Shown here: piece by piece, positions 1 through 40,104 of the stretch | Numbering within the stretch: position 1 is the first letter of the stretch | Layout: each line of letters begins with the position of its first letter | Assembly: GCA_017387505.1 (NCBI GenBank) | Contig: JAFOFB010000021.1 | Span: forward strand, 1 to 40,104 | DNA length: 40,104 nt | Reading direction: 5' to 3' | DNA from: Methanocorpusculum sp. | GTDB lineage: Archaea > Halobacteriota > Methanomicrobia > Methanomicrobiales > Methanocorpusculaceae | Position numbers and translations under genes: made by a program | The notes under the pieces: generated by a model | The model's input: the letters and a program-made list of their open reading frames with translations, nothing else | Told to the model about the DNA's origin: nothing | The model's database searches: none

Positions 1-141
1 GAACACCGCAGATTCAGAATGACTTTCGTCTCTGCATCTGAAGGAGCAAAGTGGGCAGTTGTCGTTCAGGATGTTATCGACACTGTCAAGGCAATCGGTC
101 CATCCCCGATCGCAGAAGAAAGAAAGAGAAGAGGATTATAA
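1..141 (+). CDS. C-terminal end of an unrecognised protein (partial)
   Basis: The first reading frame is open from the left edge to a TAA at 139-141 and encodes 46 residues ending in ERKRRGL. The piece has a hydrophobic alpha/beta-like stretch (WAVVVQDVIDTVKAIG) and a strongly basic tail, and base composition and codon use fit the neighbouring genes, so it is likely the true end of a cytoplasmic protein that starts outside the window. I do not recognise the family from this fragment. Confidence 0.6.
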   Translation, partial: EHRRFRMTFVSASEGAKWAVVVQDVIDTVKAIGPSPIAEERKRRGL

Positions 142-444
142 ATCTGACACGCGGGCCCTCCCTCCCCGCTTGTTATTTTTTTAAACTGGAAGAATTGGGC
201 AGTTGTGCTGTCCCTGTTGGCACAATTGTCAATAATTCTTCCGCTAATTCTCTCATTAAAGAATAATCGCAACCGACATCCTGAATATGATGTCCTTTTT
301 TCCAGTTAGACAATAACTCATTAATCTGCTGAACAGAATTTACAAAATCAGATAAATTCTATCAGTCAAAACAAAATATAAAATAGATTCGGGGGGAGGG
401 TGTATTCAGCCCCCGATAGGGATGAGGTTTATCCCCGTTTGTAA
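142..444. other. Intergenic stretch without a supported gene
   Basis: About 300 bases between the end of the partial gene and the ThiC-like remnant. Short open frames on both strands at 51-272 mostly overlap each other and the partial gene and have no protein-like character. The stretch contains T-rich runs (172-183, 295-301) that could end transcription of the upstream gene. I see no RNA gene or clear repeat. Confidence 0.4.
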
Positions 445-624
445 CAACCTATATTTCCTGTATATTTACTGTTCGCCAAAGACATTCTCGAAGATCATGT
501 CAGAGCCGGTTGCATTAAGTCTTGCACGCTCGTCCATCTCTTCTGCGAATGCGAGGACTGCTCGATGTGCGGAGACTTATGTGCGATAAAAATCGTTGAG
601 CAGGCACTGGAAAAGAAAATCTGA
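445..624 (+). pseudogene. Remnant of a ThiC-like C-terminus (phosphomethylpyrimidine synthase)
   Basis: The frame reading through 472-624 encodes FAKDILEDHVRAGC, then the cluster motif CSMCGDLCAIKIV and the end VEQALEKKI, stopping at TGA 622-624. A CSMCG-x-x-C motif very near the C-terminus is characteristic of ThiC, the radical-SAM enzyme that makes the thiamine pyrimidine, where it binds the 4Fe-4S cluster. The frame is blocked upstream by TAA at 442-444 and has no ATG, and the rest of ThiC is missing, so this is a decayed 3' end or debris. The cysteine pattern is seen directly; the family name is inferred from it. Confidence 0.5.
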
Positions 625-642
625 AAGGGTTTTCCCCTCTTT

Positions 643-1704
643 TTATCCGAACACATTCACTGCGGTTGCCTTGCAGGTCACCGTTACCCGTTCGCCTTCG
701 ATAAACGCCAGCCGCTCAACCGACTGCCGCGTTACCGCCGCAACCAGCGGGATTCCAATATCCACCTGTACAAACTTAGTACCGGCCTCCGGCGCATCTG
801 CAATTTTTACAATCCGTCCGGTAAACGAATTCACCGCCGTTGATTCAAGGCGAGAGCGGGATAAAATCAGCTCCTCCGGCCGGATGGAGACCGTAACCAC
901 ACCGGAAAGCGTTGTTACCACACGGAAATCCACACCTCCCACCCGGACACAGACAATGCCGTTTTCTTTTACCCACACCGAACCGCGGAACATATTCGGA
1001 TTTTCGGATGTCACAAACCCGTACGCCGGATTATGCACAATCTCCTCCGGCGTTCCGCGGGCAGTGATTCTGCCGCGTTCAATTACCGCAGTGGTATCTG
1101 CAACAGACAGCGTATCCAGAACCGAGTGCGTCACGAGAATGCAGGGAATCTCCTCCTGCCGGATAACACCGGCAAGCGTACCCCGCAGTCTCTCCTGCGT
1201 TTTGGAGTCCAGCGCGGAAAGCGGCTCATCCAGCAGCAGAAGCGCCGGACGCGGCGCAAGCGCACGGGCAAGAGCCGTTCTCTGCCGCTGACCGCCGGAA
1301 AGCTTTGTCACCGGCTCATCCGCAACCTCAGAAAGTCCGAGCGTTTCCAGCAGTTCATTTATCCGGGGCGCATGTTCCTGCTTCGGCACCTTCTGCATCA
1401 AAAGCCCATAGGAGATGTTTTCCCGGGCGGTCATGTGGGGAAAGAGCGCATAGTTCTGGAACATATAGCCGACTCTCCGCTCCTCTGCTGGACGGAAAAT
1501 CCGCTTCGCCGTATCAGAAAGGACTGCCCCGCCCAGTTCAATTCTTCCCTCGTCCGGCTTCATCAGCCCTGCAAGAAGCCTGAGTATAGTGGACTTTCCA
1601 GCCCCGTTACTGCCGAGCAGGGCAAGTGTTTCGCCGTCTTCTACGGTGAGCTCCGCATCAAGCGTGAAATCCCTTAGTTCCTTTTTCAGATACGCATTAA
1701 GCAT
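643..1704 (-). CDS. modC: Molybdate/tungstate ABC transporter ATP-binding protein (ModC/WtpC type)
   Basis: ATPase of an oxyanion importer, 353 residues, acting at the inner face of the membrane with the ModB permease. Walker A GSNGAGKST lies near residue 32, the ABC signature LSGGQRQR near 130 and Walker B LLLLDEP near 153. The C-terminal ~70 residues form a TOBE-like domain, typical of molybdate, sulfate and iron import ATPases. I chose the ATG at 1704, not the in-frame upstream start at 1740: it has a strong Shine-Dalgarno (GGAGG about 10 bases before) and overlaps the modB stop by 8 bases, the usual arrangement for coupled translation. It is the last gene of modA-modB-modC. Whether molybdate, tungstate or both are carried cannot be decided from the sequence. 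Confidence 0.9.
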   Translation of the reverse strand: MLNAYLKKELRDFTLDAELTVEDGETLALLGSNGAGKSTILRLLAGLMKPDEGRIELGGAVLSDTAKRIFRPAEERRVGYMFQNYALFPHMTARENISYGLLMQKVPKQEHAPRINELLETLGLSEVADEPVTKLSGGQRQRTALARALAPRPALLLLDEPLSALDSKTQERLRGTLAGVIRQEEIPCILVTHSVLDTLSVADTTAVIERGRITARGTPEEIVHNPAYGFVTSENPNMFRGSVWVKENGIVCVRVGGVDFRVVTTLSGVVTVSIRPEELILSRSRLESTAVNSFTGRIVKIADAPEAGTKFVQVDIGIPLVAAVTRQSVERLAFIEGERVTVTCKATAVNVFG

Positions 1705-2518
1705 ACTTTGCCGCCTCCCGGTTTCCAAGATACTTGACAATCAGAATAATCGCAAAGGAAAACAGCACCAGCACAATCGAGAGGGCAATAGATACTGCCA
1801 TATCGCTTTGCATCTCGCCGTAAATTGCAAGCGGCATGGTCTGGGTTTTGCCCGGCAGATTTCCGGCAAACATCATCGTCGCGCCAAACTCGCCGAGCGC
1901 CCGGGCGAAGGTCATGATGATACCGGAGAGAAGCGAGCCTGCGGCAAGCGGCAGAGTTACGCGGAAGAAGGTAGTAACAACCCCTGCGCCAAGCGTGCGG
2001 GAGGCATACTCATACTCTGCATCCACAGCCTCAAAGCTTGCTCTGGCCTGCCGGATATAGAAAGGAGACGCAACAAAAATCTGCGCAATAACAACCGCTA
2101 CGGTGGTAAAGGCGATTTTGATGCCGAAAAGAGAAAAGTACTGCCCGAGCATGCCATTTGCGCCAAACGCCGTCATCAGTGCCAGACCGGCTACGGTCGG
2201 CGGTAGGACAATAGGCAAATCAGTCAGCGTATCGACGATGTTTCGTCCCGGATAGCGGACGCGGGCATTAATGTAGGCAAGCGGCGTTCCAAAGAGGATG
2301 ACGATTACCGTCGAAACAAGAGCCGTTCCCGCGCTGAGTGCAAGCGCCTGCAGTGCGGAAGGAGACGTCAGTGCCGTCAGCATATCCGCTGGCGATATGC
2401 GGGTAAACAGCGAAATCAGCGGGACAGTGATAAATATCAGAAAGAGAAAAATAAGGGCCGCGGTCAGGACGGTTGTCCCGACGCGTGCTGCGGTACGGTT
2501 TTTTACCTGGTACTGCAT
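1697..2518 (-). CDS. modB: Molybdate/tungstate ABC transporter permease (ModB/WtpB type)
   Basis: Membrane permease of 273 residues with about six hydrophobic segments; the first is at residues 15-37. The central EFGATMMFAGN-like segment (ALGEFGATMMFAG) is the conserved cytoplasmic loop by which CysT/ModB permeases dock the ATPase. It starts 5 bases after the modA stop and overlaps modC, so the three genes form one transcription unit. The neighbouring molybdenum cofactor genes and molbindin support molybdate/tungstate rather than sulfate as substrate. Confidence 0.9.
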   Translation of the reverse strand: MQYQVKNRTAARVGTTVLTAALIFLFLIFITVPLISLFTRISPADMLTALTSPSALQALALSAGTALVSTVIVILFGTPLAYINARVRYPGRNIVDTLTDLPIVLPPTVAGLALMTAFGANGMLGQYFSLFGIKIAFTTVAVVIAQIFVASPFYIRQARASFEAVDAEYEYASRTLGAGVVTTFFRVTLPLAAGSLLSGIIMTFARALGEFGATMMFAGNLPGKTQTMPLAIYGEMQSDMAVSIALSIVLVLFSFAIILIVKYLGNREAAKYA

Positions 2519-2523
2519 GATGC

Positions 2524-3327
2524 TTATGCGGTTACCGGAGAGAATCCGTAGTCGAGGAGAAGTGCATTGCCCTCAGGGCCGGTTAAGAATGCTTCGAAGG
2601 TCTTGACCGCCTTTTTGTTTTCAGTGTTCTTGAGGATTCCGTATGGGTAGTTTGCAATGACATTGTATTTGTCGGCAATCTCGAGGATGTCGATGGATTC
2701 CTTGTCTGCTTTGGAGATGTCGGAGACATAGACAATGGATGCATCTGCTTCGCCTAAGGTTAAGTAGGACTTGACTTTGTCAACTGCATCAACCTGGGTT
2801 ACGACGTTGCCCATGAATGCGTCAACGTATCCTGCGTGACCGTCGTCCTGATATTTGCTGATGATATCTCTGGTGTACTGACCGAACGGAACGGATTCGT
2901 CACCGATAGCAAGTTCAACACCGCTTCCGGCAAGGCTGCCGAGGTCCTTGATTCCCAGCGGGTTGCCCTTGACCACAGCGATTCCGAGTTTGTTCTGCAG
3001 GAGAATCTTCTTGTCTTCGATGAGGCCTGCTTCGACAACCGGGTCAAACTGTTTGTTGTTTGCGGAGATGTAGAGGTCGCAGTCAGCTCCTTCTAAAATC
3101 TGGGTCTTTAAGGTCTGGCTTCCGGCGAAGTTGTAGACGACATGGATTCCCGGATTGGCTTTTTCGAACTCTTCGCCGAGTTCGGTTAAGGCACCGGTTA
3201 AGGATGCGGCGGCAAAGACTGTGATTTCAACTTCTTCTGCCGGCTTTGAGATACAGCCTGCGGCGGTGACCGCAATCAGAAGACATAATGCTACGGCAAG
3301 GACTGCCGGAAGTTTGTTCTGCTTCAT
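2524..3327 (-). CDS. modA: Molybdate-binding lipoprotein of the ABC importer (ModA)
   Basis: Extracytoplasmic solute-binding protein, 267 residues. It begins with a lipoprotein signal (hydrophobic run then lipobox TAAGC, Cys about residue 25), and continues with ITVFAAASLTGALTEL, the hallmark ModA N-terminal strand whose serine contacts the oxyanion. Later ModA features are DCDLYISAN and the P-x-G-x-Y-T segment (VPFGQYTRD). A longer in-frame open frame reaches 3492, but the ATG at 3327 fits best: it places the signal peptide at the N-terminus and lies about 25 bases after a TATA-like box (around 3348-3360), which predicts a leaderless message. A palindrome-like site at 3376-3402, shared with mop and the moa/moe promoters, sits just upstream of that box. 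Confidence 0.92.
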   Translation of the reverse strand: MKQNKLPAVLAVALCLLIAVTAAGCISKPAEEVEITVFAAASLTGALTELGEEFEKANPGIHVVYNFAGSQTLKTQILEGADCDLYISANNKQFDPVVEAGLIEDKKILLQNKLGIAVVKGNPLGIKDLGSLAGSGVELAIGDESVPFGQYTRDIISKYQDDGHAGYVDAFMGNVVTQVDAVDKVKSYLTLGEADASIVYVSDISKADKESIDILEIADKYNVIANYPYGILKNTENKKAVKTFEAFLTGPEGNALLLDYGFSPVTA

Positions 3328-3375
3328 ATTATTTTGGTTTGCGGCATTTTGATAAATAATTATGGATAACTTAAT

Positions 3376-3402
3376 GTAATTTATTAAATTAACATAATTT
3401 AC
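3376..3402 (-). promoter_or_regulatory. Candidate Mo-regulon operator upstream of modA
   Basis: Read on the minus strand this 27-bp site starts GTAAATTATGTTAA and ends AATAAATTAC; its two ends form an imperfect inverted repeat (8 of 9 match). It is preceded by CAAAAA exactly as the site between moaA and moeA. It lies about 16 bases upstream of the modA TATA-like box. Sharing with mop and moa/moe sites suggests binding by a molybdate-sensing regulator; the regulator itself is not in the window. Confidence 0.6.
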
Positions 3403-3584
3403 TTTTTGAAGAGAATCGGTGTTTTTCAGGATGTTTGTGCGTGCGGATGATAAATATACACCACACAACCCCAAAGAACATTTCTTGCTCACGCAGTGCC
3501 AGACCAGCCGGTACTGAACCGGAAATTTCCGGTAACACTTTTTTTGGATTCTTTTCTTTTGTGTTTTGATTTTTGAATAAAATA

Positions 3585-3611
3585 GTAAATCATGTTAAAT
3601 GAATTTAATAA
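3585..3611 (+). promoter_or_regulatory. Candidate Mo-regulon operator upstream of mop
   Basis: Begins GTAAATCATGTTAA, matching 13 of 14 bases of the modA site, and ends in TTTAATAA like the moa/moe site. A TATA-like box (AAATATAAAT, about 3621-3630) follows, and the mop ATG is 25-30 bases further on. Confidence 0.6.
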
Positions 3612-3654
3612 AAATAAATGAAATATAAATCAAACACAATATACATATGCGCAT

Positions 3655-3867
3655 ATGAAAATCAGTGCAAGAAACCAGATTAAAGGTAAAGTTGTAAAAC
3701 TCACAGTAGGTGCAGTAAACACCGAAGTCGTTATCGAGATTGAAGGCGGACAGCAGATTTCCTCTATCATCACCAAGACTTCAGCAGAGAACCTTGGAAT
3801 CAAGATTGGAAAGGAAGTCTATGCCATCATTAAGGCAAGCGAAGTCATGGTCGGAATCGACGAGTAA
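3655..3867 (+). CDS. mop: Molbindin (Mop), molybdate/tungstate-binding protein
   Basis: Single-domain protein of 70 residues. It begins MKISARNQIKGKV, the diagnostic start of Mop/TOBE domains (S-A-R-N-x-x-x-G), and has the matching second half (VIEIEGGQQISSIIT, then LGIKIGKEVYAIIKASEVM). Molbindins assemble into hexamers that bind several oxyanions at subunit interfaces and are thought to buffer or sense cytoplasmic molybdate. The gene is divergent from modA, has its own operator-like site and TATA box, and ends in a hairpin plus T-run at 3893-3925. No DNA-binding domain is present, so it is not itself a ModE repressor. Confidence 0.93.
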   Translation: MKISARNQIKGKVVKLTVGAVNTEVVIEIEGGQQISSIITKTSAENLGIKIGKEVYAIIKASEVMVGIDE

Positions 3868-3892
3868 GGTATAGAAAGAAATTCATGAAGAC

Positions 3893-3925
3893 GCAGTCTG
3901 TTTAGACTGCATAGTTTTTTTTTTC
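3893..3925 (+). terminator. Hairpin and T-run terminator after mop
   Basis: Perfect 7-bp stem GCAGTCT / AGACTGC (3893-3899 and 3904-3910) with a 4-base loop, followed by ATAG and an 11-base T run. It lies 26 bases after the mop stop. Confidence 0.75.
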
Positions 3926-3988
3926 TGTTCAGAGTTGTTAAATTCACAAATACGTGCAAAAAAAGAGTATTGAAAATATTTAGAGAAA

Positions 3989-4192
3989 TTATTCCTTCAG
4001 CTCGGAACGCGGAATGAGCTTTTCCAAAAATATCATCGTATATACCACAGATTCATAACTCATCCAATTTTCCTCACGGTCACTCTCGTGATACTCATAT
4101 CGCGTGAAATCCGGTAATGGTATCAAATGCTGACCAAAAAAATAGTGTGAGGTCAAACTCACACTATTTTCTCCGGTGAGTACATCAGACAA
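3989..4192 (-). CDS. Hypothetical 67-residue protein (weakly supported)
   Basis: Open frame of 67 residues in the otherwise empty gap between mop and trmO. It is acidic and tyrosine-rich in the middle (TRYEYHESDREENWMSYESVVY) and ends LIPRSELKE. No signal peptide, no known motif and no clear ribosome site are visible. Its 5' third contains the perfect hairpin at 4139-4170, which is unusual inside a coding region and argues that this could be gene debris or a transcript structure instead. I do not recognise a family. Confidence 0.3.
   Translation of the reverse strand: MSDVLTGENSVSLTSHYFFGQHLIPLPDFTRYEYHESDREENWMSYESVVYTMIFLEKLIPRSELKE
4139..4170. repeat. Perfect 13-bp inverted repeat
   Basis: Arms AAAATAGTGTGAG (4139-4151) and CTCACACTATTTT (4158-4170) are exact reverse complements with a 6-base loop. 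The ends are A/T-rich on each strand (A-run on one side, T-run on the other), so it could work as a bidirectional terminator between the convergent mop and trmO-side transcripts, or be the footprint of a small mobile element. Confidence 0.6.
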
Positions 4193-4358
4193 AGTATTGT
4201 AATGTCTGACACCCCATTAATCCAATGTAAAGGTGTTGGGTAATTTCACCGGCTAAGCAGAGTCGTTAACTGCTAACTAAAATCGGAACACCTCTCTATT
4301 ACTTAAGTCTATTTTGTATATCATTCAAAAGATATGAAAAAAAAGGTTAACAGGCAGT
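4193..4358. other. Gap without a supported gene downstream of trmO
   Basis: AT-rich stretch between the small open frame and the trmO stop. A weak inverted repeat AGGTGTT / AACACCT (about 4231-4238 and 4287-4294) is present. No promoter, RNA gene or open frame is convincing. Confidence 0.3.
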
Positions 4359-4841
4359 TTACACAAACCGCCCATCCGAACGCTTCTCTGAAATCCCGTC
4401 AAGTTTTCCCTCAAACCATCCGGCACGCTCATCCGGATAAGAATCAAAAGCCGGAACATACGGTTTGACATCGAGAACAGGCGTGCCGTCTAAAATATCC
4501 ACATCAGAGATGCGAAGCACATTACCCTCACGCGACAAAAGCCGTAGAACCGAAAAACCAAGCGAATTTGGTCTGCGTGGAATGCGGGAAGCAAAAACAC
4601 CGTGTGGTACAGTATCTAAGAAAGGCTTTGCAGTAAGAAGAGGCCCTGCACTCTTGTGCAGATGGTAGAAAACCATGAGCCTCGAAAAGCCTTCGATATC
4701 CAAAAGACCTTCTGCAAACTCCGGGAAAATCTCAATCTCGCCGGTGATGCCTTCAGCCGACGGGGGCTGAACAGGCATGCCTGAAAGCTCTTTGTGCGGA
4801 GAGTGCACAATGCCTACCGGATAAAAGGTAACAGGGTTCAT
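4359..4841 (-). CDS. TrmO/TsaA-like tRNA methyltransferase domain protein
   Basis: 160-residue protein of the TsaA (UPF0066) family, whose characterised member TrmO uses S-adenosylmethionine to methylate t6A37 in threonine tRNAs. Family features are PVGIVHSPHKE at the start, FAEGLLDIEGFSRLMVFYHLH in the middle, then GVFASRIPRRPNSLGFSVLRLL (the R-x-P-R-RPN-x-x-G block) and VLDVKPYVPAFDS. The ATG at 4841 overlaps the moaC stop as TGATG, so I prefer it to the GTG one codon upstream. It is the last gene of moaA-moaE-moaC-trmO. Many archaea place this family near molybdenum or metal genes, so its substrate here need not be tRNA-Thr. Confidence 0.85.
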   Translation of the reverse strand: MNPVTFYPVGIVHSPHKELSGMPVQPPSAEGITGEIEIFPEFAEGLLDIEGFSRLMVFYHLHKSAGPLLTAKPFLDTVPHGVFASRIPRRPNSLGFSVLRLLSREGNVLRISDVDILDGTPVLDVKPYVPAFDSYPDERAGWFEGKLDGISEKRSDGRFV

Positions 4842-5311
4842 CACTCACCTTTCAGCTTTTCAACAACATGAATGCCCTCAATCCGTGTAACCGGATACTG
4901 ACCGTTCTCGTCCTTTTCTGCGGACTTGACCATGTCCCAGATGGTGAGAAGAGCAACCGAGACGCCTGTTAAGGCTTCCATCTCAATACCAGTCTTGCCG
5001 AATGTCTTAACCCGGCACGAAATCTCGATGTATTCTTTCGTCTGCTCAAATGAGACAGTTACAGCACCTACCGGAATCGGATGGCACATGGGAATTATTG
5101 CCCATGTCTGTTTGACCGCCATAGTTCCGGCTACTTGTGCTGTTGCAAGCACATTTCCTTTCACAACCGTACCCTCGGCAATCGCTTTCAGCGTTGTGTC
5201 ACGCAGATAAATCCTGCCGCGGGCTTCTGCCTCGCGGGAGACATCAGGCTTTGCTGTAACATCCACCATGTGGACCTCATTTTTCTCGTTTAAGTGTGTA
5301 AAAGTCGGCAT
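4841..5311 (-). CDS. moaC: Cyclic pyranopterin monophosphate synthase MoaC
   Basis: 156 residues. MoaC converts 3',8-cyclo-7,8-dihydro-GTP, made by MoaA, to cyclic pyranopterin monophosphate in molybdenum/tungsten cofactor synthesis. The family motifs are MVDVTAKPDVSREAEARG, KGNVLATAQVAGTMAVKQT, IPMCHPIPV, VKTFGKTGIEMEALTGVSVALLTIWDMVK and the C-terminal INGIHVVEK-like block (IEGIHVVEKLKGE). An open frame extends upstream to 5530, but the ATG at 5311 overlaps the moaE stop (TGATG) and gives the usual MoaC length. The extra N-terminus would be moaE antisense-frame noise. Confidence 0.95.
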   Translation of the reverse strand: MPTFTHLNEKNEVHMVDVTAKPDVSREAEARGRIYLRDTTLKAIAEGTVVKGNVLATAQVAGTMAVKQTWAIIPMCHPIPVGAVTVSFEQTKEYIEISCRVKTFGKTGIEMEALTGVSVALLTIWDMVKSAEKDENGQYPVTRIEGIHVVEKLKGE

Positions 5312-5718
5312 CAGTGCATCTCCACCCATTTTCCTTTTTCTCCGTTTACAATCTCCTGCTTCCAGATTGGAACAAGCTCCTTTAACCGCTCGATTGCATA
5401 GCGTGAAGCCTCGTATCCTTCCTGTCTGTGAGCCGAACAGATGATAATTACAACAATCGTCTCGCCTAGTTTGAGATGACCATACCTGTGGATGATGTGA
5501 ACCGCATTCACAGAATAGTTCGAACGGCACTCATTTGCAATACGCATCAAATCCTCTTCGGCTACCGGTACGAAGGCTTCAATCTCCAAAGCTTCCATGC
5601 CGTCATCTCTGACACAGCCGACAAAGACAAGCTGAGCACCGTCATCTGGTGTGCGGGTATCTGCAATCAGTTTTCCAATATCGATGTCTTCGGTCTGCAT
5701 CCGTAAAATTTCGGTCAT
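5311..5718 (-). CDS. moaE: Molybdopterin synthase catalytic subunit MoaE
   Basis: 135 residues. MoaE is the large subunit of MPT synthase, which inserts two sulfurs into cyclic pyranopterin monophosphate, taking them from the thiocarboxylated MoaD partner. Typical features are GAQLVFVGCVRDDG, IHIIHRYGHLKLGE-type core (VHIIHRYGHLKLGETIVVI), SAHRQEGYEASRYAIERLKELVPIWKQE and the terminal KWVEMH. It overlaps the moaA stop (ATGA) and the moaC start (TGATG). No MoaD is encoded in the window, so the sulfur carrier must be elsewhere. Confidence 0.95.
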   Translation of the reverse strand: MTEILRMQTEDIDIGKLIADTRTPDDGAQLVFVGCVRDDGMEALEIEAFVPVAEEDLMRIANECRSNYSVNAVHIIHRYGHLKLGETIVVIIICSAHRQEGYEASRYAIERLKELVPIWKQEIVNGEKGKWVEMH

Positions 5719-6662
5719 GATTCCTCCGTAAAGTATGGCGAGCGGTTCTTTACCGCACGTCCTACCGCGTCCACAAGTTCATCTCCATGAAGTCCTAAGA
5801 TGTCTATTTCGTTTCCTGTTCGAAGAAGACAGGGCTTAAGCTTTCCGTCAGATGTTATGCGAAGCCGGTTGCAGTTTGCGCAGAACTCTGCGTTGTGCAT
5901 GGGACGTACAATTTCAACAACCGCACCGTCTAAATTGTATTTTCTTCTATGATGCATGCGGCGGGTTTCGACAATCTCGGCTTCGGATTTGAAGTGCTCC
6001 TCCAAATCCGATACAAAGTCAGCGTTGCTTTTACCGTCAGACATCTTATCAGTCCATCCGTTGATATCCATCAGTTCGATGAACTGTAAGATGAGGTCTT
6101 CGTGACCTCGTACGAGTGAGAGGAAATCTTCTACTTCATCATCATTGATTCCAGGCATCAGGACAGTATTTATTTTGATTGGAGTAAGTCCTGCGCTGCG
6201 TGCTGCGGCAAGTCCTTCGAGAACGTCTGGAAGGAGGTCGCGGCCTGTGATTTTTTCGTAGCGGTCGCGCTTGAGTGAGTCGATGCTGATATTTACTCTG
6301 GAAAGACCTGCTTTTTTCAGTTCTCCGGCAAGGTATTTTAGGCGTGTGCCGTTGGTTGTCATAGAAATCTCCATTCCCTCAGGTACAGAACGTATGATGT
6401 CTGTTAAGTCCTCGCGAAGAGTTGGTTCGCCCCCTGTTAATTTAACCGTCCGCACTCCAAGTGTCACAAGCAAAGAGAGGATTTCAGATATTTCCTCTGC
6501 GGACATGGCTTTGGATTTTTCAGATCTGACACATCCATTTACTGCTTCACCCTCGTGATGGCAGTATATACAGCGCAGATTGCATGCACTGTTCAGCGCC
6601 ACACGGACATCTGTGATGCGGCGGGAATATTTGTCTGTCATAAGAGACTCAGCATCAGTCAT
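5715..6662 (-). CDS. moaA: GTP 3',8-cyclase MoaA (radical SAM)
   Basis: 315-residue radical-SAM enzyme that performs the first step of molybdenum cofactor synthesis on GTP. The N-terminal cluster motif CNLRCIYC gives Cys27, 31 and 34; the SAM-binding GGEP follows near residue 77. The second cluster, which binds GTP, is C261-A-N-C264 with Cys278 (CANCNRLRITSDGKLKPC). The bacterial C-terminal Gly-Gly is absent, as is common in archaea. First gene of moaA-moaE-moaC-trmO. The ATG at 6662 has no clear ribosome site, and ATG 6641 is an alternative. The divergent partner moeA and the shared motif at 6707-6758 indicate joint regulation. Confidence 0.94.
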   Translation of the reverse strand: MTDAESLMTDKYSRRITDVRVALNSACNLRCIYCHHEGEAVNGCVRSEKSKAMSAEEISEILSLLVTLGVRTVKLTGGEPTLREDLTDIIRSVPEGMEISMTTNGTRLKYLAGELKKAGLSRVNISIDSLKRDRYEKITGRDLLPDVLEGLAAARSAGLTPIKINTVLMPGINDDEVEDFLSLVRGHEDLILQFIELMDINGWTDKMSDGKSNADFVSDLEEHFKSEAEIVETRRMHHRRKYNLDGAVVEIVRPMHNAEFCANCNRLRITSDGKLKPCLLRTGNEIDILGLHGDELVDAVGRAVKNRSPYFTEES

Positions 6663-6706
6663 GTATTTTTACTGGTCTCTTTGAACATATGAACATTGTG
6701 CTTTTT

Positions 6707-6758
6707 GTAAACTATTTTCGATAAATTGAATCCATTAAATCAAATTAACTTAGTTTAC
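6707..6758. promoter_or_regulatory. Candidate Mo-regulon operator pair between moaA and moeA
   Basis: GTAAACTA at 6707-6714 is mirrored exactly by TAGTTTAC at 6751-6758. Read on the minus strand from 6758, the site runs GTAAACTAAGTTAATTT, matching the modA site (GTAAATTATGTTAATTT) at all but three positions; both are preceded by CAAAAA. Position between two divergent cofactor operons, next to the moeA TATA-like box, supports a regulatory role. Confidence 0.6.
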
Positions 6759-6770
6759 TTTTTGCCGAAG

Positions 6771-6781
6771 GTTTTTTAATA
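6771..6781 (+). promoter_or_regulatory. TATA-like box of moeA-moaB
   Basis: TTTTTTAATA about 27-30 bases before the ATG at 6806, with no ribosome-binding sequence between. This spacing predicts transcription starting at or next to the start codon, i.e. a leaderless message. Confidence 0.55.
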
Positions 6782-6805
6782 CGGCACTGCAAATTAGTAC
6801 TCATT

Positions 6806-8275
6806 ATGATGAAAATCCCCTACTCTGACGCGCTGAATATGGTAACATCTGTAGAGCCGGTTTATGCGGTACGAAAATATCCGGTTGAAAGGGCTGTTGG
6901 AAAGATTCTTGCAGAGCCGGTATATGCAAAATATTCTGTTCCAATCTCACCGGTCTCAGCAATGGACGGCTTTGCGGTATCTTCAAAAAAGACAGTCGAA
7001 GCTTCAGAGAATAATCCTGTAACACTTAGAGACTTTGACCGTGTAAATACAGGAAATGTGGTTCGCGGATGTTACGATGCCGTGATTATGATAGAGGATG
7101 TGGAGTTTGACGGCTCTGAAGATCCGGCGGAAATTACTATCCGCGCTCCGATTTCTTCCGGACGAAATGTACGGGCGACGGGAGAGGATATCGAAGCAGG
7201 AAGACTTGTTCTTCCGGCAGGTTCACGGATTCGGGCTTTTGACATCGGAGCTCTTGCAGGATATGGTATTACTGAGGTCTCTGTTTACAGTGTTTCTGTT
7301 GGAATCATTCCAACCGGCTCGGAGCTGATTGCTCCAGGAGATATTCCGCTTCCAGGCGAGGTTGTTGAGAGTAATTCTGTTATGACTGAGGCATACCTCA
7401 AAGAGTTTGGAGTAGATGTTATCTGCTATCCTCCTGTTTCAGATAATCAGGCTTTAATTCGCGGAGCAATCTCACAGGCGGTCAAGGAGAATGAGATTGT
7501 TCTTATCTCTGCCGGTTCTTCGATGGGCTCACGGGACTTTACATCAAAGGCGATTGCTGACCTTGGAGAGGTTCTCTTCCACGGTGTTTTGATGAAGCCT
7601 GCAAAGCCTTCGATGCTTGGAATCGTTGAGGGAAAGCCGATTATTGGAATGCCGGGTTTTCCGCTTGCGGCACAGACTGCCGAGCGACTCTTTGTGCATG
7701 CTCTTTTAGAGGAGTGGGGATTATATGGACCAGAGCAGGAGACTCTTTTAGCAGAGGCGGGAGAGGATGTGAAGTCTGATGCAGATATTGATGAGTTCCG
7801 TTTCGCATCTGCTGCAAAGGTTGACGGACGCGTTGTTGTTCTGCCGCAGATTCGCTCAGCAAGTATGCAGATGAACGGTATCAGGGCAAACGGTTACATG
7901 CATATTCCAAGAGGCTTGGGAAAAGTTAAGGCAGGAGAGGCGGTTACAACTGTTCTTAATGTGCCGGTTGAAGAATTATCCAACACAGTGCTTTTCGCCG
8001 GAGTGTATTCGGCAGGTGTTGAGCGGGTTGCAGCCCGGGCAGCAGCAGCGGGTCTTTCCGTGAGGTTTGGTGATGTGAGTTCTGAAAATCCTGCTCTTCT
8101 TAGAAATAAGGCATGCCATGCACTATGTGTTACGGAGAGTTTTGATGTTGACGCACTCGAAGATATACCTCTTGAGGCGTATCCCCTTGGAGATAATACA
8201 GTTCTTCTGATGAGATGCGATATGCAGGATGATATCTGTAACAGATTACGTGTTTTTGCCGGAGGTATTAGATGA
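6806..8275 (+). CDS. moeA: Molybdopterin molybdenumtransferase MoeA with C-terminal extension
   Basis: 489 residues. MoeA inserts molybdate (or tungstate) into adenylylated molybdopterin. Visible landmarks are SAMDGFAV (residues 51-58), the GRNVRATGEDIEAG block (~118-131), IGIIPTGSELI, the MoaB-like ISAGSSMGSRDFT loop (~234-246) and KPAKPSMLG followed by GMPGFPLAAQ. The ordinary MoeA fold ends near residue 395. The last ~95 residues (from VPVEELSNTVLFAGVYS) look like the start of the periplasmic-binding-protein-like domain found fused to many archaeal MoeA proteins, but cut short. The stop overlaps the moaB start (ATGA). Confidence 0.92.
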   Translation: MMKIPYSDALNMVTSVEPVYAVRKYPVERAVGKILAEPVYAKYSVPISPVSAMDGFAVSSKKTVEASENNPVTLRDFDRVNTGNVVRGCYDAVIMIEDVEFDGSEDPAEITIRAPISSGRNVRATGEDIEAGRLVLPAGSRIRAFDIGALAGYGITEVSVYSVSVGIIPTGSELIAPGDIPLPGEVVESNSVMTEAYLKEFGVDVICYPPVSDNQALIRGAISQAVKENEIVLISAGSSMGSRDFTSKAIADLGEVLFHGVLMKPAKPSMLGIVEGKPIIGMPGFPLAAQTAERLFVHALLEEWGLYGPEQETLLAEAGEDVKSDADIDEFRFASAAKVDGRVVVLPQIRSASMQMNGIRANGYMHIPRGLGKVKAGEAVTTVLNVPVEELSNTVLFAGVYSAGVERVAARAAAAGLSVRFGDVSSENPALLRNKACHALCVTESFDVDALEDIPLEAYPLGDNTVLLMRCDMQDDICNRLRVFAGGIR

Positions 8276-8760
8276 GCCACGTTCATCATAAAGATGTTGT
8301 AGTTAAAGCCGCGGTGATTACAGTTTCGACAAGCAGAACAGAAAAGACTGATTTGTCTGGAAAGATTATCCAGGAATATTTCGAGAGTGCTTCGATTCCT
8401 GTGGTTTCACGTGTGGTTGTTGCAGATGCTGCTTTAGATATCTGCCGTGCTGTGGAAGAGGCAGTTTCTGCTGCCAATTGTGTCGTTCTAACAGGAGGTA
8501 CGGGACTTACTGCTGATGATGTAACAATCGATGTGGTCTCTCCTCTTTTTAGAAAAACGATGGATGGTTTTGGAGAACTTTTTCGCCGTCTAAGTTATGA
8601 TGAGGTTGGGACAAGGGTTCTGCTTTCAAGAGCAACAGCAGGACTTATTGGGGAATCTGCGGTATTTTGTATTCCGGGTTCTCCAAATGCTGCAAGGCTT
8701 GCTTCTGAGATGATAATTGTGCCCGAAATAAAGCATATATTAACACATGCAGGGCAATAA
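8272..8760 (+). CDS. moaB: Molybdopterin adenylyltransferase MoaB/MogA
   Basis: 162 residues. MoaB/MogA proteins adenylylate molybdopterin before MoeA inserts the metal. The motif VVLTGGTGLTADDVTIDVV near residues 70-88 is the nucleotide/MPT-binding loop, followed by GFGELFRRLSYDEVGTRVLLSRATAG and IPGSPNAARLA, all standard for the family. It overlaps moeA by four bases and forms a two-gene operon with it. Together with the facing operon this gives most of the cofactor pathway (MoaA, C, E, B, MoeA). Confidence 0.94.
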   Translation: MSHVHHKDVVVKAAVITVSTSRTEKTDLSGKIIQEYFESASIPVVSRVVVADAALDICRAVEEAVSAANCVVLTGGTGLTADDVTIDVVSPLFRKTMDGFGELFRRLSYDEVGTRVLLSRATAGLIGESAVFCIPGSPNAARLASEMIIVPEIKHILTHAGQ

Positions 8761-8797
8761 ATCCGGTTTTATTTTCTACAAAAAAAAATGGTGTGTA

Positions 8798-9676
8798 TTA
8801 TCTCAGAGCAAAAGCATGGGTCGGCTTGTAGCCCTCGATTCCCATCGGCTCTAAACTCTTCATCACACGGTCACGGAACTCTGCAAACTCTTCGTCGGTC
8901 AGCTGCTCTGGAAGCATCTTATCGGATGCACTGTGGAACTGTCATGGCTTTTCCAAATGGAGACTGGTTTTCGTTAAGGAGCCTTCCTCCAGCCAGGGCT
9001 TTCATTACTGTAATTCCGATTCCTTCTGCATCACAGTATGCGTAAAGGTCGCGTCTTGCTGTCTCGAGGCGATGTGTGCCTTCTTTTTTGAACTCTGCAA
9101 ACTCTATCTGCTGATAGATGTCTGTGTCTTTATCTTCGAAGTCGTATGCCGTATTGATGGAAAACATAAGTACATCGATTATTCCTGTCTTTACTGCACG
9201 AAGGGCTATTTCAGGGTTGTGTGAACTAAGTCCTATGTGTTTGATGATTCCCTGTTTTTGAGGTCTTGTGCATAGGTGATGATTTCGGTCTCAAAGACTG
9301 CTTTGTAGTCTTCGAGTGAATCGACATAGTGTATCATTCCAACATCTATATAGTCTGTGTCGAGACGTTTTAGGAGGTCTTCGAATGCTGTTTTTGTCTG
9401 ATTTATGTCGCGGGTTCTCTTGTACTGCCCGTCTTCGTATACGGTGCAGATGTGGCCCTGGATGATTATTTTATCCCTTACTCCGCAGATGGCCTTTCAG
9501 ATGTTTGTTCTGACAGCAGGTTCGGGCATGAAGATATCTATATAGTTAATTCCGATGTCAAGTGCGGTGCCGATTATGGCTTTTACTTCCTCTTCGGTTT
9601 TTCCTTCGAGCCATTCTCCGCCAAGGCTGACTTCGGAGATGCTGAGGCCTGTTTTTCCTAAGGTGCGGTATTCCAT
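8798..9676 (-). pseudogene. Decayed aldo/keto reductase
   Basis: Reading down from ATG 9676 gives MEYRTLGKTGLSISEVSLGG, the classic aldo/keto reductase N-terminus, then LDIGINYIDIF. Three lesions are visible: a TGA in place of a glycine codon (VRTNI-stop-KAICGV, near 9491), a one-base deletion near 9257 (after QDLK; the frame then reads on as IIKHIGLSSHNPEIALRAV), and loss of most of the C-terminal third between IR (near 8919) and a correct-looking tail DKMLPEQLTDEEFAEF...HAFALR ending at 8798. Such a set of hits means it no longer makes the enzyme. In the intact family these are NAD(P)H-linked oxidoreductases of uncertain substrate, often with a C-terminal ferredoxin-like domain, here lost. 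Confidence 0.85.
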
Positions 9677-9740
9677 TAGGATTATTTTGGGTCTGAGGGG
9701 TTATGAGGATTACTGCCTTCTTGTTTTGTGCTCATGGCTT

Positions 9741-9760
9741 GAGTTGTCTGACGACAACTC
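9741..9760. repeat. Perfect 8-bp inverted repeat upstream of grpE
   Basis: GAGTTGTC and GACAACTC separated by TGAC. It lies about 80 bases before the grpE TATA-like box (near 9839-9846). It could be an operator for the chaperone operon or a transcription end for something on the minus strand; no T-run decides this. Confidence 0.4.
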
Positions 9761-9838
9761 GCGCCTTTTACCAATAGTAAATCACGTACAAAAAACAAGC
9801 CCAAAATAAGCCCTGATTGCCTGCCAACACCAGAAGGA

Positions 9839-9847
9839 ATATATAGA
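9839..9847 (+). promoter_or_regulatory. TATA-like box of the grpE-dnaK-dnaJ operon
   Basis: ATATATAG precedes the likely start codon at 9894 by about 50 bases, predicting a transcript start near 9867 and a short leader of roughly 25 bases. Confidence 0.5.
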
Positions 9848-9893
9848 ACTGAAATGCATAATTTATGTGCAACAAGAGAAAACAGGAAAACCC

Positions 9894-10403
9894 ATGGATA
9901 AAGAAACTATAGTAAATGACACCCCTGCTGAAAATGCAGAAACCATGGATGCCGTCCCTGAAACAAACGTTGTTGAAGAACTCACCAAAAAATACGATGA
10001 ACTCAACGACAAATATCTCCGTCTTGCTGCCGAGTACGAAAACTACCGTAAAAGAAGCAAGCGTGACCAGGAAAACTCCGTCCGCTACGCAACCGAAAAG
10101 TTCGCACTCGACATCGTCGAAGTTGTCGACAACTTCGAACGTGCATTAAAGAGTAATGACGAAAACCTTCGCGAAGGATTAGAACAGATCTACAAATTCT
10201 TCCTCGCAAGCCTTTCGAAAAACGGCATCGAACAAATGAATGCGGCCGGAATACAGTTCGACCCTGAACTCCACGAAGCTATCGCAGCTCTTCCATCTGA
10301 CAAGCCCGATGGAGAAATCTTAGACGTCGCTGTCGCCGGATATACCCTGCGTGACAAAGTCCTTCGCCACGCAAAAGTTGCAGTATCACAGAACAACCCC
10401 TGA
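9894..10403 (+). CDS. grpE: GrpE nucleotide-exchange factor
   Basis: 169 residues. GrpE releases ADP from DnaK and resets its substrate cycle. The N-terminal ~60 residues are acidic and then helical (coiled coil: EELTKKYDELNDKYLRLAAEYENYRKR), followed by the beta domain with GVEQM-like (GIEQMNAAGIQFDPELHEAI) and VAGYTLRDKVLRHAKVAVS. The frame is open to a GTG at 9867, but ATG 9894 is preceded by AGGAAA and gives a normal length. First gene of the chaperone operon; the gap to dnaK is 19 bases. Confidence 0.93.
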   Translation: MDKETIVNDTPAENAETMDAVPETNVVEELTKKYDELNDKYLRLAAEYENYRKRSKRDQENSVRYATEKFALDIVEVVDNFERALKSNDENLREGLEQIYKFFLASLSKNGIEQMNAAGIQFDPELHEAIAALPSDKPDGEILDVAVAGYTLRDKVLRHAKVAVSQNNP

Positions 10404-10422
10404 AAATATATAGGAAAAAACT

Positions 10423-12279
10423 ATGGCATCAAACAAAGTAATCGGAATTGACCTTGGAACCACCAACTCCTGTCTCGCAGTAATGGAAGGCGGAAGCCCG
10501 ATTGTTATCGCAAACGTAGAAGGATTCAGAACCACCCCGTCCGTTGTCGGATTCTCCAAGGACGGAGAAAGACTTGTCGGAAACGTTGCAAAACGCCAGG
10601 CAATCACCAACCCGCTTAAAACAATCAGCTCCATCAAACGTCACATGGGCTCTGACTACTCTGTAGACATTGACGGAAAGAAATACTCCCCGCAGGAAAT
10701 CTCCGCAATGGTCTTACAGAAACTCAAGCTCGACGCAGAAGCATACTTAGGCGAAAAGATTGACAAAGCAGTCATCACTGTACCTGCATACTTCAACGAT
10801 GCACAGCGTCAGGCAACCAAAGACGCAGGAAGAATCGCAGGACTTGAAGTTCTCCGTATCATCAACGAACCAACCGCAGCAGCACTCGCATACGGACTTG
10901 AAAAGGAAAACGAAGTAACCGTCCTCGTCTACGACCTTGGAGGCGGAACATTCGATGTATCCATCTTAACCTTAGATGATGGTCTCTTCGAAGTCAAAGC
11001 AACTGCCGGAAACAACCACTTAGGCGGAGACGACTTCGATGCAAGAATCATCGACTACCTTGCAGACGAGTTCAAGAAGAAGGAAGGAATCGACTTAAAG
11101 AACGACCCTGTTGCAATGCAGCGTTTAAAGGATGCAGCAGAGAAGGCAAAGATTGAACTCTCCTCCCTCCAGAAAGCAAACATCAACCTCCCATACATCA
11201 CCGCAGGTGCAGAAGGACCAAAACACTTAGACATCGACTTAACCCGTGCAAAGTTCGAGCAGTTAATCGATGACCTCGTACAAAAGACCGTCGAACCAGT
11301 CCGCCAGGTCTTAAAGGACGCAAACATGTCCGCATCCGACATCGACCACGTCTTACTCGTCGGCGGTTCCACCCGTGTCCCGATGGTTGTCGAGGAAGTC
11401 AAGAAGATCTTAGGAAAAGAGCCGGACAAGAACATCAACCCGGACGAGTGTGTCGCACTTGGTGCAGCAATCCAGGGAGCAGTCTTAACCGGAGAAGCAA
11501 AGGATGTCGTCTTACTCGATGTCACCCCGCTTACCTTAGGTATCGAAACCCTCGGCGGAATTGCAACCAAACTCATCGAGAGAAACACCACCATCCCGAC
11601 CAGAAAGAGCCAGATCTTCTCCACTGCAGCAGACAACCAGACCTCTGTCGAAATCCACGTTGTCCAGGGAGAGAGACAGTTCGCACGCGACAACTTCAGC
11701 CTTGGAAGATTCCAGCTTACCGGAATCCCGCCGGCACCAAGAGGAATGCCGCAGATTGAAGTCACCTTCGACATCGATGCAAACGGTATCGTCCACGTCT
11801 CCGCAAAGGACCTTGGAACCGGCCACGAGCAGTCCATGACCATCACCGGAAGAAAGGACTTAAACGATGACGAAATCGAAAAGATGGTCAACGATGCAAA
11901 GCAGTTCGAGGAAGAGGACAAGAAGAAGCGCGAAGAGATTGAGCTCAGAAACAACGCTGACAATGCAGTCTACGCAGCAGAGAAGCTTGTAAACGACAAG
12001 GAAACTGCAGACAAGGTTGAAGCAGAGGACAAGGAAAAGATTACCGCTGCAGCATCTGAACTCAAGGAACTCCTCGCAAAGGAAGATGCATCCACCGATG
12101 ACATCAAAGCAAAGATGGATGCACTCCAGGAAGTCGTCTTTGCTGTCACCTCCAAGATGTACCAGAAGATTCAGGAAGAACAGCAGGCAGCACAGGGTGC
12201 AGGATGCTCCGGCGACTGCGGTTCCTGCGGAAACGACGACAACGTTGTTGATGCTGACTACGAAGTAAAGAAGGACTAA
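10423..12279 (+). CDS. dnaK: Chaperone DnaK (Hsp70)
   Basis: 618 residues. ATP-driven chaperone that binds exposed hydrophobic segments. Landmarks in order: [10 protein letters not shown] phosphate-binding loop (5-14), [72 protein letters not shown] at the start of the substrate-binding domain, and a helical lid. The actinobacterial/gram-positive form with a shorter ATPase insertion appears likely from the length. The C-terminus is odd: after the lid comes a cysteine cluster [10 protein letters not shown] and then the acidic [14 protein letters not shown]; most DnaKs lack these three cysteines. Archaea acquired this system from bacteria. Confidence 0.97.
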
Positions 12280-12302
12280 ACCTTCTTTTTAAGGTGAATT
12301 AA

Positions 12303-13424
12303 ATGGGTTCTGAATCGTATTACGATGTGTTAGGCGTTTCCTGCAATGCTACGGAAACGGAAATCAAGAAGGCCTACCGGAACCTCGCAAAGAAGTACCA
12401 TCCGGATGTCTGCAAGGAAGCAGATGCAGAAGAGAAGTTCAAGTCCATCAACGAGGCATACAGTGTCTTATCCGATGAGTCGAAGAGACGCCAGTATGAC
12501 CAGTTAGGTCACGAGAACTTTACAAACGCTTCCAAAGGAAACTATTCGGGAGCAGGAGGGGCAGGATTTAATGCCGACTTCTCCGGCTTTGGTGATATCT
12601 TTGATTTCTTCGGCGGAGGAAGCCGCCGTCAGAGCGGGCCAAGACCTGGTGATGATACGCTTATGCGTATCCAGATTACTTTAGCCGATGCGGTCTTTGG
12701 CGTTCAGAAGGAAATCGAGGTCATGCACACCGAGAGCTGTCCGGACTGTGACGGAACGGGCAGTTCGACCAAGAAGACTACAACCTGCCGCAAATGTAAC
12801 GGAACAGGTCAGGTCAAGCAGATTAGAAACTCTATCTTTGGTCAGATGGTTACCCAGTCTGTCTGTCCGGACTGTAACGGCCGCGGAAAGATTCCGGAGT
12901 CTCCGTGCCGTAAGTGTAACGGTACAGGAAAGACGAAGGTTCGCCGCAAGGTTACTGTCAACATTCCGGCAGGTATTGATTCTGGTATGCGCCTTAGAAT
13001 GGAAGGCTACGGCGAAGCCGGAGACCCTGGAGCACCAAACGGTGACTTATACATTGAGGTCTATGTTATCTCCAACCCGATGTTCGACCGCGAAGGAGAC
13101 AATCTTGTAACCCAGTACGAGATTTCCCCGGCGCAGGCTGTTCTCGGATGCGAGGTTGAGATTGAGACCATCGACAAGAAGAGAGTTGCGTTAAAGATTC
13201 CGGCCGGAATCAACTACGGCACCCGCTTACGCATTCAGGGCGAGGGTGTCCGCCGGAGAGGAAACTACGGCAGTCTGCTTGTTAGAATCATTATCGCAAC
13301 CCCGAAGAAGATTTCTGCAAAGGAGCGGGAACTCTATGAGAAGATTCTCGCAATCGAAGATGGTGCTTCTGTTGAGGAAGAGCCGAAAGAGAAGGACAAA
13401 AAGAAGCGCGGCTTCTTTAAATAA
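12303..13424 (+). CDS. dnaJ: Chaperone DnaJ (Hsp40)
   Basis: 373 residues. J-domain co-chaperone that stimulates DnaK ATP hydrolysis. The HPD triad is at residues 33-35, followed by a Gly/Phe-rich linker (about 78-108). The zinc domain (about 143-210) has all four C-x-x-C-x-G-x-G repeats: [32 protein letters not shown]. The C-terminal substrate-binding domains and a lysine-rich end follow. AAGGTG precedes the ATG by 6 bases. Third gene of the operon, 23 bases after dnaK. Confidence 0.96.
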
Positions 13425-13492
13425 AATATCCCAACCTCTTTTTTTGTATCTCAATCTGGAACTATTTTACCTCAGGTGTCCTCATATCATCT

Positions 13493-13591
13493 ATGAGTAA
13501 ACCAGTAGCTGTTATAGTTATTCTCCTTGTCACAATCGGATTTATTGTTGCCGTGTTTGGTGTGTCTGACGGAATTCTTCTGACCTCTTAG
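13493..13591 (+). CDS. Tiny single-span membrane protein (32 residues)
   Basis: ATG 13493 to TAG 13591 encodes MSKPVAVIVILLVTIGFIVA and then VFGVSDGILLTS. One strong hydrophobic helix fills residues 4-23, with a basic N-terminus. It ends one base before the ATG of the TRIC-type gene, so the two are probably co-translated. No family is recognised. The close packing and the clean membrane helix make it more likely a real small protein than chance, but the evidence is compositional. Confidence 0.5.
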   Translation: MSKPVAVIVILLVTIGFIVAVFGVSDGILLTS

Positions 13592-13592
13592 A

Positions 13593-14222
13593 ATGACAAG
13601 TGCTTTGTTTCTTATCTTCGAAATCCTTGGAACAGTTGCTTTTGCGGTTTCCGGGGCTCTGGTCGGGATTTCAAAGAAGATGGATATCTTTGGAATTATT
13701 GTGCTTGCCGTGTCAGTGGCTGTTGGAGGGGGTATTATCCGGGATTTGATTCTCGGTTCTACTCCTCCTTCGGCTTTTGTTGACCCGTCCGATGCACTTT
13801 TGGCAGCAGTGTGTGCTGTTGTGTTCTGCTTTCCGTTTGTTCAGAGATTGCTTGCAAAACACAAGGCATTTGGCGACCGCGTTTTTCTTGTGATGGATAC
13901 TTTGGGTCTTGCCTCTTTTGCGGTTGTTGGGGTGCAGACTGCATACAGTCTCTATCCCGAGGCATCGTTTTTCCTTCCGGCTTTTGCAGGTGTTGTAACC
14001 GGAGTTGGAGGCGGTGTTATCCGGGATGTTTTCGCAGGGGTGGTCCCAGGTATTTTTGTTCGACAGTTTTATGCATCCGCTGTGATTGCGGGTTCTGTGC
14101 TTTGTGTTCTGCTCTGGAATCTGCTTGGTGCGGCAGCGGCTTCTGCTGTTTGTATGCTGAGTGTGGTTCTTCTTAGATTTTTTGCAGAGAAGTATCACTG
14201 GCATCTTGTTCATCCGAAATAA
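13593..14222 (+). CDS. TRIC-type (UPF0126) membrane channel protein
   Basis: 209 residues with about seven membrane helices. It shows the internal duplication of the UPF0126/TRIC family: each half has a helix pair ending in GGGIIRD (residues ~46-52) or GGGVIRD (~142-148). Bacterial and archaeal TRIC proteins are trimeric monovalent cation channels by structure. The physiological role in methanogens is not known. It is preceded at once by the tiny membrane protein. Confidence 0.88.
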   Translation: MTSALFLIFEILGTVAFAVSGALVGISKKMDIFGIIVLAVSVAVGGGIIRDLILGSTPPSAFVDPSDALLAAVCAVVFCFPFVQRLLAKHKAFGDRVFLVMDTLGLASFAVVGVQTAYSLYPEASFFLPAFAGVVTGVGGGVIRDVFAGVVPGIFVRQFYASAVIAGSVLCVLLWNLLGAAAASAVCMLSVVLLRFFAEKYHWHLVHPK

Positions 14223-14253
14223 GACACAGTGTCATAAAACATTTTATCCTAAT

Positions 14254-14276
14254 GTATCTAATATATCTGTAGATAC
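14254..14276. promoter_or_regulatory. Palindromic operator-like site at the tetR promoter
   Basis: GTATCTA and TAGATAC form a perfect 7-bp inverted repeat with a 9-base spacer containing ATATAT, which is itself the best TATA-like box of the gene. A repressor bound here would block its own promoter, the usual design for TetR proteins. Confidence 0.6.
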
Positions 14277-14298
14277 CGTGACAGTGAATAGTAAGAAG

Positions 14299-14865
14299 AT
14301 GGATGTCCGATACGTCAGGGCTGAGGATGCTATCACAAAGGCGTTTCTCAAACTTGTATCTGATATCGGATTCTATGCGATTACGGTAAAGGATATTACA
14401 GACCTTGCTGATGTGAGCCGCGGCACTTTCTATCAGCATTATGATGACAAGTATGCTCTTCTGAATTCATTTGAGGAGAAGATTAAGGCTGATTTGCTTG
14501 CTGCTCTGATTCCTGGTCGAATTCCTTTTAAGGAGGATGCGGTAAAGGAGAGGGTTATTCGTCTTTTTACTTATTGTGAGCAGAATCTGTATATGATGCG
14601 TGCTTTGTTTGGACGAAAAGGTGATGCGGAGTTTCAGCAGAGAATGAAGGATATGCTCTGGGAAGAGGTCTTTGCACAGCACATTAATTATGCCGGTCTT
14701 ACAAAGAAGCTCGATATTCCTGCTGATTATTTAAGGGAGTATGTGAATTCGTCTCACTATCGTGTTTTCCAGACATGGCTTGAGAAGGATAAGCGTGAGT
14801 CTCCTGAGGAGATTGCTGAGATTTATTTAAAGCTTAGTGTGATTTCTCCTGTGAAGAAGTTCTGA
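14299..14865 (+). CDS. TetR/AcrR family transcriptional regulator
   Basis: 188 residues. The N-terminal helix-turn-helix runs through AITKAFLKLVSDIGFYAITVKDITDLADVSRGTFYQHYDDKYALL, with the family-typical GTFYQHY recognition helix. The C-terminal ligand domain is all-helical and resembles the TetR_C group that ends with a single short helix; its effector cannot be read. The open frame continues upstream to 14161, within the previous gene; I chose ATG 14299 because the TATA-like box overlaps 14258-14267 (GTG 14278 is the alternative). The palindrome at 14254-14276 suggests self-repression; targets may include the TRIC gene upstream. Confidence 0.88.
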   Translation: MDVRYVRAEDAITKAFLKLVSDIGFYAITVKDITDLADVSRGTFYQHYDDKYALLNSFEEKIKADLLAALIPGRIPFKEDAVKERVIRLFTYCEQNLYMMRALFGRKGDAEFQQRMKDMLWEEVFAQHINYAGLTKKLDIPADYLREYVNSSHYRVFQTWLEKDKRESPEEIAEIYLKLSVISPVKKF

Positions 14866-14930
14866 GATTGTCAGGGCTTACAAATAACAACCTTTTTAAA
14901 CTTAAATCGCGTATAGATTAGAGCAACATT

Positions 14931-15002
14931 GCATCGATAGTGTAGTGGTTATCACTAGGCGTTGCCAACGCCTAAACTCGGGTTCGAGTCCCGGTCGATG
15001 CA
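14931..15002 (+). tRNA. tRNA-Gly (anticodon GCC)
   Basis: Acceptor arms GCATCGA (14931-14937) and TCGATGC (14995-15001) pair fully. The anticodon stem AGGCG / CGCCT encloses the loop TTGCCAA with anticodon GCC. The T arm carries GGTTCGAGTC. Discriminator base is A at 15002 and CCA is not encoded. A TATA-like TTTTTAAA lies at about 14893-14900, the right distance for an archaeal tRNA promoter. Confidence 0.95.
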
Positions 15003-15091
15003 CTCCTTTTTCTGAATTTTACTGCTCTGAAATACTCTGCAATTCCAACCAAACCGTATATCTAAATTCTTGAAAAGCCAATACTGTTACC

Positions 15092-16342
15092 ATGATTTGG
15101 CAGCCGGTAGTAGCTGATGAGTGGAAAGCACAACGCCGCGGTTCCTTAAGCGATGTAAAAGACATCGTATCAGGCATCATCGAAGATGTCAGAACAAACG
15201 GAGATGCCGCACTTTTCGCCCTCACCGAAAAATTCGATAAGCAGAAACTCGAAACCCTCAAAATAACACAGGAACAGATTGATGCTGCATATGACATGGT
15301 CGACCCCGAACTTGTCCAGGCATTAATCGAAGCCGAAGCAAGAATCACCGCCTTCCATGAACTCCAGAAACCAAAAACCCTCTGGCTTGAAGAGATGGAG
15401 CCTGGAATCACTCTTGGTGTCAAAACAACCCCGCTTGACAGAATAGGTGCATATATCCCGGGAGGCCGTGCCGCATATCCCTCCACCGTTCTGATGACAA
15501 CCGTTGCAGCCCGCGTTGCAGGAGTCAAAGAAATCGTACTCTGCACCCCGCCTCCGGCAAACCCGCTGACATTAGTCGCACTCGATATCGCAGGAGTTAC
15601 AGAAGCATACCAGATTGGAGGGGCACAGGCTGTTGCCGCCATGGCTCTTGGAACTGAGACCATCCGCCCGGTTCAGAAGATTGTAGGTCCTGGAAATGTC
15701 TTTGTCACTCAGGCAAAGATGATGCTTCGCGAGTATGCAGAGATTGACTTCCCGGCAGGACCTAGCGAGGTTGGAATTGTCGCAGACGCCGGAGCAAACC
15801 CGGCATTCGTTGCCGCAGAGGTTCTTGCACAGGCAGAACACGATCCAAACTCTGCATGTGTGCTCGTTACTGACAGCGCAGAACTCGCTGAAGCTGTCGG
15901 ACGCGAGATTGATGCACAGAGTGCTGAAGCTCCGCGTGCAGAGATTATGGAAAAGTCTCTCTCCCACTCCGGATACATCGTAACCGAAACCTTAGAGGAA
16001 GCACTCGCTGTAATCGACGACATCGCACCGGAACACCTCTGCATTATGACTGCAGACCCGCTGACCTCTCTTTCCCACATCCACAACGCAGGTTCAATCT
16101 TTGTAGGTCCCTACACTCCTGTTGCATGCGGTGATTATGCATCCGGAACAAACCATGTCTTACCGACCGCAGGATATGCAAAGAGCTATTCGGCACTTGA
16201 TGTCGGGCACTTCATGAAGAGATCTCAGGTCCAGATGGTCTCTAAAGCAGGGCTTGAAGTAATCGGGGATACAATTGAGACTCTCGCGCAGGCTGAAGGT
16301 CTTTTCGCGCACGCAAATTCCGTAAAACTGCGCAGAAAATAA
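15092..16342 (+). CDS. hisD: Histidinol dehydrogenase
   Basis: 416 residues. Zinc enzyme that oxidises L-histidinol twice with NAD+ to give histidine, the last step of the pathway. Diagnostic blocks: YIPGGRAAYPSTVLM, KIVGPGNVFVTQAKM, DFPAGPSEV, EVLAQAEHDPNSACVLVT (Gln and His zinc ligands), IAPEHLCIM (catalytic Glu-His) and GDYASGTNHVLPT. The ATG has no ribosome site and lies about 30 bases after a TATA-like stretch (TATATCTAAA near 15057), so a leaderless message is likely. No other his gene is adjacent, as is common in archaea. Confidence 0.96.
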   Translation: MIWQPVVADEWKAQRRGSLSDVKDIVSGIIEDVRTNGDAALFALTEKFDKQKLETLKITQEQIDAAYDMVDPELVQALIEAEARITAFHELQKPKTLWLEEMEPGITLGVKTTPLDRIGAYIPGGRAAYPSTVLMTTVAARVAGVKEIVLCTPPPANPLTLVALDIAGVTEAYQIGGAQAVAAMALGTETIRPVQKIVGPGNVFVTQAKMMLREYAEIDFPAGPSEVGIVADAGANPAFVAAEVLAQAEHDPNSACVLVTDSAELAEAVGREIDAQSAEAPRAEIMEKSLSHSGYIVTETLEEALAVIDDIAPEHLCIMTADPLTSLSHIHNAGSIFVGPYTPVACGDYASGTNHVLPTAGYAKSYSALDVGHFMKRSQVQMVSKAGLEVIGDTIETLAQAEGLFAHANSVKLRRK

Positions 16343-16487
16343 CCATTTATTTATTTTTTGCAAAAGATACCAATTGGTACTGCTATTTTGTCTGTGAATT
16401 ATTCTGTTATTTTTTGTTGAATTCTCATGAAAAATCATTATAATTTCGTCACTCAGAAGGATTGATAAACGTGGTCCCTTTATACCG

Positions 16488-16498
16488 CATACTTTAAA
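16488..16498 (+). promoter_or_regulatory. TATA-like box of fdhC
   Basis: CTTTAAATAC at 16489-16498 implies a transcript start near 16520 and a leader of about 55 bases containing a small GGATT...AATCC stem (16533-16550 area) before the ribosome site GAGGTG at 16564-16569. Confidence 0.5.
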
Positions 16499-16575
16499 TA
16501 CATTCTGAACGTAGTATTTCGTAACGCATCTTGGATTGGGGAAGAATCCCTGGTTCGGGTTGTGAGGTGTTATTT

Positions 16576-17433
16576 ATGGTCACATTTAGTCCAGCGCAGG
16601 TTTGCGTTAAAATCGGAAATGCCGGAAAAGGCAAGTGCGGTCTTGCACCGTTTAACATGCTTGTCCGTGCATTCCTCGCAGGTGCATACATTGCAATGGG
16701 TGCAGCCCTTGCAACTGTTGGTTCCACCGGTGTTGCAGCAGTATTCGGTGCAGGTATCGGACAGTTTGTAACCGGTGCCCTTTTCCCGATCGGTTTAGTT
16801 CTCGTTGTCTTAACCGGTGCAGAGCTTTTTACCGGCGATGCAATGTTTGCCCCTATGTCAATGCTTCAGGGACAGATTGGTGTTGGTAAGCTTATTTATC
16901 TCTGGATTGTTGTATACATTGGAAACCTTATTGGTTCTCTCTTTATGGCATTCCTTGTGTCCTTTGGTCCGTATGTCTCCTTCGATGCAGCAGGAGCAGC
17001 AGTCATTACTGCATTCGGAACCCGTGCAATCCAGATTGCAACCGCAAAAGTCTCCTATGTCGGAGCAATGGGAATTCTTTCCTGCTTCTTCAAGGGTATC
17101 CTTTGTAACTGGCTTGTCTGTCTTGCAATCTTCCTCGCACTCGCTGCAGATGAAGTAATCTCCAAGATTGTTGCAATCTGGTTCCCGATTATGGCCTTCG
17201 TTGCAACCGGATTTGAACACTGTGTTGCAAACATGTACTTCATCCCGGCAGGTATTATCACTAACATGATTACCGGCGGAGATGCAATTGCAGGCCTTGA
17301 CTGGGTTGGCATGTGGACTAACAACATTATCTGGGCAACCCTCGGAAACATTGTTGGTGCAGTCATCTTCATGGCAATCGTCTACTACTTCTGCTACAAG
17401 TCCGAGATTTGTGCACTCTGCGAAGTAAAATAA
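16576..17433 (+). CDS. fdhC: Formate/nitrite transporter family protein, probable formate channel FdhC
   Basis: 285 residues with six membrane helices in the aquaporin-like FNT fold. Family marks include LVRAFLAGAYIAMGAALAT in the first helix, LVVLTGAELFTGD in the second (the FNT signature) and GFEHCVANMYFIP with the central histidine. Formate is imported for formate dehydrogenase and methanogenesis. The ATG at 16576 follows GAGGTG by 6 bases; the frame opens further upstream to 16531 without a better start. No fdhA/fdhB follows, so the channel is transcribed alone and ends in a strong hairpin. Confidence 0.9.
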   Translation: MVTFSPAQVCVKIGNAGKGKCGLAPFNMLVRAFLAGAYIAMGAALATVGSTGVAAVFGAGIGQFVTGALFPIGLVLVVLTGAELFTGDAMFAPMSMLQGQIGVGKLIYLWIVVYIGNLIGSLFMAFLVSFGPYVSFDAAGAAVITAFGTRAIQIATAKVSYVGAMGILSCFFKGILCNWLVCLAIFLALAADEVISKIVAIWFPIMAFVATGFEHCVANMYFIPAGIITNMITGGDAIAGLDWVGMWTNNIIWATLGNIVGAVIFMAIVYYFCYKSEICALCEVK

Positions 17434-17465
17434 GGTGATACAGTAATGGGGGAATCCCCCCACCT
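17433..17465 (+). terminator. Nested hairpin after fdhC
   Basis: Inner stem TGGGGG / CCCCCA (17447-17452 and 17457-17462) with the 4-base loop AATC; outer AGGTG / CACCT (17433-17437 and 17461-17465) is an alternative pairing. T-rich sequence follows from 17475. It lies directly after the fdhC stop. Confidence 0.6.
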
Positions 17466-17584
17466 CATATTCATCTTGTTTCTGTTTTCAGGTTCTTTTT
17501 CTGTAATCTTCTTTTACTGTTTTTTGCTATTTCCGCAGATGAACCTACTTGTATTTATTGTATCAAATCCAATATTTATGCCAC

Positions 17585-19408
17585 ATGTCTGAAAGCTACT
17601 CATGTGGTACATCCGATAAACCATTACTCGGCTGTACCGTAGGACAACTCTTAAACAGCATCGCGGCTAAATTCCCGGACAACGATGCACTAGTAGCCTT
17701 TCAGCAGAACCCGTACGGAAAAGCTGTTCTGAATGCTTCCATCTATACCAGTGCACATGAGGCACTGGTGTCTGATGAGCCGAACAGCTACCGTGAGCCG
17801 TATACGATTGCTCCTGCATCGCTTTCGACTCCAGTCCTTCGTTATACCTGGAAGGAGTTCTTAAACGAGGTCAACAACCTTGCAAAAGGTCTGATGATGC
17901 TTGGTGTCGAACGCGGTATGCGTGTTGCTATCTGGGCTTTGAACTATGCTGAATGGATACTTGTACAGTTTGCAACGGCCAAAATCGGTGCCGTAATGGT
18001 AAACATTAACCCGGCCTACCGTACGTTCGAGCTCGAGTATGCACTAAAGCAGTCCGAAGTTGATACTTTAATTCTTCAGGGCAAGTTCAAGACTTCCGAT
18101 TATGTCGGTATGTTCTATGAGGCATGCCCTGAGGCATTCGAGTGCCGCCCCGGAGGTATTCGTTCCGAGAAGTTCCCGTACTTGAGAAACGTTGTTTTCA
18201 TGGGCGAAATCATCTACAACGGTATGTACCGCTGGAGCGAGATGATTGAGATGGGTCGTATGATTTCCGATTCGGAGCTTCAGGACCGTGAGGATTCTGT
18301 GGAGTTTGATGATGCATTAAACATCCAGTACACTTCCGGTACTACTGGTTATCCGAAGGGAGTTACTCTGTCTCACCACTCTGTGTTAAACAATGGTTTG
18401 ATCATTGGTGACGGTATGGCCTTTACGGAGAATGATAAGCTCTGTATTCCGGTTCCGTTCTACCACTGCTTCGGTATGGTTTTATCGAATATGGCTTGTG
18501 TGACTCACGGTACTACTATGGTTATTCCATGTCCGGCATTCGATGCAGAGGCTGTTCTCTATGCAATCGAGGCTGAGAAGTGTACTGCAGTACACGGGGT
18601 TCCGACGATGTTCATTGCTGAGCTTGAGCATCCAAACTTCGATAAATATGATCTTTCATCTCTGAGAACCGGAATTATGGCTGGTTCTCCGTGTCCGATT
18701 GAGAAGATGCGTGAGGTTTCCGAGCGTATGTATATGAGAGATATCGTTATCGTTTATGGTCAGACTGAGACTGCACCGGGTGTTACGATGTCTACGACTT
18801 CCGATTCCTTAGAGCTTCGTGTGTCAACTGTCGGCCGTGCTTTCCCGCACACTGAGATTAAGATTATCGATCCGAAGACCGGAAGAATTGTTCCATACGG
18901 TGAGACCGGTGAGATTTGTGCACGCGGTTATATGACTATGAAGGGTTACTATAACAATCCGCAGGCAACCCGCATGGTCATTGATGAGAATCACTGGCTG
19001 CACTCCGGTGACCTTGGTACTATGGATAAGGATGGATACGTCAGAATGGTCGGCCGCTTAAAGGAGATGGTCATTCGCGGCGGAGAGAATCTGTATCCGA
19101 GAGAGATTGAGGAGTTCTTACATCAGCACCCGAAGATTTCGGATGTGTACGTAATTGGTGTGCCGGATGTTAAGTACGGTGAGGAGCTTTGTGCCTGGGT
19201 GAAGGTTGAGGAGGGTTCGACTCTTACTGAGGAGGAGATTCGTTCTTTCTGTGACGGTAAGATTGCCCGTATGAAGATTCCGCGGTACTACCGTTTCTGT
19301 GATACTTTCCCGATGACTGTGACGGGTAAGATTCAGAAAGGCGAGATGCAGAAGGTTTCTATTGCCGAGCTCGGTTTAGAGAAGGCAGCAGAGATTAAGA
19401 CTGCATAA
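17585..19408 (+). CDS. AMP-forming acyl-CoA synthetase
   Basis: 607 residues. Activates a carboxylic acid with ATP to the acyl-AMP and then the CoA thioester. The AMP-binding signature YTSGTTGYPKG is at about 249-259, followed by VYGQTETAPG (A5), the hinge and A8 block GRLKEMVIRGGENLYPREIE (~489-508), and the A10 lysine in TVTGKIQKGEMQ near the end. The layout is that of medium-chain/fatty-acyl CoA synthetases (FadD3/AcsM-like), not acetyl-CoA synthetase, which is longer. Start ATG 17585, about 20 bases after a TATA-like stretch; an open frame goes back to 17549 without support. In a methanogen the substrate may be a branched-chain or 2-methylbutyrate-type acid taken from the environment; this is inference. 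Confidence 0.9.
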   Translation: MSESYSCGTSDKPLLGCTVGQLLNSIAAKFPDNDALVAFQQNPYGKAVLNASIYTSAHEALVSDEPNSYREPYTIAPASLSTPVLRYTWKEFLNEVNNLAKGLMMLGVERGMRVAIWALNYAEWILVQFATAKIGAVMVNINPAYRTFELEYALKQSEVDTLILQGKFKTSDYVGMFYEACPEAFECRPGGIRSEKFPYLRNVVFMGEIIYNGMYRWSEMIEMGRMISDSELQDREDSVEFDDALNIQYTSGTTGYPKGVTLSHHSVLNNGLIIGDGMAFTENDKLCIPVPFYHCFGMVLSNMACVTHGTTMVIPCPAFDAEAVLYAIEAEKCTAVHGVPTMFIAELEHPNFDKYDLSSLRTGIMAGSPCPIEKMREVSERMYMRDIVIVYGQTETAPGVTMSTTSDSLELRVSTVGRAFPHTEIKIIDPKTGRIVPYGETGEICARGYMTMKGYYNNPQATRMVIDENHWLHSGDLGTMDKDGYVRMVGRLKEMVIRGGENLYPREIEEFLHQHPKISDVYVIGVPDVKYGEELCAWVKVEEGSTLTEEEIRSFCDGKIARMKIPRYYRFCDTFPMTVTGKIQKGEMQKVSIAELGLEKAAEIKTA

Positions 19409-19428
19409 TCTTTTTTTATTTTGGGTTG

Positions 19429-19456
19429 TGTCGAAGGTTTTGTGATTTATCGACAT
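19429..19456. repeat. 28-bp palindromic repeat, copy 1
   Basis: Starts TGTCGAA and ends ATCGACAT, near-palindromic. Most diverged of four copies in the middle (GGTTTTGTGATTT). Confidence 0.65.
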
Positions 19457-19500
19457 GTCATCTTTGCTGTGTTCGATGTACGTACATATGTTGGGTGATG

Positions 19501-19528
19501 TGTCTAATATTTTTGAAATTTTCGACAT
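19501..19528. repeat. 28-bp palindromic repeat, copy 2
   Basis: Starts TGTCTAA and ends GAAATTTTCGACAT. Its start is 72 bases after copy 1; the flank TTGGGTGATG is related to flanks of the next copy, so copies 1-3 form a loose ~72-bp tandem array. Confidence 0.7.
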
Positions 19529-19573
19529 ATGGTTGGTGACATGTTTAATCCCGTATACATATGATAGGTGTCG

Positions 19574-19601
19574 TGTCGAATATTTTTGAAATTTTCGACA
19601 T
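19574..19601. repeat. 28-bp palindromic repeat, copy 3
   Basis: Starts TGTCGAATATTTTT and ends GAAATTTTCGACAT; differs from copy 2 at one base. Start is 73 bases after copy 2. It is about 90 bases downstream of the fic stop codon. Confidence 0.7.
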
Positions 19602-19694
19602 GTTGTGGGTGGCATGTTCAAGCCGTATATCTCTGAGGATTACTATTCCTACCCTGCCGGTCGCTGTTTCTTTGTCTGATTTTTTCGTCTCGCT

Positions 19695-20771
19695 TTATTC
19701 CTTTAGAATCTGGTAGAGGGTGGTATTTATGTAGATTACTTCACGGGATATTTTCTGTGCAGTGAGGATGCCAATCTTTTCGAGTTCTTTTAAGTACTTC
19801 ATTGCGGTCTGTCTGTTTCCCATTCCGGCATCGACGAGATATTTTCCTTTACAGTAGGGCTGCAGGAATATCAGGTCAATCAGTTCATGTGAGTAGATGT
19901 GGTTCGGGAGTTTTTCCCGGCAGAAGTTTCGGGTGTCTTCCATAAGCTGGTAGATTGCATGGACTTTTGTGTAGGTCCAGTCGGCGGTTTGCTCTACTGC
20001 ATCGAGGATGAAACAAATCCATTCTTCGAAGTTGTTTTCTGCTGTTGCTTCTCTGAGGAGTTTGTAGTATTCGGTTTTGTTTTGGATGATGTACCGGCTT
20101 AAGTAGAGTACGGGGATATCCAGAAGGTTGTTTGCGATGAGGTAGAGGATATTGAGGATTCTGCCGGTTCTGCCGTTTCCGTCAGTGAATGGGTGGATTG
20201 CTTCGAACTGGTAGTGAATGAGGGCAAGACGGATGAGCGGGTCCGGTTCTGTTCCGTTATTGATATACTCTTCGAGCTGTGCCATGAGTGCCTGGAGTAC
20301 ATACGGGTCGTTTGGCGGGGTGTAGATGCGGGTCATTCTGTTTCCGATGTATACTGTAACGTCTCTCCGGCTCATGTCTGTTTCGAGGATGGTGCTGCAG
20401 ATTGTTTCCAGCAGTTCTTCGTTGATGCTATGCTGTTCTTTTAATGCGGCATATCCGGTATAGAGTGCCTTTCGGTAGTTGAGAACTTCTTTTTCAGCTG
20501 GATTTGCTGTTTCTGTGTTTGTGGCGAGTACCCGGTAGAGGGAGTCCTGGGTGGTGAAGATGTTTTCTATTTCAGAGCTGGATGCTGCTTCCAGGAGGGG
20601 GATGGAGCTGATGAGGATGTCGGGGTTTGGGATGAGTCTGCATGCTTCGCGGAGGCGTGCGAGGGATTTGTTTGCGGCGTTGCAGGCTTTCCATATCTTC
20701 GGGGTTTCCAGGTTGATGTCAGGGGGAAGGAAGGGCAGGGAGTTATAGGGGACGTCGGGGGCAAATGTCAT
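19695..20771 (-). CDS. Fic-domain protein with C-terminal winged helix (class II)
   Basis: 358 residues. Fic enzymes transfer AMP (or related groups) to target-protein hydroxyls. The catalytic loop HPFTDGNGRTGR is complete at residues 193-204. The inhibitory-helix motif S-x-x-x-E-N is seen at residues 65-70 (SSEIEN), before the Fic core, which marks class II and self-inhibition by the glutamate. Residues ~285-355 form a winged helix (GNRQTAMKYLKELEKIGIL), so the protein probably binds DNA. Its best target is its own region: a 28-bp palindrome sits 35 bases before the start codon and three more lie beyond the stop. No antitoxin gene is adjacent. Confidence 0.92.
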   Translation of the reverse strand: MTFAPDVPYNSLPFLPPDINLETPKIWKACNAANKSLARLREACRLIPNPDILISSIPLLEAASSSEIENIFTTQDSLYRVLATNTETANPAEKEVLNYRKALYTGYAALKEQHSINEELLETICSTILETDMSRRDVTVYIGNRMTRIYTPPNDPYVLQALMAQLEEYINNGTEPDPLIRLALIHYQFEAIHPFTDGNGRTGRILNILYLIANNLLDIPVLYLSRYIIQNKTEYYKLLREATAENNFEEWICFILDAVEQTADWTYTKVHAIYQLMEDTRNFCREKLPNHIYSHELIDLIFLQPYCKGKYLVDAGMGNRQTAMKYLKELEKIGILTAQKISREVIYINTTLYQILKE

Positions 20772-20805
20772 TATTCTACTAATACTCTTTTCTCCTTTAT
20801 CTATC

Positions 20806-20833
20806 TGTCGAAGATTTCAGAAATTTTCGACAT
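20806..20833. repeat. 28-bp palindromic repeat, copy 4 (upstream of fic)
   Basis: Starts TGTCGAAGATTTC and ends GAAATTTTCGACAT. It lies 35 bases upstream of the fic ATG, where it would cover or abut the promoter. Best palindrome of the four. Confidence 0.7.
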
Positions 20834-21171
20834 ATGACCGGCGTTCTGTTCCTGCAACCTCCCGCTCTCAGACGTGCCGGCGGCAGTTTTCTGTGGGTGC
20901 GGAGGTTGGTTTCTCTGTCCGCAAACCGCGGTATTTTCCGGGTATTTTTTTCTGAAAATCTGCGCCCCCGAAATCACCATGTGAAAAAAAACGGTTTTAC
21001 GGGCTTTTCCTGCGATTTTGTCTCCATTTATGAGTATTAGCTGTGACGCTGGGGCGGGTGATGCGATATCTTTATTTGTGCGGGGGACCAACCTTTGGTT
21101 AATAGCATCCAGTAGGTGACAGGCTGTTTGATGACGGCTTGCTGCTTTTCTGAATCTTTCGAATCATCTTG
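20834..21171. other. Gap between fic and the surface-protein cluster
   Basis: About 340 bases without a convincing gene. It is more GC-rich than the flanking island. An inverted repeat AACCTCC (20856-20862) / GGAGGTT (20901-20907) brackets a region with CCGGCGGC. Short open frames on both strands (20834-21040 plus, 20801-21091 minus) look like chance. A TATA-like TATCTTTATTT near 21066-21076 could start transcription toward the surface genes. Confidence 0.4.
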
Positions 21172-22296
21172 ATGTGTGTGATGGCAGCGAAAGACGGTGT
21201 TCTGATTAGAAGGCGGCTGAGGATTTTTGCGGCAGCGGTAGCTCTGGTGCTTCTCTGTGCGGTGTGTGTCGGCGCGGTGAGCGGAGAAGCCTGGGATAAT
21301 CATAAGGATACATCATGGGGTTCGGATTATGGCACCTCCTCAGTATTTTATATTTATGATGCTGGAGATTTAGCTCAGTTTTCAGGCATGGTGAACAGCG
21401 GGAAGGATTTCGCTGAGAGGACGATTTATCTTAATGCTGATATTGATTTAGCGGACTATAGGTGGACATCAATTGGACGTGCGGGTTCTTATCTCAATTA
21501 CCCGTTTAGAGGGACTTTTAATGGACAGGGATACACTATATCTAACATAAAGCAACTTATTGGTTAGTATGCTGCTCCTGGGGGATTATTTGGTTATGTT
21601 GAGAGCGGAACGGTAACCAATGTGAAGTTGCAGAATGTTGAAATTACCGTACGGTGTGGTGGGATATATGTTGGTTCTCTTGTTGCTGTCCTGAAAGATG
21701 GAAGTGTAACTAACTGTGATATTTCCGGAGTTAATATAATGGAACCAGTTGATACTTCGAGTGAGTTTTCATATTCTACTTATGAGGTTACTGTTGATGA
21801 TGTAATTGGTGAAATCCGAGGTACAAATGAGTTTATTTACGGAATTACTGCTACAAAAATAGATATTTCTAAGGATGAATTTAATCATTTTAATGTCCCC
21901 GTAAACTATAATAATAGTGCAAATCATCAGCCGCGGGGACTTAGATATGAGGTTACTATCCCTGCCCAACTGCCAATCGGGGAGGATGGAGTTGGTTCTG
22001 CATCACTCTCCGTTTCCAGTTTACGGATTCCTTCCTCTACTGTGGTGAAGGTCTATGTGCATGGGGATTTCCGTCTTGAACATCAGGCAGATTCTGCGAT
22101 AACGCTGCGCTATATTCTGAAGAATGGTGAAGGTACTGTACTTGAAAACGACGATTGCGTCGGAGAGTTTACTATGGATGATTATTATAATTATAATCAG
22201 ATTTGGCTGACGGCGAGAGTTGTTGATCAGGCTCCCTACTCCGGAAGTTATTCGGATACCCTGACCTTTACCTACGGACTGGAGGCGATAGCATGA
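21172..22296 (+). pseudogene. Secreted surface protein with one in-frame TAG (GLUG-like plus beta-sandwich)
   Basis: One reading frame of 375 codons, broken only by TAG at 21565-21567. The N-terminus is a signal peptide (basic RRRLRIF, then a hydrophobic run to ~residue 33). Next come DAGDLAQFSGMVNSGKDF, YLNADIDLADYRWTSIG and GTFNGQGYTISNI, typical of GLUG-repeat surface proteins that build beta-helices. After the stop it continues YAAPGGLFGYVESGTVTNVKL. The C-terminal third begins YEVTIPAQLPI and ends YSGSYSDTLTFTYGLEAIA. It is a paralogue of 24836-26182. Starts ATG 21172 or 21181. Either a recent nonsense mutation or readthrough; because the frame is otherwise intact the break is young. Confidence 0.8.
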
Positions 22297-22334
22297 AAAC
22301 AGAACCATCTTTTCAGAAAATGGAGAGTTGAAAA

Positions 22335-22910
22335 ATGGCATATGATGAATTACAGTTTGAATCAACATACGAGAAAAAGAAATCCGGTAAAAAGAAGTGG
22401 ATTGTCCTGTTTCTCCTTCTGCTGCTGATAGCTGCAGCAGGAGTGTTTGTTATCTCCGGGGGCCTGACGCTCATATTCCCAGGTCTTGCCCACGGTTCTG
22501 GTTCTTCACCACTGGGCGGTGGGCTGGTGATTGACCCAAACGCAGGAGACTATGTAGCTCCTGAAGCTCCCAAACAAGAGCAGGGAGTTGCTATCCCCGG
22601 CTGGGGTTCAATGACTATTCCTGCAAACACGCAGGTACTTGACATGGTGGATTTCCACAATCCAATTGCAAATGACGGATTGTATTATCTGACATTCAAG
22701 TTCTGTCTGCTGAATGCAAACGGTGAGATTTCTGAGGTTCTCTGGGAATCGCAGGCAGTTCCTCCTGGAAAACACATCCAGAAGATTACGATGTCCCGCG
22801 GACTTCCTGCCGGAACGTATGACGCAGTCGTTCATGTACAGCCGTATCGCATGTCGGACCAGAGTCCGACAAACAGTGCGAATATGAGAACAACACTCAT
22901 TGTAAAATGA
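22335..22910 (+). CDS. Membrane-anchored surface protein of the island cluster
   Basis: 191 residues. A basic, cytoplasmic N-terminus (KKKSGKKK) is followed by one membrane helix (~22-44) and a Gly/Pro-rich linker. The outer domain (~85-191) starts IPGWGSMTIPANTQVLDMVDFHN and ends LPAGTYDAVVHVQPY...MRTTLIVK. This domain order and signature resemble short anchored proteins found beside large adhesin-like proteins in gut Clostridia; I recognise the pattern but know no function for it. RBS GGAGAG precedes ATG 22335. It is the intact second gene of the cluster, 38 bases after the first, and probably supports export or assembly of the neighbours. Confidence 0.75.
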   Translation: MAYDELQFESTYEKKKSGKKKWIVLFLLLLLIAAAGVFVISGGLTLIFPGLAHGSGSSPLGGGLVIDPNAGDYVAPEAPKQEQGVAIPGWGSMTIPANTQVLDMVDFHNPIANDGLYYLTFKFCLLNANGEISEVLWESQAVPPGKHIQKITMSRGLPAGTYDAVVHVQPYRMSDQSPTNSANMRTTLIVK

Positions 22911-22938
22911 GGTTAATTAAAAAATGAGGTAAAATTAT

Positions 22939-23532
22939 ATGAAGAAATTCCTTGTATTAATCGCATGTTTATTATTGGCAGTATTTGCAACAGGATCTGT
23001 TGGTGCTGATGATGATACTACCGATAATGCACTTTCAGACTCTACATAAGTCATCTATAACATTAACAGTGTTTACACGTTAATTATTCCAAGTAAATTT
23101 ACTTTTGGTGGTACTGATGAGTTCTTACCAATTGAACTTATGACAAAGTCTTCGAAACTTGGAGAATATCAACAGATTAATATTACAGTTAACAGCTCTC
23201 AGTTTGATGAAAATCAACCAGATGGTACATGTGGTAAGGGGCTCTGGACATTAATTCATAAGAATGGTCTTCAAGTTGAGAGTAAATTGTATTATCATAT
23301 TCATACTTATGATGATGTACCTATAAAGAATGGTTCGTCAGTTTTTACAGCTACTGGGAGGGAGGTTGCTGAGCAACTCAAAATGACAGATATTGGCACT
23401 GCTAATTTGAGTATTGAACAGAATTTACATTTTAAATTAAATGATACTGAACCCGGAACGGCAGGATCATTTAAAGATCTTCTCATCTTTACAATTAAAC
23501 TTGAGGATGTCCCATCTGACCAAGCTAATTAA
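22939..23532 (+). pseudogene. Secreted beta-sandwich protein with one in-frame TAA
   Basis: A frame of 198 codons from ATG 22939 (GAGGT about 10 bases before) to TAA 23532, interrupted only by TAA at 23047-23049. Signal peptide: MKKFLVLIACLLLAVFATG, cleaved near VGA-DD. After the stop the frame reads VIYNINSVYTLIIPSKFTFGG, a beta-sandwich start like the YTVTIP motif of its neighbours, and ends GTAGSFKDLLIFTIKLE, comparable to the GSYSDTLTFT motif. The stop is only about 37 codons in, just after the signal peptide. It looks like a pilin-sized repeating subunit, but that role is inference. Its AT content is visibly higher than that of the core genes. Confidence 0.75.
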
Positions 23533-23668
23533 AATAGAATAGAGGATTAACGGGCTTTCCCTAAATTCACTATTCTTATTTATCCTTGTGGCATGATTGA
23601 ATGCTGGATAATTAACTGATAATCCAATCTAAATTCTGGGGAATCTATCCAAAACATACAGAGATACT

Positions 23669-24649
23669 ATGCGTAGTTTCTTATCAGCAGCAAGAGGTAT
23701 TATTCTCATACTCATTACATTTTCACTTCTTGCTCTTCCAGCAGCGGCTGTATCTGCGGTGGATAATCAGGATGACACAATAATTTCAATAAACATAAAC
23801 GAAGTTGAAATTATTGTTGATGAGACAATCAAAGGTCTTGGTTATCTCGTTAATGGTAAGGAGTACTCCGGTCCTGTGTGTGTATTTTCGGGTGATAATG
23901 TTGTAGTCAGTCTCAAAACGTATCCATACCATGGTACATTGTCTTCAGTAGTTGAAGGAAGTGCTGACCAGATATTGGGTGATTATTCGGTTCTGCTCTA
24001 CAACATCAGAAGCACTCACGTTACGCTTAGACTAACTCTGAGCGGTGTGCCGTCCAATCCGGTTATTCCGCCAACACCAGATAATCCGCCATCAGGTGAT
24101 GGGCCGGATTATCCGAATGTCCCTGATTATCCAGACACACCGGATACTCCGTCTAAACCAGAAAACCCGCCAACAGACGAGCCTGGAACAGATGAGCCAA
24201 CAAAGCCGGACAACCCGCCTGTTAATCCAGACACCCCAGGCTCTGACGAACCGGGTTCAGACGACCCGTACCGTCCAATCCTCCCGCCCGCAGGATCTGT
24301 CTACAACATCGCAGGATTCATCCCTATTGGTGCAGGAGCACTTCTGCTGTTCCTTGTATTCTTCTGGAGACGCAAGGTTTACAGAATCCTGAAATCTCAT
24401 GCAAAGAAGCACGGAGAAAAGCCTGAGAAGGAACATCTCAAAGAGATTGCAGACGCAATTATCAAGCTCGTCAGAGATGAAGGCAGGTATCCTGAGTGGA
24501 AGAAAAACAATGATGTCATGAGACGTCTTGGAGTTGGCATTTGTGAACTCTTAGACGAAATGAATTATCCAAAGATTGTCCCGCGTGAAGCTCTTGCAAC
24601 TGAGATTCTCAAAGCTGCACGCGGAAGAATTAACAGACACCGGCTCTAA
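23669..24649 (+). CDS. Surface protein with proline-rich stalk, membrane helix and cytoplasmic tail
   Basis: 326 residues. Signal peptide (1-30), an outer domain of ~95 residues rich in beta strands, a stalk at ~130-208 made of Pro, Asp, Glu and Thr (PDNPPSGDGPDYPN-type units), one membrane helix (~213-233) ending FFWRRK, and a basic cytoplasmic tail of ~90 residues. The tail (EIADAIIKLVRDEGRYPEWKKNN, then ILKAARGRINRHRL) is helical and matches no family I know. It is exactly the part that is duplicated at 27285. The stalk would lift the outer domain through the S-layer, and the tail could signal inward. Intact, unlike its neighbours. Confidence 0.8.
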   Translation: MRSFLSAARGIILILITFSLLALPAAAVSAVDNQDDTIISININEVEIIVDETIKGLGYLVNGKEYSGPVCVFSGDNVVVSLKTYPYHGTLSSVVEGSADQILGDYSVLLYNIRSTHVTLRLTLSGVPSNPVIPPTPDNPPSGDGPDYPNVPDYPDTPDTPSKPENPPTDEPGTDEPTKPDNPPVNPDTPGSDEPGSDDPYRPILPPAGSVYNIAGFIPIGAGALLLFLVFFWRRKVYRILKSHAKKHGEKPEKEHLKEIADAIIKLVRDEGRYPEWKKNNDVMRRLGVGICELLDEMNYPKIVPREALATEILKAARGRINRHRL

Positions 24650-24667
24650 GCCTGGTGTTCTTTTTTT
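24637..24667 (+). terminator. Terminator hairpin spanning the stop codon
   Basis: ACACC-GGCT / AGCC-GGTGT with loop CTA and one bulged T, followed by TTCTTTTTTT. The stop codon TAA (24647-24649) is part of the loop and right arm. The same hairpin and T-run recur after the duplicate at 27285-27377. Confidence 0.65.
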
Positions 24668-24835
24668 CTCTGCTGCTATTTTCCCTCTCAGTGCAATCAC
24701 TGAATACAAATCCTTTACCGCAAAAACGTTGCTTTAATTTACGTTCAGGATTAATATATTACTCATTATATCACAGCAGTGGTAAGGGATGCTCTGCAGT
24801 TCTATCAGGCAGCCTCCCGTATCAGAGAGGTTTTC

Positions 24836-26182
24836 ATGCACATCAGTACAGATACAAAATGCAGCATGCACCAGATGATTTTGTTGACAGCCTTTGCTCT
24901 CGTGCTGCTGAGTGCGGTGTGTGTCGGATCTGCTGGTGCATGGTCTGCAGATACATCCTGGGGTTTGGATTATGCTTCCTCCTCAGTATTTTATATTAAT
25001 GATGCCGGAGATCTGGCACAGTTTGCATCCATGGTGAACAGCGGTAATAATTTCACCGGAAATACGGTTTATCTAAATGCTGATATTGATTTACAGAATC
25101 AGGTTTGGACACCGATTGGCAACTCTGAATCAAAACCGTTTTCAGGAACATTTAACGGTCAGGGACATACGATTGATAATGTCTATATTTTCTACTCACA
25201 AGGTGCTGTAGCAGGTCTTTTTGGATATGTTACCAACGGTCACATCCGTGATTTGGATATTGTAAACATTGTCTTTGATAATGATGTGAATGCAAAGAAT
25301 TCCTATCTTGGTTCATTTGCTGGGCATCTTCATGCCGGTACTCTTACGAACTGCTCTGTTCTTCAAAAAGCTGAGTTCAATACTCAGGGCAATGGTAGAG
25401 ACCACTATACTATTGGTGGTTTGATTGGGAAGATTACTGATAGTGTTGCTGTCACGGCAGATAATCTCGGGAATTATTTAATAGGTGACTGTTTTGTTCG
25501 TGTTGCTAATGTGAATTATAATAAACCATGGGGTCTTCTGGTTGGCAGTCCGATAATTGGTGTTCTTAGCAGCAAACCCGGCGGCACTGATGATACTGGG
25601 GGAACCACTGATCCGTCATCTGCAACCTATGTCGTTACTGTCTATAAAATGAGGTCTGATGGTATTAATTATGATAAAGTTACGTCAGATAAATATGTTG
25701 TTTTAACCGGTACTGAGGTTGTAGCAGAGTACACAATTCCGGAAGGATATTTCCTTAATGATGAAAAAAGTTGTATCGCTGGTACGGTAACCATTGGTAA
25801 TATCTTGAACCTCTAAATCTGGTATGATCTTATTTCGTATAATGTCACCATCCCGTTATCTCTGAACATATTGGAAGATATAAATACGAAAACGATGTCT
25901 ATTTCTGTTTCCGATCTGCGAATTCCTGCATCATCTGCAGTTAAGGTGTATGTGGAAGGTGATTTCCTGCTTGAACATCAGACATCATCTGGAATAACAT
26001 TGGCCTATGTTCTGAAAAATGAGGCGGGTGAGACTCTGTTATCTGGTCATCAGGTCGGCCAGTTTACTATGGCAGATTACCATACCCTCTCGCTGACTGC
26101 AACAGTTGTTGATCGGGCTTCCTATTCCGGAAGATATTCTGACACTTTGACCTTTACGTACAGACTGGAGACGATTGCATGA
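24836..26182 (+). pseudogene. Secreted surface protein with one in-frame TAA, paralogue of 21172-22296
   Basis: 449 codons from ATG 24836 (GAGAGG ribosome site just before) to TGA 26182, broken only by TAA at 25814-25816. Signal helix MILLTAFALVLLSAVCVGSA, then TSWGLDYASSSVFYINDAGD, nearly the same as the first gene. GLUG-like units follow (GTFNGQGHTIDNVYI, GLFGYVTNGHIRDLDI, GGLIGKITDS), a Gly/Thr linker, a domain YVVTVYKMRSDGINYDKV, and after the stop the beta-sandwich NVTIPLSL...YSGRYSDTLTFTYRLE. The C-terminal ~100 residues are the most conserved part between the two paralogues. The break separates the beta-helix from this C-terminal domain, which may be the attachment domain. Confidence 0.8.
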
Positions 26183-26301
26183 AAATACTGCCATCTTTCC
26201 AGACAAAGGAAAGTTGAATAATATCTGATTGAGAATTTCCAACAACATCTTTTTTTTTCTGATAAATTACTATTTCCCCATCCATCCATCCAATATACAT
26301 C

Positions 26302-27042
26302 TATGACTACTTTCCAGAGTTTGGATTGAATCAGGCATATCTTAACTGTTGTTCCAAAATTGGCGATTGTTTATCTGAAGTTGGAAAACTCATTGATTGG
26401 TCTTATTTCCGCCCAATTCTGGAAACCATGTGCTCTAACCAATCCTCCAAAGGTGGTCATCCAAATGTTGATGTTATTCTTATGTTCAAAATTCAACTTC
26501 TTGAAGTCTGGTATAACCTCTCTGATATTGCAGTAGAACGCGAGATTTATGACTGCCTTTCTTTCTGGCATTTCCTTGGATGTCCGGATTCCATTCATGA
26601 TAACTCCACAATTTGGTTATTCCGTGAACGTATGTCTAAAACCAGAGTTGACAAACTTGTTCGGGCAGAGTTCCAGAGACAGCTTGATTTACACAATCTC
26701 AAGATTGAGAAAGGAATGATTTAGGATGCTACTTCATCTATGCTAATCAGGGTCATTGTACAAGGGATACACCAAGAGGTAGAGAGGCGAAAACAAAAAG
26801 AAATAAAGACGGGAAAATCATGTCCAAAAATGGGAAATCACATTACGGATATAAGCTGCACACAATAATGGATACTGATTATGACTTAATTCGAAGGATT
26901 GATACAACAACTGCAAATGTACATGACAGCCATGTAGATTTATCAGAAGAAGGAGAGGTTGTTTACCGGGACAGAGGATACCAGCGTTTGGAAACAGTAT
27001 TCAGATATTCACCAAGACAAAGAGAAATCATCTTCTTTACAT
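26302..27042 (+). pseudogene. Decayed IS5-family-like transposase
   Basis: The first part (to 26724) reads RPILETMCSNQSSKGGHPN, DVILMFKIQLLEVWYNLSDI, CLSFWHFLG and DNSTIWLFRERM, the usual N-terminal and first catalytic regions of IS5-group DDE transposases. A TAG at 26722-26724 and a one-base deletion about ten bases later break the frame; with the frame restored it continues DATFIYANQGHCTRDTPRGR. From 26820 a new frame reads GKSHYGYKLHTIMDTDYDLIRRIDTTTANVHDSHV and VVYRDRGYQ, the second catalytic region, then loses similarity. Neither a start codon nor terminal inverted repeats could be placed. The element is dead and marks an old insertion beside the surface cluster. Confidence 0.85.
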
Positions 27043-27104
27043 GAAGAAAATCAGATTTTGAAAGTTTGGATAAATAATGGATTGATGAAGTACTCAGAAC
27101 AATA

Positions 27105-27284
27105 TCATACATCACCAAATACCTCATCAAAAGAACAGTATTTCTCAGTCTTTCGAATCGTATTCAAATCAGCATCAAGCTTCTCAACATCCAATCCTGC
27201 CTCCTCAGGAATGCTGTCATCCAACGGGATAAGATTGTTTATTAGAGAAACTGACAGCGGCTCCCGGCTGATATTGTATAAATC
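27105..27284 (-). pseudogene. C-terminal fragment of an unknown protein
   Basis: A 59-codon minus-strand frame, open from a TAA just above 27284 to TGA 27105-27107, encodes DLYNISREPLSVSLINN, then IPEEAGLDVEKLDADL and ends KYCSFDEVFGDV. Codon use is protein-like and the segment has no start codon. It is probably the tail of a gene cut by rearrangement next to the transposase. Family unknown. Confidence 0.35.
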
Positions 27285-27391
27285 TTAGACAAAATGAATT
27301 ACCAAAAAGCCGTACTGCGTGGAACAGTCGTTGCAAAGATTATCAAAGCAGCACGTGGAAGAATAAACAGACACCGGCTCTAAGCCTGGTG
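27285..27391 (+). pseudogene. Duplicate of the 3' end of the 23669-24649 gene
   Basis: The frame reads DKMNYQKAVLRGTVVAK and then IIKAARGRINRHRL-stop; it aligns without gaps over 31 codons to the end of the stalk protein (DEMNYPKIVPREALATE...). The last 23 bases including the stop codon and the terminator left arm are identical. It has no start and no upstream part of the gene. Confidence 0.8.
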
Positions 27392-27485
27392 ACTTTTTTT
27401 TCTTTTCAGGTGCTGTTTTTTATCTTGGATATATTTAGAAAAAATGTCTTCAATATCAATCCCTGAAAACATAATTCAGGAACAA

Positions 27486-27552
27486 ATGTTTTGTAAACAT
27501 GATTTCAAAACATTTGAGTTTCAAAAGTTTTGAAAGTATGTTTACAAAACAT
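27486..27552. repeat. 67-bp palindrome
   Basis: Outer arms ATGTTTTGTAAACAT (27486-27500) and ATGTTTACAAAACAT (27538-27552) are perfect reverse complements over 15 bases. After two mismatches the arms pair for nine more (TTTCAAAAC with GTTTTGAAA), leaving a loop of about 15 bases that itself contains TTTCAAAA. It lies in the gap between the surface-gene debris and the J-domain gene. Confidence 0.7.
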
Positions 27553-27613
27553 GGAAGACCCACGAATGCCTTTTTAGCCTTAATATGGTTATTATCCCTA
27601 TTAAAAAAGAAAA

Positions 27614-27802
27614 TCAGTACAGAAGCTGAAGGAACTTAAATGCAGCCATCTCCTCTGCATACTCTTTTCTAAAAGCCGGATTCTTATCCGGGTGGTATCT
27701 GTCGCGAAGTTCTCTGTATGCAAGTGATACTTCACTAAATGTTGCTGACTCATCAACGCCTAAAATCTCATAGGCACGTTCTTTCGTCATTGGTTCAACC
27801 AT
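27614..27802 (-). CDS. Stand-alone J-domain protein
   Basis: 62 residues making up only a J domain: ERAYEILGVDESATFSEVSLAYRELRDRYHPDKNP with the HPD triad at about 37-39, then helix IV (AEEMAAFKFLQLLY), where the protein ends. Such proteins recruit DnaK to particular places or clients. The terminal FKFLQLLY resembles the usual F-x-x-I-N-x-A-Y ending of J domains cut short, so it could also be a trimmed DnaJ-like protein. Start ATG 27802 or 27790. Confidence 0.75.
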   Translation of the reverse strand: MVEPMTKERAYEILGVDESATFSEVSLAYRELRDRYHPDKNPAFRKEYAEEMAAFKFLQLLY

Positions 27803-27926
27803 ACAAATACATACAGCACCAAATCAGAAATACCTTCCTTTTCAGACACACATAAAAACATCCTCATCTCATTTTCAAGTCACAGCACATATATAGGTAG
27901 TAAAACAAAGATTTACCTTATACCAA

Positions 27927-27960
27927 TACGCAGTCTGCCAGTGGTGTGGCGGCCTGCGTA
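27927..27960 (+). promoter_or_regulatory. Leader hairpin abutting the ribosome site of putP
   Basis: TACGCAG (27927-27933) pairs with CTGCGTA (27954-27960); inside, GCC (27937-27939) pairs with GGC (27948-27950), leaving symmetrical three-base internal loops and an 8-base apical loop. The stem ends exactly where the ribosome site AAGGAGAG (27959-27966) starts, so folding would affect access by ribosomes. Confidence 0.55.
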
Positions 27961-27974
27961 AGGAGAGTATTACT

Positions 27975-29474
27975 GTGGAAACAGGAACATTAGTTGGAAT
28001 TATAGCCGCATTTGTCATATACTTTGCAGTGATGATATATGCGGGTATCTACTACATGAAAAAGAACCAGACCTCCAGTGATTACATCTTAGGAGGCAGA
28101 AAACTTGGCAAATTCGTCTCGGCAATGTCTGCTGAGGCATCCGACATGAGCGGATGGCTTCTCTTAGGACTTCCGGGAGTTGCATACTTAACCGGTCTTT
28201 CCTCTGCAGGATGGACAGCAATCGGTCTTGCAATCGGTACTTACCTCAACTGGAAGTTCATTGCAAAACGTCTTCGCGTCTACACCCACAAAGCAAAAGA
28301 CTCTATCACAATCCCTGAGTTCTTCAAGAACCGTTTTGGAGACAAGAAAGCATACACATCGACCATCGCATCGATTTTCATTGTAATCTTCTTCTTCGTC
28401 TACACCTCCTCCCAGTTCGCAGCAGGAGGAAAGTTATTCCACAACATCTTTGGAATTGACTACAGCGTTGCAATGTTTGTTGGAGCAATCATCGTTGTTG
28501 CATACACATTCTTAGGCGGATTCCGTGCAGTATGTCTGACTGACACAATCCAGGCAGTCCTGATGTTCTTCGCACTTCTGCTTATCCCGATTGTTGGACT
28601 CTTCATGATTGGTGACGGCGGTGCAAGCCTTGCCTCCCTCGACCCGAACATGTTCTCACTCTTCCACGACCCGACAACCGGTGAATTCATCTCTGTCTTC
28701 GTCATTGTCTCCGGTCTTGCATGGGGATTCGGTTACTTCGGTCAGCCGCACATTCTCCCGAGATTCATGGGTATCGAAAACCCTGAGGAAATTCCGCAGG
28801 CACGCCGCATTGCTATGGTTTGGGTCGTCATCTCCCTTGCAGCAGCAATCTTCATCGGACTTGTCGGACAGGTCTTCTTCAGCACCCCGCTTGCAGACTC
28901 TGAAACTGTCTTCATCGACATGACCGGAGGAGTACTTGGAGCACTTCCATTCCTTGCAGGAATTGTCTACTGTGGTATCCTTGGAGCAATCATGAGCACT
29001 GCATCTTCCCAGATGCTTGCAGCATCTTCTTCTATTGCACAGGATCTTTTCAAGACCTTAATCAAAAAGGATGCAGACGACAAACTTCTCTTCACCGTCT
29101 CCAGAATCAGCGTTTTACTCGTAGCAGCAGCAGCATTCACTATCGCTCTTGACCCGAACAGCTCTGTCTTTGGAATCGTCTCCTTTGCATGGGCAGGATT
29201 CGGATGTGCATTCGGTTCCGTCATCTTAGTCGGTCTCTTCTGGAAGCGCATGAACTGGCAGGGTGCTCTCGCAGGTATTATCGTTGGAGGAATCACCACA
29301 TTTGTCTGGTACTACCTTGTAACCCCAATCTTCCCTCTCTACGAAATGGTTCCGGGTGTAATCTTATCACTTATTGCAATCTTCGTAGTCACCAAGCTCA
29401 CATCTGAGCCGGACAAGGCAGTCCAGGACACCTTTGACGCATACAAAGCCGAAATCGGCACTAAGAGAACATAA
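27975..29474 (+). CDS. putP: Sodium/solute symporter of the PutP type
   Basis: 499 residues, about 13 membrane helices, SSS family. PutP imports proline with Na+. PutP-like features: SDYILGGRKLGKFVSAMSAEASDMSGWLLLGLPGVAY in the second helix region (with the Na+-site residues A-S-D-M-S-G-W), FLGGFRAVCLTDTIQA, WGFGYFGQPHILPRFMG and ISTASSQML-type helix 8 (IMSTASSQMLAASSSIAQDL). Starts at GTG 27975 after AAGGAGAG. In a methanogen proline could serve as an osmolyte or amino-acid source. A TATA-like box CATATATAG (27887-27895) precedes the structured leader. Confidence 0.92.
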   Translation: METGTLVGIIAAFVIYFAVMIYAGIYYMKKNQTSSDYILGGRKLGKFVSAMSAEASDMSGWLLLGLPGVAYLTGLSSAGWTAIGLAIGTYLNWKFIAKRLRVYTHKAKDSITIPEFFKNRFGDKKAYTSTIASIFIVIFFFVYTSSQFAAGGKLFHNIFGIDYSVAMFVGAIIVVAYTFLGGFRAVCLTDTIQAVLMFFALLLIPIVGLFMIGDGGASLASLDPNMFSLFHDPTTGEFISVFVIVSGLAWGFGYFGQPHILPRFMGIENPEEIPQARRIAMVWVVISLAAAIFIGLVGQVFFSTPLADSETVFIDMTGGVLGALPFLAGIVYCGILGAIMSTASSQMLAASSSIAQDLFKTLIKKDADDKLLFTVSRISVLLVAAAAFTIALDPNSSVFGIVSFAWAGFGCAFGSVILVGLFWKRMNWQGALAGIIVGGITTFVWYYLVTPIFPLYEMVPGVILSLIAIFVVTKLTSEPDKAVQDTFDAYKAEIGTKRT

Positions 29475-29667
29475 AGTTCTCTTTTCAATTTTTACTCGTT
29501 TATTCTCTGGCGTAATTGTGCGCTGCTCTTTTCTCATTCTTTGAAAACAAAAAATCCGCCCCTTTTCTTTCGTAAAATAATATAGAACTCCCTCTCCTCT
29601 CTCCACGAAAACCCTACATTAAAATATTCATAACACAGAATAATATACGCCGTGAGAGGAGGGTTGG
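29475..29667. promoter_or_regulatory. Promoter region of the ATP synthase operon
   Basis: Two TATA-like stretches are visible: AATAATATAG (29576-29585) and AATAATATAC (29639-29648). The strong ribosome site GAGGAGGG (29655-29662) precedes the first gene. Which box is used cannot be decided. Confidence 0.45.
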
Positions 29668-29997
29668 ATGAAAACTGAGGTTCTGAAAAGCATTAAAGAA
29701 ACCGAAGCAAAAAGTAAATCCACAATTCAGGCAGCAGAAAGCGCTGCAGAACAGGCAATTGCCGCTGCAAAACTTGAAGCTGACAATCTGATTGCCAAAG
29801 CAACAGCTGTTGCTGAGGATTACAAAAAGCAACGACTTTTAGATGCACGGAATGTAGCATTAACGAAGCACGAAGCCATTGTAAACCAGGGAAAGGCAGA
29901 CGCCGCACACCTGATTACCGCAGGAACCAGCAAGCTCCCGCAGGCTGCATCGTTATTCGTAGAGCGGTTTAAGGAGAAACTTCATGTTTCAGCCTAA
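29668..29997 (+). CDS. atpH: A-type ATP synthase subunit H (peripheral stalk)
   Basis: 109 residues, almost entirely a charged and Ala-rich helix (KETEAKSKSTIQAAESAAEQAIAAAK), matching the coiled-coil subunit H/G that pairs with subunit E in the peripheral stalk. It is first in the operon and overlaps atpI by 14 bases. Similarity is compositional; its position decides the name. Confidence 0.85.
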   Translation: MKTEVLKSIKETEAKSKSTIQAAESAAEQAIAAAKLEADNLIAKATAVAEDYKKQRLLDARNVALTKHEAIVNQGKADAAHLITAGTSKLPQAASLFVERFKEKLHVSA

Positions 29998-31963
29998 GCC
30001 GATGACCCACCTGTTAGTTGCAGCAAGCAAAGAACAGATGGCGTCAGTTGTGACTGAATTATATCGTCACCGGGTATTCCACATCACAGATTTTGTCGAT
30101 CAGGGCAAAGAAGGATATGAAGGAGTAAAACTTGGTGTTCCATTCGAGAACGCAGGTCAGATCTCCGCAGATCTTATCAAGATCCGTTCCATCGAGAACG
30201 TATTCCAGACTTCCCCAGGTACGCAATTCGACGTCCCAGTACGTCCTGCAGAAACGATTCGGGCTGCAATAAATAATGAACTTCCGAAGATCGAGTCGGA
30301 AGTTAGCACGCTCACGGCAAAGCGTTCGAATGCAGAGACGAAAATACGCGAATGCGAACAGCGTATCAATGAACTCAAGCCATTTGCGCTTGTACCGGTA
30401 GAACTTGATCTCTACCGCGGCTATGAAACTCTGGCCGTATATGCCGGCTATGTCGAAAAAGACGTAGAATTCGCCTTCCCGAGCGAAAAATACTTCGCAG
30501 CAGGAAAGGATGGAAACTTCTTTGTCGCATTCGTTGAATCCGCAAACGCCCAGGAAGCAGAAAAAGTACTGTCCGACGCAGGATTTGTCTCCGTCTCCCT
30601 CCCAACCGAGACCGGAACTGTCCAGGCAGCAATCGACAAGTACAACACTGAGCTCACTCAGGCAAAAGCTGACTTAGCCGATGCATCCGCAAAAATCCTT
30701 GAAGCAAAGGCAAAATACGCAGACCTTCTTGCAGCATGCGATGAAGTTCTGTCTTGCGATGTAGAGCGTGCAGAGGCACCTCTTCGGTTCGCAACAACCG
30801 AAGAAGCATTCGTCCTTGACGGATGGGTCCCGTACGACGATGTTGCAAAGATCGAAGCCGGCCTTATTCAGGCAACCGGCGGAAAAGTCTACGTCACCGT
30901 TGACGAAGACGAAATCAACTATGACGAAGTACCGGTAGAGTACAACAACCCATCGTTTGCAAAACCGGCTGAAGTCTTAATGGACTTATACGCACGTCCA
31001 AAATTCAAAGAATTAGACCCGACAATCATCTTAGCGATTATGTTCCCGATTCTCTTCGGTGTAATCGTCGGAGATGCAGGATACGGTCTCATCTACTTAG
31101 CGTTAGCTCTTCTCGGCCGCAAGATTCTCATGCGCCTTGGAGACATGGGCGCAAAAGCATTCAAGATCATTCTCGGATGCGGTATCTCAACCGTAATCTT
31201 TGGTCTTCTCTACAGTGAAATCTTCGGATTATCGCTGCCGTGGCACTCTATTCTGTTCTCACGTCACCTCCCGATCGGAGGAGATCACTTACCGCAGGTT
31301 ATGGACCTTCTCGTAATCTCCGTAGCCATTGGTGTCATCTACTTAACTGTTGGATGGATCTTCGGTATGATCAACCACGCAAGAATGGACCACAAAGGTG
31401 CACACAGAACAAAAGCAATTCTTGGCAAATTCGGATGGCTTGCAATGTTCTGGGGTATGCTCATTATTCTGTTCTCCCTTATTGACATTGGAACCTTCAT
31501 CGCAGGAATCACCATTCCGCTGCCGAACTTAACCGTAATCGGACTTCCGGCAACTATCATCGGTGTCGTGCTCTTTGTTCTCGGAGCTGTTTTCGTCGCT
31601 CGCGAAAACCCGCTTGACTTAATGGAAATCCCAACAAACCTTCTGTCCCACATGTTATCCTTCTGCCGTATTGCAGCAGTCGGTCTCTCATCTGTGGCAA
31701 TCGCAATGGTCGTCAACTTCCTGGCAATGGAATTCTTCATTGGCCCGGCAATTGCAGACTTCAGCGTTGTTGGTGTATTATTACTCATCGTTGGTGTCAT
31801 CGTATTAATCGTTGGACACGCACTCAACGTCGTACTTGGTGTAATTGGCGGTGCACTGCACCCGGTTCGTCTTCACTACGTCGAATTCTTTACCAAATTC
31901 TACAAGGGCGGCGGTGTAATCTACAAACCTTTCGGACTTAAAAGAAAATTCTCGGAGGAATAA
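29984..31963 (+). CDS. atpI: A-type ATP synthase subunit I (a-type, ion-channel subunit)
   Basis: 659 residues. The N-terminal half (to ~340) is soluble with coiled coils and lies along the stalk. The C-terminal half has about seven to eight membrane helices, beginning ELDPTIILAIMFPILFGVIVGDAGYGLIYL, the start of the membrane domain in archaeal a-subunits. The conserved arginine that works with the c-ring is expected in the helix around LSHMLSFCRIAAVGLSS (Arg in FCRIAA). It overlaps atpH and ends just before atpK. Confidence 0.95.
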   Translation: MFQPKPMTHLLVAASKEQMASVVTELYRHRVFHITDFVDQGKEGYEGVKLGVPFENAGQISADLIKIRSIENVFQTSPGTQFDVPVRPAETIRAAINNELPKIESEVSTLTAKRSNAETKIRECEQRINELKPFALVPVELDLYRGYETLAVYAGYVEKDVEFAFPSEKYFAAGKDGNFFVAFVESANAQEAEKVLSDAGFVSVSLPTETGTVQAAIDKYNTELTQAKADLADASAKILEAKAKYADLLAACDEVLSCDVERAEAPLRFATTEEAFVLDGWVPYDDVAKIEAGLIQATGGKVYVTVDEDEINYDEVPVEYNNPSFAKPAEVLMDLYARPKFKELDPTIILAIMFPILFGVIVGDAGYGLIYLALALLGRKILMRLGDMGAKAFKIILGCGISTVIFGLLYSEIFGLSLPWHSILFSRHLPIGGDHLPQVMDLLVISVAIGVIYLTVGWIFGMINHARMDHKGAHRTKAILGKFGWLAMFWGMLIILFSLIDIGTFIAGITIPLPNLTVIGLPATIIGVVLFVLGAVFVARENPLDLMEIPTNLLSHMLSFCRIAAVGLSSVAIAMVVNFLAMEFFIGPAIADFSVVGVLLLIVGVIVLIVGHALNVVLGVIGGALHPVRLHYVEFFTKFYKGGGVIYKPFGLKRKFSEE

Positions 31964-31966
31964 AAA

Positions 31967-32221
31967 ATGGCAATTGAAACTTTATTCTCAGACGTTGGAG
32001 CACAGGCACTTGGATCCGGACTCGCAGCAATTGGTGCAGGTCTCGCAGTTGGTCTCGCAGGTATCGGTACCGGTGTTGGTGAACAGGGTATCGGAGCAGC
32101 AGCAGTCGGAGCAACCGCAGAAGACCGCGGAATGTTCGGTCTTGCACTTCTCTTCACTGTACTTCCAGAAACCGTCGTCATCTTCGGTCTCGTTATCGCA
32201 CTGCTTATCATGTTCATCTAA
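31967..32221 (+). CDS. atpK: A-type ATP synthase subunit K (c-ring proteolipid)
   Basis: 84 residues, a single hairpin of two helices, so one carboxylate per hairpin. Helix 1 is glycine-rich (GLAAIGAGLAVGLAGIGTG) and helix 2 has the ion-binding glutamate in LLFTVLPETVVIFGLV. A glutamine in helix 1 (VGEQGIG) together with this P-E-T context could permit Na+ as well as H+ coupling, but this cannot be read with confidence. RBS GGAGGA lies 8 bases before the ATG. Confidence 0.95.
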   Translation: MAIETLFSDVGAQALGSGLAAIGAGLAVGLAGIGTGVGEQGIGAAAVGATAEDRGMFGLALLFTVLPETVVIFGLVIALLIMFI

Positions 32222-32236
32222 GCGGAGGCCGCTTAA

Positions 32237-32815
32237 ATGGGACTTGAGGTAGTAGTTGACGAAATCAAAGCGAAAGGCGATGCAAAAGCAGCCGCAATCA
32301 AAGCGGAAGCTGATGCTCAGGTCCAGGCAATCGTCAGTGAAGCCAACCTCCGTGCAGAGGAGATTAAGCTCGCAGCAGAGAAAGACGCTGAAATTCAGGC
32401 TGAGCGTGTTGTTATCCGTGAAGTCGCAAGCGCAAACCTCGTTGTGAAGCGTGACCTCTTAAACGCACAAAAAGAGCTTCTTGACAAAGTCTATACCGCA
32501 GCAGCAGACGAGATTGCAAATCTTCCGGCTGATGTCCACGCAAAGGCAGTACGCGAACTCTTAAAGGAAGCTGCAAAGCAGATTCCGGAAGGAGTTGTCT
32601 ACACCGGCGAGCGTGACGAAGCAGCAGCACAGGCAGCAATCTCTGAGCTTAAGACCCTTTCCGGATTTACGTTTGGCGGAATCACCGCAATTAACGGCGG
32701 TGTAGTTGTTAAAAGCACCGATGGTCAACTCACTCTTGACTTCTCTTACGACACCTTCATGGGCGAAGTATGGGAAGCAAGCCTGAAAGACGCATCGGAA
32801 ATCTTGTTTGGATGA
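32237..32815 (+). CDS. atpE: A-type ATP synthase subunit E (peripheral stalk)
   Basis: 192 residues. The N-terminal ~90 residues are one long charged helix (VVDEIKAKGDAKAAAIKAEADAQVQAI) and the C-terminal half is the globular alpha/beta head with FGGITAINGGVVVKSTDGQLTLDFSYDTFM, diagnostic for subunit E. It partners with subunit H. The symbol follows archaeal usage and is not the bacterial epsilon/c gene. Confidence 0.93.
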   Translation: MGLEVVVDEIKAKGDAKAAAIKAEADAQVQAIVSEANLRAEEIKLAAEKDAEIQAERVVIREVASANLVVKRDLLNAQKELLDKVYTAAADEIANLPADVHAKAVRELLKEAAKQIPEGVVYTGERDEAAAQAAISELKTLSGFTFGGITAINGGVVVKSTDGQLTLDFSYDTFMGEVWEASLKDASEILFG

Positions 32816-32823
32816 GGTAAAAA

Positions 32824-33882
32824 ATGACAGAGGTATCGAGCGGTTCAGCCCCATATATCTATGTTTCAACCCGTATGAGAGTACGGAAGTCGAAGCTTAT
32901 TCCAAGAGAAGAATATCTTCGCATGTTAAACATGGGTCTTCCAGAGTTAACCAGACTCGTGGAAGAAATGGAGTATAAACGCGAAATCGATGAACTTGCA
33001 GCTTCCTTTAGTGGAGTTGACCTCATTGAAAACGCCGTATCCTGGAATCTGGCAAAGGAATACCAGAGAATTATCGCTCTGGCTCCGGGAGAGATGAAAG
33101 GATTTACCCGAGATTACCTTCACAAGTGGGATATTCAAAACATTCTGACTATCCTTCGAGGTAAGCAGCTTGGTCTTTCTGAAGGAAAGATTAAGGCTGT
33201 CCTTGTACCGGCTGGTGCACTTGACGCAGCAGCCTTAGATCGTATGATTGCCGAGTCTTCCGTTGAAAGAGTTGTTGAGACTCTTCCGATTAAAGCAATC
33301 GCTGACATCTTAAGCGAAGGACTTCCGGCAGCTCTCGAATCCCGTTCTTTCGGTGATATCGAGAACGAGTTGTACAAGTATTACTATGCGACGCTTATCA
33401 AAGCGGCACGTGGCGGAATGAAAGGCGGTTTACCGTTCTTAAAGTACGTCATGTTCGAAATCGACATCAAGAACATCAAGAACCTCTTCAGAGTTCGTGC
33501 ACAGGTTTCCAAGGAAGCTGACACCATGGCACTCTGGATTGAAGGTGGAGCATTCAAGCCGGAAGAGCTCGAGCGCTTAACCACTGTTGAGAGCCTTGAT
33601 GAAGTTGTTGATTCACTGAAGAAAAAGGTCAAAGTCGCTGTTCTTGCAGATGCACTTGAAGAGCTTCGTGAGAAGAAGCCGGTCTACGCAATTGAGAGCA
33701 CCTTAACCTCTGCCCAGCTTGGTCAGATGGATAAGATGTCCAAACGCAATCCGTTCTCCATCTCCCCGCTTCTTGTGTACCTTGAACGGAAGAGATATGA
33801 GGTTGCCAACCTCCGTGCCCTTGCCCGCGGTAAGGAGTCCGGACTCAGCGCAGAAATCCTCGAAAAGTATCTGGTGATGTAA
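32824..33882 (+). CDS. atpC: A-type ATP synthase subunit C (central stalk, V-type d)
   Basis: 352 residues, helical, with three repeated pseudo-symmetrical parts seen as [25 protein letters not shown], then [26 protein letters not shown] and a third [29 protein letters not shown]. This subunit caps the c-ring and links it to D/F. ATG 32824 is 8 bases after subunit E. Confidence 0.94.
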
Positions 33883-33883
33883 A

Positions 33884-34186
33884 ATGGAGATTGCAGTAAT
33901 TGGAAAGAAGGAGTTCGTCGTTGGATTCCAGCTTGCTGGTGTTCAGAAGACTTACTCTGCTGAAACTCCGGAAAAACTCGCCGAGACTATCACGAAAGTG
34001 ATCGAGGACGAAAACGTCGGCATCCTTGTCCTTCAGAACGCAGACCTTGAAACGCTTCCGCGTCGTCTGCAGGTAATCATTGAAAACTCCGTCCGCCCGA
34101 CAATTGTCACCCTTGGCGGTCAGGAGGCTGGTCTCTCCCTGAGAGAGCGTATTAAACGTTCGGTGGGTGTTGATCTGTGGAAGTAA
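33884..34186 (+). CDS. atpF: A-type ATP synthase subunit F (central stalk)
   Basis: 100 residues with the CheY-like fold of subunit [21 protein letters not shown], then [21 protein letters not shown] and the C-terminal [14 protein letters not shown], which contacts the catalytic head. One base after subunit C; its end overlaps the start of subunit A. Confidence 0.94.
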
Positions 34187-35922
34187 GTAACAAACCAGGT
34201 ATTCTCAAACGCATTGCAGGACCTGTGGTCACTGCAGTTGACTTTGACGCACACATGTACGATGTCGTCAGAGTCGGTAATGAGCAGCTGATGGGTGAGG
34301 TTATCAAAATCGATGGTGAGGATATCATCATTCAGGTTTACGAGTCAACCTCCGGCATTCGTCCGGGAGAGCCTGTCACAAATACCGGACTTTCGCTCGC
34401 AGTTGAGCTTGGTCCGGGACTGTTAACCAGTATCTACGACGGTATCCAGCGTCCTCTGGAAGTTCTTATCCAGAAGATGGGTAACTTCATTTCCCGTGGT
34501 GTTTCCGCACCAGGTCTCGATCACGAGAAGAAGTGGGAGTTCGTCCCAGTCGTAAAAGTCGGTGATGAAGTAAAGCCGGGACAGGTTTTCGGAACTGTTC
34601 AGGAAACCCGCTCCATTCTGCACAAGATTATGGTTCCGCCAACCGCAAAGGGTGGAAAGGTTACCAAGATCGAAGCAGGTTCCTTCACTGTCGATGAAAT
34701 CGTCATTGAGCTTGACTCTGATGAGAAGTTCCCGATGATCCAGCGCTGGCCGGTTCGTGTCCCGCGTCCGTACGTCGAGAAGCACTCCCCGAGCATTCCG
34801 CTGCTCACCGGTCAGAGAATCTTAGATGGTCTCTTCCCGATTGCAAAGGGCGGAGCAGCAGCAATTCCGGGACCATTCGGATCCGGTAAGACTGTTACTC
34901 AGCAGCAGCTTGCAAAGTGGTCTGATGCTGATATCGTTGTCTACATCGGATGCGGTGAACGCGGAAACGAGATGACTGAAGTTCTGACTGAATTCCCGGA
35001 GCTTATCGACCCGAAGACCGGAAACTCTCTCATGGAGAGAACTACCCTTATCGCAAACACTTCCAACATGCCTGTCGCAGCACGTGAAGCATCTGTTTAC
35101 ACTGGTATTACCATTGCAGAGTACTTCCGTGACATGGGATACGATGTCGCATTAATGGCAGACTCTACTTCCCGCTGGGCAGAAGCAATGCGTGAAATCT
35201 GTTCCCGTCTCGAAGAGATGCCGGGAGAAGAAGGTTATCCGGCATACCTGTCCTCCAGACTTTCCGAGTTCTATGAGCGTGCAGGTTTAGTCGAGCCTCT
35301 CTCTGGTGGAACTGGTTCCGTCTCCGTTATTGGTGCAGTTTCTCCTGCCGGTGGTGACTTCTCTGAGCCGGTTACTCAGAACACCCTGCGTATCGTCAAG
35401 GTTTTCTGGGCACTTGATGCAAGCTTATCCCGTAAGCGTCACTTCCCGGCAATCAACTGGCTGCAGTCCTACTCTTTATACATGGCTCAGCTTGCTGATT
35501 ACTATGATGAGAAGGTCTCTCCGGAATGGAACCCGCTTCGTGCATGGTTCATGGAAGTTCTCCAGAAGGAAGCAGAACTTCAGGAAATCGTTCAGCTCGT
35601 CGGTTCCGATGCACTTCCAGAGAATGAACAGATTACCATCGAAGTTGCACGTATGATCCGTGAACTGTTCTTACAGCAGAATGGTTTCGACCCGGTTGAC
35701 ACTTACTGTGACTTAGACAAGCAGCTTGACATGTTCAAGATGATTAAGACCTACGCAGACCTTGCATACGCTGCACAGGCTGCAGGTGTCTCTCCGGCAC
35801 AGATCTTAGCCATCCAGGCAAAGAACGAGATGCCGCAGATTAAGTTCACTAAGGACTACAAGCCGGTCTTAGACAAGATCTATGCTGACATGGACAAAGA
35901 ATTCAAAGCACTGAGGGCCTAA
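34177..35922 (+). CDS. atpA: A-type ATP synthase subunit A (catalytic)
   Basis: 581 residues, the ATP-binding catalytic subunit. P-loop GPFGSGKT begins near residue 231 in the archaeal form, preceded by the A-specific non-homologous insert (~115-200). Other landmarks are [45 protein letters not shown]. It starts with GTG at 34177, overlapping subunit F by 10 bases, which indicates translational coupling. Confidence 0.97.
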
Positions 35923-35924
35923 AT

Positions 35925-37301
35925 ATGAAAGAATATAAGACTGTCTGTAAAATTGCAGGTCCGCTTGTCTTTGTTGAGAAGACTGAGCCGGTCAGCTACG
36001 AAGAACAGGTCTCTCTTGTTCTTCCAGATGGCACCATGAAGCGCGGTAAGGTTCTTGATACTTCCGAGGACCTTGTTGTTGTTCAGTGTTTCGAGTCCAC
36101 CACCGGACTTGGACGTGACACTGGTGTCAGATTCCTTGGTGAGACTTTCAAGATGCCGGTTTCCAAGTCTATGCTTGGACGTATCTTATCCGGCGGAGGA
36201 AAGCCAATCGACGGCGGACCGGAAATCGTTCCGGAGAAGCGTCTCGAGATTAACGGTGCTGCAATCAACCCGTATGCACGTGGTTCCCCGTCTGATTTCA
36301 TCCAGACCGGTATCTCCACCATCGACGGTACTAACACTCTCGTCCGTGGTCAGAAGCTTCCGATCTTCTCCTCTGCAGGTCTGCCGCACAACGATATTGC
36401 ACTGCAGATCGCAAGACAGGCAAAGGTTCCGGGATCCACTGAAGAGTTCGCAGTAGTCTTCGCAGCAATGGGTATCACCCGTGAAGAAGCAAACTCCTAC
36501 ATGGCTGACTTCGAGAGAACCGGTGCACTTGAGCGTGCAGTCGTCTTCTTAAACTTAGCAGACGATCCGGCTGTCGAGCGTACCGTTACTCCGCGTCTCG
36601 CACTCACCACTGCAGAGTACCTTGCATATGAGCTTGGTTACCACGTTCTCGTTATCTTAACCGATATGACCAACTACTGTGAAGCACTGAGACAGATTGG
36701 TGCAGCACGTGAAGAGGTTCCGGGACGTCGTGGTTACCCAGGTTACATGTACACTGACCTTGCAGAAATCTACGAGCGTGCAGGTGTTATCAAGGGTCTG
36801 AAAGGATCTGTTACTCAGATTCCGATCTTAACCATGCCGGGAGACGATATTACTCACCCGATTCCGGACTTAACCGGTTACATTACTGAGGGTCAGATCG
36901 TTATTTCCCCAGAACTTCACCGTAAGGGTATCTACCCGCCAATCAACGTTCTTCCGTCCTTATCCCGTCTGATGAACCTTGGTATCGGTAAGGGCTTAAC
37001 CCGTGACGATCACAAGAAAGTCTCTGATATGCTCTACTCCGGTTACGCAGAAGGTGTTGACCTCCGTGGTCTCGTTGCTATCGTCGGTAAGGATGCACTC
37101 TCTGAGCGTGATCAGAAGTTCTTAGAGTTCGCAGACACTTTCGAGAACCGCTTCGTCCGTCAGGGCGCAGACGAGGACAGATCCATTGCCCAGACTCTCG
37201 ACCTAGGTTGGGATATGTTCCAGGCACTTCCGGAGTCTGAACTTGAGAAGCGTATCGACCGTGATCTGATTAAGACCTATCACCCGAAGTACCGGAAGTG
37301 A
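35925..37301 (+). CDS. atpB: A-type ATP synthase subunit B (non-catalytic)
   Basis: 458 residues, regulatory/nucleotide-binding subunit of the head. It has the B-type features [25 protein letters not shown] and [23 protein letters not shown] with no Walker A lysine loop ([14 protein letters not shown] occupies its place). The gap to subunit A is 2 bases. Confidence 0.97.
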
Positions 37302-37307
37302 TCTTCT

Positions 37308-37955
37308 ATGGCGCTTAATGTGAAGCCGACCCGTTCTGAGCTTATCGCGCTGAAAAAGCGTATTAAGCTGTCCGAGCGAGGATATAAGCTTCTGAAAATG
37401 AAGCGCGACGGACTGATCCTTGAGTTCTTCAAGGTATTAGCGGAAGCTAAGGATCTCAAGAATGAGCTTGCTGAAAAGTATGCCCGTGCACAGGAAATGA
37501 TTGCAATCGCAGAAACTGTTGAGGGTACTATCGGTGTCAAGGCGGCAGCTATGGCTGCTTCCGAGAACCCGGAGATTGACTTAAAGAGCAAGAACATTAT
37601 GGGAGTGGTTGTTCCGAAGATCGAGTCGAAGAGTGTGAAGAAGTCTTTAAACGACCGCGGTTATGGTGTCATCGGCACCTCTGCCGCAATCGATGAGGCT
37701 GCAGAAGCATTCGAGGATTTAGTGGAGTGTATTATTCTCTCTGCTGAACTTGAAACGACTATGAAGCGTCTCTTAGATGAGATTGAAGGAACCAAGCGCC
37801 GTGTGAATGCCCTGGAGTTCAAAGTTATTCCGGAGCAGGTTGAGGCACGCAACTTTATTAAGATGCGTTTAGATGAGATGGAGAGAGAAGAACTCACCCG
37901 TCTGAAGAGAACGAAGGGCAAGTCTGCTGCAAAGGAAGCAGCAGAGACTGCATAA
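37308..37955 (+). CDS. atpD: A-type ATP synthase subunit D (central rotor shaft)
   Basis: 215 residues. Subunit D forms the coiled-coil shaft within the A3B3 head. N-terminal NVKPTRSELIALKKRIKLSERGYKLLKMKRDGLILEF and C-terminal RRVNALEFKVIPEQVEARNFIKMRLDEMEREE are characteristic. Last gene of the nine-gene operon; six bases after subunit B, followed by a hairpin. Confidence 0.96.
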   Translation: MALNVKPTRSELIALKKRIKLSERGYKLLKMKRDGLILEFFKVLAEAKDLKNELAEKYARAQEMIAIAETVEGTIGVKAAAMAASENPEIDLKSKNIMGVVVPKIESKSVKKSLNDRGYGVIGTSAAIDEAAEAFEDLVECIILSAELETTMKRLLDEIEGTKRRVNALEFKVIPEQVEARNFIKMRLDEMEREELTRLKRTKGKSAAKEAAETA

Positions 37956-37973
37956 ATACACTAAGGTGTATTT
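37954..37973 (+). terminator. Hairpin after the ATP synthase operon
   Basis: Perfect 8-bp stem AAATACAC (37954-37961) / GTGTATTT (37966-37973) with a TAAG loop. It begins at the atpD stop codon. No T-run follows at once, so it could be an RNA 3' stabiliser rather than a classic terminator. Confidence 0.55.
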
Positions 37974-37985
37974 CGCAGAGTTGGC

Positions 37986-38025
37986 TTGGAACCTCAGGGG
38001 GCTCTATTATGTAGGGTCCCAACCC
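37986..38025. repeat. Second inverted repeat downstream of atpD
   Basis: TTGGAACC near 37986 pairs with GGTCCCAA near 38018 at 7 of 8 positions, with a ~21-base loop including AGGGGG. It follows the atpD hairpin at once and precedes a T-rich stretch (38035-38075). It may be part of a longer 3' UTR or a small RNA. Confidence 0.35.
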
Positions 38026-38143
38026 GTGCCTCTCTTTTAGTATCTTTCTCTTTTGTGATTTTTTGTTTAGTGCTTACGCTGTTGCGTTGGTTATTTTGTA
38101 CTGTAATTTTCTAAAAAAAGTATTAGTTTTTCAGCATTCGCTT

Positions 38144-39004
38144 TTAGTAAGCGTCGCCGATTTTGGTCTCTTCCTGGAAGTCTGCAAGGAGTTTCTTGTA
38201 GACTGGTCCTGGTACACCTGCACCGATGGTTCTGCCGTCGATTTTGACGATTGCGCAGAGTTCTGCTGCAGTTCCAGAGACGATGACTTCGTCTGCGGTG
38301 TAGAGGTCGAAGAGTCCAAGTTCGCAGATTTCGACTTTGATGCCGAGCTTTTCTGCGATGCCTAAGAGTACAAGGCGGGTGATTCCCTTGAGGTTGTTGA
38401 TTGTCGGCGGGGTGAAGAGGACTCCGTCTTTGATTAAGTAGATGTTGTCACCAGAGCCTTCTGCAAGTTTTCCGGTTCTGTCGAGGAAGAGTGCTTCGTC
38501 TCCGCCCTTGTAGTTTGCCTCAATCTTTCCTAAGATGTTGTTTAAGTAGTTTAAGGACTTGATGTTTGGAGGGAGGGAGTCCGGGGTGTTTCTTCTGACA
38601 CAGACAGTAACTCCGGTCATTCCGGTTTCGTAGAGGTCGCCGTACATTACGCCCCATTCGGATGCTGCGCAGATGATGCTTGGCTTCTCGCACTTTCTTG
38701 GGTCAAGTCCCATGGTTCCCTTTCCGCGGGAGATGATTGGGCGGATGTATGCATTCTGGAGGTTGTTCTTTCTTAAGGTTTCCTTGATGATCTCTGCCAT
38801 CTCGTCACGGGTGATTCCCGGCTCTAAGTCGATTGCTTTTGCAGAGTCAAAGAGGCGGTCAACGTGTTCCTTGAGTCTGAATACTTTTCCGTTGTATGCG
38901 CGAATTCCCTCGAAAACACCGTCACCATAGAGGAAGCCGTGGTCAAAGACGGACACGGTTGCCTCTTCTTCAGGTACAAAATTTCCATTGACGTAGACTA
39001 ACAT
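38144..39004 (-). CDS. ilvE: Branched-chain amino-acid aminotransferase
   Basis: 286 residues, class IV PLP aminotransferase. Transfers an amino group to 2-oxo acids to make valine, leucine and isoleucine. Landmarks: [21 protein letters not shown], the catalytic lysine Lys149 in [42 protein letters not shown] and [15 protein letters not shown], ending in the [23 protein letters not shown]-type block. Its length is normal. A TATA-like ATATAG lies about 25 bases before the ATG (39024-39033 area), consistent with a leaderless or short-leader message. Confidence 0.95.
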
Positions 39005-39058
39005 GCTTTCTATATTTGCTGTTGTGGAATATAGGGTTATCTCATTGTTTTATTCGTT

Positions 39059-39089
39059 GGGCTGAAGCGGATTCATCCGCTGAATGCCC
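39059..39089. repeat. Nested inverted repeat between ilvE and the FKBP gene
   Basis: Inner AGCGGAT (39066-39072) / ATCCGCT (39075-39081) is perfect with a two-base centre; outer GGGC (39059-39062) / GCCC (39086-39089) extends it. It sits centrally in the 174-base divergent promoter region and could bind a dimeric regulator or form a cruciform. Confidence 0.5.
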
Positions 39090-39178
39090 ATCCTGGCGTT
39101 GCGGGGATCTGGGCGTGCAATATTGGTTTTATCTTATTTTACTGAACACTTATCTCCTATCGGGGTAAATAATGAGGT

Positions 39179-39700
39179 ATGAGGAATATTCTTGTCGCAG
39201 TTCTTCTGCTTTTTGCTGTTATCTTATCTGCAGGATGTGTGGCAGAAAAGACGGTCGAAGTTGGGGATGAGGTTTCAGTTTACTATACTCTGAGTTTGGA
39301 TGACGGAACTGTTCAGGAGTCGAATGTTGGTTTGTCTCCTATCTCATTTGTTGTAGGAGATGGTCGGATGGTTTCTGGTTTTGATGCGGCAGTTGTTGGT
39401 ATGAAGGTTGGTGAAACGAAGAAGGTTCGTCTTTCTCCGTCAGAAGCATACGGTGAGATTACTGACGATATGATTCAGAAGATGACAATCATTGAACTTT
39501 TGGAGAAACTTGGTGATGTTCCTTCAGATGGTGATGTATTACTGGTTACAGTCCAGAGTAATGCAGGATATCAGCGTATGTATATGAAGATTTTAGATGT
39601 TGATGAAAAAGAGGGTGTTGTGTCTTTTGTTCTTACCGGGGCAAGATTTGCCGGTGAGTATCTGACATTTGAGATTACACTTGATTCAATTATTAGATAA
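39179..39700 (+). CDS. FKBP-type peptidyl-prolyl isomerase, lipoprotein
   Basis: 173 residues. Lipoprotein signal MRNILVAVLLLFAVILSAGC with Cys20, so it is anchored outside the membrane. The FKBP core follows: VGDEVSVYYTLSLDDGTVQESN, then PISFVVGDGRMVSGFDAAVVGMKVGETKKVRLSPSEAYG, which is the SlyD/FKBP pattern. The second half (~100-173) is the insert-in-flap part and a final strand ending EYLTFEITLDSI. Likely helps folding of secreted proteins. Most archaeal FKBPs are cytoplasmic, so the lipoprotein form is noteworthy. No ribosome site precedes ATG 39179. Confidence 0.85.
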   Translation: MRNILVAVLLLFAVILSAGCVAEKTVEVGDEVSVYYTLSLDDGTVQESNVGLSPISFVVGDGRMVSGFDAAVVGMKVGETKKVRLSPSEAYGEITDDMIQKMTIIELLEKLGDVPSDGDVLLVTVQSNAGYQRMYMKILDVDEKEGVVSFVLTGARFAGEYLTFEITLDSIIR

Positions 39701-39958
39701 TATTCCACTTTCTTTTTTGCGCTTTCTTTTTTTAAGTGTGGTTTTTCAGATATTTTCGTTTTTGATTTTTGCTGCTGTTCAATAGGTTTAGATATGTATA
39801 TTGTGTATTAATTATCTGCCGGTATTCTATCCGGTACAGAACGTTACATTCTTCTGAATGGTTATAGATACAACATTTTTCTCGAAGGGTTTTTGCCTTT
39901 CGGGAAATATGTTCTGTGAAAATAGGGTGATGTTGTTATGTTTTCTCAGGGTTCTGAT
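39701..39958. other. Gap without a supported gene
   Basis: Intergenic stretch between the FKBP gene and the convergent regulator. It has T-rich runs (39709-39735) that could end the FKBP transcript. Short open frames here look like chance; no RNA gene is visible. Confidence 0.35.
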
Positions 39959-40104
39959 TTATTTTCTCATTGCCAGAAGTGTTTTTTCAGACACTTCATA
40001 CCGCAGGCAGTGTCCGTCCCGTTTTCTTTTTAGGATGCCTGCTTTTTCTAATGATGCCAGGTGTCTGTAAAGGGTTCCTTTCTTGATTCCAAGTATCTCT
40101 GATA
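39959..40104 (-). CDS. Winged-helix transcriptional regulator, C-terminal part (partial)
   Basis: The last 47 codons of a minus-strand gene that runs off the right edge; stop TAA at 39959-39961. It reads SEILGIKKGTLYRHLASLEK, then AGILKRKRDGHCLRYEVSEKTLLAM. The segment SEILGI-KKGTLYRHLASLEKAGIL is a helix-turn-helix recognition region and the following RDGHCLRYEVS a wing, as in ArsR/MarR-like archaeal regulators. The target and N-terminus are outside the window. Confidence 0.75.
   Translation of the reverse strand, partial: SEILGIKKGTLYRHLASLEKAGILKRKRDGHCLRYEVSEKTLLAMRK

Follow-up and report, generated by a model that had tools for sequence, protein, structure and literature searches.

Bacterial adhesin genes are already known to have been transferred to gut methanogens. 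The adhesin-like proteins of M. smithii have been described as laterally acquired, with Firmicutes as the main source of transferred genes (PMC3445992), and in M. ruminantium the genes regarded as transferred include some for proteins of this kind (PMC10658910). Compared with these Methanobrevibacter proteins as described in the cited passages, the locus reported here is similar in that surface adhesin-type genes have been gained by a gut methanogen. It differs in that a gene order has been co-transferred, with a stand-alone subunit (SECR), an anchored partner (ANCH) and a tail-bearing stalk (STALK) beside the GLUG-bearing passenger, and in that the recipient is Methanocorpusculum. The VARTIG modules of Thermococcales are hypervariable, recombination-shaped archaeal modules with Ig-domain proteins, and their variable portion is a C-terminal Ig domain within a single large protein (PMC8416519). 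The present set is likewise an archaeal hypervariable module. Unlike VARTIG as so described, however, it varies in the passenger interior, SECR and the STALK ectodomain, its ends are constant, its C-terminal sandwich is kept rather than being a hypervariable Ig domain, and its kin are found in Clostridia and its host genus is Methanocorpusculum, not one of the Thermococcales. The set, undescribed so far, is probably a surface-display operon that Methanocorpusculum acquired from Clostridia, and the copy described here is now decaying.

The window, the whole stretch of 40,104 nucleotides that was analysed from a Methanocorpusculum sp. contig, contains a run of surface genes on one strand at positions 21172-26182 (Table 1). 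A preliminary description had taken this run for a cluster of five genes. The same-strand surface run stands, but the count does not, as the window holds one four-gene set of passenger, ANCH, SECR and STALK together with both ends of a second set, separated by a decayed IS. Passenger B reads as the front of this second, tandem, decayed set rather than as a fifth member, because a broken IS and a second STALK 3' end come after it. The single-span anchored protein, the small secreted sandwich gene and the two GLUG-type genes with a common C-terminal domain (71% nucleotide and 62% amino acid identity) were all found as described; the stalked membrane protein was also present with its tail on the cytoplasmic side, but this tail, previously thought to be of unknown type, matches a Pfam family. 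Nor are all five genes intact. Passenger A, SECR and passenger B carry one in-frame stop each in frames that are otherwise open (375, 198 and 448 codons respectively, including the final stop), while ANCH and STALK are uninterrupted. As three of the five genes are interrupted, the copy in the window may not work. The stops are of two kinds, TAA and TAG, and in locus L032 of genome G098 a divergent GLUG gene is apparently split over two frames, both of which make reassignment of a stop codon unlikely. The three interruptions in a row are single nonsense changes without a frameshift. The contig itself is archaeal, and a chimera is ruled out, since the DNA on either side of the locus is collinear with G114, a further Methanocorpusculum genome (87.6% and 90.3%).

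Table 1. Features of the surface-gene locus and its surroundings, in window coordinates.
Feature	Position	Strand	Remarks
Two palindromes, TGTCKAATATTTTTGAAATTTTCGACA	19501-19527, 19574-19600 (span 19501..19600)	.	73 nt apart
Fic protein with SoFic-like C-terminal domain	19695..20771	-	Pfam
Palindrome, TGTCGAAGATTTCAGAAATTTTCGACA	20806..20832	.	35 nt upstream of Fic start codon; at 5' junction of cluster
5' bookend: non-coding leader and passenger signal-peptide codons	20848..21284	+	91-92% nucleotide identity to G114 and G094 (90.7-90.9% in a second comparison)
Passenger A (GLUG A): signal peptide, GLUG-like part, C-terminal sandwich (~21931-22293)	21172..22296	+	In-frame TAG 21565-21567
ANCH: conserved ectodomain; single transmembrane span predicted close to N-terminus (aa 23-41)	22335..22910	+	Intact
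SECR: secreted stand-alone sandwich subunit (ATG 22939)	22939..23532	+	In-frame TAA 23047-23049
STALK: signal peptide; variable ectodomain; stalk rich in Pro, Asp and Glu; single span predicted at aa 214-232; C-terminal tail of HsdR type	23669..24649	+	Intact
3' bookend: stalk, span, tail, following DNA	24058..24671	+	82-88% nucleotide identity to G094, G114, G098 (G098 from 24227); coding part 84-88%
Passenger B (GLUG B), read as start of second decayed set	24839..26182	+	In-frame TAA 25814-25816
Decayed IS element	26326..27200	+	DUF772 transposase piece 26326-26724 (Pfam); outer limits approximate, read by eye
Second STALK 3' end remnant	27256..27406	+	80% nucleotide identity to first copy over 127 columns
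Inverted repeat 3' of end of STALK remnant	27486..27552	.	L029 and L030 have like repeats after the tail

The order passenger, ANCH, SECR, STALK is also seen in three other Methanocorpusculum genomes, two of them from goat gut, and recurs in Clostridia. SECR follows ANCH in all 10 Methanocorpusculum loci and in 35 of 44 Clostridia loci (nine Clostridia ANCH genes have no SECR behind them); a STALK domain is present in 7/10 and 8/44 loci, and a sandwich domain lies just upstream in 7/10 and 7/44, respectively. Clostridia account for 21 of the 30 loci of the ANCH search, with identity up to 53%, and many of these relatives come from animal guts. In the ANCH tree the nine Methanocorpusculum rows form one clade (96/95), nested with 20 Clostridia rows in a larger group (100/98) that excludes a further 21 rows; the root is a midpoint root, and the direction of transfer rests on range and nesting. 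A check for vertical inheritance, run in part, found a strong ANCH homologue in only four of 150 genomes of the order, the window's own included and all of one genus, plus one weak match, and in one of 392 genomes of the phylum, again the window's own. The archaeal genomes that carry the set are 79-92% complete drafts. The proposed kinship with Clostridia is thus borne out for ANCH and for gene order, and the proposed gain by transfer by that gene order, the ANCH tree and the narrow archaeal range; on these sequence comparisons, transfer of the set from Clostridia to Methanocorpusculum is supported. An empty insertion site was seen in G098. No relative was found in viral_contigs (27 pattern matches, none confirmed) or among plasmids, and three 'phage' records match at 31-37% identity, two of them being unverified and unannotated sequences. 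A Fic protein 83% identical to that of the window adjoins the cluster in G098; a link between the two is no more than suggestive. With up to 3 mismatches allowed, the 1.43-Mb draft genome has three copies of the palindrome, and all of them lie at this locus; the number expected in the window is 0.01. An Rfam scan gave no credible match, the miRNA matches at the inverted repeat being far under gathering scores.

Between species, the leader and signal region and the STALK tail retain 83–93% DNA identity, on a par with the flanks, and the passenger interior, SECR and the STALK ectodomain (with one exception) are near the level of shuffled sequence. Four Clostridia show as much scrambling in the mature part of SECR, which lies between conserved neighbours; SECR of a second Clostridia group keeps 89-95% nucleotide identity and is not hypervariable. 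The dN/dS values of ANCH (0.17-0.30) and of the STALK tail (0.23-0.43) are a purifying pattern. Because the predicted outward-facing parts differ almost completely among relatives while the ends of the set stay constant, the comparison points to a cell surface that is probably exchanged and fast-changing. Homologous recombination within the constant leader and tail would allow strains to exchange the exposed interior, as would be expected where phages, neighbours or the host exert pressure. Switching from silent SECR copies is unsupported, since four Clostridia genomes have one SECR each, with no silent copy at E 0.01. Nor does an invertible promoter find support in the stretch from integrase to ANCH of four Clostridia loci, which have no inverted repeat in common.

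One domain is common to SECR and the passenger C-termini (hhalign 99.2%); it is kept among otherwise differing passengers and, in loci L044 and L046, fronts a GLUG-bearing protein. The suggestion that all five proteins have this domain is not supported, hhalign giving 28.6% for ANCH and 48.2% for the STALK ectodomain. Against the GLUG family (PF07581, cut-off 20.5 bits), passenger B scores 20.8 in the part before its stop and passenger A 13.6 in the part after its stop. Among the reported Pfam and NCBIfam matches of ANCH and SECR, none reached a curated cut-off. The best NCBIfam model for SECR, JUQZ_fam_ocin, matched by 5/26 rows (best E 2.6e-5), was dropped, since the reported row scores 18.2 bits, under the cut-off of 40, and its match lies over the signal peptide. 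Searches of solved structures gave 15 matches to SECR at E 1, most confined to its first 45 positions (the signal peptide), with matches beyond them to intimin at E 0.031 and to an SCPU protein at E 0.36; three matches to the passenger C-terminus, the best at E 0.57; and none to ANCH at E 1, with two N-terminal matches at E 10.

The STALK tail is, by profile comparison, homologous to the C-terminus of the restriction subunit HsdR. It scores 29.0 bits against Pfam T1RH-like_C (PF11867, cut-off 26.8), and its relatives in L029 (28.4) and L031 (31.3) also exceed the cut-off, with G138 under the cut-off (20.7) and G114 unreported, and a profile of the tail recovers five of six HsdR C-termini of the genus at E below 0.01. 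The likeness to type I HsdR extends over about 80 residues, which follow the predicted span in each of the four genomes where the STALK gene is full. In contrast to type I HsdR, STALK (326 aa) lacks both helicase and nuclease parts, its match to T1RH-like_C being limited to positions 247-322 of 329, and carries the domain behind a predicted transmembrane span; no further Pfam match was found at E 0.1. The best PDB match to the tail, a lectin neck (E 1.7e-6), was dropped because it reflects repeats and none of its individual domains is better than i-E 4. Some Clostridia STALK proteins end in PNTG or QTGD followed by hydrophobic and basic residues, which is sortase-like as read by eye, and have no Pfam anchor match; hydropathy indicates a C-terminal span in the L055 protein and none in that of L049.

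Three other readings, which overlap with one another and with transfer of a surface-display operon, were weighed. It is possible, though we doubt it, that the genes were acquired once and are now a degenerate, functionless relic in this lineage. The single stops in three genes, the decayed IS and a second set cut down to its ends are in agreement with this, as are a SECR with one TAA and a divergent GLUG gene seemingly continued in another frame in L032 of G098, a SECR-like piece with one TAA in G134, and a tail that stands alone in G138. However, open sets are present in G094, G114 and G098, and the purifying pattern of ANCH and the STALK tail also argues against it.

Chaperone-usher pilins with an SCPU domain combine an adhesin part and a sandwich domain in one protein, and the passenger has the same layout. 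A donor-strand fibre, in which SECR and the passenger C-terminus would be SCPU-type pilin domains, ANCH a membrane-tethered, chaperone-like partner and the passenger a two-domain tip adhesin, is nevertheless unlikely. The resemblance of SECR to SCPU is weak: at E up to 1, 5/26 SECR rows match (best 1.4e-4), 2/10 do so in single scans (16.3 and 12.1 bits), and the three matches seen singly reach 12.1-16.4 bits against a cut-off of 22.4, although all three run to the final position of the model. One of 27 ANCH rows is PapD-like (E 0.13), but no usher or chaperone model was found at E 0.1 among the cluster proteins scanned, the partner here is membrane-tethered, and these cells have a single membrane, unlike the chaperone-usher setting. 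Very unlikely, in our estimate, is a tail that acts as a sensor recruiting restriction-modification or other cytoplasmic proteins on surface contact, for example on phage adsorption. The HsdR homology behind the span counts in its favour, but a plain protein-retaining tail fits the same facts, and no HsdR with the PF11867 domain was found in the tail-bearing G094, G114 and G138 (drafts of 92%, 79% and 79%), in a search confined to that domain.

For the transferred surface-display operon, the passenger would be adhesin-like, with its N-terminal part outward and its C-terminal sandwich inserted among SECR sandwiches arranged as an array or fibre; membrane-tethered ANCH would dock or guide the sandwiches, and STALK would anchor the assembly. 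The archaeon is without peptidoglycan, and the STALK end would be a sortase-like signal in some Clostridia and a membrane span with an HsdR-type cytoplasmic domain in the archaeon. A more far-reaching proposal, which we regard as quite improbable, is that the set may represent a new kind of surface fibre in two domains of life, combining stand-alone sandwich subunits and two-domain adhesins, a membrane-tethered guide, a stalk anchor and a hypervariable exposed part, with an archaeal base rebuilt around an HsdR-derived cytoplasmic domain that might link surface contact to restriction or other defence. The apparent novelty lies in a surface gene set that was transferred together and whose hypervariable parts, in archaea and some Clostridia, are sharply bounded. 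As such, the set offers a concrete test of methanogen attachment to partners or escape from viruses, and of the reason for a restriction-enzyme domain on the inside of a surface anchor.

We read the window, contig C21 of a 1.43-Mb draft genome (83.5% complete), as carrying one four-gene set and both ends of a second. Five genes lie on its + strand in the order GLUG-like passenger, ANCH (the anchored protein), SECR (the secreted sandwich protein), STALK (the stalked membrane protein) and second GLUG-like passenger, followed by a decayed IS and the 3' end of another STALK gene. The preliminary description of a five-gene cluster is right as to the five same-strand genes, which are better divided between these two sets, the IS separating the two ends of the second. 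Three of the five each contain exactly one internal in-frame stop, in frames otherwise open over 375, 198 and 448 codons; three neighbouring surface genes are thereby interrupted without frameshift. The stops are most simply taken as recent decay, though their pattern is not accounted for; this copy of the set appears to be decaying. A second type of inverted repeat lies 3' of sets here and in two other genomes.

SECR and the C-termini of the passengers consist of the same domain (hhalign 99.2%, E 2e-19). Profile comparison did not support kinship of this domain with ANCH or the STALK ectodomain. ANCH and SECR gave no convincing named family in Pfam or NCBIfam, the best lead being SCPU, matched by 5 of 26 SECR rows with E 1.4e-4 at best. 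The STALK tail, previously regarded as of unknown kind, resembles in sequence the C-terminus of the type I restriction subunit HsdR. It exceeds the cut-off of the corresponding Pfam domain, T1RH-like_C, in the window's own genome (G000), G094 (L029) and G098 (L031), falls below it in G138, and has no reported match for G114 in the tail scan of genomes. A tail profile matched five of six HsdR C-termini of the genus at E < 0.01 (best 1.5e-12 in a database of six sequences; the sixth 0.4), with hhalign at 94%. The dN/dS was 0.23-0.43 for tail pairs and 0.17-0.30 for ANCH pairs. Hydropathy predicts one span near the N-terminus of ANCH. For STALK it predicts a signal segment, then a single span ahead of the basic tail, which is therefore predicted to lie on the inner side of the membrane. 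Applied to two Clostridia STALKs, the same approach placed a C-terminal span in L055 and none, at that threshold, in L049.

Within archaea the set is narrowly distributed. Among 150 genomes of the order, STALK as query matched six, all of the same genus and including its own; the match in G048 is HsdR. Full-length kin are present in G094, G098 and G114, and a tail match in G138. ANCH as query matched five, four strongly (all of the genus, its own included) and G049 weakly (E 1e-3). At E 1e-5, ANCH was found in one of 392 phylum genomes, the window's own, in a sample evidently without G094, G098 and G114. The order passenger-ANCH-SECR-STALK recurs in three open sets, L029, L030 (G114) and L031, the last with two passengers in tandem; their carriers are taken as Methanocorpusculum of goat caecum (RGIG1678), goat colon (RGIG2143) and isolate SIG11. 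G094 and G098 have additional ANCH loci. In L033, L036 and L037 the passengers measure 1424 to 1829 aa and the STALKs are short and tail-less; in L034 and L035 SECR forms the front part of a GLUG-bearing protein of 805-806 aa, and no STALK was found; L032 is broken. By eye, proteins resembling phage tail-fibre starts, then transposase-like genes, adjoin the giant-passenger sets L036 and L037.

Beyond the archaea, the gene order is common to a second domain of life. The archaeal ANCH alignment was used to scan 84,980 species genomes, a search that requires one of two short peptide patterns and so finds only close kin. It yielded 75 pattern matches and confirmed 30 loci, 9 in Methanocorpusculum and 21 in Clostridia; of the latter, 13 bear the sample name 'Lapin' (taken as rabbit) and 3 come from sheep rectum or roe-deer gut sites. 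The class to which one of these Clostridia belongs had ANCH in 17 of 391 genomes at E 1e-6, two of them already in the scan. Clostridia ANCH proteins are up to 53% identical to that of the window, and archaeal copies 37-58% among themselves. Neighbourhoods were counted for 10 Methanocorpusculum loci (the window plus nine) and 44 Clostridia ANCH genes, with no more than two taken from any locus, including near-copies (L044/L046 and L068/L069, each in two genomes; L057-L064 among Clostridia) and excluding duplicates (L071-L081, L084-L087, L108) and ANCH matches above E 1e-6. A same-strand SECR comes after ANCH in 10/10 and 35/44, respectively (weak in L098, domain E 0.2; split in L047); the nine Clostridia without it include L082, where only 305 bases remain, and L101, L106 and L107, which have a sandwich domain upstream instead. 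The STALK N-terminal domain lies downstream in 7/10 and 8/44 (L067 weak, E 1e-2; L052 and L054, E 4e-7 to 5e-7), class-search loci mostly having at most 1.5 kb of room, and a sandwich domain ends just 5' of ANCH in 7/10 and 7/44. Three Clostridia loci (L052, L054, L055) show the complete order, each with a passenger truncated by the end of the locus. A tyrosine recombinase gene (372-373 aa; identity Pfam-checked in L049 only) lies directly 5' of ANCH-SECR in L049, L050, L051 and L053. Two unverified, unannotated 'phage' records, perhaps bacterial contigs, carry weak ANCH relatives.

In a midpoint-rooted ANCH tree of 50 rows, the nine archaeal rows form a single clade (96/95; 0 of 500 shuffles as low), nested in a 29-row group (100/98) whose other 20 rows are from Clostridia; the remaining 21 rows, which come from Clostridia genomes, fall outside. 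Combined with a range that is narrow in archaea and wide in Clostridia, the tree favours a single entry from Clostridia into Methanocorpusculum followed by duplication there, but does not pin down the nearest Clostridia group. The Clostridia kinship and transfer first suspected from the window are supported by ANCH identity, common gene order and the placement of the archaeal clade.

The window site is flanked, by eye, by acyl-CoA synthetase and symporter genes, and G098 has the corresponding site empty: its contig C7 (L159) is collinear with both flanks of the window and of L030; the two matches are separated by 24-35 unaligned bases, and one palindrome is present where they join. In G114 the same site is filled with a different interior; the tail-bearing sets of G098 and G094 are at other sites, and at the G094 site G138 has palindromes immediately beside a solitary tail. 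The G114 insertion also encodes a Schlafen-AlbA_2 protein and an ATPase of the AAA_14/DUF4143 kind, a content reminiscent of a variable hotspot. The palindrome, TGTCGAANATTTNNNAAATNTTCGACA with at most two mismatches, occurs in 6 of 25 genomes of the genus: at the 5' junction of the set (G000, G114, G138), at a Fic gene adjoining the set (G000, G098), at the site that is empty in G098, and at the Fic genes of G070 and G074, genomes without ANCH. In G000 and G098 it lies 35 nt 5' of the Fic start; the distance is 112 nt in G070, and 12 or 39 nt in G074 according to start codon; palindromes are often spaced 72-73 nt apart (41 nt in G138). The palindrome is missing from G094, although the set is there, and in G114 and G138 no Fic gene accompanies it within the stretch read. 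It is probably a Fic operator, and probably also marks the insertion site.

Coordinates of features in the window and in compared loci
Feature	Sequence	Position
Gene cluster, + strand	window	21172-26182
In-frame stops	window	TAG 21565; TAA 23047; TAA 25814
Second STALK 3' end	window	27256-27406
Second type of inverted repeat	window	27486-27552
Second type of inverted repeat	L029	7521-7584
Second type of inverted repeat	L030	7216-7322
Flanks collinear with L159	window	15530-19472; 27603-29493
Flanks collinear with L159	L030	1-2295; 10265-12000
Part of the insertion with ATPase and Schlafen-AlbA_2 genes	L030	7370-10175
Palindromes 5' of SoFic-type Fic genes	window	19501-20832
Palindromes 5' of SoFic-type Fic genes	L031	1544-2110
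Palindromes 5' of SoFic-type Fic genes	L160	2784
Palindromes 5' of SoFic-type Fic genes	L161	2960; 3032
Tail-fibre-start-like protein	L036	8620-9369
Tail-fibre-start-like protein	L037	3832-4368
Weak ANCH relative	L168	6001-6345
Weak ANCH relative	L167	5593-5832

Nucleotide identities by module, with one shuffle per pair as control, indicate constant ends and an exchanged interior. Flank genes of the window and G114 are 0.886 and 0.923 identical, the leader and signal peptide 0.91-0.92 (three pairs, without G098), and the STALK stalk, membrane span and tail 0.83-0.93 between archaeal sets; archaeal ANCH reaches 0.64-0.78. The passenger interior is at 0.61-0.64 against 0.62-0.63 shuffled (three pairs, without G098), archaeal SECR at 0.59-0.68 against 0.59-0.63, and the STALK ectodomain at 0.56-0.61 against 0.59-0.64, except for G114-G094 at 0.98, which signals that these two species recently exchanged this part, at different sites. 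The diverged parts still align as protein (STALK ectodomains 20-36%; SECR of G114 and G098 48% and 24% to that of G094). In Clostridia L049, L050, L051 and L053, the upstream integrase gene (0.83-0.94), ANCH (0.91-0.94), the SECR signal peptide (0.91-0.985, taken as 22 codons with a boundary set by us) and, in three, STALK (0.88-0.95) are conserved, and mature SECR is at 0.59-0.64 against 0.59-0.63 shuffled, with 32-41% amino acid identity. A second Clostridia group lacked this variability (SECR 0.89-0.95). Since each of the four genomes has a single SECR, the variation looks like exchange between strains rather than switching inside a cell.

Acquisition of adhesin-like proteins by gut methanogens is reported in PMC3445992 and PMC10658910. 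Host-associated Methanocorpusculum are treated in PMC10506414, in passages that do not name such a gene set. In PMC10035134, one of two 'horizontal' passages concerns phosphonate genes perhaps gained by transfer and is followed by a remark that bacterial-origin genes are enriched in the marsupial lineages; a word search of that paper gave no hit for adhesin, GLUG, surface or Clostridi. No paper describing the set was found among those judged by title or abstract start. We suggest that the passenger would be an adhesin displayed on or with an array of SECR, with ANCH providing docking and STALK anchoring, and that the system may diversify via exchange driven by viruses, neighbours or host.
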